Positions 1 through 64,000 of a stretch of DNA of 64,000 bases are shown here, piece by piece. A program made the position numbers and the translations under genes. The notes beneath the pieces were generated by a model. It was not told where the DNA came from, ran no database searches, and saw nothing but the letters and a program-made list of their open reading frames with translations. The stretch's first letter is position 1; each line of letters begins with the position of its first letter. The stretch spans positions 1 to 64,000 of the forward strand of contig CAUJGP010000002.1 in the NCBI GenBank assembly GCA_963170155.1, read 5' to 3'. Source of the stretch: Bdellovibrionota bacterium. Its GTDB lineage: Bacteria; Bdellovibrionota; Bdellovibrionia; Bdellovibrionales; Bdellovibrionaceae.

Positions 1-165
1 GGACTCAATTTTAACGTTAAAAGTACAACCTGTTAAAAAGAAGTGAATGAAGACAAAGATTAAAATAAAATTTCTTTTTCTAGTTTCTATAAGGCGCTCT
101 CCCTTGAAGACACGGCCAATAATCAAATGAAGAGAAAGTGACAACCCGTAATAAATTATCGACAT
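1..165 (-). CDS. N-terminal part of a probable lipoprotein, cut by the left edge
   Basis: An open frame on the minus strand runs from an ATG at 165 off the window edge without a stop (55 codons visible). About 30 residues in comes a basic stretch (RKR) and a hydrophobic segment ending in FLTGC, a good signal-peptidase II lipobox, followed by TFNVKIES. This is what an exported lipoprotein looks like. The true start is unclear: the ATG at 165 has no ribosome binding site and would give an unusually long leader, while a GGGAGAG lies closer to the RKR stretch but no ATG/GTG/TTG follows it in frame. No function can be given. The frame and lipobox are seen; that it is a real gene is inference. Confidence 0.45.
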   Translation of the reverse strand, partial: MSIIYYGLSLSLHLIIGRVFKGERLIETRKRNFILIFVFIHFFLTGCTFNVKIES

Positions 166-601
166 AAAAAAAATGAAACTTGAGGATAAATCGCATTTTT
201 TATGCTGCAATCACTCACTTTGATTTAATTAAATTCTACATTTGAGATTTTTTAATAAGAGTTTGATGCATACATCTAATTTTTCTGTCTCTTTCTTAGA
301 TTGAGAATAAAATCCACCTTGTTCTCAGTGACCAAGCCCATTTAAGGCCCCTCTAAGAGATCTCATAAAGTTAAATGAAAACAGAGCGAAAAAAATTCAT
401 TGTCTGTCAAAAACAACCGATAAAACAAACTTGATTCTAACTCCCGATATATATTATTATTTTTTTCGATGAGGATTCTCTTAAATTAAGGTCATCTCTT
501 CTCAATTTAAGACAAATATTAAGGCAAATGAAAAAACAATCCCTCTGAATTGGAGTGAAGTTTGAACAAAGAAATAGCACCACATTCAATCTCTGGAAAA
601 A
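166..601. other. Non-coding AT-rich stretch, nothing recognised
   Basis: This stretch lies between the partial lipoprotein frame and the glycosyltransferase gene. It is AT-rich, has no convincing ORF on either strand and no strong hairpin or promoter motif that I can support. It must hold the promoter(s) of the two divergent flanking genes. Confidence 0.5.
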
Positions 602-1381
602 ATGATGATTCGTTCTCTCCATAAAGTCTCCATTGTCTGTCCGATTTACAATGCAGAAAAATACTTAGAAGAAACCGTTCACTCTGTGCGAGGACAAACT
701 TATCCTCACTGGGAGTTACTGCTGGTTCTCGACGCCCAATCGACGGATCAAAGCCAGGCCATTGCCCAAAAGTGGTCTCAAAAAGATAACCGCATCCATT
801 TGTTGGAATCAGAAGCTCATCGTGGCGTCGCTCACAATCGAAACCACGGCATCCAAAAGGCCACAGGAGATTTCATTGCCTTTTTAGATGCCGACGACCT
901 TTGGCTTCCTCAAAAGTTAGAAAAACAAATTTCATTTATGATTGCTCATACCATCGATTTTTCTTATCATTCTTACCAACAGATGTCCTCCAGTGGTGAG
1001 CTCCTTCCTTTGGTCAGAAAGGCCCCTCCCACGGTCAGTTATATTTCGCTCCTGAAAACCAATTCCATCGGCTGTTTAACAGTTATGATAAGAGCAGAAA
1101 AAGCCAAGCGCCATTCTTTTCGTCCTCATATGCCTCATGAGGATTTTTTATTTTGGCTTGAAATTTTAAAAGAAATTCCTCAAGCAGAAGGTCTCGATGA
1201 AGTCCTCGCTCACTATCGCATCGTGCCGCAATCCCGCTCCAGCAATAAAAAACGTGCGGCTTATGATCGTTGGTTGCTTTATCGCAAAATTTTAAAAATA
1301 AATTTAATAAAATCAATTTATTATTTTGCTTTTTATTCTCTCACTGCCATTCTTCAAAGACTCAAGCCCCGTCGTGATTGA
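602..1381 (+). CDS. Glycosyltransferase family 2 protein
   Basis: This 259-aa protein is a GT-A fold glycosyltransferase of family 2, which transfers a sugar from a nucleotide-sugar to a glycan or lipid acceptor at the cytoplasmic face of the membrane. The N-terminus has the family opening SIVCPIYNAEKYLEETVHSV, then DGSTD-like DAQSTDQS, GVAHNRNHGI and the metal-binding FLDADDLW around residues 97-104. The C-terminal 50 residues end in a hydrophobic stretch (LIKSIYYFAFYSLTAIL) that could associate with the membrane. Length is usual for a small single-domain member. The start is ATGATG with a weak GGAAA upstream. It stands alone, so donor and acceptor cannot be told; cell-surface polysaccharide synthesis is the general expectation. 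Confidence 0.9.
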   Translation: MMIRSLHKVSIVCPIYNAEKYLEETVHSVRGQTYPHWELLLVLDAQSTDQSQAIAQKWSQKDNRIHLLESEAHRGVAHNRNHGIQKATGDFIAFLDADDLWLPQKLEKQISFMIAHTIDFSYHSYQQMSSSGELLPLVRKAPPTVSYISLLKTNSIGCLTVMIRAEKAKRHSFRPHMPHEDFLFWLEILKEIPQAEGLDEVLAHYRIVPQSRSSNKKRAAYDRWLLYRKILKINLIKSIYYFAFYSLTAILQRLKPRRD

Positions 1382-1471
1382 TGGCTCCCCTTGACCAGCC
1401 TATGGACCTGAATCCAAAGCAACGATAGGGCTCCCTATTGCAAGAATGCATTAAAGTGTTAGCATTAAGTC

Positions 1472-2179
1472 ATGATGAAACGAGTCAAATACACTGCGGG
1501 CTTTTTATTCCTCTTTATGGGTCTACTCGTTGGCATTCAGCTCGGTTTTCGCTCTCTGAGCGGGGAACTCTTTGTCAATGTTCAAGAACTGATCCAAACC
1601 TCAGAGAGAGAGATTGCCAATGTTAAAAGCTTAAAGAAACCAAAGTTTCCTCTCTTACTTTCAACATCTCCCCTGCGAGTACTCACAGCTGCTCAGCGAA
1701 AAATTCCACCTCAAGGTTCTGATGAACCTATTGAAATCACGCTTGGACATTTTAGCATCATTCGTTCTCACGATAACATTTCTGTTTTTGCCTGCCAAAT
1801 TTATGATGAAGTCACCCTAACTTACGAAGCCCTTTCATTGAACGCTGATAAAACTTTAAAAATAGAAGAGCCATTAATGATGATTAAAGCTCCCTGTGCT
1901 ATTGATTTTAAAGATCCTCTGCATCTGAAAGCCATTCAGCTCATTCCTAAAAATATCACAAAAGACCCCCCAGGAGACGGAATGAGAACGTCAGAAGATG
2001 GAAGCTACTCTCTCCACTTTGAAAAAATGGAAGAGCAATGGCCGTCCACCTGGCGATTCAAATCTGTGCAGCTCAAAGCTTCTAAGGGCAATGCTCCTTC
2101 TCAAGAATTAAGCCGCTCTGAACTCCCTCTCACTGAACAGTCGAAATTAGATCTTTATTGGGTGAATGAATCCCTCTAA
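1472..2179 (+). CDS. Membrane-anchored or secreted protein of unknown function
   Basis: A 235-aa protein I do not recognise. Residues 2-30 form a basic start (KRVK) and a hydrophobic segment (YTAGFLFLFMGLLVGIQLGF), so it is anchored by a signal anchor or exported. The rest is soluble, with two cysteines (FACQIYDE, KAPCAIDF) that could form a periplasmic disulphide, and a pattern of alternating strands suggesting a beta-rich domain. The start is the first of two adjacent ATGs; no clear ribosome binding site is visible. It follows the glycosyltransferase by 90 bases on the same strand but no functional link can be shown. Confidence 0.75.
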   Translation: MMKRVKYTAGFLFLFMGLLVGIQLGFRSLSGELFVNVQELIQTSEREIANVKSLKKPKFPLLLSTSPLRVLTAAQRKIPPQGSDEPIEITLGHFSIIRSHDNISVFACQIYDEVTLTYEALSLNADKTLKIEEPLMMIKAPCAIDFKDPLHLKAIQLIPKNITKDPPGDGMRTSEDGSYSLHFEKMEEQWPSTWRFKSVQLKASKGNAPSQELSRSELPLTEQSKLDLYWVNESL

Positions 2180-2288
2180 GAAACAACAGGCCGTAAAAAA
2201 CATTTAGATTTAGGTCTAGATTCTCTCAAACACTTTTTAGAATAAATCTTTCATTAATAATCTTTGGTATGGGCACGGCTCAATTTTG

Positions 2289-3305
2289 TTATCCAATCCA
2301 ATGAGGATCTTCTTTAACCAATACGATTTCTTCAGGATGAGTGACCCACGATAACGTTTCATTAAGCCTTGGTTGAAAAGATAAAAGTTTAGCTACTCCA
2401 GCCATCAAAAGCCCAAACAGGATCGCACCCAAATGGGCCGTATGGGCGACGGTTAGACTCCAATCGGGATGAGTTAAGAGCGCATTAATATCTGTCAGGA
2501 TCAATAACGGAATCAACCACCATTTTGAGAGATAAATATCGCCAAAATAGTCTTCTGATGGAAAGAAAAAGAAAAAAAACCGAAGATAACGTCGAGGCTC
2601 CATCACCAAATAAAAAGAAAGTAAAGCGCTCACGGAACCACTGGCTCCAATGAGAGGCGCCATATTACTCCCCGTGGTCAAATTGTAAAAAAGCCCCCCG
2701 GCAACACCACCTAAAAGATAAAGAAGCAAACAAGCCCAAGACCCAACCTGTAACTCCACCAAGATACCAAAAAGCAGTAAAATCATCATGTTTGAAAAAA
2801 GATGAAGGAAACCCGAGTGAATAAATTGATAAGTGATAAAATGGCTCCATCCCGAGCCATAAGTTGAAACCCCAAAAAGCCCTGAAAAATCTCTTTGCTG
2901 GTAATTCTTAAATTCAATGAAAATTTTCTTCCAAGATTCATAGCGAATGGAGTCAGGATGGGGTGCTAAATCCAAAATCATCCCTAAGAAAGGACCATCT
3001 TTGAAAGACATTTGAAACCAAAAGTCCTCCCATTCGGCTCCTTTTAAGTACTGACTTCTTTCAGAAAATCTCTTCTCCCAAAATTTCCATTCACTTGGTT
3101 TATTGTCTTTCACATAGCTTTCGTACAAATAAGATTGGACGCTGCTGAAACTTTTCTGTGATAGCTTTTGAGAAAGCTCTCTCGGTAAATGAATTCCATT
3201 TTTCATGGGTAAAACTAAATAAAAAAAGACACAGATTAAAAACAGCATTAAGGTTACGGGAGCTCTTTTAAAGTAAGTCATTTTTAACCAAAAAGGAAAA
3301 ATCAC
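2289..3305 (-). CDS. Rhomboid-family intramembrane serine protease
   Basis: A 338-aa integral membrane protease of the rhomboid family (S54), which cleaves transmembrane segments of other membrane proteins. The core is clear: the HSGFLHLFSNMM motif of TM2 (His/Asn oxyanion residues), GASGSVSALLSF with the nucleophile Ser in GASGS, and the catalytic His in HTAHLGAILFG. Between the first membrane segment (about residues 15-33) and TM2 lies a hydrophilic stretch of about 100 residues, longer than in minimal rhomboids. The start is GTG at 3305, one base after the stop of the RDD gene, with AGGGG seven bases upstream; an ATG eight codons later is the alternative. The one-base gap implies translational coupling to the RDD protein. 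Confidence 0.9.
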   Translation of the reverse strand: MIFPFWLKMTYFKRAPVTLMLFLICVFFYLVLPMKNGIHLPRELSQKLSQKSFSSVQSYLYESYVKDNKPSEWKFWEKRFSERSQYLKGAEWEDFWFQMSFKDGPFLGMILDLAPHPDSIRYESWKKIFIEFKNYQQRDFSGLFGVSTYGSGWSHFITYQFIHSGFLHLFSNMMILLLFGILVELQVGSWACLLLYLLGGVAGGLFYNLTTGSNMAPLIGASGSVSALLSFYLVMEPRRYLRFFFFFFPSEDYFGDIYLSKWWLIPLLILTDINALLTHPDWSLTVAHTAHLGAILFGLLMAGVAKLLSFQPRLNETLSWVTHPEEIVLVKEDPHWIG

Positions 3306-3306
3306 C

Positions 3307-5136
3307 TTATGGCCCCTTCTCTGAGGCTGGGACTCTCTGATTAAGGAGATGGCTTTTTTGACCTGATTGCAGCAAATTCCAATCCAATTTTAATCCCGGG
3401 ATTTTGGAAGCCATATTCTCCATGGATAAAATCAAGTTGTTTTGGCTCTTTTTTTTCGCCTCTCTCATCATCCATGCCGATGCCGAGAGATAAATACTCT
3501 GGTTCCAGTGCAATTGATTCCATAACTCCGAAACCAACAACCAATCTGGTGCAAAATGCGAGTAACTCATTAAAATCTGTAAAGCATCAAACCTCAACTC
3601 TTCAGACTCAGCCTCGTTTTTCACAAAGTGTCGAAGGCGTGCCAAAGCTTGAGATCGAGTTGTCATGTGGTCGGCCTCCATCGCCAACTGAATAAGGCTT
3701 TGAAGGCTTTTATTGTTGGTTAACGTCCAATACTCTATGTTTTCCGAAAGGTTTTGCCTGCAAACCGAATCTTTAAAAAAGGCTCGACTCACCATAAAAT
3801 CGCTGAAGCTCTCCTCTTTATATTGAGGAATCAAAGAAACCATGGTTTCACATTCTTTGATTTTAGACGAACAACCAACTTCAAGCTGACGTAAGCACAT
3901 TTCAGAGTTGAGCTTGAGGAAATCTTTTTCCACCATCACCGATCTCAAAGTGTTCAACGCCGTCGTTAATCCCTCCGGCTGCTCTCTTGCAATGACTTTT
4001 AAATGCTCAGCCACCAATCCGGTAGCTCTGATTCCTTGTTCTTGGAGTTGCTGAAGCAATTTTTGAGAAACGTCACTGGCTCCAATTTTATTGAATAAAA
4101 TCAATTTTGAAGAAAGATAAGAAAGAAGAGCACCCTCTTTTTTCGGATTTTCTTTCTCCATCCTCAACAGCTCATTCACTTCGCTTAAATCCGCTTTTTC
4201 ATGAAACAAGGATTTCATGCACCAGCGGGAATCCAACTCACAGGCTTTTTTGACATAAGCATTGCGTTCCTCCGTGTGTGGAGAAGACAGCAAAGCTCTC
4301 CCCACCCATACCAAAGGACTTTCCATTTTTTTAAAAAATGCAAACTCCAATTCTTTATCCAAACAGCGATGATCAATCTGTTCCAGAAAGAACAATGCAA
4401 TACCAAAATCCAACCGAACTAAAAAAGGATTCAGGTTCACATTGGAGTAAGTTGAGATTTCATCCACCTGGGAACAAAGTTGACCCTGCTCCCGCCATTC
4501 TGACAAAGCGAATGTTCCATTTTGAATGCCTTTTTGAGTGATGGAAAAAAAAGCCGTCATCCATCCCAATCCCAACATGATAATCGACAACACCACAACC
4601 GAGACCAAAGCCTTTTCCATCGGCAAAGGACTCAAAGAACCAACAGCTTTTAAACTCACCATTTCAGTTTCTGAAATGCGATCATGAAAAGCGTGCCGCT
4701 TAGGATGAGATAAAATCGCTAGCAAAGGAATTCCTAACATTAAAATCTCAGCCGCCCATATGGTGGATCTTATCAAACATTGTTCCCAAGACAGCGCCTG
4801 CTGATTTAGCGCTCGAAGTTCCAACTTCATAATTCTCATACCCGGAGTTTTTTTCCAAAACTTAATATAGATAGAGTTGAGAATAATAGATCCTAAAATA
4901 AAAATCCAAGCCAATTGAGCCATCACAGCCATTAACTCTGTACTGGTTGCGATCGTTAATTTCAATAAATTCAATCGATATAAAATAATAAAGCTGGCAA
5001 AAGAAAAAAAAGGAATATGAAATAAAAAATCCAAAAAACTCGCTAAGAGCCGATCACTCGGAGGCGCTAAAAAAGGGCTCGTTCCCTCTTTTTTGACATA
5101 AAGCATTTCATTTGCAAATGGGTCCTTGATTACCAT
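3307..5136 (-). CDS. RDD-family membrane protein with a large helical C-terminal region
   Basis: A 609-aa protein. Residues about 20-165 are an RDD domain: the first membrane segment carries the SDRLLASFLDF arginine/aspartate signature, followed by further membrane helices (ILGSIILNSIYIKFW with the KTPGMRIMKL loop). Another membrane segment (LVSVVVLSIIMLGLGWM) follows at about 170-195, and the remaining ~400 residues are hydrophilic, alpha-helical and contain scattered cysteines, resembling degenerate TPR/Sel1-like repeats. RDD proteins are proposed transporters or membrane scaffolds; the function here is not known. Start ATG at 5136 with GAAGG upstream. It is the first gene of a two-gene unit with the rhomboid protease, so it could be a partner or substrate scaffold; that is inference. 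Confidence 0.85.
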   Translation of the reverse strand: MVIKDPFANEMLYVKKEGTSPFLAPPSDRLLASFLDFLFHIPFFSFASFIILYRLNLLKLTIATSTELMAVMAQLAWIFILGSIILNSIYIKFWKKTPGMRIMKLELRALNQQALSWEQCLIRSTIWAAEILMLGIPLLAILSHPKRHAFHDRISETEMVSLKAVGSLSPLPMEKALVSVVVLSIIMLGLGWMTAFFSITQKGIQNGTFALSEWREQGQLCSQVDEISTYSNVNLNPFLVRLDFGIALFFLEQIDHRCLDKELEFAFFKKMESPLVWVGRALLSSPHTEERNAYVKKACELDSRWCMKSLFHEKADLSEVNELLRMEKENPKKEGALLSYLSSKLILFNKIGASDVSQKLLQQLQEQGIRATGLVAEHLKVIAREQPEGLTTALNTLRSVMVEKDFLKLNSEMCLRQLEVGCSSKIKECETMVSLIPQYKEESFSDFMVSRAFFKDSVCRQNLSENIEYWTLTNNKSLQSLIQLAMEADHMTTRSQALARLRHFVKNEAESEELRFDALQILMSYSHFAPDWLLVSELWNQLHWNQSIYLSASAWMMREAKKKSQNNLILSMENMASKIPGLKLDWNLLQSGQKSHLLNQRVPASEKGP

Positions 5137-5241
5137 GAACCTTCATCGGCACAACCCCATTAAACTAAAGAGAATATGGACTTCAGACTATGATTTACAG
5201 ATGAATCAAAATCATCTTTGATTGAACCGAAGATCTTATGC

Positions 5242-6957
5242 TCATTGAACTTCAACCGCTCCCACATCACATCGTTGAGTCGAGGTGGTCTTGGACACAG
5301 ACCTCATCAACCCGCGCTGATCAGACAACGGACAAAGAAGATCGTTGCCAGCATCAATGGCTGGACTTCCGGGAAGAAGAAGATGAGTTAACGAAAAACC
5401 GCTATGATCACCCAATGGTCCTAACATGGGATTGCTCACCACCGTCATATTCCCTTCCCCATTACAGCTGGCATCATCCGCAATGGAGTTTACAGAGAGA
5501 ACCTGATAGGCCTGAAGAGATGCTGCATTAAAAATACAATTGGGTTTCGATGAGCTGCCTCGACTGATTATAGAGTTTTCCAATCGTAAATAACGAGGAG
5601 GTTGAGAAGAAGGGCTATTTTTTTTTGATAATCGAAGGCTGATCCCACTAGCTGTCGAATCACTGGTTATCGTTGAATTTCTCACTATAACCACGTCGCT
5701 CAATTGAGAATAGTAATAAGCATCATTTGCAAAGAGTCCATAAGCTGTATTGCCAGAAATCGTACTGTTTTCAATTAAACACTGACCATAACAATTCATT
5801 AAATAAATTCCAGTATTATTATAAGCACTAGTCGTTCTGGTAATACGAATATTGCGACTCACACTAGAAAAACTAATTCCTTCTCCAAGATTATTTATAA
5901 ACTCACTGCTATCGATCGTGATATGACTTGCACCTGTTAAAAGCTTAATTCCTGTGTTTTGAGAACCACGAATTTTAGTTTTTTCAATCAACAGGCTGCT
6001 TGATATAATTCCACCTAAAATCACGGGAGCATTTCCCGTATGGTCATCAAAAACACAGTTTTTAATATGAAGAGGAGAGTACGTCAAAATCCCCGTCGCG
6101 GTAAGACTATCCACTGCAGAATGACCCCGATTAAAACTTAAACCTTGAAGACTCACCGTGACTCTTTCCTCTTCTGCCGCCTTATTATCGTAGGGAATTT
6201 CTACCATGATCATTCCCGTTTCTGAGATATTCTCAACCCTGGTACTTTCAGGGCCTTCTCCAAAAATACCTACAAAGACTGGAGAGCGAATGATAAGTGT
6301 GGCACTCATATTGTAGACGCCTCTGGCCACTCGAATTAAATAGAATTTAGTTCCTGGAGAGAGCGCTGCATTGGCCTCTTCGATAGCAGCACGAAGAGAG
6401 CATAAACCTAAACTGTTGGAGCAAACTCCATCCCCCAGACTGACATCTGAGGTATTAGGATCTGCTAAAGATGTGACAAAAAACTCCTTCACCTGCCCAG
6501 CAAAAGTAACAAAGTTAGCATTATTATTAAGACTGGCTTGTTGATAAAAAAGAAGATCTTTGAACGTAAGAAAACTTTGGCCCTCTTGATAATCAACATC
6601 TTGTACAGCTTGATTCTGAATCAGCCCACATTGTTTTTCTGTGTTCAATGTGTAGTACCATTGATCATCCACAAAACGGAGAATGGCTTTAGGGGATTTT
6701 TGATTTTCACACTGAAAACCTGGCTCAAGTGCTACAAATGTTAATTTACCATCGTAAGAACCACCATTTCCACTGTACGACGCCACAGGAAAAATCCCTG
6801 TAGAGCTGGGCGGCAGTATCGAAGATGACGACGTGGATCGGTCACTCAGAGTCGCAACGAAATCCATCCGGCAATTTTGAAAAAAGAACAATAAAACAAA
6901 AAGACCTAAAATAAGGTAAGAAAACCGATTTAGTTTTTTTAAAATATTTTTATACAT
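5242..6957 (-). CDS. CSLREA-type beta-helix lipoprotein, paralogue 1 of 3
   Basis: A 571-aa exported protein. The N-terminus is basic (KKLNRF), then hydrophobic (YLILGLFVLLFFF) and ends in QNC, a lipobox-like site typical of Bdellovibrio-like lipoproteins. Residues ~30-165 form a domain with conserved cysteines (PGFQCENQK, KQCGLIQNQ). At ~175-195 comes DGVCSNSLGLCSLRAAIEEA, matching the CSLREA segment. Residues ~200-480 are right-handed parallel beta-helix repeats (ISGNTAYGL, IRGSQNTGIKLL, INNLGEGISF). The end (GSPAIDAG...DQRGL...CDVGAVEVQ) matches the choice-of-anchor Q type domain. Likely a surface or periplasmic beta-helix protein, possibly glycan-binding or adhesive. It is the last of three tandem copies; N- and C-terminal parts are nearly identical among them while the helix core varies. 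Confidence 0.88.
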   Translation of the reverse strand: MYKNILKKLNRFSYLILGLFVLLFFFQNCRMDFVATLSDRSTSSSSILPPSSTGIFPVASYSGNGGSYDGKLTFVALEPGFQCENQKSPKAILRFVDDQWYYTLNTEKQCGLIQNQAVQDVDYQEGQSFLTFKDLLFYQQASLNNNANFVTFAGQVKEFFVTSLADPNTSDVSLGDGVCSNSLGLCSLRAAIEEANAALSPGTKFYLIRVARGVYNMSATLIIRSPVFVGIFGEGPESTRVENISETGMIMVEIPYDNKAAEEERVTVSLQGLSFNRGHSAVDSLTATGILTYSPLHIKNCVFDDHTGNAPVILGGIISSSLLIEKTKIRGSQNTGIKLLTGASHITIDSSEFINNLGEGISFSSVSRNIRITRTTSAYNNTGIYLMNCYGQCLIENSTISGNTAYGLFANDAYYYSQLSDVVIVRNSTITSDSTASGISLRLSKKNSPSSQPPRYLRLENSIISRGSSSKPNCIFNAASLQAYQVLSVNSIADDASCNGEGNMTVVSNPMLGPLGDHSGFSLTHLLLPGSPAIDAGNDLLCPLSDQRGLMRSVSKTTSTQRCDVGAVEVQ

Positions 6958-7056
6958 CTTATTAAAACCCCATACCCTATTTCTATTCTCCCGTTTACAT
7001 CTCCTGCAATGACCCTACGTAATAATTATTTATAATAGTAATTTAGTTACAACGTC
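6958..7056. repeat. Duplicated spacer, copy A
   Basis: The spacer between beta-helix paralogues 1 and 2 closely matches the spacer between paralogues 2 and 3 (8752-8851): both carry AAAACCCCATACCCTATTTC, then TATTCTCCCGTTT and ATCTCCTGCAAT at the same distances. The spacer before paralogue 3 is different. This shows that a gene-plus-spacer unit was duplicated. Confidence 0.85.
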
Positions 7057-8751
7057 TCATTGAATCTCAACCGCTCCCACATCACATCGTTGAGCCGAAG
7101 TCGTCTTGGACACAAGCCTTCTCAACCCGCGCTGATCAGACAACGGACAAAGAAGGTCACTGCCAGCATCAATGGCTGGACTTCCCGGAAGAAGAAGATG
7201 AGTTAATGAAAAACCGCCATGATCACCCAATGGTCCAACCAAGGGATTGCTCACCACCGTCATATTCCCTTCTTGGTTACAACTGCTATCATCCGCAATG
7301 GAGTTCACAGAGAGAATCTGAGGAATAGAAGACGTATTAGAACTAAAAATACAGTTGGATTGCACGGAACTCCCTCGAGTAATAATAGAGTTTTCGAGCT
7401 GTAAATAATGATAAGGAATAATTGAAGCATCTAATCGCGACAATCGAATCGCAGTTCCTGTTGAAACCTCACCATTCGTAATCGTGGAACTCCTGACAAC
7501 CAAACCCTCCAAATTATTCAAGGTCACAACAAGAGAAAGACCAAAAGAAGTGTTTTCAGAAATGGTGCTATTTTCAATTAAACAATTGCTATGGCAATTT
7601 CTCACAAGAATTCCTTCAAAATTACGAGCGATTGTTGTTTTTGTAATACGAATATTACGATGTACATTTGTAACACTTCCTCTGAAGTGAATCCCTGCAC
7701 CAGCATTATTGATAATTTCACTGTTATCTATTGTCACACTATCTCCTAAAATTCGAATTCCATCACCTTGAGAGCCCCGAATACGCGTGTCTTCAATTAA
7801 TACGCTCGTACCCGGACCCGTAAAAATCACAGCATTTTGCCCTGTATGACCGTCAAACATACAATTTTTGATGTGAAGACTTCTTATACTTGTAGATACC
7901 CCACTCCCAGCAAGACCGATCCCCTGATTAAAACTTAGATTTTGAAGGCTTACGAATGCTTTATTAACTTGCTTCGGATTTGCAAGCACTTGCACCATCC
8001 CTGTTGCTGATGTGTTATTGACAACAATAGTCTTTTCAGGACCATCACCAAAGAGACCTACAAAGACTGGGGAACTTATCTCAAGCGTGGCACTCATGTT
8101 GTAGGTTCCTTGAGCAACACGTATTAAATAAAAATTGATCCCTGGAGAGAGCGCTGCATTGGCCTCTTCGATAGCTGCGCGAAGAGAGCATAAACCTAAA
8201 CTGTTGGAGCAAACTCCATCCCCCAGAGTGGCATCTGAAGTATTAGGGTCTGCTAAAGGTGTGACAAAAAACTCCTTCACCTGTCCAGCAAAAGTAACAA
8301 AGTTACCACTATTATTAAGACTGGTATCCTGATAAAAAAGAAGATCATTGAACATAAGGAATCGCCGATCCTCTTGATAATCAACATCTTGTACAGCTTG
8401 ATTCTGAATCAACCCACATTGTTTTTCTGTATTCAATGTATAGTACCATTGACCATTCACAAAACGTAGAATGGCTTTAGGGGACTTTTGATTTTCACAC
8501 TGAAAACCTGGCTCAAGTGCGACAAATGTTAATTTACCATCGTAAAACCCACCATTTCCACTATACGATGTCACGATAGGAGTTACCGTAGAGCCGCCAT
8601 GAATTGGCAGTATCGAAGATGACGACGCGGACCGGTCACTCAGAGTCGCAACAAAATCCATCCGGCAATTTTGAAAAAACACCAATAAAACAAAAAGACC
8701 TAAAGTAAGGTAAAAGAAGCGATTTAGTTTTTTAAAAATATTTTTATCCAT
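7057..8751 (-). CDS. CSLREA-type beta-helix lipoprotein, paralogue 2 of 3
   Basis: A 564-aa paralogue of its two neighbours with the same architecture: hydrophobic leader ending in FFQNC, a Cys-containing N-terminal domain to ~165, the CSLRAAIEEANAALSPG segment, a beta-helix core (IRGSQGDGIRIL, NNAGAGIHF, ISENTSFGLSL) and the terminal PAIDAGSDLLCP...CDVGAVEIQ domain. Relative to paralogue 1 the region after the leader carries an extra HGGSTV stretch, and the core differs in many positions and several small insertions and deletions. Start ATG at 8751 aligns with the others; no strong ribosome binding site is visible. Expected location is the outer membrane or cell surface. Function unknown; beta-helix binding or adhesion is the family-based guess. 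Confidence 0.88.
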   Translation of the reverse strand: MDKNIFKKLNRFFYLTLGLFVLLVFFQNCRMDFVATLSDRSASSSSILPIHGGSTVTPIVTSYSGNGGFYDGKLTFVALEPGFQCENQKSPKAILRFVNGQWYYTLNTEKQCGLIQNQAVQDVDYQEDRRFLMFNDLLFYQDTSLNNSGNFVTFAGQVKEFFVTPLADPNTSDATLGDGVCSNSLGLCSLRAAIEEANAALSPGINFYLIRVAQGTYNMSATLEISSPVFVGLFGDGPEKTIVVNNTSATGMVQVLANPKQVNKAFVSLQNLSFNQGIGLAGSGVSTSIRSLHIKNCMFDGHTGQNAVIFTGPGTSVLIEDTRIRGSQGDGIRILGDSVTIDNSEIINNAGAGIHFRGSVTNVHRNIRITKTTIARNFEGILVRNCHSNCLIENSTISENTSFGLSLVVTLNNLEGLVVRSSTITNGEVSTGTAIRLSRLDASIIPYHYLQLENSIITRGSSVQSNCIFSSNTSSIPQILSVNSIADDSSCNQEGNMTVVSNPLVGPLGDHGGFSLTHLLLPGSPAIDAGSDLLCPLSDQRGLRRLVSKTTSAQRCDVGAVEIQ

Positions 8752-8851
8752 CTTGTTAAAACCCCATACCCTATTTCTATTCTCCCGTTTGTATCTCCTG
8801 CAATTAACAAATATAATAATTATTTACACTAGTAACTTTAGTTACTCTGTC
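8752..8851. repeat. Duplicated spacer, copy B
   Basis: Second copy of the spacer described for 6958-7056. The 5' half (as read on the plus strand) is almost identical between copies, while the half next to the stop codon of paralogue 3 has diverged and differs by short indels, apart from a common GTCTCATTGAA next to the coding end. Confidence 0.85.
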
Positions 8852-10564
8852 TCATTGAACCTCAACCGCTCCCACATCACATCGTTCAGCCGAGGTCGTC
8901 TTGGACACAGGTCTCATCAACCCGCGCTGATCAGACAACGGACAAAGAAGATCGCTGCCAGCATCAATAGCTGGACTTCCAGGAAGAAGAAGATGAGTTA
9001 ATGAAAACCCACCATGATCACCCAATGGTCCTAACAAGGGATTGCCCACCACCGTCATATTCCCTTCCCCATTACAGCTGGCATCATCCGCAATGGAGTT
9101 CACAGATAAAATTTGATGGGACTGAATAGGCTCTGCGTTGAAAACACAATTGGGTTGCACGGAACTCCCTCGAAGAATCAGCGAATTCTCTAATACCATA
9201 CGATGAAGATGTTGAGTTACAATCGATCCCCCAGCTCGCGCCAATCGAATACTTATTCCACTTTCCATGGCCGTGGCATCACTGGTTATCGTTGAATTTC
9301 TTACCGTTGTTTCTGTCTTGCTGGATCCTCCGGTGACAGCTAACCCATAAAAAGTGTTGCCAGAAATCGTACTATTTTCAATCAAGCAATCAAGATAACA
9401 ATCTCTTAAGTAAACTCCCGTAGCATTGGAGGCACTGGTCGTTCTTGTAATATGAATGTTTCGGCCAAAATTCATTAAAGCAATGCCTATGCCTGCATTG
9501 TTTATAATCTCGCTACTATCAATCGTGATATTCGTCGCCCCCAGGAGTCGAATCCCTGCATTTTGAGAACCACGAATTTTGGTTTTTTCAATCAACAGGC
9601 TACTTGATGTAATTCCACCCAAAATCACGGGAGCTTTCCCTGTATGATCGTCAAACACACAATTTTTAATATGAAGAGGAGAGTATGTCACAACTCCGGT
9701 CGCCGCCACATCGCCCTCTAAAGAACGACCCTGATTGAAACTTAAGTTTTGAAGGCTCACAACGGATCTCTTCTCACTCACTTCATAAGCTTTCATCCCC
9801 TCTTCATACAAAATCCTTACCATCCCTGTTTCTGAGGTATTGTTAATAATGGTGCTTTCGGGACCCTCTCCAAAGAGACCTACAAAAACCGGAGACTGAA
9901 TCTCCATTTTTTCATTCATATTATAGGTTCCTCGAGCCACTCGAATTAAATAAAATTTGATTTCTGGGGAGTGTGCCGCATTAGCTTCTTCAATAGAGGC
10001 ACGAAGAGAACATAAGCCTGAACTATTTGAGCAAATCCCATCGCCCAGATTGGCGTCTGAAGTATTAGGGTCTGCTAAAGGAGTCACTAAAAACTCCATA
10101 ACACTTTTATTCAAAGCAATCGAGCCATTGCCTGATCGAATCTCCTGATAAAATAAAGATCCACGAAAAGTTAGAAAATTCTGGCTTAATTGATAATTCA
10201 CATCCTGCACCACTTGATTCTGAATCAATCCGCATTGTTTTTCTGTATTCAACGTGTAGTACCATTGATCATCCACAAAACGTAGAATGGCTTTAGGGGA
10301 CTTTTGATTTTCACACTGAAAACCTGGCTCAAGTGCTACAAATGTTAATTTACCATCGTAAGAACCACCATTCCCACTGTACGACGCCACAGGAGAAATC
10401 CCTGTAGAGTTGGGCGGCAGGATCGAAGATGACGACGTGGATCGGTCACTCAAAGTCGCAACAAAATCCATCCGACAATTTTGAAAAAAAACCAATAAAA
10501 TAAAAAGACCTAAAATAAGGTAAAAGAAGCGGTTTAACTTTTTTAAAGACATCTTTTTTTTCAC
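8852..10564 (-). CDS. CSLREA-type beta-helix lipoprotein, paralogue 3 of 3
   Basis: A 570-aa member of the same tandem family and, by orientation, the first gene of the array. It has the FFQNC lipobox, the NLGDGICSNSSGLCSLRASI segment, beta-helix repeats (NNAGIGIAL, ISGNTFYGLAV) and the CDVGAVEVQ end. Its core is closest to paralogue 1 (same YSPLHIKNCVFDDHTG and IEKTKIRGSQN blocks), so the order of copies does not simply follow similarity. The longest frame starts with GTG at 10564 with AAGG nine bases upstream; an ATG four codons later (10552) is an equally possible start. The upstream region differs from the other two and is the likely site of the promoter for the array. Confidence 0.88.
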   Translation of the reverse strand: MKKKMSLKKLNRFFYLILGLFILLVFFQNCRMDFVATLSDRSTSSSSILPPNSTGISPVASYSGNGGSYDGKLTFVALEPGFQCENQKSPKAILRFVDDQWYYTLNTEKQCGLIQNQVVQDVNYQLSQNFLTFRGSLFYQEIRSGNGSIALNKSVMEFLVTPLADPNTSDANLGDGICSNSSGLCSLRASIEEANAAHSPEIKFYLIRVARGTYNMNEKMEIQSPVFVGLFGEGPESTIINNTSETGMVRILYEEGMKAYEVSEKRSVVSLQNLSFNQGRSLEGDVAATGVVTYSPLHIKNCVFDDHTGKAPVILGGITSSSLLIEKTKIRGSQNAGIRLLGATNITIDSSEIINNAGIGIALMNFGRNIHITRTTSASNATGVYLRDCYLDCLIENSTISGNTFYGLAVTGGSSKTETTVRNSTITSDATAMESGISIRLARAGGSIVTQHLHRMVLENSLILRGSSVQPNCVFNAEPIQSHQILSVNSIADDASCNGEGNMTVVGNPLLGPLGDHGGFSLTHLLLPGSPAIDAGSDLLCPLSDQRGLMRPVSKTTSAERCDVGAVEVQ

Positions 10565-10683
10565 TTATTTTTACCTTTATTATTTTAATAAATCAAAATA
10601 ATAACCCACCTTTATGAAGCTCTGTTAAGCTTAATTATACTGCCTAAATAAACCAATAGAAAGAGTTTACTCACAAACCCGTT

Positions 10684-11673
10684 TTATTTTGAAACAATAC
10701 CTTTCAAGTTAAATCGTATCAATCGAAGACCCGTTTTCCACAGACCAAAGAACCACTGTTGCAGAGCCATAGCTCGACTTGGGATACGCTTATGAGCCGT
10801 TGCAGAAGATTGAAGGCTCTTCAATTTCAACTTTAAAAAATAGAGTGTTAAAACCTGTAAAGGATTTTTGTTGCCACCAGGTCTCCAAGAACGAACCAGT
10901 TCCTGCTTAAAAGCATCAAAATGATAAGAATGAGGTGCGGCCAAGACAGTCCCTCGATGCAGCAAGATCTTAAGACTCTCCGTCGCAACAACTCCAGCGC
11001 AAATCTGACAAGCGGAACCCATCGAAGGCAATCGTCTTTCTAAAAAACTTAAATTAGAGGAATCAACGATATAATCTTTTTGCAGCATTCGAGGAGATAA
11101 GCCCGCCATAAAACGAAGTAGCATTTCTTCTTTAGAACAACCTTCAAAACGAAAATACTCCTCAAAAGACATCTTTCCAGGAAGAAAAACTAACACAGAG
11201 GACCCCATTCCTAATGGAGCCGCTGTAATGGCTGGAATTCCTAACTCATGGCAAGCTGCGAAAACAATCCGTCGAGCCTCTATAGCAAAGTAATCAAGAC
11301 CATCAACATAGAGATCAACATCCTTTAAAAATTCTTTTAAATTAGAAGAATTGACTCCTTCTGAAAACTGCTTGATTTCCAACTCGGGATTAATATCACA
11401 AGCCATCTTCGCCATCACTTTACTTTTGTGTTTACCAAGATGAGAGACGGTCGCTCCTGCTTGCCTATTAAAGTTAACAATATCAAAAGTATCGAAATCA
11501 GCGATATGAAAAGCTCCAATCCCAAGTCGCGCTAAAGCCAGTAAATGCACACCACCAACGCCCCCCATACCAGCAATCGCAACTCTTTTATGACGTAATG
11601 TCATCTGCTCCGTTGGAGTCACCCATCCAATGTTTCGAGAAAAGGCCTCTTCATATTGAAATTGAGCTTTCAT
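10684..11673 (-). CDS. ThiF/HesA/MoeB-like E1 adenylyltransferase
   Basis: A 329-aa protein of the E1-like ThiF superfamily, enzymes that adenylate the C-terminus of a ubiquitin-like or small peptide substrate. The Rossmann nucleotide-binding motif VAIAGMGGVGG is at about 28-38, followed by ADFDTFDIVNFNRQAG (the D...N/R ATP-binding block) and CDINPELE, YVDGLDYF, ITAAPLGMGSS. Near the end only one CxxC (ACQIC) is present, so the second pair of the classic zinc site is not evident. The start at 11673 is chosen because an in-frame upstream ATG at 11685 itself contains the GGAGG that sits five bases before 11673. It is surrounded by unrelated genes; no ThiS/MoaD-like partner, rhodanese or JAMM protease lies beside it. 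Confidence 0.88.
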   Translation of the reverse strand: MKAQFQYEEAFSRNIGWVTPTEQMTLRHKRVAIAGMGGVGGVHLLALARLGIGAFHIADFDTFDIVNFNRQAGATVSHLGKHKSKVMAKMACDINPELEIKQFSEGVNSSNLKEFLKDVDLYVDGLDYFAIEARRIVFAACHELGIPAITAAPLGMGSSVLVFLPGKMSFEEYFRFEGCSKEEMLLRFMAGLSPRMLQKDYIVDSSNLSFLERRLPSMGSACQICAGVVATESLKILLHRGTVLAAPHSYHFDAFKQELVRSWRPGGNKNPLQVLTLYFLKLKLKSLQSSATAHKRIPSRAMALQQWFFGLWKTGLRLIRFNLKGIVSK

Positions 11674-11862
11674 ATCATCCTCCATTCAATTTTCAATCCT
11701 TCATGAATACTAGGTTATCAAAGTATCCTCTCTATAAAAATGGATCATTTTTAATTGATAAATTAATTTTATTTAATAAACTCAATGGCTTAAAAAAAAC
11801 CACATCAACAGGGATTTTTAATCTTGGTCGGTGATAGAGACCAAGGTAATAGATAGAGATCC

Positions 11863-12096
11863 ATGATCAGCAAAACAATTGTTAATGGATTGAAACCATA
11901 AATTTTTCTTGAAAAAACAAGAAAGACTAGCGATGATCTGATGAGTTTTGAACCAAAAACCGATGAAGCGGGCTTTTTGTATTTTAGGGCTATCAATGCC
12001 AATGAAAGGTTTCCTTTCCTTAGCATCATCACCCCATTGGAATATCTAAAACCCTGTAAACTCTATGTTTTTTGTTCCAAAACACATACAATTTAA
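11863..12096 (+). pseudogene. Possible small decayed ORF with one in-frame stop
   Basis: Reading from an ATG at 11863, twelve codons are followed by TAA at 11899-11901 and the same frame then stays open for 64 codons to a TAA at 12094-12096; an ATG at 11941 could restart it. The open part has protein-like composition (KTDEAGFLYFRAINANERF). There is no good ribosome binding site at either ATG and I recognise no family, so this may equally be chance. The rest of the 530-base gap upstream of glutamine synthetase (11674-12204) shows only a 7-bp hairpin at about 11824-11846 (CTTGGTC/GACCAAG). Confidence 0.22.
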
Positions 12097-12204
12097 CTTT
12101 TTCAGAGCCCTCCCTTTGGTGTTTCATTGCTGTTGATAGGCTGATCTCAGTCCATCAGCGTTAAACACAAACTCAGCCCTGAAAGAATTCAAGGAGTCAA
12201 ACTG

Positions 12205-14361
12205 ATGTCTAATGATATAAGTCCTATACTACCCGTATCTGAATATTTTGGAGAACTCACCTTCGGCCTTCGCCAAATGCGCGAAAAGCTTCCCAAAGAT
12301 GCCTTTAGTAACCTTATGAAAACCCTTGAAAAAGGGGATAAACTCACCAAAGAAACCGCTGAAGTCATCTCCCAGGTCATTAAGGATTGGGCCGTTACAA
12401 AAGGTGCTACTCATTTTTGTCATTGGTTTCAACCCATGACAGGACTCACCGCTGAAAAACATGATGCCTTTATCACAATCCAACACTCTCATCATTCTGA
12501 ACTTCGAGTGATTGAACGTTTTAGTGGATCTCAATTAATTCAAGGGGAGCCCGATGCCTCCTCATTTCCAAGCGGAGGGATGAGATCCACGTTTGAAGCT
12601 CGAGGATATACAGCCTGGGACCCGACCTCGCCTATTTTCATCATTACCGGTGAAAAAGGTCATACGCTTTGCATCCCTTCTGTCTTTTTTGGTTATCATG
12701 GACACGCTTTGGATAATAAAACTCCCCTTCTGCGTTCCATGACTTCTGTCTCAAAAGAAGCCACAGAGTTTTTAAAACTTCTTGGAGATCTCGACTGTAA
12801 ATCAGTCCAAACAACCCTCGGCGCAGAACAAGAGTATTTTTTAATTGAAAGAAGTTATGCCTTTGCTCGCCCCGATATTATTATGACGGGAAGAACAGTC
12901 TTAGGAGCTCCGGCCCCTCGCGGGCAACAACTCGAGGATCACTACTTTGGCTCTATCCCCGCCCGCGTAAAATCTTTTATGGAAGACGTTGAAATCGAGC
13001 TTTTCAAATTAGGTGTTCCTGTAAAAACACGTCATAATGAAGTGGCCCCCAGCCAATATGAAATTGCTCCTATTTTTGAAAGCGCCAACATCGCCGCCGA
13101 TCATAACGCTCTCACCATGGAAACTTTTAAAAGAATTGCCACCCGACATGGGCTGCTCTGCTTATTCCACGAAAAACCATTTAAAGGGCTCAACGGAAGT
13201 GGTAAACATTGCAACTGGAGTTTGAGTAACGACAAAGGAGAAAACCTTTTAGAGCCAGGTACCACTCCCCATCAAAATTTGAGATTTTTAGCGGTTTGTG
13301 CCATTGTTTTAAAGGCTGTCCATGATCATGCGGGAGTCTTAAGAGCCACTATTGCCTCTCCTGGGAACGACCATCGCCTCGGAGGTAACGAAGCTCCTCC
13401 AGCCATTATCAGCGCCTTTATGGGTTCCTTTTTAGAAAAAATATTTGATAGTATTGAACAAGGACATGCCGCCCAAGCGACCGAAGCATCCATCATTGAT
13501 TTAGGAGTGAACCATCTCCCTAAAATCTCCAAAGACTATACGGATCGCAATAGGACTTCTCCTTTTGCCTTCACGGGGAATAAATTTGAATTCAGAGCGG
13601 TAGGAGCTTCTGCTAACGTCTCCGTCCCTGTCTTTGTCCTTAACGCTGCTGTCGCTGAAAGTTTTAAAGCAGCCGCTCAATACTTGAAAGATCTCTTGGC
13701 TCAAAAAACTCCTCGAGATGAAGCGGTCATGCAATTAACTCGAACTTTGCTTAAAGAATCCCGCTCCATTCGCTTTGAAGGAAACAATTATTCCACTGAA
13801 TGGAGAGAAGAAGCTCAACGACGAGGTTTGCCTATTTTGGACAATAGCTACTCAGCCTTAAAAGTTTTAAAAAATCCGCAAGCAGTCGAATTTTTAATTA
13901 ACTCCAAAGTGCTTTCTCATGAAGAGATCCAAGCGCGGTATCATATTTTGGTTGAAAGACACATAAAAACTCTTATGATCGAAGTTGGAACTTTAATGGA
14001 GTTGACGCGATCTCATGTTTTGCCTGCTCTAGAGTCTCAAATGATTGAAACGGCTCAAGTGGGAACCATACTGGCATCAGCGACGGCAAATCCGGTAAAA
14101 AGTGCTCATACTCATCGAATGAATGAAATGAGTAATGTGTACGGACAAATCATCACCTCGCTGAGTGATGTAGAAAAAATTCATGCTGAAATCGACGGAC
14201 TGGATGACTTTGAGAAGCAGATGCAAATTTTGGTCGAGAAGGCAACTCCACTGGTGGATAAACTAAGAGACTCCTGTGACAGAGCGGAAATCCTGATCGG
14301 TGCGCATCTGTGGAAACTTCCTAAGTATAGAGAAATGTTGTTTACAAATACATTGTCTTAG
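12205..14361 (+). CDS. glnN: Glutamine synthetase, type III
   Basis: A 718-aa enzyme making glutamine from glutamate, ammonia and ATP in the cytoplasm. The length (about 700-730 aa), and the type III signatures (FPSGGMRSTFEARGYTAWD, then AEQEYFLIE, TRHNEVAPSQYEIAPIFE, GSGKHCNWSLS, RLGGNEAPPAI, NRTSPFAFTGNKFEFRAVG) identify the dodecameric GSIII class rather than GSI or GSII. The catalytic acidic residues of EQEY and the RxxxN region are intact. Start ATG has AAGGAG eight bases upstream. No nearby glnB/glnK or ntr genes. A near-match to a sigma-54 site (12118 area) has the wrong spacing. The following gene on the same strand, a TPR/winged-helix protein, may be a regulator. Confidence 0.95.
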   Translation: MSNDISPILPVSEYFGELTFGLRQMREKLPKDAFSNLMKTLEKGDKLTKETAEVISQVIKDWAVTKGATHFCHWFQPMTGLTAEKHDAFITIQHSHHSELRVIERFSGSQLIQGEPDASSFPSGGMRSTFEARGYTAWDPTSPIFIITGEKGHTLCIPSVFFGYHGHALDNKTPLLRSMTSVSKEATEFLKLLGDLDCKSVQTTLGAEQEYFLIERSYAFARPDIIMTGRTVLGAPAPRGQQLEDHYFGSIPARVKSFMEDVEIELFKLGVPVKTRHNEVAPSQYEIAPIFESANIAADHNALTMETFKRIATRHGLLCLFHEKPFKGLNGSGKHCNWSLSNDKGENLLEPGTTPHQNLRFLAVCAIVLKAVHDHAGVLRATIASPGNDHRLGGNEAPPAIISAFMGSFLEKIFDSIEQGHAAQATEASIIDLGVNHLPKISKDYTDRNRTSPFAFTGNKFEFRAVGASANVSVPVFVLNAAVAESFKAAAQYLKDLLAQKTPRDEAVMQLTRTLLKESRSIRFEGNNYSTEWREEAQRRGLPILDNSYSALKVLKNPQAVEFLINSKVLSHEEIQARYHILVERHIKTLMIEVGTLMELTRSHVLPALESQMIETAQVGTILASATANPVKSAHTHRMNEMSNVYGQIITSLSDVEKIHAEIDGLDDFEKQMQILVEKATPLVDKLRDSCDRAEILIGAHLWKLPKYREMLFTNTLS

Positions 14362-14373
14362 CTAGGTTGTTTT

Positions 14374-14391
14374 ACCCTCTGAAAAGAGGGT
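14374..14391 (+). other. Hairpin between glnN and the TPR gene
   Basis: ACCCTCT-GAAA-AGAGGGT is a perfect 7-bp stem with a stable GNRA-type loop, 12 bases after the glnN stop. No T-run follows, so it is not a typical intrinsic terminator; it could be an attenuator or mRNA-stabilising 3' hairpin. Confidence 0.45.
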
Positions 14392-14426
14392 CGGGTTCAT
14401 CTCGATAAATTCAAAGAGAGCTTACC

Positions 14427-15950
14427 ATGTCTGTTGACCTTACCGTTGTTCTTTCTTCCTTAGATTCGCAAGTGCGATCAGGTCAGATCCAACAAGCTCG
14501 TCAGACATTGGTGCAACTAAAGAAAACAAAAATACCAAGAGAGTACTTAGTCCCCCTCGCCGCCATCGCCCGCAGAGTCCGGGAAGATAAATGGGGACTT
14601 TCCCTTTTACGACCAATTCTTCGATCCTCTCAACCTGTGAATCCTCCACCCACTCAAGAAGAATGGATTATTTATGCCTCTCTTTTACTGAAAATAGACG
14701 CTATTGCCGAAGCTAAAGAAATTTTAGCCAATCCCTATCTCGCAGAGCACCCAGATATCTTGTACTATCAAGCTCTTTCTCATCTTGCCGAATGGGACTA
14801 CCTTCAAACAAGTCAACTTCTGAAGAAATATCTCAAGCGAAAAACTATAAATCACTACCAAAGAGCTATTGCTCAAGTCAATCTCGCTTCTGCCTTACTG
14901 TACATCGAGAATCTCCAAGAGGCTTCGGTTCTGCTGCGAGAACTCATAAAAAAATGCGAGGAAAACCACTGGGACTTGCTATTAAGCAATTGTTTTGAGC
15001 TTTCAGCCCAACTTTTAATTAAACAAAAAAAATTTAATAAAGCTGAAGAATTGCTAAAAAACGCCGAAATCAAAAACGCCCATCATAAACAATACAGCCT
15101 TTATGTGGAAAAATGGAGGGTGATTGTTAACCTTTTCCGAGACCCTCTTTTACTGCAAAATGCGATGGCATTGGAGCAAATCCGCGCCAAGGCCATTGCC
15201 ACTTCCAGTTGGGAGACCCTCAGGGACTGTGATTTTTATAAAGGGACCTTGAACCAAGACCCTCAGCTTTTAACGACAATCTATTACGGTACACCCTTTC
15301 AATCCTATAAAAAGCGCATTGAAGCTATTTTTAAAAATAACCAATGGATTTTAAAAAAAGAATACCAATGGGTTTCACCATTTCATCCTGGAGAACGATG
15401 GCTCGATTTGCAGCATGGACTTGAATACAAGAGTGGAGAAGACGATTCTTCATTCCAAAAAATAATGAAGCCAGGTCGACTTCACCATCGTTTGCTCATG
15501 ACATTAGTAACTGATTTTTACCGCCCCTTCACGTTGGGAAAAATTTTTTCACAGGTTTTTCCCAAAGAGTATTTCAATCCCCATTCAGGGCCAGAAAGAG
15601 TCAATCAAGCGATCAAGAAAGCAAGGATATGTTTTAAAAAATACAACATTCCCTTGAAGATTGACGTTAACAACGGACTCTATCAACTCCAATTCACGGC
15701 TCCCTATTCCATTCTCATCAGAAAATCGAAAGACTCTCTCCCTGCCGCTGAAAATCATTCCCATTTATATAAAGTGCAATTGAAATCTTTATTTCCTTAT
15801 CAACAGTTTTCCATGAAATCCGCGGCACAAGCCTTGAGTCTTTCGTCTTCCCACACAAGAATCATTATCAATGATCTTTTAACTGAAGGAAAAATTCACA
15901 AGACAGGAAACGGGCGCTCCACCCTTTACTGCTTTCAAAAAATAAAATAG
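14427..15950 (+). CDS. TPR-repeat protein with C-terminal winged-helix domains (possible regulator)
   Basis: A 507-aa protein. Residues ~1-260 are helical repeats of TPR type (YASLLLKIDAIAEAKEIL, YYQALSHLAEWDYLQTSQLL, AQVNLASALLYIENLQEASVLL). After a linker, residues ~340-420 (LHHRLLMTLVTDFYRPFTLG through NAIKK-like helices to NNGLYQL) resemble a winged helix of the OmpR effector kind, and the last ~50 residues (FSMKSAAQALSLSSSHTRII...LLTEGKIHKTGNGR) form a second winged helix with a clear recognition-helix and wing. TPR plus wHTH suggests a transcription regulator that senses a partner protein. It lies 65 bases after glnN on the same strand, so a role linked to nitrogen is possible but unproven. 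Start ATG; weak upstream AGAGAG. Confidence 0.75.
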   Translation: MSVDLTVVLSSLDSQVRSGQIQQARQTLVQLKKTKIPREYLVPLAAIARRVREDKWGLSLLRPILRSSQPVNPPPTQEEWIIYASLLLKIDAIAEAKEILANPYLAEHPDILYYQALSHLAEWDYLQTSQLLKKYLKRKTINHYQRAIAQVNLASALLYIENLQEASVLLRELIKKCEENHWDLLLSNCFELSAQLLIKQKKFNKAEELLKNAEIKNAHHKQYSLYVEKWRVIVNLFRDPLLLQNAMALEQIRAKAIATSSWETLRDCDFYKGTLNQDPQLLTTIYYGTPFQSYKKRIEAIFKNNQWILKKEYQWVSPFHPGERWLDLQHGLEYKSGEDDSSFQKIMKPGRLHHRLLMTLVTDFYRPFTLGKIFSQVFPKEYFNPHSGPERVNQAIKKARICFKKYNIPLKIDVNNGLYQLQFTAPYSILIRKSKDSLPAAENHSHLYKVQLKSLFPYQQFSMKSAAQALSLSSSHTRIIINDLLTEGKIHKTGNGRSTLYCFQKIK

Positions 15951-16021
15951 CTAGAAGATAACGCGCCGAAACCGGAGTTGCCCTAGGGATTCAGATGCCA
16001 GAATCAAAGACTCATGGTTTT

Positions 16022-16852
16022 TTATTGATTGCTGTCTAAGGATTCTTCAGCCTTCGATGACGAGGAAGATGAAACTAATGAAAGCTCTTGTTTAATTAAA
16101 CCTTTTAAAACATCAGCTCGGCTTTTGATCCCGGCTCCTAAAGAAGTCTTGCAATAAAGGTCAAGATCTTTAATTTGTTTTTTAAGATGCGCTTGATACT
16201 CTGTTCTTTTTTCTTTTTGTTCCGCATCCGATCTACGAAAACTTTTCCAGGTCACCTTTCCCCGGTTGTTGAGTGTCTTCTCTGTGTTCATCTCAATCTC
16301 CGACCTTAACACCTCGAACCGTCTCTTCACTTTATTGATTTGCTTTTCGGTCAATGGGTGCCCTGCGAAGTTAACAACACTCTTTTGATCCAAATCAATG
16401 TTCTTTTGGCCTTCCATCAGCTTATCACACGGAACGAGGTGATCCTCTTGAGATTTAACTGCGTGTTTGTGATTATTGAACGCGGTCTTTGAGACAAAAT
16501 GATGGTTTTTTTCTGAAGGCGTCACGCAAGTTCCAAGAGAATAGACGTCATTTGATGCTGAACTGCTGTTTTTTCCTTTTGTAATAATAAGCCGCGCAAA
16601 GCTTTTATCTACCGCTAAAAAAACTTCGTCCTTAGAGCTATAGCGTGAATCATTCATTTGTCCATCACCCTTTAAGAGCACTGGGATTAAAACGGGCTTA
16701 GCGTCATCAGCTGAAGGTCGATCATAGTTCCATAGATATTCATATTGTAAATTCAAACATTGCCGAAGATTGGTAAAATCCTCTGATGCTAAAGAAAGGA
16801 CTGGCATAAAAATACTGACCACCATCAGGCTTATTTTAAAGTTCTTTTTCAC
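16022..16852 (-). CDS. Secreted protein of unknown function
   Basis: A 276-aa protein with a classical signal peptide (KKNFKISLMVVSIFMPVLSLAS, cleavage likely after LAS near residue 22). The mature part has four widely spaced cysteines (RQCLNLQ, GTCVTP, VPCDKL, LYCKTS) suggesting disulphides, a lysine-rich helical C-terminal half and a serine-rich tail (SSSSSSK). The start is GTG at 16852 with AAGGAG seven bases upstream, which is convincing. I do not recognise the family. It is the last gene of the same-strand run that includes the FadL-type barrel, 135 bases downstream of it, and could be a periplasmic partner; that is guesswork. Confidence 0.8.
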   Translation of the reverse strand: MKKNFKISLMVVSIFMPVLSLASEDFTNLRQCLNLQYEYLWNYDRPSADDAKPVLIPVLLKGDGQMNDSRYSSKDEVFLAVDKSFARLIITKGKNSSSASNDVYSLGTCVTPSEKNHHFVSKTAFNNHKHAVKSQEDHLVPCDKLMEGQKNIDLDQKSVVNFAGHPLTEKQINKVKRRFEVLRSEIEMNTEKTLNNRGKVTWKSFRRSDAEQKEKRTEYQAHLKKQIKDLDLYCKTSLGAGIKSRADVLKGLIKQELSLVSSSSSSKAEESLDSNQ

Positions 16853-16987
16853 GGCTCAACTCCTTAACCCATGACCCATTTTTGTAATGATCACTGTCTT
16901 CATTATCTAATAAGTAACTCAATTGCACAATGAGCCCTTTATCCAGAAACTCGAATTCAAATGGGATCACAGAAGTATTTTCTAACT

Positions 16988-18313
16988 TTAAAAGTAATAC
17001 GAAGTGCCAGCCAACATGGTAAACACCTGCTGAGTCTTAGGAATGATTTCATAGTTTTGGTTGATTCTTTGAATGGAATTACCACGTCCTAAGTTGTAGT
17101 AACCACCAAAAGTGAAGCGAATTTTTTCTTGAGAAATAAAAGTAACATTGGCTGACCACCCCAATTGATCCACTCGGTCTCCGTACTTATCTAAAATATC
17201 GAGTCTCTTATGAGACGTCAGGTTGGTAAACCAGCCTGTACGAAGGATCAACCAATCTTGATGGGAATACTGAACTCCAATGGCCCCGTTAAACATCATG
17301 GCATGCTCGACTTTAGAACGTATTTCTGGATCACTCAAATCGTAGTATCGTTCAGGAGAGTAAATAGAACCATCAACGGAAAGCAACCAATCCTCATATC
17401 GATAGGCAAAACCTAAAGAAAACTTACCGGGAATCTTGGTGCTAGCACTGATGGAGGGCCTTGAAATCGCCGTGGGAGGATTGAGGGCCCCTGCTGTCGC
17501 CGAAATTTCACTTCTAAAATAAGAGCCTGACCCAGCCACTTCATAGCCTGGAGTGCGCAGCGAAGCGCCCATGTAGAAATCCGGGGTCCAATGAATTTGA
17601 TAACCCAAAACAGCCACAAGAATATTACTTGTGATGCTCTTTTCTTCAGAAAATAAAAGCGCATCCTTAGTTGTTTCATCGACTGTGCGATCCTGAACCG
17701 TGCGGTTGTAATTGCGGGCCGTATAATAAAACGTTATCCCCATGGTTTCTTTCTCAGAGATTTTTTTTGCGGTCGTGATTCCCACCCACAAAGACTCATC
17801 CAGAAAACTCAAAGTAGACGTATTTTTAGCCGTGGTACTGATATCTCCCTTAAAAGTATCATAATCAGGGACCACGATCGATAACCCGACATTGTAATCT
17901 TTGACACGCATCACGCTTCCTGCCGATGATGGGATGGATTGAAAGAAGCCTTGGTTCACTCGTAAGGGCGCTTTGATGAGATCTTCTTCTTTTCCCATAA
18001 TGGTATCAAACTTTTTATAAATAGAAACAGATGAAGAAAAACTATTACCACTCATCCAAGCCAACCCTGCCGGGTTATAAAAAGGTGCGCCCGCAGCATC
18101 GCCATAAAGGGCCGTGTAAGCGCCTCCCAACCCTGCGGATTGCTCACCAATCAAGATGGAATTGTAATTAGAAAAGGCGGCTTGAAGCTCAATGTTCGCC
18201 AAGAAAAGAAGGCCAACAGCAGTAAACCCTCGCATTTTAAGAGTGCCCAACCACACAAACAAAAAAGTTAATAGGCCCTTGAGTGCCGACAGTCTGATAA
18301 GCAAGCCTCTCAT
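16988..18313 (-). CDS. OmpP1/FadL/TodX-family outer-membrane protein
   Basis: A 441-aa beta-barrel of the FadL family, channels for hydrophobic compounds such as long-chain fatty acids across the outer membrane. The mature start shows the family hallmark: GEQSAGLGGAYTALYGDAAG followed by PFYNPAGLAWM (the NPA motif), and the last residues (LAGTSYYF) end in phenylalanine as barrels usually do. The longest frame begins at 18313, three bases after the pyruvate kinase stop, and has two hydrophobic N-terminal segments; an ATG at 18235 gives a cleaner signal peptide (RGFTAVGLLFLANIELQA) but no ribosome binding site, so the start is uncertain. Coupling to pyruvate kinase is unusual. Confidence 0.87.
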   Translation of the reverse strand: MRGLLIRLSALKGLLTFLFVWLGTLKMRGFTAVGLLFLANIELQAAFSNYNSILIGEQSAGLGGAYTALYGDAAGAPFYNPAGLAWMSGNSFSSSVSIYKKFDTIMGKEEDLIKAPLRVNQGFFQSIPSSAGSVMRVKDYNVGLSIVVPDYDTFKGDISTTAKNTSTLSFLDESLWVGITTAKKISEKETMGITFYYTARNYNRTVQDRTVDETTKDALLFSEEKSITSNILVAVLGYQIHWTPDFYMGASLRTPGYEVAGSGSYFRSEISATAGALNPPTAISRPSISASTKIPGKFSLGFAYRYEDWLLSVDGSIYSPERYYDLSDPEIRSKVEHAMMFNGAIGVQYSHQDWLILRTGWFTNLTSHKRLDILDKYGDRVDQLGWSANVTFISQEKIRFTFGGYYNLGRGNSIQRINQNYEIIPKTQQVFTMLAGTSYYF

Positions 18314-18316
18314 CCT

Positions 18317-19801
18317 TTAATATACGGTTTCCTTACGGCAACGAAGAGGAATTTTATCGTCTTCTTCTCGAGTCAATAATTCGCTTCCCAGCGTATGAAC
18401 CTGAAGTGCATTCGTTTTAATACCTTCTTTGACAGGATAACCAAAGGTCAGAATGATTTTATCCCCTGTTTTGGCCAAACCATATTGAATCAGTTTTGTC
18501 TCTACATGGGAAATCACATCTTCAATGGAGTGATAGGACTCAATAGAAAGTGTTTGCAGCCCCCAGATCAGTTCCAATGGGTTCAAAACGGTAAGGTCAT
18601 TTGTGACTGCGACCAGACGAGCTCGCGGACGGAATCCAGAAATGATTCCAGCGGTTTTTCCCGTGGTGGTTAAACAAATGATGGCTTTGGCATTCAATTT
18701 AAGCGCGCACACGCATGCACTGGCGGCAATCGATGCCGCTGGTGACAAGATATCGCTTTCCAAAGACAGGTGATAATAGTTTTTATCGGTTCGTTCCACT
18801 TCAGAAATGATTTCATGCATGGTTCGAATGCATTTAAAAGGGTACTTCCCGCTTGCCGTTTCAGCGGATAACATCAGGGCATCAGACCCATCCAAAACAG
18901 CATTGGCAATATCCGTGATCTCGGCTCTTGTTGGCCGAGGATTTTCAATCATGCTATCCAGCATTTGAGTCGCGGTGATCACAGGTTTCCCTAATTTATT
19001 GGAAATGGAGATAATTTCTTTTTGTTTAGCCGGTAAGACACTTTGCCCCACTTCAATGGCCAGATCCCCGCGCGCCACCATCACAGCATCACTCAATCGC
19101 ACAATTTCTTCTAAATTCTCCAAAGCTTCCAACATTTCAATCTTAGCGATGATTTTAGCTCTGGATTTTTTCTGCTGTATGATTTCTCGCAACTTTCGAA
19201 TATCACTGCCCTGTCGAACAAAACTCAGCGCGATATAATCCAAGTCATGAGCTAAGCCGAACTCGAGGTCTTTCAAGTCTTTCTCTGACAAGCAATCCAC
19301 AGATAAAAACGCACCCGGGACATTCATTCCTTTGCGATCTTTGAGAATCCCCCCATAAATAACCGTTGCCTCAAGATCCTGACCATCGATGGAATCCACA
19401 CGCAACTCTAACAAACCATCATCGAGTAAAATTCTGGTTCCAGGCTTGCAGCTGGTATGCAAAGTTTTGAAATCCGAGGGAATTAAACCTTTCTCTCCCA
19501 TCACTTCACGAGTGGTGATGATTACTTTTTCTCCAGGCTCCAAAGTGATTTGCCCATCCTTAAAACGGCCCACACGAATTTTAGGCCCCTGCAAATCCTG
19601 AAGAAGAGTCACCGGAGCCTGCAATTCTTTGGATAATTTTCGAACACTTTTGATCACTTTTAAATGATCTTCATGCTGACCATGACTGAAATTCAACCGA
19701 GCGACATTCATGCCCGCACGAATCGCTTTTTCAAGCGATTCTTCACTCGATGTAGAAGGCCCGATAGTGACTACGATCTTAACTCTGCGGTCCGCTAACA
19801 T
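18317..19801 (-). CDS. pyk: Pyruvate kinase
   Basis: A 494-aa glycolytic enzyme that transfers phosphate from phosphoenolpyruvate to ADP. All main blocks are present: TIGPSTSSEESL, RLNFSHG (substrate and cation binding), LLQDLQGPKIRVG, AKIEMLEALENLEEI with the catalytic lysine, MVARGDLAIEVG (metal-binding acidic residues), and TATQMLDSMIENPRPTRAE. The C-terminal allosteric domain ends at about 475 with an extra tail rich in charged residues. Start ATG with AAGG six bases upstream. It begins 11 bases after the coiled-coil gene and is followed by an outer-membrane protein gene three bases later, so all three are probably one transcript. Confidence 0.96.
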   Translation of the reverse strand: MLADRRVKIVVTIGPSTSSEESLEKAIRAGMNVARLNFSHGQHEDHLKVIKSVRKLSKELQAPVTLLQDLQGPKIRVGRFKDGQITLEPGEKVIITTREVMGEKGLIPSDFKTLHTSCKPGTRILLDDGLLELRVDSIDGQDLEATVIYGGILKDRKGMNVPGAFLSVDCLSEKDLKDLEFGLAHDLDYIALSFVRQGSDIRKLREIIQQKKSRAKIIAKIEMLEALENLEEIVRLSDAVMVARGDLAIEVGQSVLPAKQKEIISISNKLGKPVITATQMLDSMIENPRPTRAEITDIANAVLDGSDALMLSAETASGKYPFKCIRTMHEIISEVERTDKNYYHLSLESDILSPAASIAASACVCALKLNAKAIICLTTTGKTAGIISGFRPRARLVAVTNDLTVLNPLELIWGLQTLSIESYHSIEDVISHVETKLIQYGLAKTGDKIILTFGYPVKEGIKTNALQVHTLGSELLTREEDDKIPLRCRKETVY

Positions 19802-19812
19802 AATGAATGACC

Positions 19813-21486
19813 TTAACCCCTTCGTCTTTGTTTATCTGTTATTTTCTGAGATAATTGATTCATCTCTTCTCGGTGCCGACGCTCCACGCGTTCTATTTCA
19901 TTACCCGCCGTATCTTTTGTTTGTTGGATCTGATTCTCGTATTTCATTTCTAAAGATTTCATGGCGTCTTTATGGTTTTTTTCTCGGGCTTGAAGAGTTA
20001 AGCGAAACTCCTCTTCTTTGCGACGAAGTGATTCATGCATATTGTCTTTTAATGCCTCAATTTGATCTTCGTAACGAAAAATTTTATTTTCCATTTCTTG
20101 GCTTAAAGCCTTCTCTCGATCACGCACCTTTTTTTCCATTCGTCCCTCGAGTTCCGTCCGCTCTTCAACATGCCTGATTCTTTCATTGTTCAATTCTTTC
20201 ATGAAATCTTTTTTCATCAACTCTAAATTACCATCGTAATATTTTTGTAATTTTTCTGCATTCTGTCGTACCAGCTCATTGGCACGGTTGATTTTAATAT
20301 CCGCCCTTCGAGTCACGTGATCTTCACTCGCTTGCATATCATTTCTCATATCAGAAATCTGCGCCGTGGTTTGAGACCGCTTCAACTCCCGTTCTCTCAT
20401 GTGAGCATGGGATAAATCCCTTAAAAGCTCATCTCTGGATCTGACAGCCTTATCCACTTCTGAATCAACTTTTGTGTTAGCGACCTTAATCGCTTCATTT
20501 TTTTGATCGCGCTCATTCCTCAAGCGTTTTTCATAATCTTGAGTGAGATGTTTTTTCTCTAACTCCTTCTGGCGGCGCAGAGAGTTAGATTCGATGATTC
20601 GGTCATTTTTTTCATTTTTCAAATCTGATTTGAGAGCCACCAATTTTTTATTCAATCGTTCACTTGCAGATTGCCTAAATTCACCTTGAGAACCTTCGAG
20701 CGAGGCCACCTTACGATCCACTTCTTCCCTGAATTTTTCCTTCATGAGCTTCTGCTGCTCTTGATGCTCTTGGTTCATGATATCATGAATCGCCGCATTC
20801 GTTTTTTCCTGGCTTTCCTTCGCTTGACGATTGACTAACTCCAAACGATTGCGATCAAATTCGCTTTGGTTCTTTAATTGGGTCAGCTCCACTTTCTTTG
20901 ATTTTTTAACTTCATTGAGTTGACGACTCATATTCGCTAATTGATTATTGTGGTTTTCCCTTTCACGCTGCAATTGATCTTCCGTGCTTTTTTGAATTTT
21001 TGATCTTCTTTCATCCCAGGATTTATCACTTTCATCTCTTGCGAACTGAGTGTATTTTTGAAAAGCATCATCTTTACTCTTCAGCTCATCCGAGAATTGA
21101 TTTTCTAATCTGGATTTTTGGTTTTCAAAAATATTTTTTTGGGTGTTCATTTGGGATTCATAGGCTTCTTTTTGTTCCAAACGCATCGTTTGATTTTCTT
21201 CTAAGCGCTTTCTCAATTGTTGCGTATATAAATCTCTCATCCCTTGCATTTGATTTTGTTGCTCTTGCTCTTGCCGGCTCAAGCGATTTTTCATATAGCC
21301 TTGAAGCTGCTTTACCTTCTCGCTATGTTCATTTTTTAAATCTTCGATTTCCCTTTGATACTGCTCTGTTAAGTTACGGAGTTCAGCTTTGTGTTTTCGC
21401 GTGTCTTCAGCTTGTTTGGTATAATACTCATCCTTAATACGGCGGACGTTATCATCTCTTCGATTTTCATTGTTTACACTAGACAC
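19813..21486 (-). CDS. Large coiled-coil protein
   Basis: A 557-aa protein that is almost entirely charged coiled coil (heptads rich in E, R, K, Q; no proline-rich breaks, no membrane segment, no signal peptide, no cysteine). Such composition suits a cytoplasmic filament or scaffold, comparable in kind to the intermediate-filament-like proteins known from Bdellovibrio, but I cannot assign it to that family from sequence alone. The start is GTG at 21486 with a strong AGGAGG five bases upstream. It follows the TPR and FecR-like genes (116 bases) and precedes pyruvate kinase (11 bases), suggesting an operon. Confidence 0.8.
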   Translation of the reverse strand: MSSVNNENRRDDNVRRIKDEYYTKQAEDTRKHKAELRNLTEQYQREIEDLKNEHSEKVKQLQGYMKNRLSRQEQEQQNQMQGMRDLYTQQLRKRLEENQTMRLEQKEAYESQMNTQKNIFENQKSRLENQFSDELKSKDDAFQKYTQFARDESDKSWDERRSKIQKSTEDQLQRERENHNNQLANMSRQLNEVKKSKKVELTQLKNQSEFDRNRLELVNRQAKESQEKTNAAIHDIMNQEHQEQQKLMKEKFREEVDRKVASLEGSQGEFRQSASERLNKKLVALKSDLKNEKNDRIIESNSLRRQKELEKKHLTQDYEKRLRNERDQKNEAIKVANTKVDSEVDKAVRSRDELLRDLSHAHMRERELKRSQTTAQISDMRNDMQASEDHVTRRADIKINRANELVRQNAEKLQKYYDGNLELMKKDFMKELNNERIRHVEERTELEGRMEKKVRDREKALSQEMENKIFRYEDQIEALKDNMHESLRRKEEEFRLTLQAREKNHKDAMKSLEMKYENQIQQTKDTAGNEIERVERRHREEMNQLSQKITDKQRRRG

Positions 21487-21602
21487 TCTCTCCTCCTGAG
21501 AAAGATAGTTTTTAATATATCAGACATTCAAAAGACTTACCCGTCTGATCGAGAGCACAAGGCTTCTTTCACCCTATCAACAAATCTTAAAATTGTCTGG
21601 TC

Positions 21603-22358
21603 CTAATTATCATCTCCTTCGATTGGGTCACTAAAGTCTATCGGACCAAAGTATTTCTGTCTAAAAAGATCTCTGATGGCTTTTTCCCTTTGCAAACGAA
21701 GAAGACGTCTTTTTTCTAAATTCACCTTCTTCTGCCATGCGGTCCTTTCCATTGTTTGAACCACCTCTCCATAAAAATGTGAGGCTTGAGCCAAGGATCT
21801 GGAGGTCATCTTCTCGATCAAGGTCCTATCCCGATGAGTCCTCAACTCAGGAATCAATTTTACCAAACGAGGCAATTCAATGGCTCGAGGGATACCCTGT
21901 TGATTAAAATTCTGGTAATTCAAATCCCCATACCAATTAAAAAAGCCTTCTAAAAGATTATTTTGAACCAACACGTTGGAAAGTAAATGCAACTCCGCTC
22001 GCCCTTTCAAAACGACGATCCAGAGTTTATTATCAGAAGATGATTTCAGCCAATAAACACCACCCGGATGCAAGAGCACTCGCCCTCCTTGGGCTTCGAG
22101 TTGGATTTTTTTTGTATTTTGAACGCGTAGAACTCCAGACACCAAATTCCAAATGCGATTTTGATTGCGGAAAAGAATCCCTTCTTTTTGCATCTCCAGA
22201 CTAAAGCTAGAAGTTTTTAATACCGAAGGTTTCAGTGACAAAAGAGCGCATTCTTGCTGGATGTGATTAAGGCAATTCAAAGGCTCCTGCTGCAAAGCTT
22301 TGACTCGGACTTCAAGTGCAAAAGAAATAAGAATAGCAATAAAACGCAAGATTTTCAT
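21603..22358 (-). CDS. FecR-like periplasmic protein
   Basis: A 251-aa exported protein: signal peptide (KILRFIAILISFALEVRVKA), then a beta-rich domain with the FecR-like pattern (WNLVSGVLRVQ, IQLEAQGGRVLLHPGGVYWL, IVVLKGRAELHL) where the protein senses or presents a structural state in the periplasm. The C-terminal third is basic and helical (KKVNLEKRRLLRLQREKAIRD). FecR domains occur in anti-sigma regulators and in scaffold proteins; no sigma factor is adjacent, so a structural role is as likely. The start overlaps the stop of the upstream TPR gene by four bases, showing translational coupling. Confidence 0.72.
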   Translation of the reverse strand: MKILRFIAILISFALEVRVKALQQEPLNCLNHIQQECALLSLKPSVLKTSSFSLEMQKEGILFRNQNRIWNLVSGVLRVQNTKKIQLEAQGGRVLLHPGGVYWLKSSSDNKLWIVVLKGRAELHLLSNVLVQNNLLEGFFNWYGDLNYQNFNQQGIPRAIELPRLVKLIPELRTHRDRTLIEKMTSRSLAQASHFYGEVVQTMERTAWQKKVNLEKRRLLRLQREKAIRDLFRQKYFGPIDFSDPIEGDDN

Positions 22359-23065
22359 TCTTGTTCGTCCACGGGCAGGGTCTCTAAATCGGCCAATAAT
22401 TTATTGGACTGTAACTTTAGATTCTTTTCTTTTTCAAAAGCATGCCCCACTAGTAAAAACATGTTTTTAGCTTCTTCAAACCTGTTTTTTTCCTTTAAAA
22501 AAATACCAATTCGCAGCAATACATAACCCGTCTTGGGATTTTCCGGGAACAAGCGGATCATCTGTTCCGACACATCAAAACACGCTTCAAATTCATTGGT
22601 CTGAAAATAACTTTCGGCAAGCATAAAATACACGGTCACAAGTGAGGGGCTGATCGGGTTTTGATCTAAAATCAGTTTTCCTTTTTGAATAACACTTTGA
22701 TATTTTTTATTTTCAAAAAGAACTTTCATATCTTCAATCAGGGTTTCAAAGCGCGCTAAGATCAAATATTCTTCATTGGGTGTTTGAAGAACGCTGGCAA
22801 GGCCTCGACCCTCTTTTTGCCGAAGAGAATCAAGTTGTGGCAATACTTCTGGTATTCTCTTCGTGATTTGCTGTTTAAAAAGATCAAATTGATATTGAAT
22901 TAATTTTGTTTTAACTTGCGCTCTTGTGACTTGTTCTTGCAAAGATTCGATTCTAAATTGAGCATCCATTAAGCCACTGTAATGCCCTTTAATCTCAAAA
23001 TAAGTCCATTGCCAAAAAAGCATGGCGAGCAGTACTGTGACTAAAAAAATCCCGTTCTTTTTCAT
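22355..23065 (-). CDS. Membrane-anchored TPR protein
   Basis: A 236-aa protein with one N-terminal membrane segment (GIFLVTVLLAMLFWQWTYF), a coiled-coil stretch (~30-70) and TPR-type repeats in the second half (SVIQKGKLILDQNPISPSL, MLAESYFQTNEFEACFDVSEQ, NPKTGYVLLRIGIFLKEK). The topology puts the repeats in the periplasm, where it may dock the FecR-like partner encoded next. Overlap of four bases with that gene makes the pair a unit. No family name can be given. Start ATG; the ~280 bases upstream, shared with the divergent fumarase gene, must hold the promoter. Confidence 0.75.
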   Translation of the reverse strand: MKKNGIFLVTVLLAMLFWQWTYFEIKGHYSGLMDAQFRIESLQEQVTRAQVKTKLIQYQFDLFKQQITKRIPEVLPQLDSLRQKEGRGLASVLQTPNEEYLILARFETLIEDMKVLFENKKYQSVIQKGKLILDQNPISPSLVTVYFMLAESYFQTNEFEACFDVSEQMIRLFPENPKTGYVLLRIGIFLKEKNRFEEAKNMFLLVGHAFEKEKNLKLQSNKLLADLETLPVDEQE

Positions 23066-23371
23066 ATCTTATCTATCGGCTCTCTTTAAAAATTCATAAG
23101 CCATAGGCAGACCTTTTTAAGAAAGGCTTCGATTATTTTTGCCTTCCCTTGTCGAGGTTGAAATTCTGGATTTTAAACTTGAAAAGTCGAGAGATTCCTT
23201 CTTAATATGATCCATACGGTTCACTTTTGATTAAAGTCTCAGTTATTTTTGAGATCACTTCTACTTTAGTCTAAGAAGATTCACTCAAAAGTGACGCATG
23301 AACTGAAATGAAAAAAGTGCCTTGGCTTTAACCTGAACTTTCACATGAATTTCACCCAAATAAGGACGAGT

Positions 23372-24982
23372 ATGAATTTTAAATACAACCCTACTTATGA
23401 AAAATCTAAAGATACCACTCAATATAAACTCCTCACCAAAGATTATGTTTCTACGACCACTTTTCAAAATCGTGAATTTTTAATCGTCGATCCAAAGGCT
23501 TTGACCCTTATTGCTGAAGAAGGCTTTCGGGATGTCTCTCATCTTTTGAGAACCCATCACCTTGAAAAACTCAACTTGATCATGAAAGATCCTGAGGCTT
23601 CTTCCAATGATCGTTTTGTAGCCTTAGATTTGATCCGAAATGCCATCATTGCCGCTGAAGGGGAGTTTCCATCCTGCCAAGATACAGGAACAGCTATTAT
23701 CATCGGCAAAAAAGGAGAACAAGTCCTCACGGGAGCAGAAGATGCCGCTTATCTCACGGAAGGCGTTTTCAACACGTTCCAAAAATACAATTTACGTTTT
23801 TCACAACTAGCTCCCCTGACTTTTTACGAAGAAAAAAACACCGGGACAAACCTCCCTGCACAAGTCGATCTCTATTCGCAAACCGGCAATGAGTACCATT
23901 TTCTTTTCATTGCAAAAGGTGGTGGGAGTGCCAATAAATCTTATTTATTTCAAAAATCAAAGGCTATTTTGAACCCCAAAGGCTTTGAAGATTTTGCGAA
24001 AGAAGCCATGAAATCCCTGGGAACTGCGGCCTGCCCCCCTTATCATCTCGCCCTTGTCGTTGGAGGAACCTCTGCGGAGGAGAATCTCAAAATTGTTAAA
24101 TACGCCTCAACAGGATATCTGGATCAATTACCCACAACAGGCCATGATGGAGGGCGTGCCTTTCGTGATCTGGAAATGGAAAAACAAGTTGAAAAATGGG
24201 CTCGGGAAACGGGAATTGGTGCTCAATTTGGCGGTAAGTATTTTGTCCATGATGTGCGAGTGATTCGCTTACCACGGCATGGCGCCAGTTGTCCCGTTGG
24301 AATTGGAGTCAGTTGCGCTGCCGATAGAAATATCAAAGGAAAAATAACCAAAGAGGGTATTTTTTTAGAACAATTAGAACTTCACCCTGAGCAATTTCTT
24401 CCGACTCACTCTGAGCAAAACGCCGATGAAGCCCTGCAAATTGATCTCAATCAACCCATTCAAAAAACCTTGGCTCTTTTAAGTCAGCAAAAAATCTCAA
24501 CGCGTGTCATGCTCAACGGCCCCATGATTGTTGCACGAGATATCGCTCATGCAAAGCTCAGAGAGCTCCTTGAAAATGGCAAACCTCTTCCTGAATACTT
24601 TAAAAAGTACGCGGTGTATTATGCAGGTCCAGCAAAAACCCCAGCAGGGTATCCCTCTGGTTCCTTCGGTCCTACCACAAGTGAACGAATGGACCCTTAT
24701 GTTGGTTTATTCCAAAGCCACGGGGCTTCTTTGATCATGCTCGGAAAAGGAAATCGCAGTCCACAGGTTTCAGAAGCGTGCCGTCAGTATGGAGGATTTT
24801 ATTTGGGTTCCATCGGAGGGCCCGCTGCTCGATTAGGAAAAGAATGTATCCTGAAAATGGAGGTTCTTGATTTTAAAGAACTGGGAATGGAAGCCATCTG
24901 GAAAATTGAAGTGAAAGATTTTCCGGCCTTCATCATCATTGATGACAAAGGCAATGACTTTTTTAAAACCGTCATAAAATAA
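23372..24982 (+). CDS. fum: Fumarate hydratase, class I (iron-sulphur type)
   Basis: A 536-aa enzyme interconverting fumarate and malate in the TCA cycle. It is the [4Fe-4S] class I type with alpha and beta domains fused: cluster cysteines lie in [26 protein letters not shown] and [12 protein letters not shown]; the beta domain has [20 protein letters not shown] and MLGKGNRS. The frame is open from an ATG at 23345, but that has no ribosome binding site while the ATG at 23372 has AAGGA seven bases upstream, so the latter is chosen. It stands alone, divergent from the TPR gene; no anaerobic or oxidative regulator is adjacent. The class is oxygen-sensitive in other bacteria. Confidence 0.95.
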
Positions 24983-24991
24983 TTTCAACTC

Positions 24992-25180
24992 TCACAAGGG
25001 AGCATTGTTGTTTGGAGAACCCATGATTTCCTGCACTTCAACCTGCTCCCGAACCAACTCCGTTAGAAGCCTCAATCGCGATGTTTCCATATTGAATCCC
25101 TTTTGATCCTGGCTTTCTTTGGCCATCTTATCAATTCGCTTCGTCACCAATTTCAAATGTCTTGTGATTTCTTCTTGCAT
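24992..25180 (-). CDS. Small hydrophilic protein, unknown
   Basis: A 62-aa frame between fumarase and the glycosyltransferase. The product is helical and charged (EEITRHLKLVTKRIDKMAKE, LRLLTELVREQVEVQEIM) with no membrane segment or cysteine, compatible with a short coiled coil. A purine-rich AGAGGGGG lies about 10 bases upstream of the ATG. It converges with the fumarase gene (stops 9 bases apart). No family recognised; real gene status is moderately likely from composition, start signal and lack of any overlapping gene. Confidence 0.5.
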   Translation of the reverse strand: MQEEITRHLKLVTKRIDKMAKESQDQKGFNMETSRLRLLTELVREQVEVQEIMGSPNNNAPL

Positions 25181-25265
25181 CTCGTTTTCCCCCTCTTATC
25201 TCCAAAATAAAAGCTGTTTGTTTAGGCCCATTCTTCATCCTTATCCCTTTATTGGGAAATACTAC

Positions 25266-26495
25266 CTACGAAAAATAAGCATCATTCCCTTGAAGCATGG
25301 TCTCTTTATCTTGGCAAAAATAATCCAATTCCAAAATAGGATGAGAACGCCATCCACCTTCCACTGACGAACTCACATGAAAAATGGAATTCAAAATCTG
25401 ATCATAATGACTGACATTTTTCATAAATTTTTTTAAAAGTTTTGTTTGCTTCTCTAAAATTCCAACTGAAGAATCCGATGTTTTTGCAATCAATTGAAAA
25501 TGGACCGCCGCCAGCACGGACTCAACCATCAACTGCTCGTGGCACACATATGAATTTTGAGAGCAAGACTGAGAGTGCCGACATGGAGAACAAGCTGCCG
25601 GCGTCTTCACGATCAAAGCTCCCTCTTGATACGCTCCCGTTTCATTAGGATTACTACTGCCCAAGGACAATTCAATAATGGGAGTACCAGCCCACGAAGC
25701 TAAATGTTTTATTGATGTATCCAAAGTGATTAATAAACGTGACCGTTGTAAAAGATCGTAGGATTCCCTAATATCGGTACATCGAAGAGAAACAGAAGAA
25801 CCCAAACAAGAAAACGCCTTTTCAAGGAAAGCAAACTCGCTCGCACTTGATAAAATACAATATTCAAATTCAGGAAACTCGTCTCTCATTTTTTGAATCA
25901 ATAAGACCCATTTTGCCAAAGGCCAATTCTTTTTTTGATCGCTTGATTGCGTTTGAAAAACAATTAATTTTGAATTTAAGCAGGCCTCTGACCGTTTAGG
26001 AAGACCTCCCACGGGCAAATCGAGAGTTTTTTTAAAAAGATCAATAAAATGAATTTGTGAATGAGGCTGCTGGTGAAGATAACGAATCCATGGGTTATCA
26101 GAACAGAATTCCTTTTTGGAAAGAGAGGGATCGTAACAAATTCCATTTTTTTGATGAGCCCTCATGAAGCTCATCCATCGCGTGCTTGTTTCTGTTTGTG
26201 AAAAATCCATGACATTATCATAATGGGTCTGAGAGAGCGTTTCCAACAACTGCTGTATATGACGATAAGGCCATGCTTTATTCAAAAAATTTTCACCTAT
26301 GGATTTTTGACACCATTCTCTCTCAAAAAGAAAAACACGCTCTACAAATGGAAAAAGAAAATCAATTTTTTGATAGAAGGGGTGCGTGAATAAATGAATC
26401 TTAATTTCTCGTTCCAATGCTAAGGACCTTAAAACATGCCCATGCATGATCAAATCCCCTAAACGATGCAGAGAAACAGCTAAAAAATTTTTCAT
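25266..26495 (-). CDS. Glycosyltransferase family 9 (heptosyltransferase-like)
   Basis: A 409-aa GT-B glycosyltransferase of family 9. The N-terminus has the LHRLGDLIMHGHVLRSL motif of heptosyltransferases and the C-terminal donor site is clear (LLITLDTSIKHLASWAGTPI then ELSLGSSNPNETGAY). After it comes a Cys-rich patch (ACSPCRHSQSCSQ, YVC) also seen in GT9 members. Classical members add heptose to LPS core, but the gene is the third of a unit (TPR protein, unknown, this one; overlap of four bases) directly downstream of the fliD-fliS-fliT-like genes, so flagellin or other protein glycosylation is an attractive alternative. The acceptor cannot be told from sequence. Confidence 0.87.
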   Translation of the reverse strand: MKNFLAVSLHRLGDLIMHGHVLRSLALEREIKIHLFTHPFYQKIDFLFPFVERVFLFEREWCQKSIGENFLNKAWPYRHIQQLLETLSQTHYDNVMDFSQTETSTRWMSFMRAHQKNGICYDPSLSKKEFCSDNPWIRYLHQQPHSQIHFIDLFKKTLDLPVGGLPKRSEACLNSKLIVFQTQSSDQKKNWPLAKWVLLIQKMRDEFPEFEYCILSSASEFAFLEKAFSCLGSSVSLRCTDIRESYDLLQRSRLLITLDTSIKHLASWAGTPIIELSLGSSNPNETGAYQEGALIVKTPAACSPCRHSQSCSQNSYVCHEQLMVESVLAAVHFQLIAKTSDSSVGILEKQTKLLKKFMKNVSHYDQILNSIFHVSSSVEGGWRSHPILELDYFCQDKETMLQGNDAYFS

Positions 26496-26905
26496 GCGAA
26501 TAAACTATCCAAGATAAAATCAGTCGGCGTGTTTTTCCAAATATCCAGTTCGTGGAATCCTTTTAAAGTTCTCTCGGCTTCCGTAAAAAAAACAGCGTAA
26601 GAACCCCAACAGGGCCGATAGGAAATGATGGGTATAGGATGATCCATGACTTGCAAAGTTTTTTGCAGAAAGGCAATGCCATCCCAAGTACTTACGTATT
26701 GAAAAGTAGAAACTCCACAACTTTGGAACTGTTGTATTTTTTCTCGACGAGGGTCTACGATAATGACTGCGATGTGAGGATATTTTCTTTGAAACTCTGT
26801 CAACACCAATTCAGAATCACAACCTAAAACAACCACGGATTTCGATTGAAAAACCAAGGGATCAACAAAGCGCAGCCAGGATTGAATGATTTTATTAGTA
26901 TCCAT
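26492..26905 (-). CDS. Small Rossmann-like protein, unknown
   Basis: A 137-aa protein. Residues ~20-50 read as a beta-alpha-beta start (SVVVLGCDSELVLTEFQRK, then IAVIIVDPRREKI), the kind of pattern found in nucleotide- or SAM-binding folds and in the small N-terminal part of motility-associated MAF-type proteins. No catalytic motif stands out. It overlaps the TPR gene by 11 bases and the glycosyltransferase by four, so all three are translated together and probably act together in glycan transfer. Function unknown. Confidence 0.7.
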   Translation of the reverse strand: MDTNKIIQSWLRFVDPLVFQSKSVVVLGCDSELVLTEFQRKYPHIAVIIVDPRREKIQQFQSCGVSTFQYVSTWDGIAFLQKTLQVMDHPIPIISYRPCWGSYAVFFTEAERTLKGFHELDIWKNTPTDFILDSLFA

Positions 26906-27776
26906 TTTGTTTTAACGCCTTATCGAATTGAAGTAACTCACGGTTCTGAGGCTCCCATAACAAGGATCGCTCTAATTCCCATCGAGCGAGTTGAAAACGA
27001 TCCAAATGAATGCAAAGTTCAATAAAAGCCAAACTCAGAGACACGTCGAAATAGCCATGATCAAAGTAAAACATCAATGCCTCAAGCGCCTCTTCAAGGG
27101 AGTTGTTTTTAACAGCCCATTGAGCCATTAAAAGTAAGGCCGTATTGTTTTTAGGATCACACTCTCTCGCTCTTAAAACACTCGCCCAAGCCATTTTAAA
27201 ATCTCCAAAAAGATGGTACGAAAGCGCCAGGCCCGTCCATGCAGAGGAGTGCCTTGGATCGACCTTAAGAGCGGCGCGAAATCGCTCAATAGCCATGGAA
27301 GAATCCGATTTCTGTAATTCTAATGTCCCTAAATTAACGAGCAGGGCTGCTGATTGTGTATTCAAAGAATAGGCCTTATGATAAAAATCCTCTGCGACTT
27401 CAATATTCTGGTTTTTGAGATAAATGTTTCCAATATTTTTATAAGCTTCAAATAATAAATCTGTTTGTAACGTCGGCAGCAAGAGGGCATCCAAATAACT
27501 TTCTCTGGCTTTCTCCTCTTCAGCTAACCCTTCACAGCTCCTAGCGTAATAAAAATGATTCTCAAAAGAATGGTACCGTGTTTTCAAATAATAAAAACAT
27601 TTCTGTGCTGATTCATAAGAAGCGCTTTTGAGATAGTTGTGTCCCAATTCAAAAATAAGCGCTTCATTATAATGATTTTTCTGTAAGGAACTGGCTAAAA
27701 TCGAATTAGCTAAATACATTTCATTATTTTTTATAAGGATTTGCCTTGCTGATTCCAAGTTTGAAATATCAGTCAT
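26895..27776 (-). CDS. TPR-repeat protein
   Basis: A 293-aa protein built of tetratricopeptide repeats from end to end (LGHNYLKSASYESAQKCFY, AYKNIGNIYLKNQNIEVAED, LVNLGTLELQKSDSSMAIE, AWTGLALSYHLFGDFKMAWA, LLLMAQWAVKNNSLEEALEA). No signal peptide or membrane segment, hence cytoplasmic. In flagellar gene regions such TPR proteins often precede glycosyltransferases and may present substrates. It starts 181 bases after the FliT-like gene and overlaps the next gene by 11 bases. Confidence 0.85.
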   Translation of the reverse strand: MTDISNLESARQILIKNNEMYLANSILASSLQKNHYNEALIFELGHNYLKSASYESAQKCFYYLKTRYHSFENHFYYARSCEGLAEEEKARESYLDALLLPTLQTDLLFEAYKNIGNIYLKNQNIEVAEDFYHKAYSLNTQSAALLVNLGTLELQKSDSSMAIERFRAALKVDPRHSSAWTGLALSYHLFGDFKMAWASVLRARECDPKNNTALLLMAQWAVKNNSLEEALEALMFYFDHGYFDVSLSLAFIELCIHLDRFQLARWELERSLLWEPQNRELLQFDKALKQNGY

Positions 27777-27917
27777 CTTTTCATTCCTTTCAAAACGTTA
27801 ACAAATCAAAGTCGTCTCATTGTCTATACAACAATGCCGTGATTCTTATCCAAAAACCGGATGGAAGTCGTGACTGTTTAATGACAGGTTCTTCCCTCAA
27901 TGATTCTTAAAGCAATC

Positions 27918-27957
27918 GAGATGCCAATAAGCCCAAACACCGGCTCATGGGCACCTC
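27918..27957 (-). terminator. Stem-loop after the FliT-like gene
   Basis: On the minus strand GAGGTGCC begins at the stop codon and pairs with GGCATCTC (8 bp, one G-T), enclosing an inner AGCC/GGCT stem. There is no T-run after it. It may be a leaky terminator or processing site that separates the flagellar chaperone genes from the glycosyltransferase unit. Confidence 0.35.
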
Positions 27958-28391
27958 TAAGCTTCTTCATCAATTTGATGGGAGCCAACCTTCGTTTTAT
28001 AGGAACTGACGTGTTTTTTATTTTTGCGCACGCTCTGAATATCTTTGATCAGAAGAGATTTTTCGCGATCAATAAGGGATAAAATTTCTAAATCTTTCTT
28101 TAAAATTTCTTGAGTCAGAACTTTCATTTCCACTTTGAGCAAATCCAAATGAGGGGCCTTGTTTTCAATGAAACGCTGGCTCCTCTGCTCTTTCTTAAAA
28201 TCTTCCGAAGTTTCCATATCCTCTATTTTTTGATCAATGTATTTTATAAGCTCAAGAAGACTCTCCCTTGAGTTATAAAAAGATTCAAGATGAGAAAAAT
28301 CATGGTTTTGAAAACGTTTTAACTCTACAGAGCCAAGTTGAGCGAATTCTGATAAAAAATGTTTTTTTTTCTTAAAGAGATCAAGGATCAT
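27957..28391 (-). CDS. FliT/FlgN-like flagellar chaperone candidate
   Basis: A 144-aa all-helical, highly charged protein. The last third (EILSLIDREKSLLIKDIQSV then RKNKKHVSSYK) resembles the end of FlgN/FliT-type export chaperones, where the final helix binds hook-associated or cap proteins. Position supports this: it follows fliS by 15 bases in the fliD-fliS unit, where fliT usually sits, and its expected client FliD is encoded two genes upstream. Start ATG. The identity as FliT rather than FlgN is by context; sequence of these chaperones is weakly conserved. Confidence 0.65.
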   Translation of the reverse strand: MILDLFKKKKHFLSEFAQLGSVELKRFQNHDFSHLESFYNSRESLLELIKYIDQKIEDMETSEDFKKEQRSQRFIENKAPHLDLLKVEMKVLTQEILKKDLEILSLIDREKSLLIKDIQSVRKNKKHVSSYKTKVGSHQIDEEA

Positions 28392-28406
28392 ATATTAAAG
28401 CCCTGA

Positions 28407-28841
28407 TTATTTTTTCGCATTAAGAACAGAGGCGGTTTCTTGAAAAACGGGTTCAGCCTCTTCACCCTTTTTGATTTTCTCTACCGCTTGAGTCCAAGCC
28501 TCATTTAAAGTTTCTAGGATTTTTAATGAATCATGAAGGTATTTGGGGTCACCCGTGATATTGGCTTTCGTCAATTGATCAGTGATAAATGTGTAGAGCT
28601 TCTCAAGATTTGCACTGATTTCGCCCCCGACTTTATGATCTAATGTATTATTGAGTTCCATAATAATATCGCAAGCTCTCCCGATATTTAAACCTCGCTC
28701 TGCGACGCTTTTATCGTCACACGCTTTTATCGCTCGCTTCACAAATTTTATAGCGCCTTCATACAACATCAATAAAATTTTTTCTTTGCTCGCACTTGTA
28801 ACAGCTGTGTTCTTGTATTTTTGATAAGCATTATTCTTCAT
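28407..28841 (-). CDS. fliS: Flagellar export chaperone FliS
   Basis: A 144-aa helical-bundle chaperone that binds the C-terminus of flagellin in the cytoplasm, prevents early polymerisation and delivers it to the export gate. The family hallmarks are present: start NAYQKYKNTAVTSASKEKIL, MLYEGAIKFVKRAIKA, and RACDIIMELNNTLDHKVGGE. An extended tail (EEAEPVFQETASVLNAKK) goes beyond the typical ~125-130 residues. It lies 111 bases downstream of fliD and just upstream of the FliT-like gene. The matching flagellin is encoded divergently about 2 kb away. Confidence 0.95.
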   Translation of the reverse strand: MKNNAYQKYKNTAVTSASKEKILLMLYEGAIKFVKRAIKACDDKSVAERGLNIGRACDIIMELNNTLDHKVGGEISANLEKLYTFITDQLTKANITGDPKYLHDSLKILETLNEAWTQAVEKIKKGEEAEPVFQETASVLNAKK

Positions 28842-28952
28842 GAATTAAGTACTCCTACCATTTCTTTTTATTATGTTTTCAAAAAATCTTCAAAACAAGG
28901 CTAGAACCTCTATAAATTAAAAGAGTTTATTTTTTTAATTAAAACTCTCTCA

Positions 28953-30338
28953 TTATCCCATTCCCATCTTTGGCGGGCCTCCAGCGCCCCCACTACCAAT
29001 GGCCGCAACAGCAGCTCCCTGCTGTTGAAGTTTTGACATCTTCTCTTCCAAATTGGCAAATTGACGGCGAAGAGCCTCTTCTTTTCGAGAGAGGGCTCTT
29101 TCTTTATTTTCAATCGATTTATTAATATTGTTGATCTTGTCTTGGAGGCCTTTTTTTCTGTTCGCCAAGGGACCAAAGGCTTGATTGGTAAAATTAGCCA
29201 TCTCTCTTTTTAAAGTGGGAACGAAGCCAATGGAAAAACCATCTCCCGCTAAGAAAACACCGACGTCTTTAGCATTGCTGGATAAAACGGCATCTAGTTT
29301 TTTCTTATCAAATTGCAAACTTCCATTTCTCTGAAAACTAATCCCAATATCACTCAATCTTTTAATAGAACCCGGAATCCCAAAGAGAGAGTTTTGCGCC
29401 AGGTTTCTCAATCTTGACTCAATGGAACGCAAAAGACTGTCACCACCAAGTGTTTTAGATGTATCTGATTTTTCATTCAAAGCATTCTGTTGCTGAATAA
29501 AACTAAAAACACCGTTCATCGCTTTAACAAATTCTTCAATTTTTCCGACAATGATCTCAGCGTCTTCTTTCACGCTGATATTGATTTCTCTTCCTGGAGC
29601 CGCTTGATGAAGTTCTAATGTAACACCAGGAATAATATCCCGAATCGTACTCTCGGCCACTTCGAACTCAAAGCCATCCACTTTTATCTTTCCGTTTTGA
29701 GCCTCCCTGGTTTTATCAAAATACAAATCTCGATCCCCATCTAACATATAAATTTTGGGAAAAGATACTTGTTGCTCATCTCCCGTGGATAGCCCTGAAA
29801 TCAAAATTTTAAATGGATTTTCTTTATCAGATCGATCTGTAATTACCGAAGCTCTCAATCCAACGCCGGCTTCGTTAATTGATTTGGCCATACCATCCAA
29901 CGTGGTATTTTTTCCGCTGATATAAACTTCTTTTGTACCCTCAGAAGTCTCAAACTTAATGTATCCGACACCCACTTCTGTGGTATCCCTGTCCGGAAAA
30001 CCATTCGTCACTGCCGATGCTTTTTGAGGAAGTTGCAAAACTTCCACGTTCCAAGATCCAGTCACGGGAGCCTCGGGGTCCGCCGTTCCCATCACCACAT
30101 TGGGATCACCACTGATCAATTTATTGTTCGTAAATCCACGAGTGCCCACCAGCTCAGCGATGGATTTATCAATATCCGTTATTTTAGTCTCTAAATCCTG
30201 CACGAGCTTCAGTCGTGTCTGTACCTTTTCTCGATTGGCTTCTTGATTTTGGATGGGAATACGTTCGGCCTCAATGATGGTTTCTACAATATTAGGAGGT
30301 AAACCTGAAGCCATACCTGTCATCCTGATCGCTGGCAT
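28953..30338 (-). CDS. fliD: Flagellar filament cap protein FliD (HAP2)
   Basis: A 461-aa protein that caps the growing flagellar filament and helps flagellin fold in place. N-terminal RMTGMASGLPPNIVETIIEA is the FliD_N opening, followed by the SGD...TRGFTNNKLISGDP region; the C-terminal FliD_C block is seen in FSFIQQQNALNEK, LRNLAQNSLFGIPG, SDIGISFQRNGSLQFDKKKL and the coiled-coil end. The final tail is glycine-rich (IGSGGAGGPPKMGMG) after a QQQGAAVAA stretch, which is unusual. Start ATG with CAGGAGG nine bases upstream. It is divergent from flagellin. Confidence 0.95.
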   Translation of the reverse strand: MPAIRMTGMASGLPPNIVETIIEAERIPIQNQEANREKVQTRLKLVQDLETKITDIDKSIAELVGTRGFTNNKLISGDPNVVMGTADPEAPVTGSWNVEVLQLPQKASAVTNGFPDRDTTEVGVGYIKFETSEGTKEVYISGKNTTLDGMAKSINEAGVGLRASVITDRSDKENPFKILISGLSTGDEQQVSFPKIYMLDGDRDLYFDKTREAQNGKIKVDGFEFEVAESTIRDIIPGVTLELHQAAPGREINISVKEDAEIIVGKIEEFVKAMNGVFSFIQQQNALNEKSDTSKTLGGDSLLRSIESRLRNLAQNSLFGIPGSIKRLSDIGISFQRNGSLQFDKKKLDAVLSSNAKDVGVFLAGDGFSIGFVPTLKREMANFTNQAFGPLANRKKGLQDKINNINKSIENKERALSRKEEALRRQFANLEEKMSKLQQQGAAVAAIGSGGAGGPPKMGMG

Positions 30339-30402
30339 GAAGAAGTCCTCCTGACGTCTTTAAAAAACCATCGTGCAACAATAACAACGATAAGGACAGT
30401 GT

Positions 30403-30431
30403 AAATTATTTTTATTGCAATAGCTCGTCAA
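30403..30431 (-). promoter_or_regulatory. Candidate sigma-70-type promoter for fliD
   Basis: Read on the minus strand: TTGACG (30431-30426), 17-base spacer, TAATTT (30408-30403), about 65 bases upstream of the fliD start. The -35 box is good, the -10 box weak. No sigma-28 or sigma-54 site was seen for fliD. Confidence 0.35.
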
Positions 30432-30468
30432 TAATCTGTCGCTGACAAATAGTCCATGTCGAAAATCA

Positions 30469-30504
30469 ACGACTATGGATTGATTCCTCTCAATCCATAG
30501 TCGT
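30469..30504. other. Perfect 15-bp inverted repeat between fliD and flagellin
   Basis: ACGACTATGGATTGA (30469-30483) and its exact reverse complement (30490-30504) are separated by TTCCTC. No T-run follows on either strand. It sits ~130 bases upstream of fliD and ~240 upstream of the flagellin promoter. It could insulate the two divergent units, act as an operator for a dimeric regulator, or be a non-coding RNA stem. Nothing else in the 30339-30744 gap looks coding. Confidence 0.6.
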
Positions 30505-30744
30505 GAGGCGCTTCTTACGTCGAGAAGGGATCTGACTAAATACTCGCTTTTTTTATTTTCACAGCCTTTGTCCCATCTGGTCTAACTCTACCTCGATGAG
30601 ACAATAGAAGAGCCGCTGCCCACTCCGGTTGTTAGTCTTAAATTTTACGACTTTTGTCGCGATCAAAACCCCACCTTTGATCACTTTTTCTCCGTCTTTT
30701 GTCTGGTTTGTATCTGAGGTTTGTCTAGATTTCCGTTCCACGAC

Positions 30745-30771
30745 TAAAGCTGCACGAGACCTCGCCGATGG
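30745..30771 (+). promoter_or_regulatory. Sigma-28 (FliA) promoter of the flagellin gene
   Basis: TAAAGCTG at 30745-30752, exactly 11 bases, then GCCGATGG at 30764-30771. This matches the FliA consensus TAAAGTTT-N11-GCCGATAA in spacing and in 11 of 16 box positions, including the whole TAAAG and GCCGAT cores. Transcription would start near 30778 and give a leader of about 100 bases. Confidence 0.75.
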
Positions 30772-30783
30772 ATAGTTCAGCCA

Positions 30784-30802
30784 CGCAGAAATTATCTCTG
30801 CG
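30784..30802 (+). other. Hairpin in the flagellin leader
   Basis: CGCAGA-AATTATC-TCTGCG, a perfect 6-bp stem at the very 5' end of the predicted flagellin mRNA. 5' hairpins of this sort can protect abundant mRNAs from decay. The ribosome binding site (GGGAGG, about 30867) is well outside it. Confidence 0.45.
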
Positions 30803-30876
30803 AAATGCCGATGGGGCAAAAGTCAGAAGGGTACTGACCTAGCCTCTTAACTTACACGACCAATAGGGAGGTCACC

Positions 30877-31710
30877 ATGGGAATGAGAATTTCAACAAAC
30901 GTAGCATCTGTTAACGCTCAACGAAGTATGGTTGGAGCGCAAAGAGACATCCAAAAAAGCTTTGCTCAGCTCTCCAGCGGAAATCGCATCACAAAAGCTG
31001 CCGATGATGCCGCTGGTTTAAGTATCAGTGAAGGACTCAAAGCCAATTCACGCAGTATTCAACAAGCCATCCGAAATAGTAACGATGGAATCTCCATGGT
31101 CCAAGTAGCCGAAGGAGGACTCAACGAAATTTCTAATATCATGACACGATTGAGAGAGTTGGGAATTCAAGCCGCTTCAGACACTGTTGGCGAAAAAGAG
31201 CGTGGATTTATCAATAACGAAGTCGTTCAGCTTGTGAGCGAAGCGGATAGAATCGCAAAAACCACGCGCTTTGGTGGCGTCAATTTGATTGATGGCACTG
31301 GAGTTCAATTTGATTTTCAAGTGGGGATTTTTAACAACGCAGAATTAGATAGAATCTCTTACAATGCAGAACACACGAATGCCACCGTAGACAATTTGGG
31401 CATCGATGGACTTAATTTCTCGACGAAAGAAGGCGCTCAAGAAGCTCTCACTTTGATCGACGAAGCTCAGGTTCGCACCAACGGTTTCAGAGCTGATCTC
31501 GGCGCTCTCCAAAATAGACTTTCCTCAACCGTTGACAATTTAGCTGTCAGTTATGAAAACATTCTTGCGGCCAATTCTCGCATCCGAGACACTGACGTCG
31601 CTTCAGCTTCCGCTGAACTGACCCGTAACAATATTTTATTGAATGCATCCGTCAGCACTTTAGCCCAGGCGAATGCAGCTCCACAAATGGCATTAAAATT
31701 AATTGGATAA
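30877..31710 (+). CDS. fliC: Flagellin
   Basis: A 277-aa flagellin, the filament subunit exported through the flagellar type III system. N-terminal D0/D1 (MGMRISTNVASVNAQRSM then FAQLSSGNRITKAADDAAGL) and C-terminal D1/D0 (ADLGALQNRLSSTVDNLAVS ... RDTDVASASAELTRN ... LAQANAAPQMALKLIG) are complete; the variable D2/D3 part is almost absent, giving the short flagellin typical of Bdellovibrio. GGGAGG lies 6 bases before the ATG and a FliA promoter lies 106 bases upstream. No further flagellin paralogue is in the window. Confidence 0.97.
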   Translation: MGMRISTNVASVNAQRSMVGAQRDIQKSFAQLSSGNRITKAADDAAGLSISEGLKANSRSIQQAIRNSNDGISMVQVAEGGLNEISNIMTRLRELGIQAASDTVGEKERGFINNEVVQLVSEADRIAKTTRFGGVNLIDGTGVQFDFQVGIFNNAELDRISYNAEHTNATVDNLGIDGLNFSTKEGAQEALTLIDEAQVRTNGFRADLGALQNRLSSTVDNLAVSYENILAANSRIRDTDVASASAELTRNNILLNASVSTLAQANAAPQMALKLIG

Positions 31711-31724
31711 AGTTTTGAACCCAT

Positions 31725-31750
31725 AGATCCGAAGATAAACCCATGGATCT
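31725..31750 (+). promoter_or_regulatory. Inverted repeat around the flaG start codon
   Basis: AGATCC (31725-31730) and GGATCT (31745-31750) flank the flaG ATG (31743-31745), placing the start codon at the loop edge. Such a stem could lower flaG translation relative to flagellin. Six base pairs only, so chance is possible. Confidence 0.3.
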
Positions 31751-32117
31751 AAAAGGCATTGGCAAACCAATTGACCCTCTCCTCACAACCAATCGGGAGA
31801 GGGTTGAACGGTCCATCAACTCAGAAAAATCATCGGACCGTGAGGGTAACGGTCAATCAGCCTTTGGTGGAAATGAACAACAACATCCACCAATGACCGA
31901 AGAACAATTTCAACAAGCGTTGGAACATTTGCGAAATCTGCCAGTAGTGAAAGATCATCAGCTTGAAGTCGTTACAGAAATAAGAGAAGAAAAACGCGTG
32001 ATCATTCTCAAGGAACCTTCAGGAAAAGTGATTCGTCGTATTATGGAAAACGAACTCTGGAGCCTCCAAGGCGTCAAAGATACTGAAAAAGGCCAACTCT
32101 TGCGTCGTTCCGCTTAA
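31743..32117 (+). CDS. flaG: FlaG-family protein
   Basis: A 124-aa protein with an N-terminal disordered half and a C-terminal FlaG domain (NLPVVKDHQLEVVTEIREEK, VIILKEPSGKVIRRI). FlaG proteins are encoded beside flagellin in many bacteria and affect filament length; the biochemical role is not settled. It starts 32 bases after the flagellin stop and is surely cotranscribed from the sigma-28 promoter. The typical domain end of IP at the membrane-proximal tip is here RRIMENELW. There is no recognisable ribosome binding site, which fits low expression. Confidence 0.85.
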   Translation: MDLKGIGKPIDPLLTTNRERVERSINSEKSSDREGNGQSAFGGNEQQHPPMTEEQFQQALEHLRNLPVVKDHQLEVVTEIREEKRVIILKEPSGKVIRRIMENELWSLQGVKDTEKGQLLRRSA

Positions 32118-32327
32118 AAAAGCGCAGATTTTGATTTATTCTCATCTCGTGCATTATTTCCATCTTTTCACTCTCAACCTCTCAAATAATTTCTATTTTC
32201 TCTTGCAACTCTCGATCAGTATGGCACATTAAAGAAGTCTCATAAGAAAGATAAAGTTGGCGACACCGAAAAGAGTTTCGCAATAGAAGTGAATTGATTT
32301 AACAAAACCTATCCACGGAGGTTAATA

Positions 32328-32756
32328 ATGGATACAAAAAAAGTTATAGAAACACTCAATACAATCCTGGAATGTGAACTTGCAGGCGTGGTTCGTTATA
32401 CTCACTATTCTTTAATGATCTTTGGTCATAATAGAATTCCCATTGTTCACTGGCTCCGTGAACAAGCCAAAGAATCTCTTGATCACGCAGCTGTAGCGGG
32501 AGAGCATATCACGACTCTGGGAGGACACCCCAGCCTTAAAATAGGCAAACTTACTGAAACACATAAACACTCCATCAATGATATTCTGACAGAAAGCTTG
32601 TCACACGAAGAAGCCCAACTTGAAAATCTTAAAAAACTTCTGAAATTAACAGAAGGTGAATCCATTTATCTTGAAGAATACGCTCGAGAAATGATTTGCG
32701 AAGAAGAGGCCCATGTTGCAGAAGTTCAAAAAATGATGAGATCCCAACCCAAATAA
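32328..32756 (+). CDS. Ferritin-like (bacterioferritin-type) protein
   Basis: A 142-aa four-helix protein of the ferritin superfamily. The di-iron ligands of the bacterioferritin type can be placed: Glu in ECELAGVVRYTHYS, E...H in KESLDHAAVAGEHI, Glu in SHEEAQLE and E..H in ICEEEAHVAE. The LGGHP loop also fits. Expected role is iron storage or peroxide detoxification in the cytoplasm. It is slightly shorter than standard bacterioferritin (~155 aa) and no haem-binding Met is evident at the usual place. GGAGG is six bases upstream of the ATG. A strong terminator follows. Confidence 0.88.
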   Translation: MDTKKVIETLNTILECELAGVVRYTHYSLMIFGHNRIPIVHWLREQAKESLDHAAVAGEHITTLGGHPSLKIGKLTETHKHSINDILTESLSHEEAQLENLKKLLKLTEGESIYLEEYAREMICEEEAHVAEVQKMMRSQPK

Positions 32757-32781
32757 TCTCTCTCCAATGTACTGGAGATTC

Positions 32782-32836
32782 AAATGCCTTGTGACACTGG
32801 ATTCTTCTCAAGAAGACTCAGGGTCACAAGGCATTT
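32782..32836 (+). terminator. Strong intrinsic terminator after the ferritin-like gene
   Basis: AAATGCCTTGTGAC (32782-32795) pairs perfectly over 14 bp with 32823-32836; the loop holds a small inner TTCTT/AAGAA stem, and AATTTTTATTT follows. It lies between convergent genes and may also serve the slipin gene on the minus strand. Confidence 0.85.
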
Positions 32837-32901
32837 AATTTTTATTTCAAATTCACCACTCACGCTACACCATAGCGGTTGAGTTGATATCGTAACAGCG
32901 G

Positions 32902-33660
32902 TTATTTAAGAGTCTGCCCCTGTTGGTTTTCCAAAAGTGGCTTGATGATATCCAGAGGTAACGGAAAAATAATTGTGTTTGTCTTATCACCCGCAATCTC
33001 TGTTAAGGTTTGCAAATAAGCCAATTGCAATGCTGAAGGTGAACCTGCCAATGTCAATGAAGCCTCTTGGAGCTTTTGAGCTCTCTGCACTTCCCCTTCC
33101 GCACTAATGACTTTAGCTCGACGTTCACGCTCTGCCTCAGCCTCTCGTGCCATCGCTCTCTGCATCTCTTTCGGTAAATCAATTTGTTTGACTTCAACCA
33201 TCGTCACTTTAATTCCCCAAGCTTCTGTATGACGGTCAAGAATGTCCTGAAGAGCGGCGTTGATTCGATCTCTATGCACAAGAACTTCATCCAATTGATA
33301 TTGCCCCATGACGGAACGCAAAGTTGTTTGCGCTAACTGACTGGTTGCAAAATAGTAATTTTCAACTTTTGTAATAGCCTCCATAGGAGACATCACTTTA
33401 AAATAGACTACCGCATTGACGTGCATACTCACGTTATCCTTGGTAATGACATCCTGAGGCTGAACATCCATGGTAACAGTTCGTGTGTCTAATTTGATAA
33501 TCCGTTCAAGAAACGGAATAAGGATGATCAGACCCGGCCCTCTCACTCCCACCGCTTTTCCTAAGCGCAAAACCACTCCACGCTCCCAATCATTGAGGAT
33601 TTTAATCATCGAGGTCAAAATAATCAGTATTAAAACAGCAATCGAAATCATAAACTCCAT
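32902..33660 (-). CDS. Slipin (SPFH/Band 7, stomatin-like protein)
   Basis: A 252-aa membrane protein of the stomatin/slipin group. One N-terminal membrane segment ([20 protein letters not shown]), then the SPFH domain starting with [40 protein letters not shown], and a coiled-coil end with the [20 protein letters not shown] signature. Slipins form membrane microdomain oligomers and are paired with NfeD proteases that cleave their hydrophobic C-terminal region (here LQLAYLQTL and [10 protein letters not shown]). The nfeD gene lies upstream on the same strand, 207 bases away. Start ATG with AAGGAG six bases upstream. Confidence 0.94.
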
Positions 33661-33867
33661 AACATTCTCCTTTTATTTGGTCCGTTGATAAAAATCTTTA
33701 AGCGTATTCTTAATTCATTCTGCTTCAAATACGCTGTTATAGGGAAACCCATAACAAAATCCCGCAAAAACATCTATAGCAAATCACAACAAAAAATAAA
33801 AAGGCCCATGAATCGCTGTTGCAAGAGCAATTCATTAAGCCCCTCCCTCAGAAGCAAACCCTTATCA

Positions 33868-35169
33868 TCATTCTTTTCTGACTTTTAATATTAAACCGTG
33901 GCGCTCTATAACCCTAATGGAATCATGAATTTGAAGTTCAACATCAGAATTAAAACGCCAAATTTCTCCCAAAATCATAACCTGTCCGGAACGTCCCCCT
34001 AAATCCACCGAATGGACTTTTCCTGGAGTGCTTTTCAAATCCTCATCGGCATCTCGACTTTTGAATCGCAATGTCCGAAGAGCTAAAGCACCAATACCTA
34101 GAAAAAATAATCCCAGTACTCCTACCACAGTCAAAATAAGGGATAAAGGAAGCGTATAACCTGAAACATTTGCATCAAATAAAAACAAACTCCCAACAAA
34201 TAGTGACACAAGCCCCCCGATTCCTAATGCACCAAAGCTCGGTACAAACAACTCTGCAATCAAAAAGATAATACCCAATAAAATTAAGGCAAGTCCACCC
34301 CAAGCCACATTTAATTTATGAAAAGCTATTAAAGAGAGCACAAAACCAATGCCCCCCAACACCCCAGGAACAATCAAACCTGGATTTGAGATTTCGAGGT
34401 ACAAAAGAGCTAAGCTCCCCATAAATAACAAATACGCAAATTCAGGATCCGCAATAAAGTCTAACACTTTATATCGCATATCCTGTGGAAACTCCGTCAA
34501 GGTATGAATAGCCACTGAATGGATCTCCTGGTCTTTCATTTGCACCTTACGATGAGCGGATTGTTCTAAAAAGTCAGTTTCATTCTTTGCCAAAATATCT
34601 AAGGCTCCTATCTTATGAGCCTCTTCAGAGCTTAAAGCTTTTCCTTCAGTCACAATCTCTCTTGAAAACTTAAGATTCCGATTGCGAAGTTTAGTAATAC
34701 CCTCTAACAAGCTCACGGTGTCATTGACCATCTTATTTCTTAAATCTTCGGAAGTCTTGTCTCCAGATCCTAGCAATACGGGAGTTGCCGCGCCAAGATT
34801 GGTTGTCGGAAGCCCTCCGTTCACATGACAAGCTTGTAAAATAATCGCTCCCGCACTTCCTGCATGCCCGCCACTGGGAGTAATTAAACACAAATATGGA
34901 ACAGATGAAGCGAGAATATTTTCGATAATCAATCGAGTGCTCTGAAGACTTCCTCCGGGAGTGTTAACTCGTAAATAAATCGCCTCACACCCCAATTCTT
35001 TAGCTCTGCTTTGCGCTCGTTCGAGATAATCCAAAGTGGAAGCACTAATAACACCATTGATACTCAAACCCAGAGTGCAGGAAGCCATCCCTTTCTGAGA
35101 AAAACCAATGACAATCAGGAGACAAAAAATACAACTAAGCCATATACAATGCTTGACCCTCATGACCAT
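33868..35169 (-). CDS. NfeD-family membrane serine protease (ClpP class)
   Basis: A 433-aa long-form NfeD. Signal peptide (RVKHCIWLSCIFCLLIVIGF), then a ClpP-class serine protease domain: YLRVNTPGGSLQSTR, and SGGHAGSAGAIILQA with the nucleophile Ser in GSAG; the general-base Lys is expected in the TEGKALSSEEAHKIG region or just before. A block of four or five membrane helices follows (FAYLLFMGSLALLYLEI, GLIVPGVLGGIGFVLSLIA, GGLALILLGIIFLIAELFV), and a C-terminal OB-like NfeD domain (SGQVMILGEIWRFNS). It processes the slipin partner in studied systems. Start ATG at 35169 with GAGGTG five bases upstream. Confidence 0.93.
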   Translation of the reverse strand: MVMRVKHCIWLSCIFCLLIVIGFSQKGMASCTLGLSINGVISASTLDYLERAQSRAKELGCEAIYLRVNTPGGSLQSTRLIIENILASSVPYLCLITPSGGHAGSAGAIILQACHVNGGLPTTNLGAATPVLLGSGDKTSEDLRNKMVNDTVSLLEGITKLRNRNLKFSREIVTEGKALSSEEAHKIGALDILAKNETDFLEQSAHRKVQMKDQEIHSVAIHTLTEFPQDMRYKVLDFIADPEFAYLLFMGSLALLYLEISNPGLIVPGVLGGIGFVLSLIAFHKLNVAWGGLALILLGIIFLIAELFVPSFGALGIGGLVSLFVGSLFLFDANVSGYTLPLSLILTVVGVLGLFFLGIGALALRTLRFKSRDADEDLKSTPGKVHSVDLGGRSGQVMILGEIWRFNSDVELQIHDSIRVIERHGLILKVRKE

Positions 35170-35248
35170 AAAAACACCTCGCAGGAACTTTCCATATAAT
35201 CAAGATCAAGGCTTACTGCCAAGAAAATAAAGGCTTTGCTTGAGGAAT

Positions 35249-35273
35249 AAAAAACCAAAGGACAGAATGTCCT
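35249..35273 (-). terminator. Candidate intrinsic terminator upstream of nfeD
   Basis: On the minus strand AGGACA-TTC-TGTCCT (6-bp stem) is followed by TTGGTTTTTTATT. It would end transcription of whatever lies at 35.3-36 kb before nfeD, including the small peptide gene at 35770-35901. Confidence 0.45.
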
Positions 35274-35669
35274 CGTCGAAAGCTCTTTCTGCTCAACGAC
35301 AACAAGAACTCTGCAACTTTTCGCTTTAATGAGGGACCGAAATCAATTTCTTCTTCTTTGATTCGCACCTTTGAAGAATGCGCTCCTCAACCAATTGAAT
35401 AAAATAATGAAAGAAACTCTCTTATCAAGAAAACATCAAATTAAAAAATCAATTGAATCGTTCCATTTTCAAAGAAGCAAACCCTTCAGGGAAATGAACT
35501 ATCGACCGTATAAATAATAAAAATTTACTTTCTCACACCTTTGACTCTGTTAGAAACAGATGCCCAAAATATCCAGATTCACTTGTCGATCTTCTTTTTT
35601 TGGGCACAGTATTGAAACTTGAATTTCATCAGATTAAACTAGGAAGACCGCACACAAAACCAAAAAAGC

Positions 35670-35683
35670 GGAGTGCTCTGCAA
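35670..35683. repeat. Single copy of the GGAGTGCTCTGCAA element
   Basis: GGAGTGCTCTGCAA here is identical to 35961-35974, inside the long hairpin upstream of the small peptide gene. Fourteen exact bases within 300 bp are unlikely to be chance. On the minus strand this copy lies ~87 bases after the peptide gene's stop. The rest of the 35274-35769 gap shows no gene, only a loose inverted repeat (CGGAAATA/TATTTCCG, 35702-35734). Confidence 0.6.
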
Positions 35684-35769
35684 ACAATCCTTCGCCCTCC
35701 ACGGAAATAGATTTAATTCTCTTTTTTATTTCCGCAAACGTTCCGCATTGAGATTAGCACATTTATGAC

Positions 35770-35901
35770 TTAAGTCTTACAAAGTTTAGAGATTTCAAGA
35801 ATCACTACCACCCATTTTAAAATCCAATACAGAATTATTAAAATGGCCTGTAGTTTTATCCAAAACTGCCGATCAAACGACTGTGTTTCTTTGTCGCTCA
35901 T
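35770..35901 (-). CDS. Small membrane peptide (43 aa) with a strong ribosome binding site
   Basis: Too short for usual gene finders. The minus-strand ATG at 35901 has AGGAGG five bases upstream and opens a 43-codon frame ending in TAA. The peptide has a charged start (SDKETQSFDRQFWIK), one hydrophobic segment rich in Ile, Leu, Trp and Val (LQAILIILYWILKWVVVILE) and a short ISKLCKT tail, so it should insert in the inner membrane. I know no family. It lies about 250 bases after carB on the same strand. Two hairpins sit in its leader (35911-35926 touching the ribosome binding site, and 35937-35980). Small regulatory membrane peptide or type I toxin-like peptide are both possible. Confidence 0.6.
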   Translation of the reverse strand: MSDKETQSFDRQFWIKLQAILIILYWILKWVVVILEISKLCKT

Positions 35902-35910
35902 CGGACCCTC

Positions 35911-35926
35911 CTCTCTGTGAAGAGAG
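35911..35926 (-). promoter_or_regulatory. Hairpin abutting the small peptide's ribosome binding site
   Basis: CTCTCT-GTGA-AGAGAG on the plus strand; on the mRNA strand the 3' arm AGAGAG overlaps the start of the AGAGAGGAGG Shine-Dalgarno tract. The stem could therefore reduce ribosome access. Confidence 0.4.
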
Positions 35927-35936
35927 TCGTCCTAAT

Positions 35937-35980
35937 CCAAACTTGCAGGGCACTCCAATAGGAGTGCTCTGCAAGTTTGG
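35937..35980. other. 20-bp hairpin between carB and the small peptide gene
   Basis: The arms 35937-35956 (CCAAACTTGCAGGGCACTCC) and 35961-35980 (GGAGTGCTCTGCAAGTTTGG) are complementary in 19 of 20 positions around an AATA loop. The odd pair is G-U if the plus strand is transcribed and A-C if the minus strand is. No T-run follows on either side, so it is not a standard terminator. Part of the right arm recurs at 35670-35683. Confidence 0.7.
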
Positions 35981-36151
35981 CACTCAGTTAAAATAAAGTT
36001 TAATTGGATCTTGCAACTGTAGCTCGGATGAACATCCGGACCCCACTCATGACATGAACTTCCTGTCACTCACCATAGAGACCGAGTGAAGCGAGGATGA
36101 TGTGCACAACACACACATGAAATTAACAGCGCCATCACCATCCAGGCTGCC

Positions 36152-39100
36152 TTAATGGTCCTTCTGCATCGGTAATAAAGGATGAACCTCAAAAGCCTTT
36201 TCTCTCGTCTTTTTGAGTGCAATTAAAAAAGCCTCTGTAGCATCACTCTCTGTTAAACAAGGAATGCTGTAATCAATACAAGCACGACGAATATTAAAAC
36301 TTGCTTCAATGGATTGGCGGCCTGAAGTCGTATTAATCACAATACTCACTCCTCCGGATCTGATTTTATCCACACAATGGGGCCGTCCTTCATGAACTTT
36401 CTTGTATTCCACACACTCCAGCCCTTGAGATTTAAAGTACTGAGCCGTACCTCTGGTCGCAGAAAGAGTGTAGCCCATTGCTAACAAATCTTGAGCCACA
36501 AAAAGCATCTCGGACTTGTCTTTTTCTCTCAATGAAAAAAAGACCTCTCCCTTCTCCGGAAATCGCATCCAAGAAGAAAGCATCGCTTTCATCAAGGCTT
36601 CACCGTAATCACGACCACGGCCCATGCTTTCACCCGTTGATTTCATTTCAGGTCCCAAAATAGAATCAGCCTCGGGAAATTTTTTGAATGGAAAAACGAC
36701 ACCCTTCACTGACACATCCGTACGCTGGCGCCACACAAATTGATGGGATTGGATCTTAGCATCAGTCTCTCCCAACATTGCGGCAACCCCCAAATCCACC
36801 AAAGGCACACCTGTGGCTTTCACTACAAAAGGGACGGAACGGGAACTGCGAGGGTTAGCTTCCAATATGTAAATAGAGTCATCTTTAATGGCGAGTTGTA
36901 AATTCAGATGTCCAATAACACCGATTCGATGAGCCAGCTCTTGGCTCATTCTCTCCACGCGATCACAAACTTCTCGTCGCAATCTCTGAGGAGGAATCAC
37001 GCCCTGACTATCTCCAGAATGAACACCCGCGGCTTCAATATGTTCGACCACGCCGCCAACCACAACCCAGTCCACTCCTCGCACTAAATCCACGTCTACC
37101 TCTAAGGCTCCCTCCAAAAACTGATCAATCAGACAAGGACGCCGAGCGCTGATGGCCTCTTGATGGCGCTCAAAATAACTCAACAATTCATCATGATTTT
37201 CGACAACTTCCATACGCCGCCCTCCCAAAACATAGCTGGGTCGGCAAATTAAAGGATACCCAATGCGGGCCACGATCTCCTCGGCTTCTCGAAGGTTTTG
37301 CGCCATTCCTGATTCAGGAATTTTAAAGTGAAGTTCCCGACAGATTTGATTAAAACGCCCGCGGTCTTCAGCTAAATCAATCGCCTCCAAATCTGATCCC
37401 ATAATTTTAAAACCTTGTTGAACTAAACCAGGAGCACAATGAATGGGAGTCTGCCCTCCCAGCTGAACCACGACATTCTCAACACCAGCAACCCTCAAAA
37501 CTTCAGACACATGTTCTTCTGTCAAGGGTTCAAAAAACAATAAATCAGCCGTATCATAATCTGTTGAAACCGTCTCCGGGTTCGAGTTAATCATGCACAC
37601 TTCCACACCTTGCTTTTGAAAGCCCTTCACACCTCGAACGCAGCTATAATCAAATTCAATCCCCTGACCGATGCGATTGGGACCACTCCCTAAAATTGCC
37701 ACCCGACGCTCAGCCCTTGGTATTTCAGTCGGTTGAGACCAATAAGTCGAGTAATAGTAAGGCGTCGAAGACGGAAACTCCCCCGCACAGGTATCGACCT
37801 GTTGAAAACTAGGGGTGATTTTCATCTTATGTCGAAAAGCGCGGATCTCGGACTCTGTTTTTTGCATCAGACGCGCAATCAAAGCATCTGAAAATCCACG
37901 CTTCTTCGCTTGATAAATAACTTCTGTTGATAAATTTGATTTTTTAAGCCCATTTTCGAAGTCCGTCAGAGCTTTCATTTGCTCTAAAAACCAAGGAGTG
38001 ATCTGCGTGAGCTCATGAATGGCCTCTACCGTCCAGCCCTCTCGAAACGCTTGATAAACATGAAATAAACGCTGGCTGTTCGGATAAGAGATTCTTTCAT
38101 CAACCACTGTGATCTCAGGAAAGCCTTCCGCATGATGTTCAAGAGATAATACTGCTTTCATTAACGACTCTTGAAACGTTCGTCCAATCCCCATGACTTC
38201 GCCGACACTCTTCATCTGTGTGGATAAAAGATCCTTCGCTCCCGCGAATTTTTCAAAAGCAAATCGCGGAATCTTCGTCACCACATAATCCAAAGCCGGT
38301 TCATAACACGATGGAGTTGATTGAGTAATATCATTTTGAATTTCTTCCAATCGATAACCAATGGCCAACAAGGCTGCAATTTTGGCAATGGGGAATCCCG
38401 TCGCCTTCGACGCCAACGCCGAAGATCGACTCACTCGAGGGTTCATCTCAATAACCACTCGCTCTCCCGTTTGAGGGTGCACAGCAAATTGAACGTTCGC
38501 GCCCCCTGTTTGTAAACCTACTTCGTTGATGATCTTTCCGGCCTCTTCTCGCATTGCCTGATACTCTCGATCCGATAATGTCAACTGAGGTGCCACCGTA
38601 ATGCTGTCGCCAGTATGAACACCGCAAGGATCAAAGTTTTCAATCGTGCAAATAATCACAAAAGTCCCTGCGGCATCCCGCATGACCTCCAGCTCAAACT
38701 CTTTCCAGCCAAGAATGCTCTCTTCCACCAAAACTTCATGAGTGGGACTTTCATGAAGAGCTTGCACCAGCATTTTTTGATACTCTTCTGGAGAATAAGC
38801 AATACCGCCACCGCCACCGCCCAAAGTGTAATTGGGTCTTAAAATAAGAGGGTAGCCCAGTTCATCACCCACTTGAGTGCCTTGTTCGAAAGTCCGTACC
38901 AAATGACTTTTAGGATACTTAGCTCCCACTTTATCTAAAATATTCCGGAACAACTCACGATCCTCAGCGGCTTGGATCACTTTTGGATCAGCCCCTAAGA
39001 GCTGAACATTGTATTTATCTAAAATGCCCGAGCGATGAAGTTCTAATGCTAAATTGAGAGCCGTCTGCCCACCCAAAGTTGGAATTACGGCCTGGGGCCG

Positions 39101-39343
39101 CTCTTTTTCCAGGATTTTTTCAATAAAAGGGGGTTGTAAAGGTTCAATATACACTCGTGTAGCGATTTCAGGGTCTGTCATGATGGTCGCCGGATTGCTG
39201 TTTACCAGCACCACTTCCAATCCCTCTTTCATCAGAGCTTTGCAAGCTTGAGTGCCTGAATAATCGAACTCACAAGCCTGACCGATCACAATGGGTCCAC
39301 TCCCTAGAATTAAAACTTTTTTTAAATCATTTCGACGTGGCAA
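36152..39343 (-). CDS. carB: Carbamoyl-phosphate synthase large subunit
   Basis: A 1063-aa subunit that makes carbamoyl phosphate from bicarbonate, ATP and ammonia supplied by CarA. Two homologous ATP-grasp halves are visible: [20 protein letters not shown] near the start, and [20 protein letters not shown] at about residue 550, each followed by the [20 protein letters not shown] block; the oligomerisation and MGS-like allosteric domain end the protein ([23 protein letters not shown]). The open frame extends 20 codons further upstream, but the TTG at 39343 has AAGGAG six bases before it and yields the normal CarB start (PRRNDLKK), so TTG is taken as the start. Last gene of pyrB-carA-unknown-carB. 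Confidence 0.96.
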
Positions 39344-39418
39344 AGTTGACTCCTTCTCGAATACGCCCTCATAAACAACAAGATCAAATCGTGCTAACCA
39401 CAAATCATTATCGAGAAC

Positions 39419-40063
39419 TTAGGGTGATTTTTCATGACAATAAATTTGGCTGATTGTCACATGCTTGTACTGTTCATACTTGTAACGCATTTTTGTCAGC
39501 TTCAACAAAAGCGCTTCTACGCTCAAGTCCGGGTTTTTGCGATGGCGTTTCGCCTCTTGATAAATATATTTCTTCGCTTCTGGCGGATGAAAACAAAATC
39601 CTCGCGTAAAAATATAACCATCTCCAATAGGAATCACCCGCACCTGAAAGATCTCATCTTCAGCGAAACCAGAAATAAAAGGCGACTCTTTCACGGTTAT
39701 TTTTTTATCCGCAACCAAATCACGTAAAATCAAATTGCCGTTCTTTGTTTTAATGTATTCAAAAAGACAATTTTTATGTCTTCTCATAATATTAATCATT
39801 TCAATTTCATTCGGAGTGTACTTAAGCTCCCGAGGCAATAGCGCTCCTTCAAGAGGAGAACATTCATAGCCTCTCAATCTTCTTGAAAAAAAATACCAAT
39901 CAAAAAACTGCGCCATTCGAAGCTCAAAATGAGAAGAGCCTTCATCAAAAATACTCGAACTATCAAAAAAATCGCGCTTAGCGATGCGGATTTCATCCTG
40001 AAACTGTTCTCCCGCAAAAAACTGTAAAATCTTATCCATCAAATCATTGTATTCATGAATCAT
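39419..40063 (-). CDS. Unknown protein encoded between carA and carB
   Basis: A 214-aa soluble protein I do not recognise. It is helical at the start (HEYNDLMDKILQFFAGEQFQ), has a compact middle with aromatic residues (MAQFFDWYFFSRRLRGY), a beta-rich part (NLILRDLVADKKITVKESPF, IFQVRVIPIGDGYIFTRGF), and a basic helical end (KKYIYQEAKRHRK, KMRYKYEQYKHV). Its ATG overlaps the carA stop by four bases and carB begins 75 bases later, so its expression is coupled to carbamoyl phosphate synthase. A regulator or assembly factor is conceivable; nothing in the sequence proves it. Confidence 0.8.
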   Translation of the reverse strand: MIHEYNDLMDKILQFFAGEQFQDEIRIAKRDFFDSSSIFDEGSSHFELRMAQFFDWYFFSRRLRGYECSPLEGALLPRELKYTPNEIEMINIMRRHKNCLFEYIKTKNGNLILRDLVADKKITVKESPFISGFAEDEIFQVRVIPIGDGYIFTRGFCFHPPEAKKYIYQEAKRHRKNPDLSVEALLLKLTKMRYKYEQYKHVTISQIYCHEKSP

Positions 40064-41124
40064 AATTGCTCCACAAAGTATTGAAATAAAGCCTGGGCTT
40101 CGCGAGGACCAGGATGGCTTTCAGGGTGGTATTGGATTCCTAAAAAACGTTTTTCAGAACTCATCATGCCTGAAACCGTTTGATCATTCAGATTGACGTG
40201 AGTCACCTTAACCTCAACCGGCAGCGTGGATGAATCCACGGCATAACCGTGGTTCTGACTCGTGACATAAATTTTATTGAGAATCTCATCACGCACAGGG
40301 TGATTGCTTCCACGATGACCAAACTTTAACTTGTAGGTCTTTGCTCCCAACGCCAAACTTAAAATTTGATGACCCATGCAGATTCCCATCATGGGCTTCC
40401 AACCAATCATGCGGCGAACCGTCTCTACGGTCTCCTGCACATCCATAGGATCTCCAGGTCCATTGGACAACATAATGCGATCCGGATTCCACGCTTTGAT
40501 TTTTTCAAAAGACGTTCGACTCGGAAAGACACCCACTTCAGAACAATAAGGTAAAAGCTCACGAACAATATTTTCTTTGCAGCCCAAATCCAACAAAGCC
40601 ACGCGAGGACCTCGTTCGCTTTGACCCACTCGGATTTGAAAATTTTTTGAAGAAGTTGCAAAAACCCAATCTTTCTCTTTTCCTTTTTCTTTTTGGATCA
40701 AAGGTTTTGCCAACTCCCGCGCTTCACCCTCTGAAGTCGCTGTAACTAAAGCACCCCAAGGAGTTCCTCCATGCCTCAAACGGACAACAAGAGCTCTCGT
40801 ATCAAGTTCTGAGATCACTGGAATTTTAAACTCACGCAAACGCTCCAACCAAGCCTGATCTCCCGCACTGGCTTGCATTTGCACACAGACAAAACCTTGA
40901 ATCCATAATCGATGGGATTCCCAAACCTCTCTAGCGACGCCGTAATTCCCCATCATCGGAGCTGTCATCACAACAATTTGAGTATAATAACTGGGATCCG
41001 TCGCGATTTCCTCATAGCCAGAATGAGAGGTATTGAAAACCACTTCACCGGCTCGAGGCTCTCCTCCCAACCAGTGACCCGAGTACACTTCTCCCGTCTC
41101 TAAGACGCAATAACCTAACTTCAT
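40060..41124 (-). CDS. carA: Carbamoyl-phosphate synthase small (glutamine amidotransferase) subunit
   Basis: A 354-aa subunit that hydrolyses glutamine and channels ammonia to CarB. The N-terminal CPSase domain begins GYCVLETGEVYSGHWLG; the class I glutamine amidotransferase half has the nucleophile Cys in MGICMGHQILSLALG, SNGPGDPMD before it, and the His/Glu of GIQYHPESHPGP near the end. Length is normal. The start overlaps the pyrB stop by four bases (ATGA), so pyrB and carA are translationally coupled. Confidence 0.96.
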   Translation of the reverse strand: MKLGYCVLETGEVYSGHWLGGEPRAGEVVFNTSHSGYEEIATDPSYYTQIVVMTAPMMGNYGVAREVWESHRLWIQGFVCVQMQASAGDQAWLERLREFKIPVISELDTRALVVRLRHGGTPWGALVTATSEGEARELAKPLIQKEKGKEKDWVFATSSKNFQIRVGQSERGPRVALLDLGCKENIVRELLPYCSEVGVFPSRTSFEKIKAWNPDRIMLSNGPGDPMDVQETVETVRRMIGWKPMMGICMGHQILSLALGAKTYKLKFGHRGSNHPVRDEILNKIYVTSQNHGYAVDSSTLPVEVKVTHVNLNDQTVSGMMSSEKRFLGIQYHPESHPGPREAQALFQYFVEQL

Positions 41125-42029
41125 TCCTTTCCCTCCCCTATCACTCTCTTCAGAAGGGCCATTCTCACATAAAGCCCACTATTGACCTGATCTAAAATTC
41201 GGCAACGAGAATCACCAAAAACCTCATCGGTGATTTCCACCCCTCGATTCACAGGTCCAGGATGCAAAATCAATGCTTCAGATTTCAATAAAGATAAATT
41301 ATTTTTATTTATACCAAAATGAATCCGGTAATCTTCCGCTTCCAAATGAACATCTTCTGAGTGACGCTCCAATTGCAATCTCAAAGCCATAACGGAATCA
41401 CACCAGCTCAATCCCTCATGGAGAGAATCAAACCATTGAAAATCCGGAATTGGAGTTTTAGGTTTAAACACCAGAGGCCCGCAACCAGCGATTTGAACTC
41501 CCATGGTTTTAAAAACTTCAAAATGAGAGGAGGCCACACGACTGTGTAAAATATCTCCCACAATTAAAAGCTTTAAACCTTCAAGCGGCCGCTCTCTCCA
41601 AAGAGTGTAAAGATCCAATAAGGCCTGAGAAGGATGGGATTTGGAGCCCCAGCCACCGTTAATGACAGGAGCTTTAATCTCCCGATCTATTTTCTCTAAA
41701 TCCAACTGACTTCCACAACGGACAATCACAACTTTAGGATCCATAGCAGCAACATTTAAAATCGTATCCTCAGGCGTCTCACCTTTAACAAGACTTGAGC
41801 CGGAATTAGCATCTAGAAGGACAGGGCCTAATCCCACTCTCCAACAAGCTGATTCAAAACTCATGCGGGTGCGAGTGGAGTTCTCAAAAAAAAGAAGTGC
41901 CGCTGTTCCCTGAAAGGACCACGGCTGATGACGGCCACTTCTCAACTCTTGAGCTGACTGAAAAAGTGAAACCAAATCTTGATCATTGTAATGACGGAAA
42001 TCAAGGAAGCTTTTCTTTTTTGAATTCAT
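41121..42029 (-). CDS. pyrB: Aspartate carbamoyltransferase catalytic subunit
   Basis: A 302-aa enzyme of the first committed pyrimidine step, joining carbamoyl phosphate and aspartate. Active-site motifs are intact: FENSTRTRMSFESACWRVG (carbamoyl phosphate binding), SKHPSQALLDLYTL, GDILHSRVASS and HPGPVNRGVEI. A TTG codon lies directly before the ATG at 42029; the ATG is taken as start. It is first in the pyrB-carA-unknown-carB operon; no pyrI or pyrR is present here, and a terminator of the preceding guaB gene lies 130 bases upstream, so the operon has its own promoter. Confidence 0.96.
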   Translation of the reverse strand: MNSKKKSFLDFRHYNDQDLVSLFQSAQELRSGRHQPWSFQGTAALLFFENSTRTRMSFESACWRVGLGPVLLDANSGSSLVKGETPEDTILNVAAMDPKVVIVRCGSQLDLEKIDREIKAPVINGGWGSKSHPSQALLDLYTLWRERPLEGLKLLIVGDILHSRVASSHFEVFKTMGVQIAGCGPLVFKPKTPIPDFQWFDSLHEGLSWCDSVMALRLQLERHSEDVHLEAEDYRIHFGINKNNLSLLKSEALILHPGPVNRGVEITDEVFGDSRCRILDQVNSGLYVRMALLKRVIGEGKE

Positions 42030-42161
42030 CAAGACTCAAAGCTACGAACCCCTACCGCTGAAGTCAATGGAGACTTTTGAATTTTCTGATTTTTAAAAAA
42101 TAGCAACAACAGTATTTACTTGAATGATCCAAGACTGATCATCCAATTAAAGAGTTGATTG

Positions 42162-42184
42162 AAAAAGGCCTAAATTCAAGGCCT
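42162..42184 (-). terminator. Intrinsic terminator of guaB
   Basis: Read on the minus strand: AGGCCT-TGAATTT-AGGCCT followed directly by TTTTC, 70 bases after the guaB stop. It separates guaB from the pyrB operon. Confidence 0.7.
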
Positions 42185-42253
42185 CAGAGCCGAAACAAGA
42201 GATTCTTTCCAAAGCAAAGCCTCTATCAATCTCAGCCTTGAGACTCCAGACTT

Positions 42254-44231
<1,978 letters not shown>

Positions 44232-44738
44232 ATGAATGCTGATGCAAAAAAATTAGATCCTCAATTAGCTATTGACGAAGAAATCATTAACATCATCGAT
44301 AAAGCTATTCTAGAAACATTTAATTCTTTCATGGGCTTTACACCTGTTTTAAAACAAATTGAAAAACACCATGGCACTCTCAATGAGCGCTACGAGATCT
44401 CCGGGATCATCGCCTTCGTCCAGGAGACAACAGAGGGAACTCTCGCCATTCGCTTCAAACAAAACTCAATTTTTAAATTGCTGAGTAAAGTCTACGGAGA
44501 AGAGCTTGTGACCCTCGATAGCCGAGTGATTGGCGGTGTTGCAGAATTGACCAACGTCATTCACGGGATAACCAAAGAAGAATTGAACTCACAAGGCCAT
44601 TGTTACCAAATGTGTCTGCCGCTTGTGATTGTTGGAGAAAATTATTCCATCATCAATACGTTCAATGGCCAAAAGCTCATCATGAAATATGATTTAGAGG
44701 GAGAAGAAGCCATTATCGAGCTACTTCTCTATAAATAA
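44232..44738 (+). CDS. CheX-type chemotaxis phosphatase domain protein
   Basis: A 168-aa single-domain protein of the CheC/CheX fold. The phosphatase signature E-x2-N is present in VAELTNVIHGITKEEL, flanked by the typical GTLAIRFKQNSIFKL strand-helix and by the VIVGENYSI-like end. CheX dephosphorylates CheY-P or other receiver domains. No receiver protein is encoded next to it; the following genes are a FIST sensor and a CheA-like protein, so it probably acts on a response regulator elsewhere. Start ATG with AAGGA six bases upstream. Confidence 0.82.
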   Translation: MNADAKKLDPQLAIDEEIINIIDKAILETFNSFMGFTPVLKQIEKHHGTLNERYEISGIIAFVQETTEGTLAIRFKQNSIFKLLSKVYGEELVTLDSRVIGGVAELTNVIHGITKEELNSQGHCYQMCLPLVIVGENYSIINTFNGQKLIMKYDLEGEEAIIELLLYK

Positions 44739-44796
44739 AATACGGAGAAATATAAACTTTATTTTCAAAAACAAAAAAAGAGGAGAGAGATAAAAA

Positions 44797-45960
44797 ATGA
44801 AAACATGCCAAGTCACACTATCTAAGAAAGATTTTACAATCAATGATTTAGCTGCTATCCAGGCTATCAATCCCCAGTGGATCACTGTTTTCGGACATCT
44901 CTCTTTCTTTGAATCAGGACACCTAGGAAAACAACTTAAAGGCTTTTTTCCTTCCGCTGAAATCATTGGGTGCTCCTCCGCTGGCGAAATCAGTAATCAA
45001 GGTGTTTTTGACCAAAGACTCGTGGTAACTGGAGTCCACTTCGAAAAGGTTCAATTAAAATCAACTTTTTGCGAGTTCCAAGGCAACGATAAATCAGAGT
45101 GGACGGGGCAACAAATTGCTCAGCGATTGGCAGGGAAAAACCGTGACGATGTCTCTGGGCTTTTCGTCCTCAATCAAGGTGTGAACGTGAATGGCGGGGA
45201 TTTTATCACAGGATTAAAAGAAAACCTCCACAATAACACTGTTATCACCGGCGGACTCGCAGGAGACGGCGGCGCCTTTAAAAAAACCTATGTCTTATGC
45301 AACGATAAAGTCAGCTCTGACATGGCTGCTGCCGTCGCGTTTTATGGACCTCACTTGCAAATTGGATCTGGATCCATGGGCGGTTGGGAGCCCTTCGGAC
45401 CCGTTCGTCAAGTCACACGCTCCAATAAAAATATCCTTTACACTTTGGATGGAGAACCAGCCTTAGAGTTATATAAAAAATATTTAGGAGAGCGGGCTAA
45501 AGACCTTCCAAGCTCCGGACTTTATTTTCCCTTTAGCATTTTAAAAAACAATGGAGATCAGTTAGGGCTTATCCGCACTGTCTTAGGAGTGAACGAAAGT
45601 GATGGTTCTTTGATTTTTGCCGGTGATATGCCTGAGAAAAGCTTAGTTCGCCTTATGACCGCAAAGAATTCTGATTTAACCAAAGGGGCGCTGAAGGCTG
45701 CCGAAGATGCTGTCGTGATGAATTCCCCTCAAGATGACCACAGCAACCAATTTTCAATTTTAGTCAGCTGCGTAGGACGAAAACTAGTCATGTCAGAAGA
45801 CGTCGACGATGAAGTCGAAGCCGTTCAAACCATTATGAAGAACGCGACAATTACAGGATTTTACTCTTATGGAGAAATCGGCCCTTTCCAAGAAATTCAG
45901 AACTGCAAGCTCCACAACCAAACAATCACAGTAACCCACTTTGTGGAAAAAGCGGGATGA
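44797..45960 (+). CDS. FIST-domain sensory protein
   Basis: A 387-aa cytoplasmic protein with FIST_N (PQWITVFGHLSFFESGH, IIGCSSAGEISNQGVF, VITGGLAGDGGAF) and FIST_C (LYKKYLGERAKDLPSSGLYF, GEIGPFQEIQNCKLHNQTIT). FIST domains bind small ligands, proposed to be amino acids or related compounds, and commonly couple to histidine kinases or methyl-accepting proteins. Here it is a stand-alone sensor between a CheX phosphatase and a PAS/HPt/ATPase protein whose start lies four bases past its stop, so it presumably feeds that protein. No transmembrane segment. Purine-rich GAGGAGAGAG upstream of the ATG. Confidence 0.93.
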   Translation: MKTCQVTLSKKDFTINDLAAIQAINPQWITVFGHLSFFESGHLGKQLKGFFPSAEIIGCSSAGEISNQGVFDQRLVVTGVHFEKVQLKSTFCEFQGNDKSEWTGQQIAQRLAGKNRDDVSGLFVLNQGVNVNGGDFITGLKENLHNNTVITGGLAGDGGAFKKTYVLCNDKVSSDMAAAVAFYGPHLQIGSGSMGGWEPFGPVRQVTRSNKNILYTLDGEPALELYKKYLGERAKDLPSSGLYFPFSILKNNGDQLGLIRTVLGVNESDGSLIFAGDMPEKSLVRLMTAKNSDLTKGALKAAEDAVVMNSPQDDHSNQFSILVSCVGRKLVMSEDVDDEVEAVQTIMKNATITGFYSYGEIGPFQEIQNCKLHNQTITVTHFVEKAG

Positions 45961-45964
45961 GGGA

Positions 45965-47764
45965 ATGAGAAGTAAAAAGATACTCCGTCAAATAAAGAAG
46001 TCTTTCCTGACTGAAAATATTGAAGCGGAGTTTCAAACTTTATTCGAGCAGTTAAAAGCAGGTGAAATGCCTACCGATCTCCCTTCATGGCGAACTCGCC
46101 TAGAGGGGCTTTCTCAATTTCTGGATTTTATTGACAACACCTATGCACAGCACGATACGGCCATGGAGCTAGCCAATCGCAGCCTTGAAGTCTCTACCAA
46201 AGAGCTTTATGAAGCGAACGAAAAATCCCGTTTTGCTCTCAGTGCCATGAATTCCATGGTCAATAGCCTTGACGAAGGATTTCTTGTCATCAATCACAGC
46301 GGAATTTGTGACAAACTGGTCTCTCAATCAGCCATTCATTTACTGGGCCGTAACCCCCAAGGGGAGCCTTTGTCAAAAATCCTCAATGTTCCAAAAGAAG
46401 ATGAGGAATCTTTTTCGGATTGGTTTTCTATGATCCTCTCTGAGGTGATTCCTTTTGAGGATCTCGTTGATTTAGCTCCGAAGTCCCTCCTCCCTAACAC
46501 CACCCAAAGAAATTTAGAAATTAAATTTAAACCGATTAGAGACGAAGAAACTCAAAAAATTAAAGAACTTGTTTTGATTCTTATCGATGTAACAGAAAAA
46601 GCAGAAGTCGAACGCCGCCTGACTGAACAAAAGTTACTCACAGACATGGTTCTGCAATATCTCAATAATAAATCTAATTTCAAACGCATTTTATACATAA
46701 CAAAAGAAACTATTGATTCCATGAAGTCATGGATTTTCAATCCCGCAGATTGGGGAGAACAACTCTCTTCTCTCGCTAGGGAACTTCACTCTCTCAAAGG
46801 AGGGCTTAATACGCTTTCCATATATTCTCTCGGATACAAAGTTCATCAAATCGAAGATGAAATCAGTGCTTTCACCAAAAAAAATTCTTACCTTCCCGAT
46901 ATCGAAAATTTAATTCACCTTCTCGCGCAAGATTTTCAGGATACCTTAGATGAATTTTTTAAAAAATACCGTCCGATTTTAATCTTAGACAGCAAAGACT
47001 CCACTCTCACAAAAGAAATACCCGTTGATAACATCTATCGATTTAGCACAGAGCTCTTAAGGGCTGGGCTTACGGATCTGCTGCAACGCTATGTCGATGA
47101 GGTCATCGCGGTTCCACTCTCCAGCATGTTCGCAGCCATTGAGGCCGGGGTGTATTCACTCTCCCTCAATTATGGCTACCCAGTGGAATTTATAATTCAT
47201 GACCCTCAAAAAATTAAAGTGGTGCCAGAATTTTATATAAGACTTTTTGACAACCTAGTGCATATTTTTAACAACATGATTGACCATGGCATGGAAACAG
47301 AAAAAGAGCGGCAAATCCTTGGCAAAAGCCCCATGGCTCACATCGACGTGCACTTAACACTCACACCCAATGCTCAATATCCTTCAAATCAAACATTGCA
47401 ACTGATCTTAACCGATGATGGAAAAGGAATCGATCCCTCTCTTATCAAAGAAAAGCTGACCTCTCGAGGATTGAATGTAAACACCGAATCGGACCAACAA
47501 ATCATTAATCATATTTTTGATGAAGGATTCTCATCTCGCGAAGTTGCCAATCTGACCGCTGGCCGAGGTGTTGGCTTGTTTGCCGTGAAAAAAGCGGTTG
47601 AAGAAATAAATGGCGATATTTCAGTAACATCAACTGTTGGCCAAGGCACCAGCTTCAAGATCCGTGTTCCTTATGTGAAAGAAATTGATTCGAGCACGAT
47701 CACTCAGGTCTCAGAGAATTTAAAGTCAGGCGATAAAAATACTTTGTTGAAGACAGTATCGTAA
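45965..47764 (+). CDS. PAS/HPt/CheA-like ATPase signalling protein
   Basis: A 599-aa cytoplasmic protein. A coiled-coil N-terminus leads to a PAS-like domain (~90-210: SMVNSLDEGFLVINHSGICD to VLILIDVTEKAE), then an HPt-like helical bundle carrying the phosphorylatable His of RELHSLKGGLNTL (about residue 275), and a CheA-type HATPase_c domain with N box HIFNNMIDHGMETEKER, G1 box TDDGKGIDPSLI and G2 box TAGRGVGLFAVKKAV. No CheW-like or receiver domain and no DHp helix pair. So the ATPase would phosphorylate its own HPt, as in CheA, but with a PAS input. The frame extends to a TTG at 45941; the ATG at 45965 follows the FIST stop by four bases and is preferred. Confidence 0.88.
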   Translation: MRSKKILRQIKKSFLTENIEAEFQTLFEQLKAGEMPTDLPSWRTRLEGLSQFLDFIDNTYAQHDTAMELANRSLEVSTKELYEANEKSRFALSAMNSMVNSLDEGFLVINHSGICDKLVSQSAIHLLGRNPQGEPLSKILNVPKEDEESFSDWFSMILSEVIPFEDLVDLAPKSLLPNTTQRNLEIKFKPIRDEETQKIKELVLILIDVTEKAEVERRLTEQKLLTDMVLQYLNNKSNFKRILYITKETIDSMKSWIFNPADWGEQLSSLARELHSLKGGLNTLSIYSLGYKVHQIEDEISAFTKKNSYLPDIENLIHLLAQDFQDTLDEFFKKYRPILILDSKDSTLTKEIPVDNIYRFSTELLRAGLTDLLQRYVDEVIAVPLSSMFAAIEAGVYSLSLNYGYPVEFIIHDPQKIKVVPEFYIRLFDNLVHIFNNMIDHGMETEKERQILGKSPMAHIDVHLTLTPNAQYPSNQTLQLILTDDGKGIDPSLIKEKLTSRGLNVNTESDQQIINHIFDEGFSSREVANLTAGRGVGLFAVKKAVEEINGDISVTSTVGQGTSFKIRVPYVKEIDSSTITQVSENLKSGDKNTLLKTVS

Positions 47765-47911
47765 TGTTACTTATATGTCAGGAAGGACAAATCAAGCCAT
47801 TATCACCGATGGCATTGATCTTCAAAGGTGAGTCCATGCAAGCATTGAACTCAACCCTATCTTTGGTATTTTTAATCCATTTTGAAATGAAAAAATTCAA
47901 ATAAGAATTAT

Positions 47912-48169
47912 TTAAGCTACTTTCTTCTTAAACTTCATAAAATTCTGATATTTTTTATCAAAATCTTTTGCGAATTGGCCACCGACCGTGACTAAACCCT
48001 CTTTAAACCAAGTATAATGTTCATCACAGAATCCGGCCTTCGTCGATTTACTTTTACAGCCTTCGACTTTACAACGGTCCAAACCAATAGCCACGACATT
48101 GCTCTGGTTATTCCCGCTTCCTTTTTCAACTGACTTTGGCTGTCCAACCGTTGGTTCTTTTTTACTCAT
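47912..48169 (-). CDS. Small Cys/His-containing protein (putative zinc-binding)
   Basis: An 85-aa soluble protein with a disordered N-terminus and a compact motif CKVEGCKSKSTKAGFCDEHY (C-x4-C-x9-C-x2-H), which looks like a small zinc site, followed by TWFKEGLVTVGG and a basic helical tail (YQNFMKFKKKVA). I believe similar short proteins recur in Bdellovibrio genomes but I have no named family for it. The start is well supported by GAGGAGG a few bases upstream. It stands alone between the signalling module and the unknown pair at 48.4-51.4 kb. Confidence 0.75.
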   Translation of the reverse strand: MSKKEPTVGQPKSVEKGSGNNQSNVVAIGLDRCKVEGCKSKSTKAGFCDEHYTWFKEGLVTVGGQFAKDFDKKYQNFMKFKKKVA

Positions 48170-48342
48170 AAATCCTCCTCATTCTCATTAGTCAAATTAA
48201 TAAGTCCTTAATCATGAATGAAAGAAACCCCTTACAGTTTTACCTGCAGGTTCATTTCATTGATGCGAATGCAACACCATCCTATCGGATAATAGCTCAT
48301 AAAGCTTAACAAGACTTAAATCCATGGGGTGATTTAGAAAAT

Positions 48343-48359
48343 AACCCTTACTGAGGGTT
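48343..48359 (-). terminator. Intrinsic terminator of the 48.4-51.3 kb gene pair
   Basis: On the minus strand AACCCT-CAGTA-AGGGTT (6-bp stem) is followed by ATTTTCT, right after the stop codon of the small gene at 48361-48684. Confidence 0.55.
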
Positions 48360-48360
48360 C

Positions 48361-48684
48361 TCAATCGGAAAGATCCTCTGATTGAATAAAAACAATTTCA
48401 GCACTTTCATTGAAAGAAGTGTTCAAATGCTTTCTTAAGTGATCAAAAGAACTAAATTCATGGTAACGCACAAAACTTTCTATACCGACAGAAAGCTTTT
48501 CGAATATGGATAAAACCTCTTGCTTGGATAAAAACGGAGAAAAAAATTTAATTTTACACTGAATGGAGCAAGGCATATCTGAAAAAGGATGTAAGCTTAA
48601 AGTCGCCTCCTGATCTTTAAAAAGTAACAGATCCGCTTTCATAACTAATGGCAATATCGTTTGTATTATCTTTTCGAGATTCAT
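48361..48684 (-). CDS. Small protein coupled to the nucleosidase-like protein
   Basis: A 107-aa soluble protein, no signal peptide, no recognised family. It has a hydrophobic-helical start (LEKIIQTILPLVMKADLLLF), one Cys pair (PCSIQCKIKFF), and an acidic end (QSEDLSD). Its ATG overlaps the stop of the 885-aa gene by four bases, so the two are made together. If the large protein is exported, this one stays inside unless it is carried along; an immunity, chaperone or inhibitor role is possible but not shown. Confidence 0.7.
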   Translation of the reverse strand: MNLEKIIQTILPLVMKADLLLFKDQEATLSLHPFSDMPCSIQCKIKFFSPFLSKQEVLSIFEKLSVGIESFVRYHEFSSFDHLRKHLNTSFNESAEIVFIQSEDLSD

Positions 48685-51338
48685 AGAGACATTGCCTCCC
48701 CTAACTCTTCTTTTAAAATAATAGATAATACATTATCAATTTCATATTTTTTGATAGGGAGCCTGTACTCCTCATTTTTAGAAAAATCCAAACCGCTATG
48801 CAACTCATCGCTAATTTTTAATATGGCATAAAAACGATTTTTGTTTTTCTTAACTGACAATGCGAGATCATAGAGTTCTTGCTCAACAACATCAATGGAG
48901 TATCTTTTCTTATAAAAATCATACCAAACACGATCTTCAAATAAAATACTATCAATGGAAACATGACGAACAGTTCTATCCTTATGCAACCCCGGAAGAG
49001 AAGGTGCCTCTAACAACTTTATGGCCAAATTAGATATTAATTCTGATTTTTTATGATTAAGGTCATTACCGAGAGAAAAATACTGAGGCATCACAAAATC
49101 ATTCAAACGATATTTTTCATTTAAACTTCCTGCTGTTCCAGAGAAAACAACAGTTGGCGCAGAACCCATTTTTTTAAACGAATCTACAAGTATACTCGCG
49201 CGATCCCCAAATAATCTTGGTTCTATACTGGTGACAAACACTGATTTCCCACCTTTTACAAAAAATTTTCCGCTCAGCTCTTCATTGAAGAGGCCTTTAA
49301 CCTCTTTAAAACCCGCTACACTTAATATTTTAGCCGCGGCCATTGAGTTTCCAATAATAAGAACATCGGGTTTTACCTCTTCTGCTTCAAGTAGGCTTAT
49401 CATCTTCGCCTCGATTGAAGCTGATGCCTTTAAAACTTTAATTCGTTTCGGATCAATGCTCGCATCGTGGGTTGTTTTAAAATAAATAAGATGAGCAATA
49501 GCTTCATGCAAAGCCGCACGCCCCAAAAGGGTTTGAAGTACGTAAATAGTCTCCCCTGTTTCGGGGCGACGAGCGATAAACTGATTAAAATCTGTCATTT
49601 TATTTCTCGATAATTCTACGATCTCAGAAAAACCAAGTTGAAATAAATTTTTCAAGCACTCCTTACGCGAAGATCCATAAACTCTAATAGGTAAATTCTT
49701 TGATTTTGTTAACCAAAGAAAGGTTTCGGGCGCAATATGCCTATAAACATATTCGGGAACATCCAGCGTGTGCACCTGATCTCCTTCATATCTTTTATAT
49801 TGGGAAATGACATAAGGAAGAACCGTCTTCTCTACAACCACGGGTCCAATATTCAGACTTTCAAAGTGTTCTTCTTTAATTCTAAATTGCGAGAGAGACG
49901 TTTTTTTAATCCACCATAACGCAAAGGCGTCTGCCCTCTTTAACGATGGTGAAGAGTCCGTAAAATCAGGATGTTCTTTTACAAATAAATCAACACTCTT
50001 GCCAAGATCATTTTTCTTCAGATTGAATAAGAAACCAACCTTGATCAAATCATTGATAATTCTTTTTTCTCGGAATTTTGGAGAGCTTGTTTCCAAAATT
50101 TTCACAGTTTCAATAAAATCTCTTAGCCACATGAAAAGGGCTGATTGAGCGTCAACTAATGTGATGTCTTTTCCCAAAAAATTTTTAAGCAATGAAGGTT
50201 GAAATTCTAACAAAAGCTGTGTTCTAATTTTTTGAACTTCATTTTCATTAAAACTGCTGACTTCATCTCTTAGATTTTTTATATCTTCAAACCGCAACAA
50301 AGGGCGAAACCTAATATCATCTATAAAGTTTTTTACCCTTGGCTCTAAACTATTTTCATTTTTTCTAAGATTAAATTTTTTTAAAATGTCGGTTTTTGAT
50401 TTTTTACTCTCGGCCTGTAGTTGTTCATATGTAAATCGAACGGTAAAATCACCATCTGTTTTAAAGTCCGTATGAAAGGTGTCGCTTTGATTTAACGAAT
50501 GAACCCCTGACTCCAGTTTTAACAAGAACTCTTCCATCAGAAATTCCGCTTGTTCTCGCTTTAGGCTATATCTTCGCTCAAGGATTCTTATTATTGGTTC
50601 TATTTCTTTTTTTTCTTTAGATCCATTAATTAAATTTTGTATCGCTGATTCTCCAGAAAGTGCTTCTAGAATTTGATTTCTCCATGAAACTTCCTGCTGG
50701 ATCAGTTTGGAAACAAAGCTTTCAATATCCATATTTTTAGTCACAGCAACTTTTAAATCCAGAGATGAATTTGTCCGATTCAAAACGGACGAAACTAAAT
50801 CACTCAGCCATATAAAGCGTTTATTTCGACCAGAAACATCAACACCAACCAAATCTACCAAAAGAGACAAGCTTTCATAAACACAACTTACGGTCATCTT
50901 TTGGTCTCGACGACGGATACTCTCTTGAATCTTAAGAACTTGCGCTGAGTTGAGTCCTTTTATTTCAACAATAAGTCCATGCCTCATAGTTTCAGCATTT
51001 TCAATAATACCCACGGGCTTAAGAACATGCCCATCTAAACGAACGGAACCTGCCTGCAAAAATGAGTGCCCCCATCTCTCCACCCCAATGAAAACTCTTT
51101 GATCCAAATCAGGAAAAACTTTTTTAAGATTAACAATATTAGGTTTTCCTTCTAAGGTAATATCTAAGAGCACCTGAACGTCTTTAGGCTTTACAAAATC
51201 GGCGGGAAAATTATTATCAATTTGAATGCTATTTTTCGAGTTATCTGAATTCGAGAAAATATTTTTACAACTCAATGAGAAGGCTGTAGTTTGATTTATT
51301 AAAAATGAAAGTATAAAAACTATAAAATGCTTGTGCAT
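48681..51338 (-). CDS. Large secreted protein with a nucleoside-phosphorylase-like C-terminal domain
   Basis: An 885-aa protein. The ATG at 51338 gives a signal peptide (HKHFIVFILSFLINQTTAFS); the open frame begins ten codons earlier at a TTG. Residues ~20-180 are beta-rich with cysteines, ~200-480 helical and charged, ~500-640 mixed. The last ~230 residues look like the phosphorylase/nucleosidase fold: KPDVLIIGNSMAAAKIL, TVVFSGTAGSLNEKYRLNDF (compare the AGGL/GD block of MTA/SAH nucleosidases), a VDSILFEDRVWYDF stretch, VEQELYDLAL (in place of the E-M-E ribose-binding motif) and KISDELHSGLDF (the SD catalytic pair). An exported nucleoside-hydrolysing or phosphorolysing domain is inferred. 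The next gene overlaps by four bases. Confidence 0.7.
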   Translation of the reverse strand: MHKHFIVFILSFLINQTTAFSLSCKNIFSNSDNSKNSIQIDNNFPADFVKPKDVQVLLDITLEGKPNIVNLKKVFPDLDQRVFIGVERWGHSFLQAGSVRLDGHVLKPVGIIENAETMRHGLIVEIKGLNSAQVLKIQESIRRRDQKMTVSCVYESLSLLVDLVGVDVSGRNKRFIWLSDLVSSVLNRTNSSLDLKVAVTKNMDIESFVSKLIQQEVSWRNQILEALSGESAIQNLINGSKEKKEIEPIIRILERRYSLKREQAEFLMEEFLLKLESGVHSLNQSDTFHTDFKTDGDFTVRFTYEQLQAESKKSKTDILKKFNLRKNENSLEPRVKNFIDDIRFRPLLRFEDIKNLRDEVSSFNENEVQKIRTQLLLEFQPSLLKNFLGKDITLVDAQSALFMWLRDFIETVKILETSSPKFREKRIINDLIKVGFLFNLKKNDLGKSVDLFVKEHPDFTDSSPSLKRADAFALWWIKKTSLSQFRIKEEHFESLNIGPVVVEKTVLPYVISQYKRYEGDQVHTLDVPEYVYRHIAPETFLWLTKSKNLPIRVYGSSRKECLKNLFQLGFSEIVELSRNKMTDFNQFIARRPETGETIYVLQTLLGRAALHEAIAHLIYFKTTHDASIDPKRIKVLKASASIEAKMISLLEAEEVKPDVLIIGNSMAAAKILSVAGFKEVKGLFNEELSGKFFVKGGKSVFVTSIEPRLFGDRASILVDSFKKMGSAPTVVFSGTAGSLNEKYRLNDFVMPQYFSLGNDLNHKKSELISNLAIKLLEAPSLPGLHKDRTVRHVSIDSILFEDRVWYDFYKKRYSIDVVEQELYDLALSVKKNKNRFYAILKISDELHSGLDFSKNEEYRLPIKKYEIDNVLSIILKEELGEAMSL

Positions 51339-51730
51339 TTTTCTATAAATGTGCAAGCTTAATGCCAATAACTAAACACTCTTAGGCTCACTAATCCCTC
51401 CCTCATCTACTTATAATGTATAAATAATAACCGATGAGACTCCAACGAGCATGAGTTTTTGCCAAATCACACTGTCAGTAGCTACTCTTTCTATCTAATA
51501 TTTTGCTCTTTGAGGTCATTAAAAAAGAGTTTGATTGATGAATCGATCACTTTTAAAAAGTTATGTAAACAAAATAGGCCTTGTTAAAACTGATTTTTGT
51601 CACCACCAGGATCCCCAAATCAAATAAAATATATGTAGAATGTTTTTTTCGTTTGGAATGAAAATTGCTAATCTGACGTAAAATACTATCAGAAAAATAA
51701 TTCTGAAATTTAAAGAGTTTTGGAGATGCT
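51339..51730. other. Divergent intergenic region upstream of tolC-like gene 1
   Basis: About 390 bases between the nucleosidase-like gene (minus) and TolC-like gene 1 (plus). No gene. AT-rich tracts could hold both promoters; a weak TTGCTA-N16-TATCAG at about 51667-51694 is the only -35/-10 pair I would mention, with little weight. Confidence 0.4.
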
Positions 51731-53296
51731 ATGATCATGAAGAAATTTTTATCCACATTTGTTATCTTACCCTTAACAATAACAAATGCTTTTCATTTAT
51801 CTCATGCCCAAACGGGAACGTCGCCAGTCCCCTTGCCAGATAAAAAACCAGCATTACCTGAATATTTCCAAACAAAGTCAGATTTAAGCCTTAATCTCCC
51901 TCAACTTATACAACAAGGGGTCCAAAAAGAAGAACAGAACCGTTCTCGTAAAAGAAATAATAAAAAATCGGGATCCGATCAATCCAATGTTATTGATAAT
52001 TCTCGCAGATCTACACAAGTCTCAAGATTGAGTCTCTCCGACATCTATACACATGCTTATCACACCGATAGCCGTATTGGAACGGTAAGAAACGAATTTG
52101 AGGCTTCAGAATACCATGCCCGCGCTGATTTAGCCCGCACATGGGGCCCGCAATTAGCCTTTGTTGCCGGGTTTTCATGGAGAGATGCATCCAATGCCTC
52201 TTCATCCCTCGTGCAAATGGGAAATTTTGGAAGCGGTTCCAGCAACTCGGTGGGCATTTCACTCTCTCAACCTATCTTTAATTATCAACAAATTCTTCAA
52301 ACTAAACAATCAAAGTTTGCTATCGCTTTAAATGAATTACGAAATGTCATTGCTCAACAAGACTTGATGACCAGGATCGTTAAATCTTACTTGGATATTT
52401 TAAAAGCCGAAATTTCCATTGAATTTAAAGATCAAGAGTATCAAGCCGCCAGGACACATTTAGAGTACCTTGAACAACAATTAATCGTTGAGCCGTCCAT
52501 GATTGTCTCTGTTGAAGAAGCAAGAGCTCGATTAAACTCCATTGAAGGTTCAAAAAAACTATATGAAACCAATCTCGCTGTGGCCAAAGGGCTTTTTCTA
52601 CAAACCTGGGGCATCGATTTAAGCACTCATAGGCTGAGACGCCTCAAACCCAATCTTCAATTTGAACTCCCAAGCCCTAACAACGTCGCCGATTGGGCCC
52701 AAAGAGCGAGGGAATCCAATCTCGTGGTTCAACACAATAAAGGTTTAGTTGAACTTGCTAAATTTGATATTCAAAAGGCCAGAGCAGCTCTCTATATGCC
52801 CGTTATCAGTGGTACCTTTAATTATTCAAGACAAGAAAACTCTTTTGCTGGAATCCCTGATTTCGTTAACTATGGTTACAACGCGGGAATTAACGTGACC
52901 ATTCCTCTTGCCGATTCTGGTTATACCAACAGCAAAACAAAAGAGCTCGTTTCTATTCGAGAAAGTATCCGTTATAACGTGATCACGGCTCAAAATAACG
53001 CTGTTGACGCCTCTAATAACTCTTTCTTCAACATTGTTAACGGTCTTCCCACCATAGAGTCCTATCAAGAAGCTGTTGAAAAGGATGCATTTGTTTTGGA
53101 CGGTAAAAAAGAGTTTTTCCAATATAATCTGAGTTCAAGCTTTGAAGTTTTAGTCGCTGTTCGTCAGCTCAATGCCAGCAAGCAACAGCTGATTGATGAA
53201 CAATTTAAAGTGTTATTAAATAAAATAACTCTCCTACAGGCAGCAGGGACTCTTTCTCCGTCAGACCTTAGAGATTTTGACTCTCTTTTTGAATAA
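51731..53296 (+). CDS. TolC-family outer-membrane efflux protein 1
   Basis: A 521-aa protein with signal peptide (KKFLSTFVILPLTITNAF...LSHAQ), a low-complexity basic linker (RSRKRNNKKSG), and two OEP repeats: SLSDIYTHAYHTDSRIG, AFVAGFSW, SVGISLSQPIFNYQQILQTK in the first, and WAQRARESNLVVQHNKGLVELAKFDIQKARA...VNVTIPLADSG in the second. It forms the trimeric outer-membrane channel of a type I or RND export system. GGAG eight bases before the ATG. It is convergent with the RND pump gene and shares a terminator with it, so the two may work together though not in one operon. Confidence 0.92.
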   Translation: MIMKKFLSTFVILPLTITNAFHLSHAQTGTSPVPLPDKKPALPEYFQTKSDLSLNLPQLIQQGVQKEEQNRSRKRNNKKSGSDQSNVIDNSRRSTQVSRLSLSDIYTHAYHTDSRIGTVRNEFEASEYHARADLARTWGPQLAFVAGFSWRDASNASSSLVQMGNFGSGSSNSVGISLSQPIFNYQQILQTKQSKFAIALNELRNVIAQQDLMTRIVKSYLDILKAEISIEFKDQEYQAARTHLEYLEQQLIVEPSMIVSVEEARARLNSIEGSKKLYETNLAVAKGLFLQTWGIDLSTHRLRRLKPNLQFELPSPNNVADWAQRARESNLVVQHNKGLVELAKFDIQKARAALYMPVISGTFNYSRQENSFAGIPDFVNYGYNAGINVTIPLADSGYTNSKTKELVSIRESIRYNVITAQNNAVDASNNSFFNIVNGLPTIESYQEAVEKDAFVLDGKKEFFQYNLSSSFEVLVAVRQLNASKQQLIDEQFKVLLNKITLLQAAGTLSPSDLRDFDSLFE

Positions 53297-53305
53297 TTTG
53301 AGTAA

Positions 53306-53332
53306 CAAGGAATACCGCAATGGCATTCCTTG
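53306..53332. terminator. Bidirectional stem-loop between convergent tolC-like gene 1 and the RND gene
   Basis: CAAGGAATACC (53306-53316) and GGCATTCCTTG (53322-53332) form an 11-bp stem with one mismatch (a G-U wobble on the minus-strand RNA). It sits in the 43 bases between the two stop codons. T-runs are poor on both sides. Confidence 0.5.
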
Positions 53333-53339
53333 AGAGACT

Positions 53340-56300
53340 TTAAGCCAAAAAACGGCTGAACTTGCGAATTAAAAAAGCCCTGACCTTTTCAATGTACCCG
53401 TAAGCAGCGGGTACAACCACTAGAGTCAATAAAGTGGAGCTGATAAGCCCTCCAATCAAAGCCACTCCCATACTCGTTCTTTGCTTAGAAGCCTCATTCA
53501 GACCAATCGCCACAGGGAGCATCCCTGCAATGAGGGCAAAGCTCGTCATTAAAATAGGACGCAAGCGATTTTTACCCGCATGTAAAATAGCATCATGCAA
53601 ACCTTTTCCTGCCTGCATGGATTGATGAATATAATCCACCAAAATAATGGAGTTCTTCGTCGCGATTCCCAACAACATAATACATCCAATCATCGAGTAA
53701 ATATCCAAAGTGCTCTGAGTCATCCACAGGCCATAAAAAGCACCGCAAGCCGCCAGCGGCAGAACCAACATAATTGTAAAAGGCGTCATAAATGATTCAT
53801 AAAGCGATGCTAAAACCATGTAAATAAAAAGAATACCAAAGCCCAAGGCCGCCACGATGCTCACGACCAATTCTTGAAAGCTTTCTGCCTGCCCGACAAA
53901 TTTATAAGTCATTCCCTCAGGCAGTGGATGTTCTTTGTCTAATAATTTTTTGACATCCGCAATGGCAGCTCCCATTCCTGGGCCTTTAGGTTTAATCTCA
54001 GCACTGATCTGAATATAACGGATACGATCTTGGCGGTTGATGCTTGTTGGCCCCTGAGCCTCCTTCACACTGCCAAAAAACTTCAAATAGGGCATTCCAC
54101 CCTTCATGCCCGGAACACGTAAGATATCCATAAAATCTTTTAAATTCCGCTGATCTTCTCTCAAACGAATACGAACATCATACTCACGTCCGTGTTCACG
54201 ATAAACCGCTGGGGTGACTCCCTCCACAAGAGCTCTCAACTCATCTCCCACCTGCACATTTAAAACACCAAGCTCCGCGGATTTTTGTGGATCAATTTCA
54301 ATTTGCACTTCAGGTTTACCCAAGCGGAAACTGGAATCAACATCGACGAGCGCAGGATGATCCTTCAACTTTTCAAAAACGAATTGAGCTTCTTTTTCCA
54401 ACTGCTCTTGATTGGTCCCAGAAATATTCAAAGAAAAAGGGCGACCTCCCCCTCCCACTCTATCTTTATCTTTGATCAAGGGATTCATCGAGATAAATGG
54501 TTTTAATTTTTCGCGCATCACCGCCTTGAATTCACTGGTGCTGACATCCCTTTTTTCATAAGAAATCATTTCCACAAAAATAGAAGCTTTGTTCGATTCG
54601 CCGTTCGCGGTCCCCACAGTCACCAAGGTCTGCTCTACTTCAGGTTGAGCGCGCACGAGTTCATCCACCTCTTTTACCATGCGATCCATTTTATCTAAAC
54701 TCGTGTCTGGAGTTAATTCCAGCGAGACATAAAACTCCCCATTATCTTGCGGTGGCAGAAAAGTCTTAGGAATAAACTTCGTCATGAAAATAGACACCAC
54801 AAAAATAGCAAATGCACCTAATAAAATAGTCTTTGGATGTGTTAAAGTGAATTCCAAAACTTTTACATAAAGATCTTCAAACCAAGTTTGTAAGCGATCA
54901 AAACGCGAAAGCATCGAGTTGATTCGCTTTCCAATGCCACTCAAAAAACCTTTTTTGCTTTTTTCTTGGCCTTCTTTGTGATGGCCGCTTCCGACGAAAT
55001 AGGCCGACATCATTGGAGCCATTGTGATCGCATCAGCTAGTGAGATCAGCATGGCAAAACAAACGGTCAAACCAAATTCTTTAAAAAACTGCCCCACCAC
55101 CCCTGATAAAAATCCAATGGGCCCAAACACCGCAATGACGGTCATTGTTGTTGCAACCACAGCCAATAAAACTTCTTTAGTCCCATCCAAAGACGCCTGT
55201 TTGGCTGATTTTCCCATTTCAATATGACGATAAATATTTTCACGAACCACAATGGCATCATCAACCAAGAGCCCTACCGCTAAAGATAAAGCCAAGAGAG
55301 TCATGATGTTGATCGTGAAACCAGCAATAGCCATAAGAATAAAGGCTCCCAGCAAAGAATTGGGAAGGGCTAAACTGGTGATGATCGTTGATCGAAATGA
55401 ACCTAGAAAAAAGAACACCACAACAATAGTTAAAAGGATACCAATGATAATCGTTTCATTCACATCATACACATTGGCTTTGATGGGAACCGATCCGTCT
55501 TGAACGAGCTTAACGACCCCTCTTCCCTTGATTTGCTTGTTAATCGCATCCAAGCTTTTAATAACTGCATTCGCCACTTCAATCGTGTTGGCTCCAGATT
55601 GTCGAAAAATCTGCACCATCAACCCTGGTTTTCCGTTGATGTACGTTCGAGACATTTCATCTTCAAGAGTATCTTTTATTTTAGCAATGGAACCCAACTT
55701 AAGCGGATGACTGATATTCGCGTAATTCAAAGGAATTTCTTTCAACTCTTCGATACTGCGAAACTCACCAAGTGTACGAATCACACTCGTTACATCCCCT
55801 CGATCAATCTTTCCGACAGGAGTATTTTTACCTGCCACTGAAAGATTATTACGAATCATGGATGCGGATACTTCGGCATCGGACATTCGATTCAAATCCA
55901 ATTCAACATGAATCTCCCGCTTGCGGCCTCCCATGATTTGAACTAAACCCACTTGATTGACTTGCTCCAAACGAGGTCGCACCACCAAATCAACCAAATC
56001 ATAAAGCTCACCAGGGGGTAATTTTGATTCAATAGCGACGCTCAAAATAGGTTGATCCGCAGGGTCAATCCGTCGAATCACTGGATCCAAGGCATCTTCA
56101 GGAAGTTTATTTCTCACTTTTGCAACACGATCACGAATTTGTTGCTCCGCATATTTAATATCCGAAGAAAGGCTGAATTCAGAAGTCACGATAGAAAGCC
56201 CTTCTTGGCTTACAGAGCTTAATGTTTTGAGGCCAGAAATGGATGCCAGTTCATCTTCAATCGGCTTACTGATTAATGTTTCAATTTCGCTGGGCCCAGC

Positions 56301-56453
56301 GCCAAAATAAGGGGTTTGCACCACCACAATAGGAAAATTAATATTTGGAAATAAATCCACGGAAAGGGTTTTCATGGCCACAAGGCCTACAATAATAATC
56401 AAAACAAACAAACATGTAATGAAAACAGGCCTTTTAATGGATAACTCAACCAC
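53340..56453 (-). CDS. RND-family efflux transporter (AcrB/HAE1-like)
   Basis: A 1037-aa inner-membrane pump driven by protons. It has the RND layout: first helix (FITCLFVLIIIVGLVAM), large periplasmic loop, helices 2-6 with LAVGLLVDDAIVVRENIYRH (the DD proton-relay pair of TM4), second loop, and helices 8-12 (LVLPLAACGAFYGLWM, MLLGIATKNSIILVDYIHQ). The family start ELSIKRPVFI follows a GTG at 56453 with GGGAG five bases upstream; the longer frame from a TTG is rejected. No membrane-fusion (HlyD/AcrA) protein gene lies beside it, although two TolC genes are near. Substrate unknown; drug or envelope-lipid export are usual. Confidence 0.95.
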   Translation of the reverse strand: MVELSIKRPVFITCLFVLIIIVGLVAMKTLSVDLFPNINFPIVVVQTPYFGAGPSEIETLISKPIEDELASISGLKTLSSVSQEGLSIVTSEFSLSSDIKYAEQQIRDRVAKVRNKLPEDALDPVIRRIDPADQPILSVAIESKLPPGELYDLVDLVVRPRLEQVNQVGLVQIMGGRKREIHVELDLNRMSDAEVSASMIRNNLSVAGKNTPVGKIDRGDVTSVIRTLGEFRSIEELKEIPLNYANISHPLKLGSIAKIKDTLEDEMSRTYINGKPGLMVQIFRQSGANTIEVANAVIKSLDAINKQIKGRGVVKLVQDGSVPIKANVYDVNETIIIGILLTIVVVFFFLGSFRSTIITSLALPNSLLGAFILMAIAGFTINIMTLLALSLAVGLLVDDAIVVRENIYRHIEMGKSAKQASLDGTKEVLLAVVATTMTVIAVFGPIGFLSGVVGQFFKEFGLTVCFAMLISLADAITMAPMMSAYFVGSGHHKEGQEKSKKGFLSGIGKRINSMLSRFDRLQTWFEDLYVKVLEFTLTHPKTILLGAFAIFVVSIFMTKFIPKTFLPPQDNGEFYVSLELTPDTSLDKMDRMVKEVDELVRAQPEVEQTLVTVGTANGESNKASIFVEMISYEKRDVSTSEFKAVMREKLKPFISMNPLIKDKDRVGGGGRPFSLNISGTNQEQLEKEAQFVFEKLKDHPALVDVDSSFRLGKPEVQIEIDPQKSAELGVLNVQVGDELRALVEGVTPAVYREHGREYDVRIRLREDQRNLKDFMDILRVPGMKGGMPYLKFFGSVKEAQGPTSINRQDRIRYIQISAEIKPKGPGMGAAIADVKKLLDKEHPLPEGMTYKFVGQAESFQELVVSIVAALGFGILFIYMVLASLYESFMTPFTIMLVLPLAACGAFYGLWMTQSTLDIYSMIGCIMLLGIATKNSIILVDYIHQSMQAGKGLHDAILHAGKNRLRPILMTSFALIAGMLPVAIGLNEASKQRTSMGVALIGGLISSTLLTLVVVPAAYGYIEKVRAFLIRKFSRFLA

Positions 56454-56733
56454 ATTCTCTCCCAACCTGAGATATCATTGCCAACAAGAGGCAACCTAGT
56501 AATTATTTCAATTTGGGATCATACTGATTTCGATCCCTATTGCAAGTGCAAGTCTTTTTTTTTCATAAAATCGGAGTTTATACGGAGTCAACCAGGATTT
56601 TTTGGAAAAAATTAATAAAACAGGGAGTGATGAGCCATTTTTAATTGGAATTCTTACCTCCTCTTGCAGATGATTCATAGTCATAGGAAAAAGCTTCTTC
56701 TCATCTCTCTTTAATGATAGTAAGCTTCTGGCT

Positions 56734-57612
56734 ATGATCAAAAGAACGAATTATTGGAATTACTTTTTGAGTATCAGTTTAAGTATAAAAAAAACACATC
56801 CATTTTCATGGTCTCATTTTATATTCCTCGCTTTATTAGCGATTCTCTTTAAGACAACAATCGCTCTATCATCGCCGCCACCAACTCCCAAAAAACGCCC
56901 GAATAAGGCTACCGCTACGCCAAAAGCACCCTTGATCGACAAAGCTCTACAAGAAATCAATAAAATTAAAAACAAACAAAATTCCATTAATAATAAAAAT
57001 CCAGAGCCAAGTGGTATTTTCACAGTACAAGCTCCTCAAACAAAAATAACAGATCGTACATGGAAGTATGTGATGGGCCTTAAGGTTCAAAGCTTAAAGC
57101 CCTCTGGCAAAGTGCCCTCCTCTCTGGTTGGCGATTTTAATTTAAATGAATACCACCACCAGGTTTTTCCTTCTCTTGAAATGGGACTGGGTAAAAAATA
57201 CGAGGATCTTGCTCCTTGGTCTGACTGGAGTCTATTAGCGCAATTCGGTTTCAGTGCGGCTCAAACACCCACGTCTTTAAAAACAAGCTACAGAAAATCC
57301 GACAACACTCGCTTCAATGTTCTCAAGACCAATATCGGCCTGGAAACCCAGCGTCCCATCAGCACTGAAACTGCGGCTTTTTACAAGGCCGGCCTCTCCC
57401 TGGGAAAGTTTTTTTTCTCACAAACAAGTCTTAATGATCTAGCGCAATTTTCTGAAAACCTTTCGTTTTTTGCGGTTACCTTAGGACTCAATTACTCTTT
57501 ATTGGACAATTTTTATCTCTCGGGAGACTATATTTTTCGCAGCCCTTTACAACAATCAACACTTCAATTACAAAATCATAATTTCGAATTGGGGTTAAGA
57601 GTGCTATGGTAA
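56734..57612 (+). CDS. Probable outer-membrane beta-barrel protein
   Basis: A 292-aa exported protein: a long leader with a hydrophobic segment (FIFLALLAILFKTTIALSS), a proline/lysine/asparagine-rich linker (PPTPKKRPNKATATPK, NKQNSINNKNPEPSG) and then a barrel of amphipathic strands (WSLLAQFGFSAAQTP, FYKAGLSLGKFFF, FFAVTLGLNYSLLDNFYLSG) ending in FELGLRVLW, with the C-terminal aromatic residue expected of BAM substrates. It overlaps TolC-like gene 2 by seven bases and so belongs to that unit. Function unknown. Confidence 0.72.
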   Translation: MIKRTNYWNYFLSISLSIKKTHPFSWSHFIFLALLAILFKTTIALSSPPPTPKKRPNKATATPKAPLIDKALQEINKIKNKQNSINNKNPEPSGIFTVQAPQTKITDRTWKYVMGLKVQSLKPSGKVPSSLVGDFNLNEYHHQVFPSLEMGLGKKYEDLAPWSDWSLLAQFGFSAAQTPTSLKTSYRKSDNTRFNVLKTNIGLETQRPISTETAAFYKAGLSLGKFFFSQTSLNDLAQFSENLSFFAVTLGLNYSLLDNFYLSGDYIFRSPLQQSTLQLQNHNFELGLRVLW

Positions 57613-59138
57613 TACAAACAAAAAAGCTCATCATCGTGAAGGCCTGTCATAGCCATACAAAAGCTTGCTATCAGGATCTCAAGCAAAAGAAATCCCTTCT
57701 GTTTATTTTTTTCTTTATTTTGATTCTGCTCGTATCTCCATTTGGAACAACCGCACCCACACCTTTGGTTTTATCACAAAAAGATGTGACCCAAATGGTT
57801 GTCACCCAATCCCATAAAGCCCAAGAAACCACTTTAAAATATGAGGAAATGCGGTTGACACCCCTTCAAAAACTAGCGGTGTATGACTGGACTTTTTCAG
57901 CTGATAGCGGCTATGAATGGGACCACACCGAAGGTCCCACTCACCCCTCCACTCTCACCAATCAAACCTACAAGTCCAACTTAAAACTCAAAAAGGGTTT
58001 TTTAACAGGAACAATCCTTAATTTTGAGTTTTCCCGAAACTCTTTGTACGCGAATGACGTGGATGTCGCCGCTCCGAAAACCACGCAGCACACTCATGAT
58101 CTTTTAGGTTTTTCTATTGAACAAAATCTATGGAAAAATGCTTTTGGGATTCAAGATCGATCCGAGCTGGAGGCTGCAGAACTTACTTACCAAGCCAATA
58201 TTATGAGCCGAACGTCTGACATGCAGGAGCTTGTGCTCGAAGCTCTACGACTCTACTGGAACACTTATGTCGCGCAAGAAAATTTCAACGAAGCTCTTTC
58301 CGCTCGAGACCGTTACCAGCGATTTGTTAAGGAACTACGCCAAAAAACTTCTTATGGTTATTCCAATAACTATGAGCTTTTTCAAATCCAAGCTGAATTG
58401 GAAAATCGAGAACAGCAAATCAAAACCACTTCCATGGATTATTTAAAAAATACCGAAGAGCTCAAACAACTTTTAAATTTATCGCCAGAAACCAAGCTTC
58501 AGTTTCCAACCCTCGAGGGTATTCCTGATCTTCCCTCTCTTCAAACCAAAAACACTGATGAAATCAGCAATATTCAATCCCAGTCCATCAAAATCAAAGC
58601 AGCTGAAGCGGCTCTCACAGCCAGTCGTTCTCAAGGGAGGCCTTTATTAAGCCTCAATGGAGGACTTTACGGGAGTGGTTTTGATGAAAAACCCTCTTTA
58701 TCTGAAAATCGTCTTCTCTCTGGAGCTAACCCTAAATATTTCGTAGGGCTCAAATTCATATTTCAGTTTGGATCTGATTTCAGTACTCAAGACATTTTAA
58801 ATAAAAAAACCACGCTACAAATAGCACAACACCGCTATCAAAGAGTTTCTGAAGAACTGAAGAATGCCCTTGCCCACTCCGAAAGAAAAGTACAAACCAC
58901 TTTTTTCGCTGTCTCCAGCGTGAAAAAGCAAATTGAACTGCGTGAAAAAACGGTCAGAGAAATGCAACGCAGTTTTAACAATGGCCGAATTGATATCAGT
59001 TTATTGATTGAAGCCATGAACAAATTATTTTCATCTCGCGTGCAATACACCCGTTCGGTGGGAGACTACTTCATTGCTCTCAATGAATGGGCCGCGCTCA
59101 ATGATGAACTCGTCATTAAACAGGAGGGAAAACCATGA
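57606..59138 (+). CDS. TolC-family outer-membrane efflux protein 2
   Basis: A 510-aa TolC-type protein, second in a three-gene unit (barrel, TolC, repeat lipoprotein; overlaps of seven and four bases). After a 30-residue basic leader comes the signal segment (LLFIFFFILILLVSPFGTTA), then OEP helices: VTQSHKAQETTLKYEEM, ALRLYWNTYVAQENFNEALS, YGYSNNYELFQIQAELENRE, and the second repeat with IKAAEAALTASRSQGRPLLS and VREMQRSFNNGRIDISLLIE. It differs from TolC-like protein 1 in nearly every position, so the two are not recent duplicates. The three-gene context suggests a role in exporting or assembling something at the outer membrane with the repeat lipoprotein. Confidence 0.9.
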   Translation: MVIQTKKLIIVKACHSHTKACYQDLKQKKSLLFIFFFILILLVSPFGTTAPTPLVLSQKDVTQMVVTQSHKAQETTLKYEEMRLTPLQKLAVYDWTFSADSGYEWDHTEGPTHPSTLTNQTYKSNLKLKKGFLTGTILNFEFSRNSLYANDVDVAAPKTTQHTHDLLGFSIEQNLWKNAFGIQDRSELEAAELTYQANIMSRTSDMQELVLEALRLYWNTYVAQENFNEALSARDRYQRFVKELRQKTSYGYSNNYELFQIQAELENREQQIKTTSMDYLKNTEELKQLLNLSPETKLQFPTLEGIPDLPSLQTKNTDEISNIQSQSIKIKAAEAALTASRSQGRPLLSLNGGLYGSGFDEKPSLSENRLLSGANPKYFVGLKFIFQFGSDFSTQDILNKKTTLQIAQHRYQRVSEELKNALAHSERKVQTTFFAVSSVKKQIELREKTVREMQRSFNNGRIDISLLIEAMNKLFSSRVQYTRSVGDYFIALNEWAALNDELVIKQEGKP

Positions 59139-60967
59139 TCAACTCTCGTCGTTACCATCATAAATCCACAGCAAACTCTCTCTACTCTAAAATCATTCTT
59201 AGTTTTCTCATGATGTCCGTTTTGGGATGTGCATTTAATAATTCCAAAGATGATATTTATCGAAGAGAAAACAAGGTCATCGAAGAAAAAAATCAGGTCT
59301 TACGCGAAAACTTTAATCACGTGACCGGTTTTTATCAAGGACGCTTGCAGTTGCCTGGTGAAGAACGAACTGTCACTTTGGGTATATACACCCTGGAAGT
59401 CAGAGAAGGGACGAACTCTACTGGAGAACCTATTTTTAGACCCGTTTTAAAAGCGGTGTACCGCCAACTATACCCTGTTGACGCCCCTGTTTTATTGGAT
59501 GGAAATTACAATCCTGACCGAGGGACCCTTACTTTTGGAGTGTCTTCGAAAAGCACTAATGCTATTCCTATTGATACCATTGAAGCCTATTTTGAAAACT
59601 CTAAAATCTCCGGGTTGGTCAAAACAACTTCAGGAGTGTTGGGTCAACTGGATCTTGATTTTGTCCAAAAAAGAGTGGATACCCCTTCTGAAGGCGATGA
59701 CGAACACTTAGCCGAAAAACTACGAGAACAGTATTCTTTAATCACCGGTACTTACACTGGAACAATCACGAGTGAGGACCCTCAGCGCCTCGAACAAAAT
59801 GTTTGGAATATCGAAGTTGGCCTTTATGTCCATGAAGTCAAAGCAGGAACCAAACCCACTGGCGAAACTTTTTTCAGACCTGTTTTGAAAGCCATTTTTA
59901 AACAATTAAATCCTGTCGCCCCGAACCTCTCCTTAGACGTGCAATTTATCACAGAGACAAAACAACTTTTATTTATTAATCCCAACGTAAGCAATGGAAA
60001 TCTTCAATCTATTAATGCCAAGCTCATTAACAAAACCATTCAGGGAAAAGCGCAAAAATCAGGGTTGTGGGGACAAGTGCATCTTGAGTGGACTTCTAAA
60101 AAAGTTGATACTGACCCGGCTGGAGAAGAAAATGAATTTAACCGGAGACTCGAAGAACAATTTAAAAAGATCACCGGAACCTATCAAGGCCGTATTCTTC
60201 GCGAAGCTTCAGGTTACGAAGCCCGCCGAGAATGGAAAGTTGAAATGGGCCTTTACATCACAAAAGTCAAAGATGGAGCTTCTCCCAGCGGAGAACCTCG
60301 CTTTAAACCAGCGCTAAAAGCCAAGTTTAAGCAACTTTCCCCTGTTGCACCGGATGTCATACTGGATGTCCAATATATTGTTGAATCCCAAGAGCTTTTT
60401 CTTTCTATCAATGAGGTGGGTGTCGCACCCAATAATTCCGATGGACTTCACTCTCTCTCTGCCACCATCAACAATAACACCATCCAGGGCCGAGCCTCCC
60501 GAGTCTCAGGCGACTGGGGAGATCTATCTTTGAAATTTGAACGAAAAGAAGTTGAGGCCCCTTCTTCAGGAGACATTGAAGACTACAATCGCCGGCTTCT
60601 TGAGGAATACAACCTGCTTGTAGGCTTTTATACAGGAACCATTTCTCCTCAAAACAAAGAGTTTGATTCCTTTAAAATTGAGGTTAAAGTTTCAATCAAG
60701 CCTCCTGAACCAGGCACGAATAGCATCCCAAAACTCATTGCCTATTATCGACGAACTTCCGATAAAGTCCACGCGACAGACTTGACCATGAACGTTGATT
60801 TTAAAACGGAGCTAAGTCCCGCGGGAGTGGAAATGTTCGGGCAACGGAACATTGGTAATGCCACATATTTTGTAACGCTCACGGGACAGTTTAAGAATAA
60901 AGAAATCCAAGGGCAGTACGGAGATCACCGTGCTCAACGTGGAACTTTTCGCCTAAAAAGAAAGTAA
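59135..60967 (+). CDS. Lipoprotein with four tandem repeats
   Basis: A 610-aa lipoprotein: lipobox SVLGC with Cys at residue 32 after a hydrophobic leader (IILSFLMM). The mature protein consists of repeats of about 135 residues starting near 57, 198, 340 and 490. Each begins with (E)QY..ITGTYTGTI or similar (VTGFYQGRL, ITGTYQGRI, LVGFYTGTI), continues W/EVGLYVHEVK..T.PTGE, FRPVLKAIFKQL.PVAP and closes with the IQGKA..GLWGQVHL strand; the fourth is more divergent. The repeats look like beta-rich modules. Unknown family. GGAGG before the ATG and a four-base overlap with TolC-like gene 2 tie it to that unit. Confidence 0.82.
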   Translation: MINSRRYHHKSTANSLYSKIILSFLMMSVLGCAFNNSKDDIYRRENKVIEEKNQVLRENFNHVTGFYQGRLQLPGEERTVTLGIYTLEVREGTNSTGEPIFRPVLKAVYRQLYPVDAPVLLDGNYNPDRGTLTFGVSSKSTNAIPIDTIEAYFENSKISGLVKTTSGVLGQLDLDFVQKRVDTPSEGDDEHLAEKLREQYSLITGTYTGTITSEDPQRLEQNVWNIEVGLYVHEVKAGTKPTGETFFRPVLKAIFKQLNPVAPNLSLDVQFITETKQLLFINPNVSNGNLQSINAKLINKTIQGKAQKSGLWGQVHLEWTSKKVDTDPAGEENEFNRRLEEQFKKITGTYQGRILREASGYEARREWKVEMGLYITKVKDGASPSGEPRFKPALKAKFKQLSPVAPDVILDVQYIVESQELFLSINEVGVAPNNSDGLHSLSATINNNTIQGRASRVSGDWGDLSLKFERKEVEAPSSGDIEDYNRRLLEEYNLLVGFYTGTISPQNKEFDSFKIEVKVSIKPPEPGTNSIPKLIAYYRRTSDKVHATDLTMNVDFKTELSPAGVEMFGQRNIGNATYFVTLTGQFKNKEIQGQYGDHRAQRGTFRLKRK

Positions 60968-60986
60968 ATAAAAGGAGTTTGAGGTC

Positions 60987-61961
60987 ATGAGCAGCGACAC
61001 ACCTAAAAGATACATGAAACCCGCGCTCTCAGAGCTGAAAAATAAATTAACCCCAGAGCAATACTCGTGCACGCAAGAAGAAGGTACAGAGTCTCCGTTT
61101 CAAAATGCCTACTGGGATCAAAAAGACGATGGCCTCTACGTCGATGTAGTCAGTGGAGAGCCTTTATTTAGCTCCCTTGATAAGTATGATTCTGGTTCTG
61201 GTTGGCCTAGCTTCACGAAACCCCTCCACAACACGCAAAATCTCACTTTAAAAAAAGACCGGCGCTTCGGAATGATACGCACCGAGGTTCGCTCCCTTCA
61301 AGCCGACTCCCACTTGGGTCATGTTTTTGACGATGGCCCACCGGAATCAGGAGGTCTTCGTTACTGCATTAACTCCGCCTCTCTGCAATTTATTCCTGTG
61401 GATCAACTGAAAGCCCATAATCTAGGTTCTTATTTGTTTTTGTTTGCTACCAAAAAAGGATGGGAAATCGCCACTCTTGCTGGAGGATGCTTTTGGGGCG
61501 TTGAAGATCTTTTGAAAGCTCAAATGGGAGTGATCGAAACTCGTGTGGGATACACGGGAGGAAACACCCGTGCTCCTAGTTACAACATAGTGACCACCGG
61601 TCTTTCAGGCCACGCAGAGGCCGTTCAAATTCTATTCGACCCTCATCAGCTTAAATATGAAGATTTGTTGCTTCTTTTTTTCAAACTCCACGACCCAACC
61701 ACTCCAAACCAACAAGGAAATGACATTGGCACTCAGTACCGTTCAGCGATTTTTTATGAATCAGACAAACAAAAAATGATCGCCTCCAAAATAAAAGAAC
61801 ATGTGAATCAATCGGGTCTCTGGAAAAAGCCCATCGTCACTGAAATCATTCCAGCCTCCACCTTTTGGAATGCAGAGGAGTACCATCAAAAATATTTAGA
61901 GAAAAACCCCGGCGGCTACACCTGCCATTTTCTCCGCAATATCAATTACCCCGCTTTGTGA
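60987..61961 (+). CDS. msrBA: Bifunctional methionine sulfoxide reductase MsrB-MsrA fusion
   Basis: A 324-aa cytoplasmic (no signal peptide) repair enzyme. Residues ~5-140 are Msr[32 protein letters not shown] and the catalytic Cys in [11 protein letters not shown]. Residues ~155-320 are MsrA with the catalytic Cys in [25 protein letters not shown], and [20 protein letters not shown]. MsrB reduces the R and MsrA the S form of methionine sulfoxide. The order B-A is one of the two known fusion orders. The structural zinc CxxC pairs of many MsrB proteins are missing (VVSGEPLF has no Cys), as in the zinc-free subclass. AAGGAG and GAGG lie upstream of the ATG. Confidence 0.95.
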
Positions 61962-61976
61962 AATAAAACCTTTCAC
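61958..61976 (+). terminator. Weak stem-loop after msrBA
   Basis: GTGAAA-TAAAACC-TTTCAC overlaps the msrBA stop and is followed by CACAAACATTTTAG. A short stem and poor T-run make this a weak candidate. The rest of the 61962-62316 gap (about 355 bases) holds no gene. Confidence 0.3.
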
Positions 61977-62183
61977 CACAAACATTTTAGTATCGCGAGA
62001 CAGCCCCATACAAGGCCTCTTTCTACTGGAATCAAAATCAGAATCTCTATTCAATCGAACTCGATCCATTCGCCGTTCCGTAAAAAACTGAGACGTCATT
62101 CAAAAGTGACGATTATTGATCGACAACCCAATAACAAAATAACAGAACTCTCATAAAGCAGGCTCTATGGTTTTCTGTATTTC

Positions 62184-62200
62184 TGGCATCATTCTAGCAT
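62184..62200 (+). promoter_or_regulatory. Candidate sigma-54 promoter upstream of the patatin-like gene
   Basis: TGGCAT (62184-62189), five bases, TAGCAT (62195-62200): the GG and GC dinucleotides are exactly 10 bases apart as the sigma-54 -24/-12 consensus TGGCAC-N5-TTGCA requires, with one mismatch in each box. It lies about 117 bases before the ATG at 62317. No enhancer site was identified. Confidence 0.4.
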
Positions 62201-62316
62201 ACTTTAAATGAAAGCTGTTTATTACAAAAGAAACCCACACCTTTCTCTACGGCACCGTCTTCGGAAAGAAACCATTTTTCTCAATTTAAGAACAAATTTT
62301 GAGGAGGAACCCAAAA

Positions 62317-64000
62317 ATGAAAGTGCAAAAAATCAACCACTATAATCACAAAAGCGCTCTCGCTCTTTTTATCATCTTCAATATCTTTGCATTTTCGATT
62401 TCCTCTTTCTCTTTTGGCAATACAAGAAATTTTGAAAATATTAATGATCCTTCTCTTAAACAAAAAAAACCTCACAACTACTGCATCGCTATTCGAGGCA
62501 ATGGAGAACTCATGCCTGCTCATTGGGGAGCCTTGGCTCAAACAGTCGAATACTTTGGTGTTCCCCAAGGGATTGCCGGTGGAAGCTCCGGAAGCCTCTC
62601 TGCTTTTTTAATGGAAAGCTTTATGATGAACCCAATTCTTCAAGATCCGGCTTTGGATCTTGAAACAAAATCAACTTATCTGGCTTTCATGATCAAATCA
62701 CTCGAAGGTTTTCTTACTTTTTATACAGATAGGCCTCAATTCCAACACTTCATCGCCTCCTTAAAATTGTTAGTCGATATTGGCGGTGAAAAGCATCAGT
62801 GGCCGCAACGGCTCGAATCATTTTTTAAAATATATCCTACACCAGCCCAAGCAATAAGCGCTATCACCCAAGTACAAGACCTTCTTATTGAAGCCCAAAA
62901 TTCACAAGTTTTTTATGGTCCTCAAGTCGTAAGATTCCACAATGCCATTAAAAATTTAACGGCATATTCAGTAACCCATCAAAAAGACCTCAATGGCCCC
63001 TCAAACAACTTCGTTTCCATCGCTGCTCTGCCACTCGGACACTTAATACCTCCGACGCACTCTCCAATTGAACACTTCAACACCGAATACACAAAACTCA
63101 AAGAAGCTATTTCCGTCTTCGGCTCCTTTAACGCAAAAGATGACAAGGCCCTTTTTTATAGAAGCGGAATCGTTAACTTTAAAGCCCTGGCGAGGGTTTT
63201 TGGTTTTATCGCTAACTTCTACAGCCTCAAAAACTCTTCTGTTAGCGCCCAAAAATCTTTTCAACATCTTTTATCAACCTGTGCCAGCTCAACTATCGGA
63301 AAAACATGGCAAGAAATCACTGAAGGCAACCAGAACCCTCATTGCCAAAGAGAACTCTACAATACGATTCATTCTTATATTTCCAGTACTGACCCCTCAT
63401 CCAATAAATTACGAATTAATGATCGAGTGGGAGATTTTTTTCCGACTCTCGTTTCCACCTCTGTTGTCGTTGGATCATCGGACATCAAAAATTTAAAAGA
63501 ACAGCAAAAGCTCTATAATACAAAAACCAGCGGCGAGTTAAAAAGTGAAAATTATTTAAAAACATTGGAGTATTTACCTATCAAAAATTCTCATTTGAAA
63601 TTTGGCTACTGGGGAAAAGCCCGCACTTTAAAAGCCATTCAAAATTTTATAAATAAAAATCAAAATAAAATGGCATCAACTTCTGATCTCTCGGATCAAG
63701 AACTGCTTTCAGACGCCATGTCCATGGATAAAACCAAGCGATTCTTGGCACTGGGTGAAACAAGCTGGGAAACCGCGCTGAGTTTGTCTCCCGCAGAACC
63801 CGGCCTTTCTTCTATGCTACCGTTCAAAAATCACCAAGGGGTTGAGTATATGTCCTTGGGCGGCTGGTCTGATCTCCTTCCCATTCCTGTATTGAAGTGG
63901 ATGGGATGTGAAAATGTCGTTTACCTCACTCGCCGTGGAGGAGAATCCTTTTTCGCTCAAGGGATTGCAAAAAGGATTTTTCAGTTCCAAGATATCCCTT
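62317..64000 (+). CDS. Patatin-like phospholipase-domain protein, 3' end beyond the window
   Basis: An open frame of 561 codons from an ATG at 62317 with GAGGAGG about ten bases upstream, running off the right edge. Signal peptide region: NHKSALALFIIFNIFAFSIS. The patatin fold is recognised from RGNGELMPAHWGALA (oxyanion-like glycine region), GIAGGSSGSLSAF with the GxSxG nucleophile Ser at residue 90, and LGGWSDLLPIPVL at about 515-525, where the catalytic Asp would be Asp519. Some 430 residues separate Ser from Asp, far more than in minimal patatins, so a large helical insertion is present (residues ~110-500). It should act on lipids outside the cytoplasmic membrane; substrate unknown. Confidence 0.8.
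   Translation, partial: MKVQKINHYNHKSALALFIIFNIFAFSISSFSFGNTRNFENINDPSLKQKKPHNYCIAIRGNGELMPAHWGALAQTVEYFGVPQGIAGGSSGSLSAFLMESFMMNPILQDPALDLETKSTYLAFMIKSLEGFLTFYTDRPQFQHFIASLKLLVDIGGEKHQWPQRLESFFKIYPTPAQAISAITQVQDLLIEAQNSQVFYGPQVVRFHNAIKNLTAYSVTHQKDLNGPSNNFVSIAALPLGHLIPPTHSPIEHFNTEYTKLKEAISVFGSFNAKDDKALFYRSGIVNFKALARVFGFIANFYSLKNSSVSAQKSFQHLLSTCASSTIGKTWQEITEGNQNPHCQRELYNTIHSYISSTDPSSNKLRINDRVGDFFPTLVSTSVVVGSSDIKNLKEQQKLYNTKTSGELKSENYLKTLEYLPIKNSHLKFGYWGKARTLKAIQNFINKNQNKMASTSDLSDQELLSDAMSMDKTKRFLALGETSWETALSLSPAEPGLSSMLPFKNHQGVEYMSLGGWSDLLPIPVLKWMGCENVVYLTRRGGESFFAQGIAKRIFQFQDIP

Follow-up and report, generated by a model that had tools for sequence, protein, structure and literature searches.

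A candidate 43-residue membrane-peptide gene with a predicted closed Shine-Dalgarno sequence between carB and nfeD in a Bdellovibrionota genome

The DNA analysed here, which we call the window, is a 64,000-nucleotide stretch of a contig from a Bdellovibrionota bacterium. Its largest gap, of 982 bp, separates carB from nfeD. A preliminary description had put this gap at about 980 bases, which was borne out, and had placed within it, on the minus strand, a 43-codon ATG frame preceded by AGGAGG and encoding one strongly hydrophobic helix. Reanalysis confirmed that frame (35901-35770, with a 5-nt spacing and a highest 19-residue Kyte-Doolittle mean of 2.43). The features of the region, in window coordinates, are the following.

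32902-33660: SPFH/band-7 gene, following nfeD
33868-35169, minus strand: nfeD (full-length, NfeD1b-like), the downstream neighbour, on the same strand as the candidate
35612-35640, plus strand: weak sigma-70-like hexamer pair TTGAAA-17-TAAACT, a consensus match only
35670-35683, no strand assigned: third copy of GGAGTGCTCTGCAA, a 14-base copy of the palindrome arm, 86 bp past the stop of the candidate ORF
35770-35901, minus strand: candidate gene, a 43-codon ORF with an ATG start and a single hydrophobic helix
35804-35854, minus strand: further predicted hairpin within the ORF, with 17-nt arms (82%)
35904-35928, minus strand: predicted 10-bp hairpin sequestering the Shine-Dalgarno (SD) sequence, GACTCTCTTC-ACAGA-GAGGAGGGTC
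35907-35912, minus strand: SD sequence AGGAGG, 5 nt ahead of the ATG
35937-35980, no strand assigned: GC-rich palindrome of 20 bp, 95% complementary, with a 4-nt loop, in the presumed leader of the candidate ORF
36152-39403, minus strand: carB, the upstream neighbour, on the same strand as the candidate

The candidate ATG lies about 250 nt past the carB stop, and the candidate as a whole about 600 nt ahead of nfeD. nfeD and the SPFH/band-7 gene form a normal pair, and by Pfam a membrane pair. The junction of carB with nfeD was seen in this genome only among those examined; at the nfeD loci retrieved from relatives, the upstream sequence covered (up to 1.5 kb) never contained carB. At most family carB loci examined, a PhnD-like or ABC-transporter gene (named by eye) follows within about 150 bp, and in the closest relatives nfeD is preceded by a conserved gene (MKDYIQYL...) that is missing at this locus. 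Since carB and nfeD are adjacent only here and the relatives have different neighbours, the arrangement indicates a lineage-specific rearrangement at the gap. A second small hydrophobic ORF, possibly a chance frame, lies between nfeD and the SPFH gene (33737-33835, minus strand; 32 aa, Cys-rich, with a 5-nt SD match).

The candidate ATG is preceded on the minus strand by ...AGAGAGGAGGGTCCGATG, and the 43-residue peptide reads MSDKETQSFDRQFWIKLQAILIILYWILKWVVVILEISKLCKT. Its hydrophobic helix spans approximately residues 13-38, with a charged flank on the N-terminal side and a Lys-rich C-terminus, where Lys39 and Lys42 are found; proline and glycine are both absent. AlphaFold2, run on the single sequence, predicted one helix over residues 3-42 with a mean pLDDT of 90.7, as would be expected for a peptide of this kind, and such a model is not evidence of the peptide's production. 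The hydrophobic moment was not significant for an amphipathic helix in the peptide, and a TisB-like amphipathic helix was rejected on that basis. Within the 64-kb window we also searched for a LexA box, which we take to be TTACN3GTAA, as a sign of SOS control as in tisB; none was present, and SOS control of that type was rejected as well.

We then considered the translation start in the context of its predicted RNA structure. The AGGAGG sits in the 3' arm of the predicted 10-bp hairpin formed by GACTCTCTTC and GAGGAGGGTC; the 38-nt segment containing this hairpin has a folding energy of -14.7 kcal/mol, and 0.8% of shuffled sequences were as stable. The SD sequence is predicted to be almost fully paired, with an unpaired probability of 0.01. 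In 464 kb of the same genome, the SD sequences of 72 gene-like starts that have an SD match of 6 nt gave values of 0.04-0.93. The ribosome binding site, which had been described as excellent, is thus predicted to be closed. On the minus strand the best 150-nt window folds with a z score of -8.9. When the palindrome was left out, the ORF and SD hairpin gave a z score of -3.9 on the minus strand versus -2.6 on the plus strand. All structures at the locus are minimum-energy predictions, without covariation support; taken as such, the unusually strong folding of the minus strand fits an RNA-regulated locus, more closely than the preliminary description, which had proposed one, could show. The closure of the SD sequence, the upstream palindrome and the half-copy past the stop had gone unnoticed there.

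Searches for relatives of the peptide returned no homologue in 40 relatives, 66 genomes of the family, 144 of the class and 369 of the phylum, nor a second copy or homologue in its own genome, nor any homologue in phages, plasmids, viral contigs or a scan of some 85,000 genome contig sets. The conservation with synonymous changes that the preliminary description had named as support was thus not seen in family, class or phylum. Profiles from Pfam, NCBIfam and PADLOC gave no match to the peptide. PHROGs gave no significant match (one at E 0.16), and the PDB no natural match, only a designed protein at E 0.05. The best class-level match (E 0.008), which lies on the strand opposite a gene that looks like an HTH antitoxin, was rejected; the other matches in the own, family, class and phylum genomes (E 0.05-0.8) and those in Staphylococcus phages (E about 2) were regarded as chance. 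With the window's genome the sole member of its genus among the genomes compared and the carB-nfeD junction unique to it, this lack of homologues says little for or against a gene, and the non-conservation in close relatives that the preliminary description had named as refuting does not count cleanly against the frame. Our literature searches on Bdellovibrio found nothing that, judged by title, dealt with type I toxins or with small proteins resembling toxins.

To what extent such a frame might arise by chance was estimated in two ways. Under a first-order composition model of the carB-nfeD gap, 2% of trials produced an ATG ORF that was 40 aa or longer and had an SD match of 6 nt, and requiring a hydrophobic segment in addition, a criterion chosen after the ORF had been seen, reduced this to 0.025%. 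As an empirical yardstick, out-of-frame ORFs were counted in 464 kb of the same genome, about 409 kb of it coding; two that reached 40 aa or more and equalled the candidate in SD match and hydrophobicity were found inside genes. Scaled from this in-gene rate, the noncoding DNA of the window (8.8 kb) should contain about 0.04 comparable chance ORFs, and all the noncoding DNA sampled (55 kb) about 0.27. The candidate is therefore unusual for the 64-kb window, yet not beyond chance for the whole genome. The 464 kb contain nine intergenic ORFs that start with ATG, are 30 aa or longer and have an SD match of 6 nt; several resemble known small genes by eye, for example the exonuclease VII small subunit, and the 43-aa candidate is the only one of the nine with a hydrophobic segment. 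Its choice among synonymous codons is not gene-like, being closer to what base composition predicts than to the usage of local genes: 26% of background back-translations scored at least as high as observed, and 1.6% scored as low when judged against local gene usage.

These figures bear on a reading that is nearly as likely as that of a peptide gene locked by its own message, namely that the ORF is a chance frame in a rearranged spacer. On this account carB and nfeD were joined in this lineage, the junction DNA has been drifting, and a GA-rich hairpin arm mimics an SD sequence ahead of an AT-rich frame that happens to encode hydrophobic residues. The unique junction, the peptide without homologues, the codon choice, the roughly 0.3 comparable frames expected in the sampled noncoding DNA and the occlusion of the SD sequence in the predicted hairpin all agree with it. 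Against it, the SD sequence, spacing, length and hydrophobic segment occur together in a single 982-bp gap (model probability 0.00025, post hoc), and the unusual folding reaches the ORF side, where it is stronger on the coding strand. The ORF at 35770-35901 is a reasonable candidate and not a proven gene.

The palindrome is a few bases upstream of the SD hairpin and 171 nt past the carB stop. A 55-nt segment containing it folds at -35.1 kcal/mol (z -8.2 relative to shuffled sequences), and among the long palindromes in 464 kb of the genome it has the highest GC content. Beyond the ORF, the half-copy at 35670-35683 is, in minus-strand RNA, complementary to the 3' arm of the palindrome, with a pairing energy of -24 kcal/mol. 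Apart from this locus the 2.85-Mb genome contains no exact copy of GGAGTGCTCTGCAA, and one site with a single mismatch. Pairing of the half-copy with the leader is predicted to become possible once the palindrome's 5' arm is missing, and to take place upstream of the SD sequence, not with it. In a modelled transcript starting in the palindrome loop, 5'-3' closure had a pairing probability near 1; in a longer modelled transcript, the palindrome outcompeted this closure. Copies of the palindrome were found nowhere else in its own genome, the genome contig sets or the viral contigs, and its assignment to a repeat family or mobile element was rejected for that reason. A covariance model of the leader, built from the single sequence and run on 66 family genomes, recovered no relative; one weak match, which overlaps the 3' end of a 359-aa gene, was discarded. 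An Rfam scan gave no family above its gathering score, and the matches below it, all to eukaryotic microRNA or snoRNA families, were rejected as chance.

Could the palindrome and its half-copy be the functional element, with the ORF incidental to it? They might serve as a 3'-end or processing structure of the carB mRNA, as a structured small RNA, or, at the DNA level, as the binding site of a dimeric regulator. No other feature of the gap is as significant as the palindrome, which lies on the carB side of the gap; the half-site repeats the palindrome core, and windows over the palindrome fold nearly as strongly on the plus strand as on the minus. However, no T-run adjoins the palindrome on either strand, so that it is not a canonical intrinsic terminator and was rejected as one; no Rfam family was recognized at the locus; and the SD hairpin and ORF remain folded even when the palindrome is removed. 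We consider this explanation unlikely.

The minus strand at the locus has no convincing promoter or terminator. On the plus strand, the hexamer pair at 35612-35640 could, judging from its sequence, drive an antisense RNA that would cross the 14-base repeat at 35670-35683. Promoter-like sites in the region number 7 against 2.5 expected by chance, which is not evidence of function. Two promoter-like hexamer pairs (35541-35640, plus strand) point toward the 14-base repeat at 35670. The predicted pairing of a hypothetical plus-strand RNA with the SD sequence was no better than that of shuffled sequences, and an antisense RNA covering the SD sequence by pairing was rejected. A very improbable rival, made the least likely of all by the closed SD sequence, is an ordinary constitutive small membrane protein tied to carB or nfeD function and translated from carB read-through mRNA, its hairpins opened by ribosomes or irrelevant in vivo; the shared strand, the consensus SD sequence and the membrane pairing of NfeD with the SPFH protein downstream speak for it, but a -35 kcal/mol palindrome stands within the roughly 250 nt between the carB stop and the ATG, and no small peptide of this type adjoins carB or nfeD in the relatives examined.

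We compared the candidate with known type I systems. Membrane-associated type I toxins are shorter than 60 aa and hydrophobic, with a putative transmembrane helix and cationic residues usually near the C-terminus (PMC8309996). The candidate shares these properties (43 aa, Kyte-Doolittle mean of 2.43, one predicted helix over residues 3-42, Lys39 and Lys42), but its charged N-terminal flank is longer and it is not detectably homologous to such toxins. In these systems a small RNA, antisense or acting in trans, blocks translation of the toxin; the one hint of such an RNA here is the weak promoter-like match at 35612-35640. In aapA/IsoA of Helicobacter pylori and related messages, hairpins sequester the SD sequence and 5'-3' long-distance pairing occurs (PMC6733600). 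The candidate resembles these in its small hydrophobic-peptide ORF, in its predicted local SD-sequestering hairpins, including structure within the ORF, and in its potential 5'-3' pairing. Unlike them, it is single-copy and not conserved, its 3' element pairs with the palindrome arm and does not directly cover the SD sequence, and no sequence similarity was found by family profiles (no match in Pfam, NCBIfam or PHROGs); on these counts it does not appear to belong with aapA/IsoA.

In par/Fst a 5' stem-loop sequesters the SD sequence, a further helix lies upstream of it at the 5' end, and both RNAs run across direct repeats; the Fst/Ldr family carries a PxxxG(C) motif in the hydrophobic domain (PMC7472228). 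The candidate locus may resemble par/Fst in part: a stem-loop closing the SD sequence and an upstream helix are predicted, and a 14-bp direct repeat lies on either side of the ORF, through which a putative convergent antisense RNA could, by analogy, reach the leader and pair with it. In contrast, no shared bidirectional terminator was found at the locus, the putative convergent promoter is a weak consensus match, and the peptide lacks the PxxxG motif of Fst/Ldr. In hok/sok-type messages a 3' element folds back on the leader and keeps the message closed. The 3' element here is predicted to be able to fold back in the same manner; the peptide is unrelated, and no mok-like coupled frame was identified. 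The principle of long-distance interaction in hok/sok-type messages is cited in PMC6733600. From its sequence the candidate appears to fit no known type I toxin family, and membership fails where testable. The toxin-like shape and size noted in the preliminary description held, and no known type I family was matched. The interpretation as a small regulatory or toxin-like membrane peptide is partly supported.

The explanation we favor, tentatively and with a probability of about 0.4, is that the locus encodes a single-helix inner-membrane peptide of 43 residues, from a gene specific to this lineage, and that translation would be held off by the folding of the gene's own mRNA. According to this model the message would be made in a closed form, with its SD sequence shut in the 10-bp hairpin, and translation would begin only once the leader had been processed, melted or remodelled, whether by RNase cleavage, by a ribosome passing through or by release from an antisense RNA. 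Once made, the peptide might insert in the membrane and disturb or modulate it, as type I toxins and small regulatory membrane peptides do. The ORF, the SD sequence and its closure, the stable palindrome and the half-copy past the ORF are the computed part of the model; transcription, opening, insertion and toxicity are what we infer from them. A more specific version, which we regard as unlikely, would see in the locus a type I toxin-like module that is carried on the chromosome of a Bdellovibrionota lineage and has not been described before, with palindrome, half-copy and SD hairpin together acting as a switch. A single message could then fold in either of two ways, with the 5' palindrome intact or closed from 5' to 3', and leader processing would decide between them.

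If the peptide is made, it would provide a compact case in which mRNA folding alone controls a small membrane peptide, in a lineage from which no such genes appear to have been described, and would indicate that RNA architecture can pick out orphan peptides where sequence homology is absent. If it is not made, the locus would caution that a consensus SD in raw sequence can sit wholly inside a hairpin.

Two other features were observed in this genome. An 85-aa ORF with an AGGAGG (window positions 47912-48169, minus strand), which has no Pfam match, contains a Cys/His-rich stretch, CKVEGCKSKSTKAGFCDEHY, and looks like a small zinc-binding protein. On another contig (C24, positions 351668-351724) there is an AT-rich, near-perfect palindrome of 27 bp, the longest in the 400 kb sampled.
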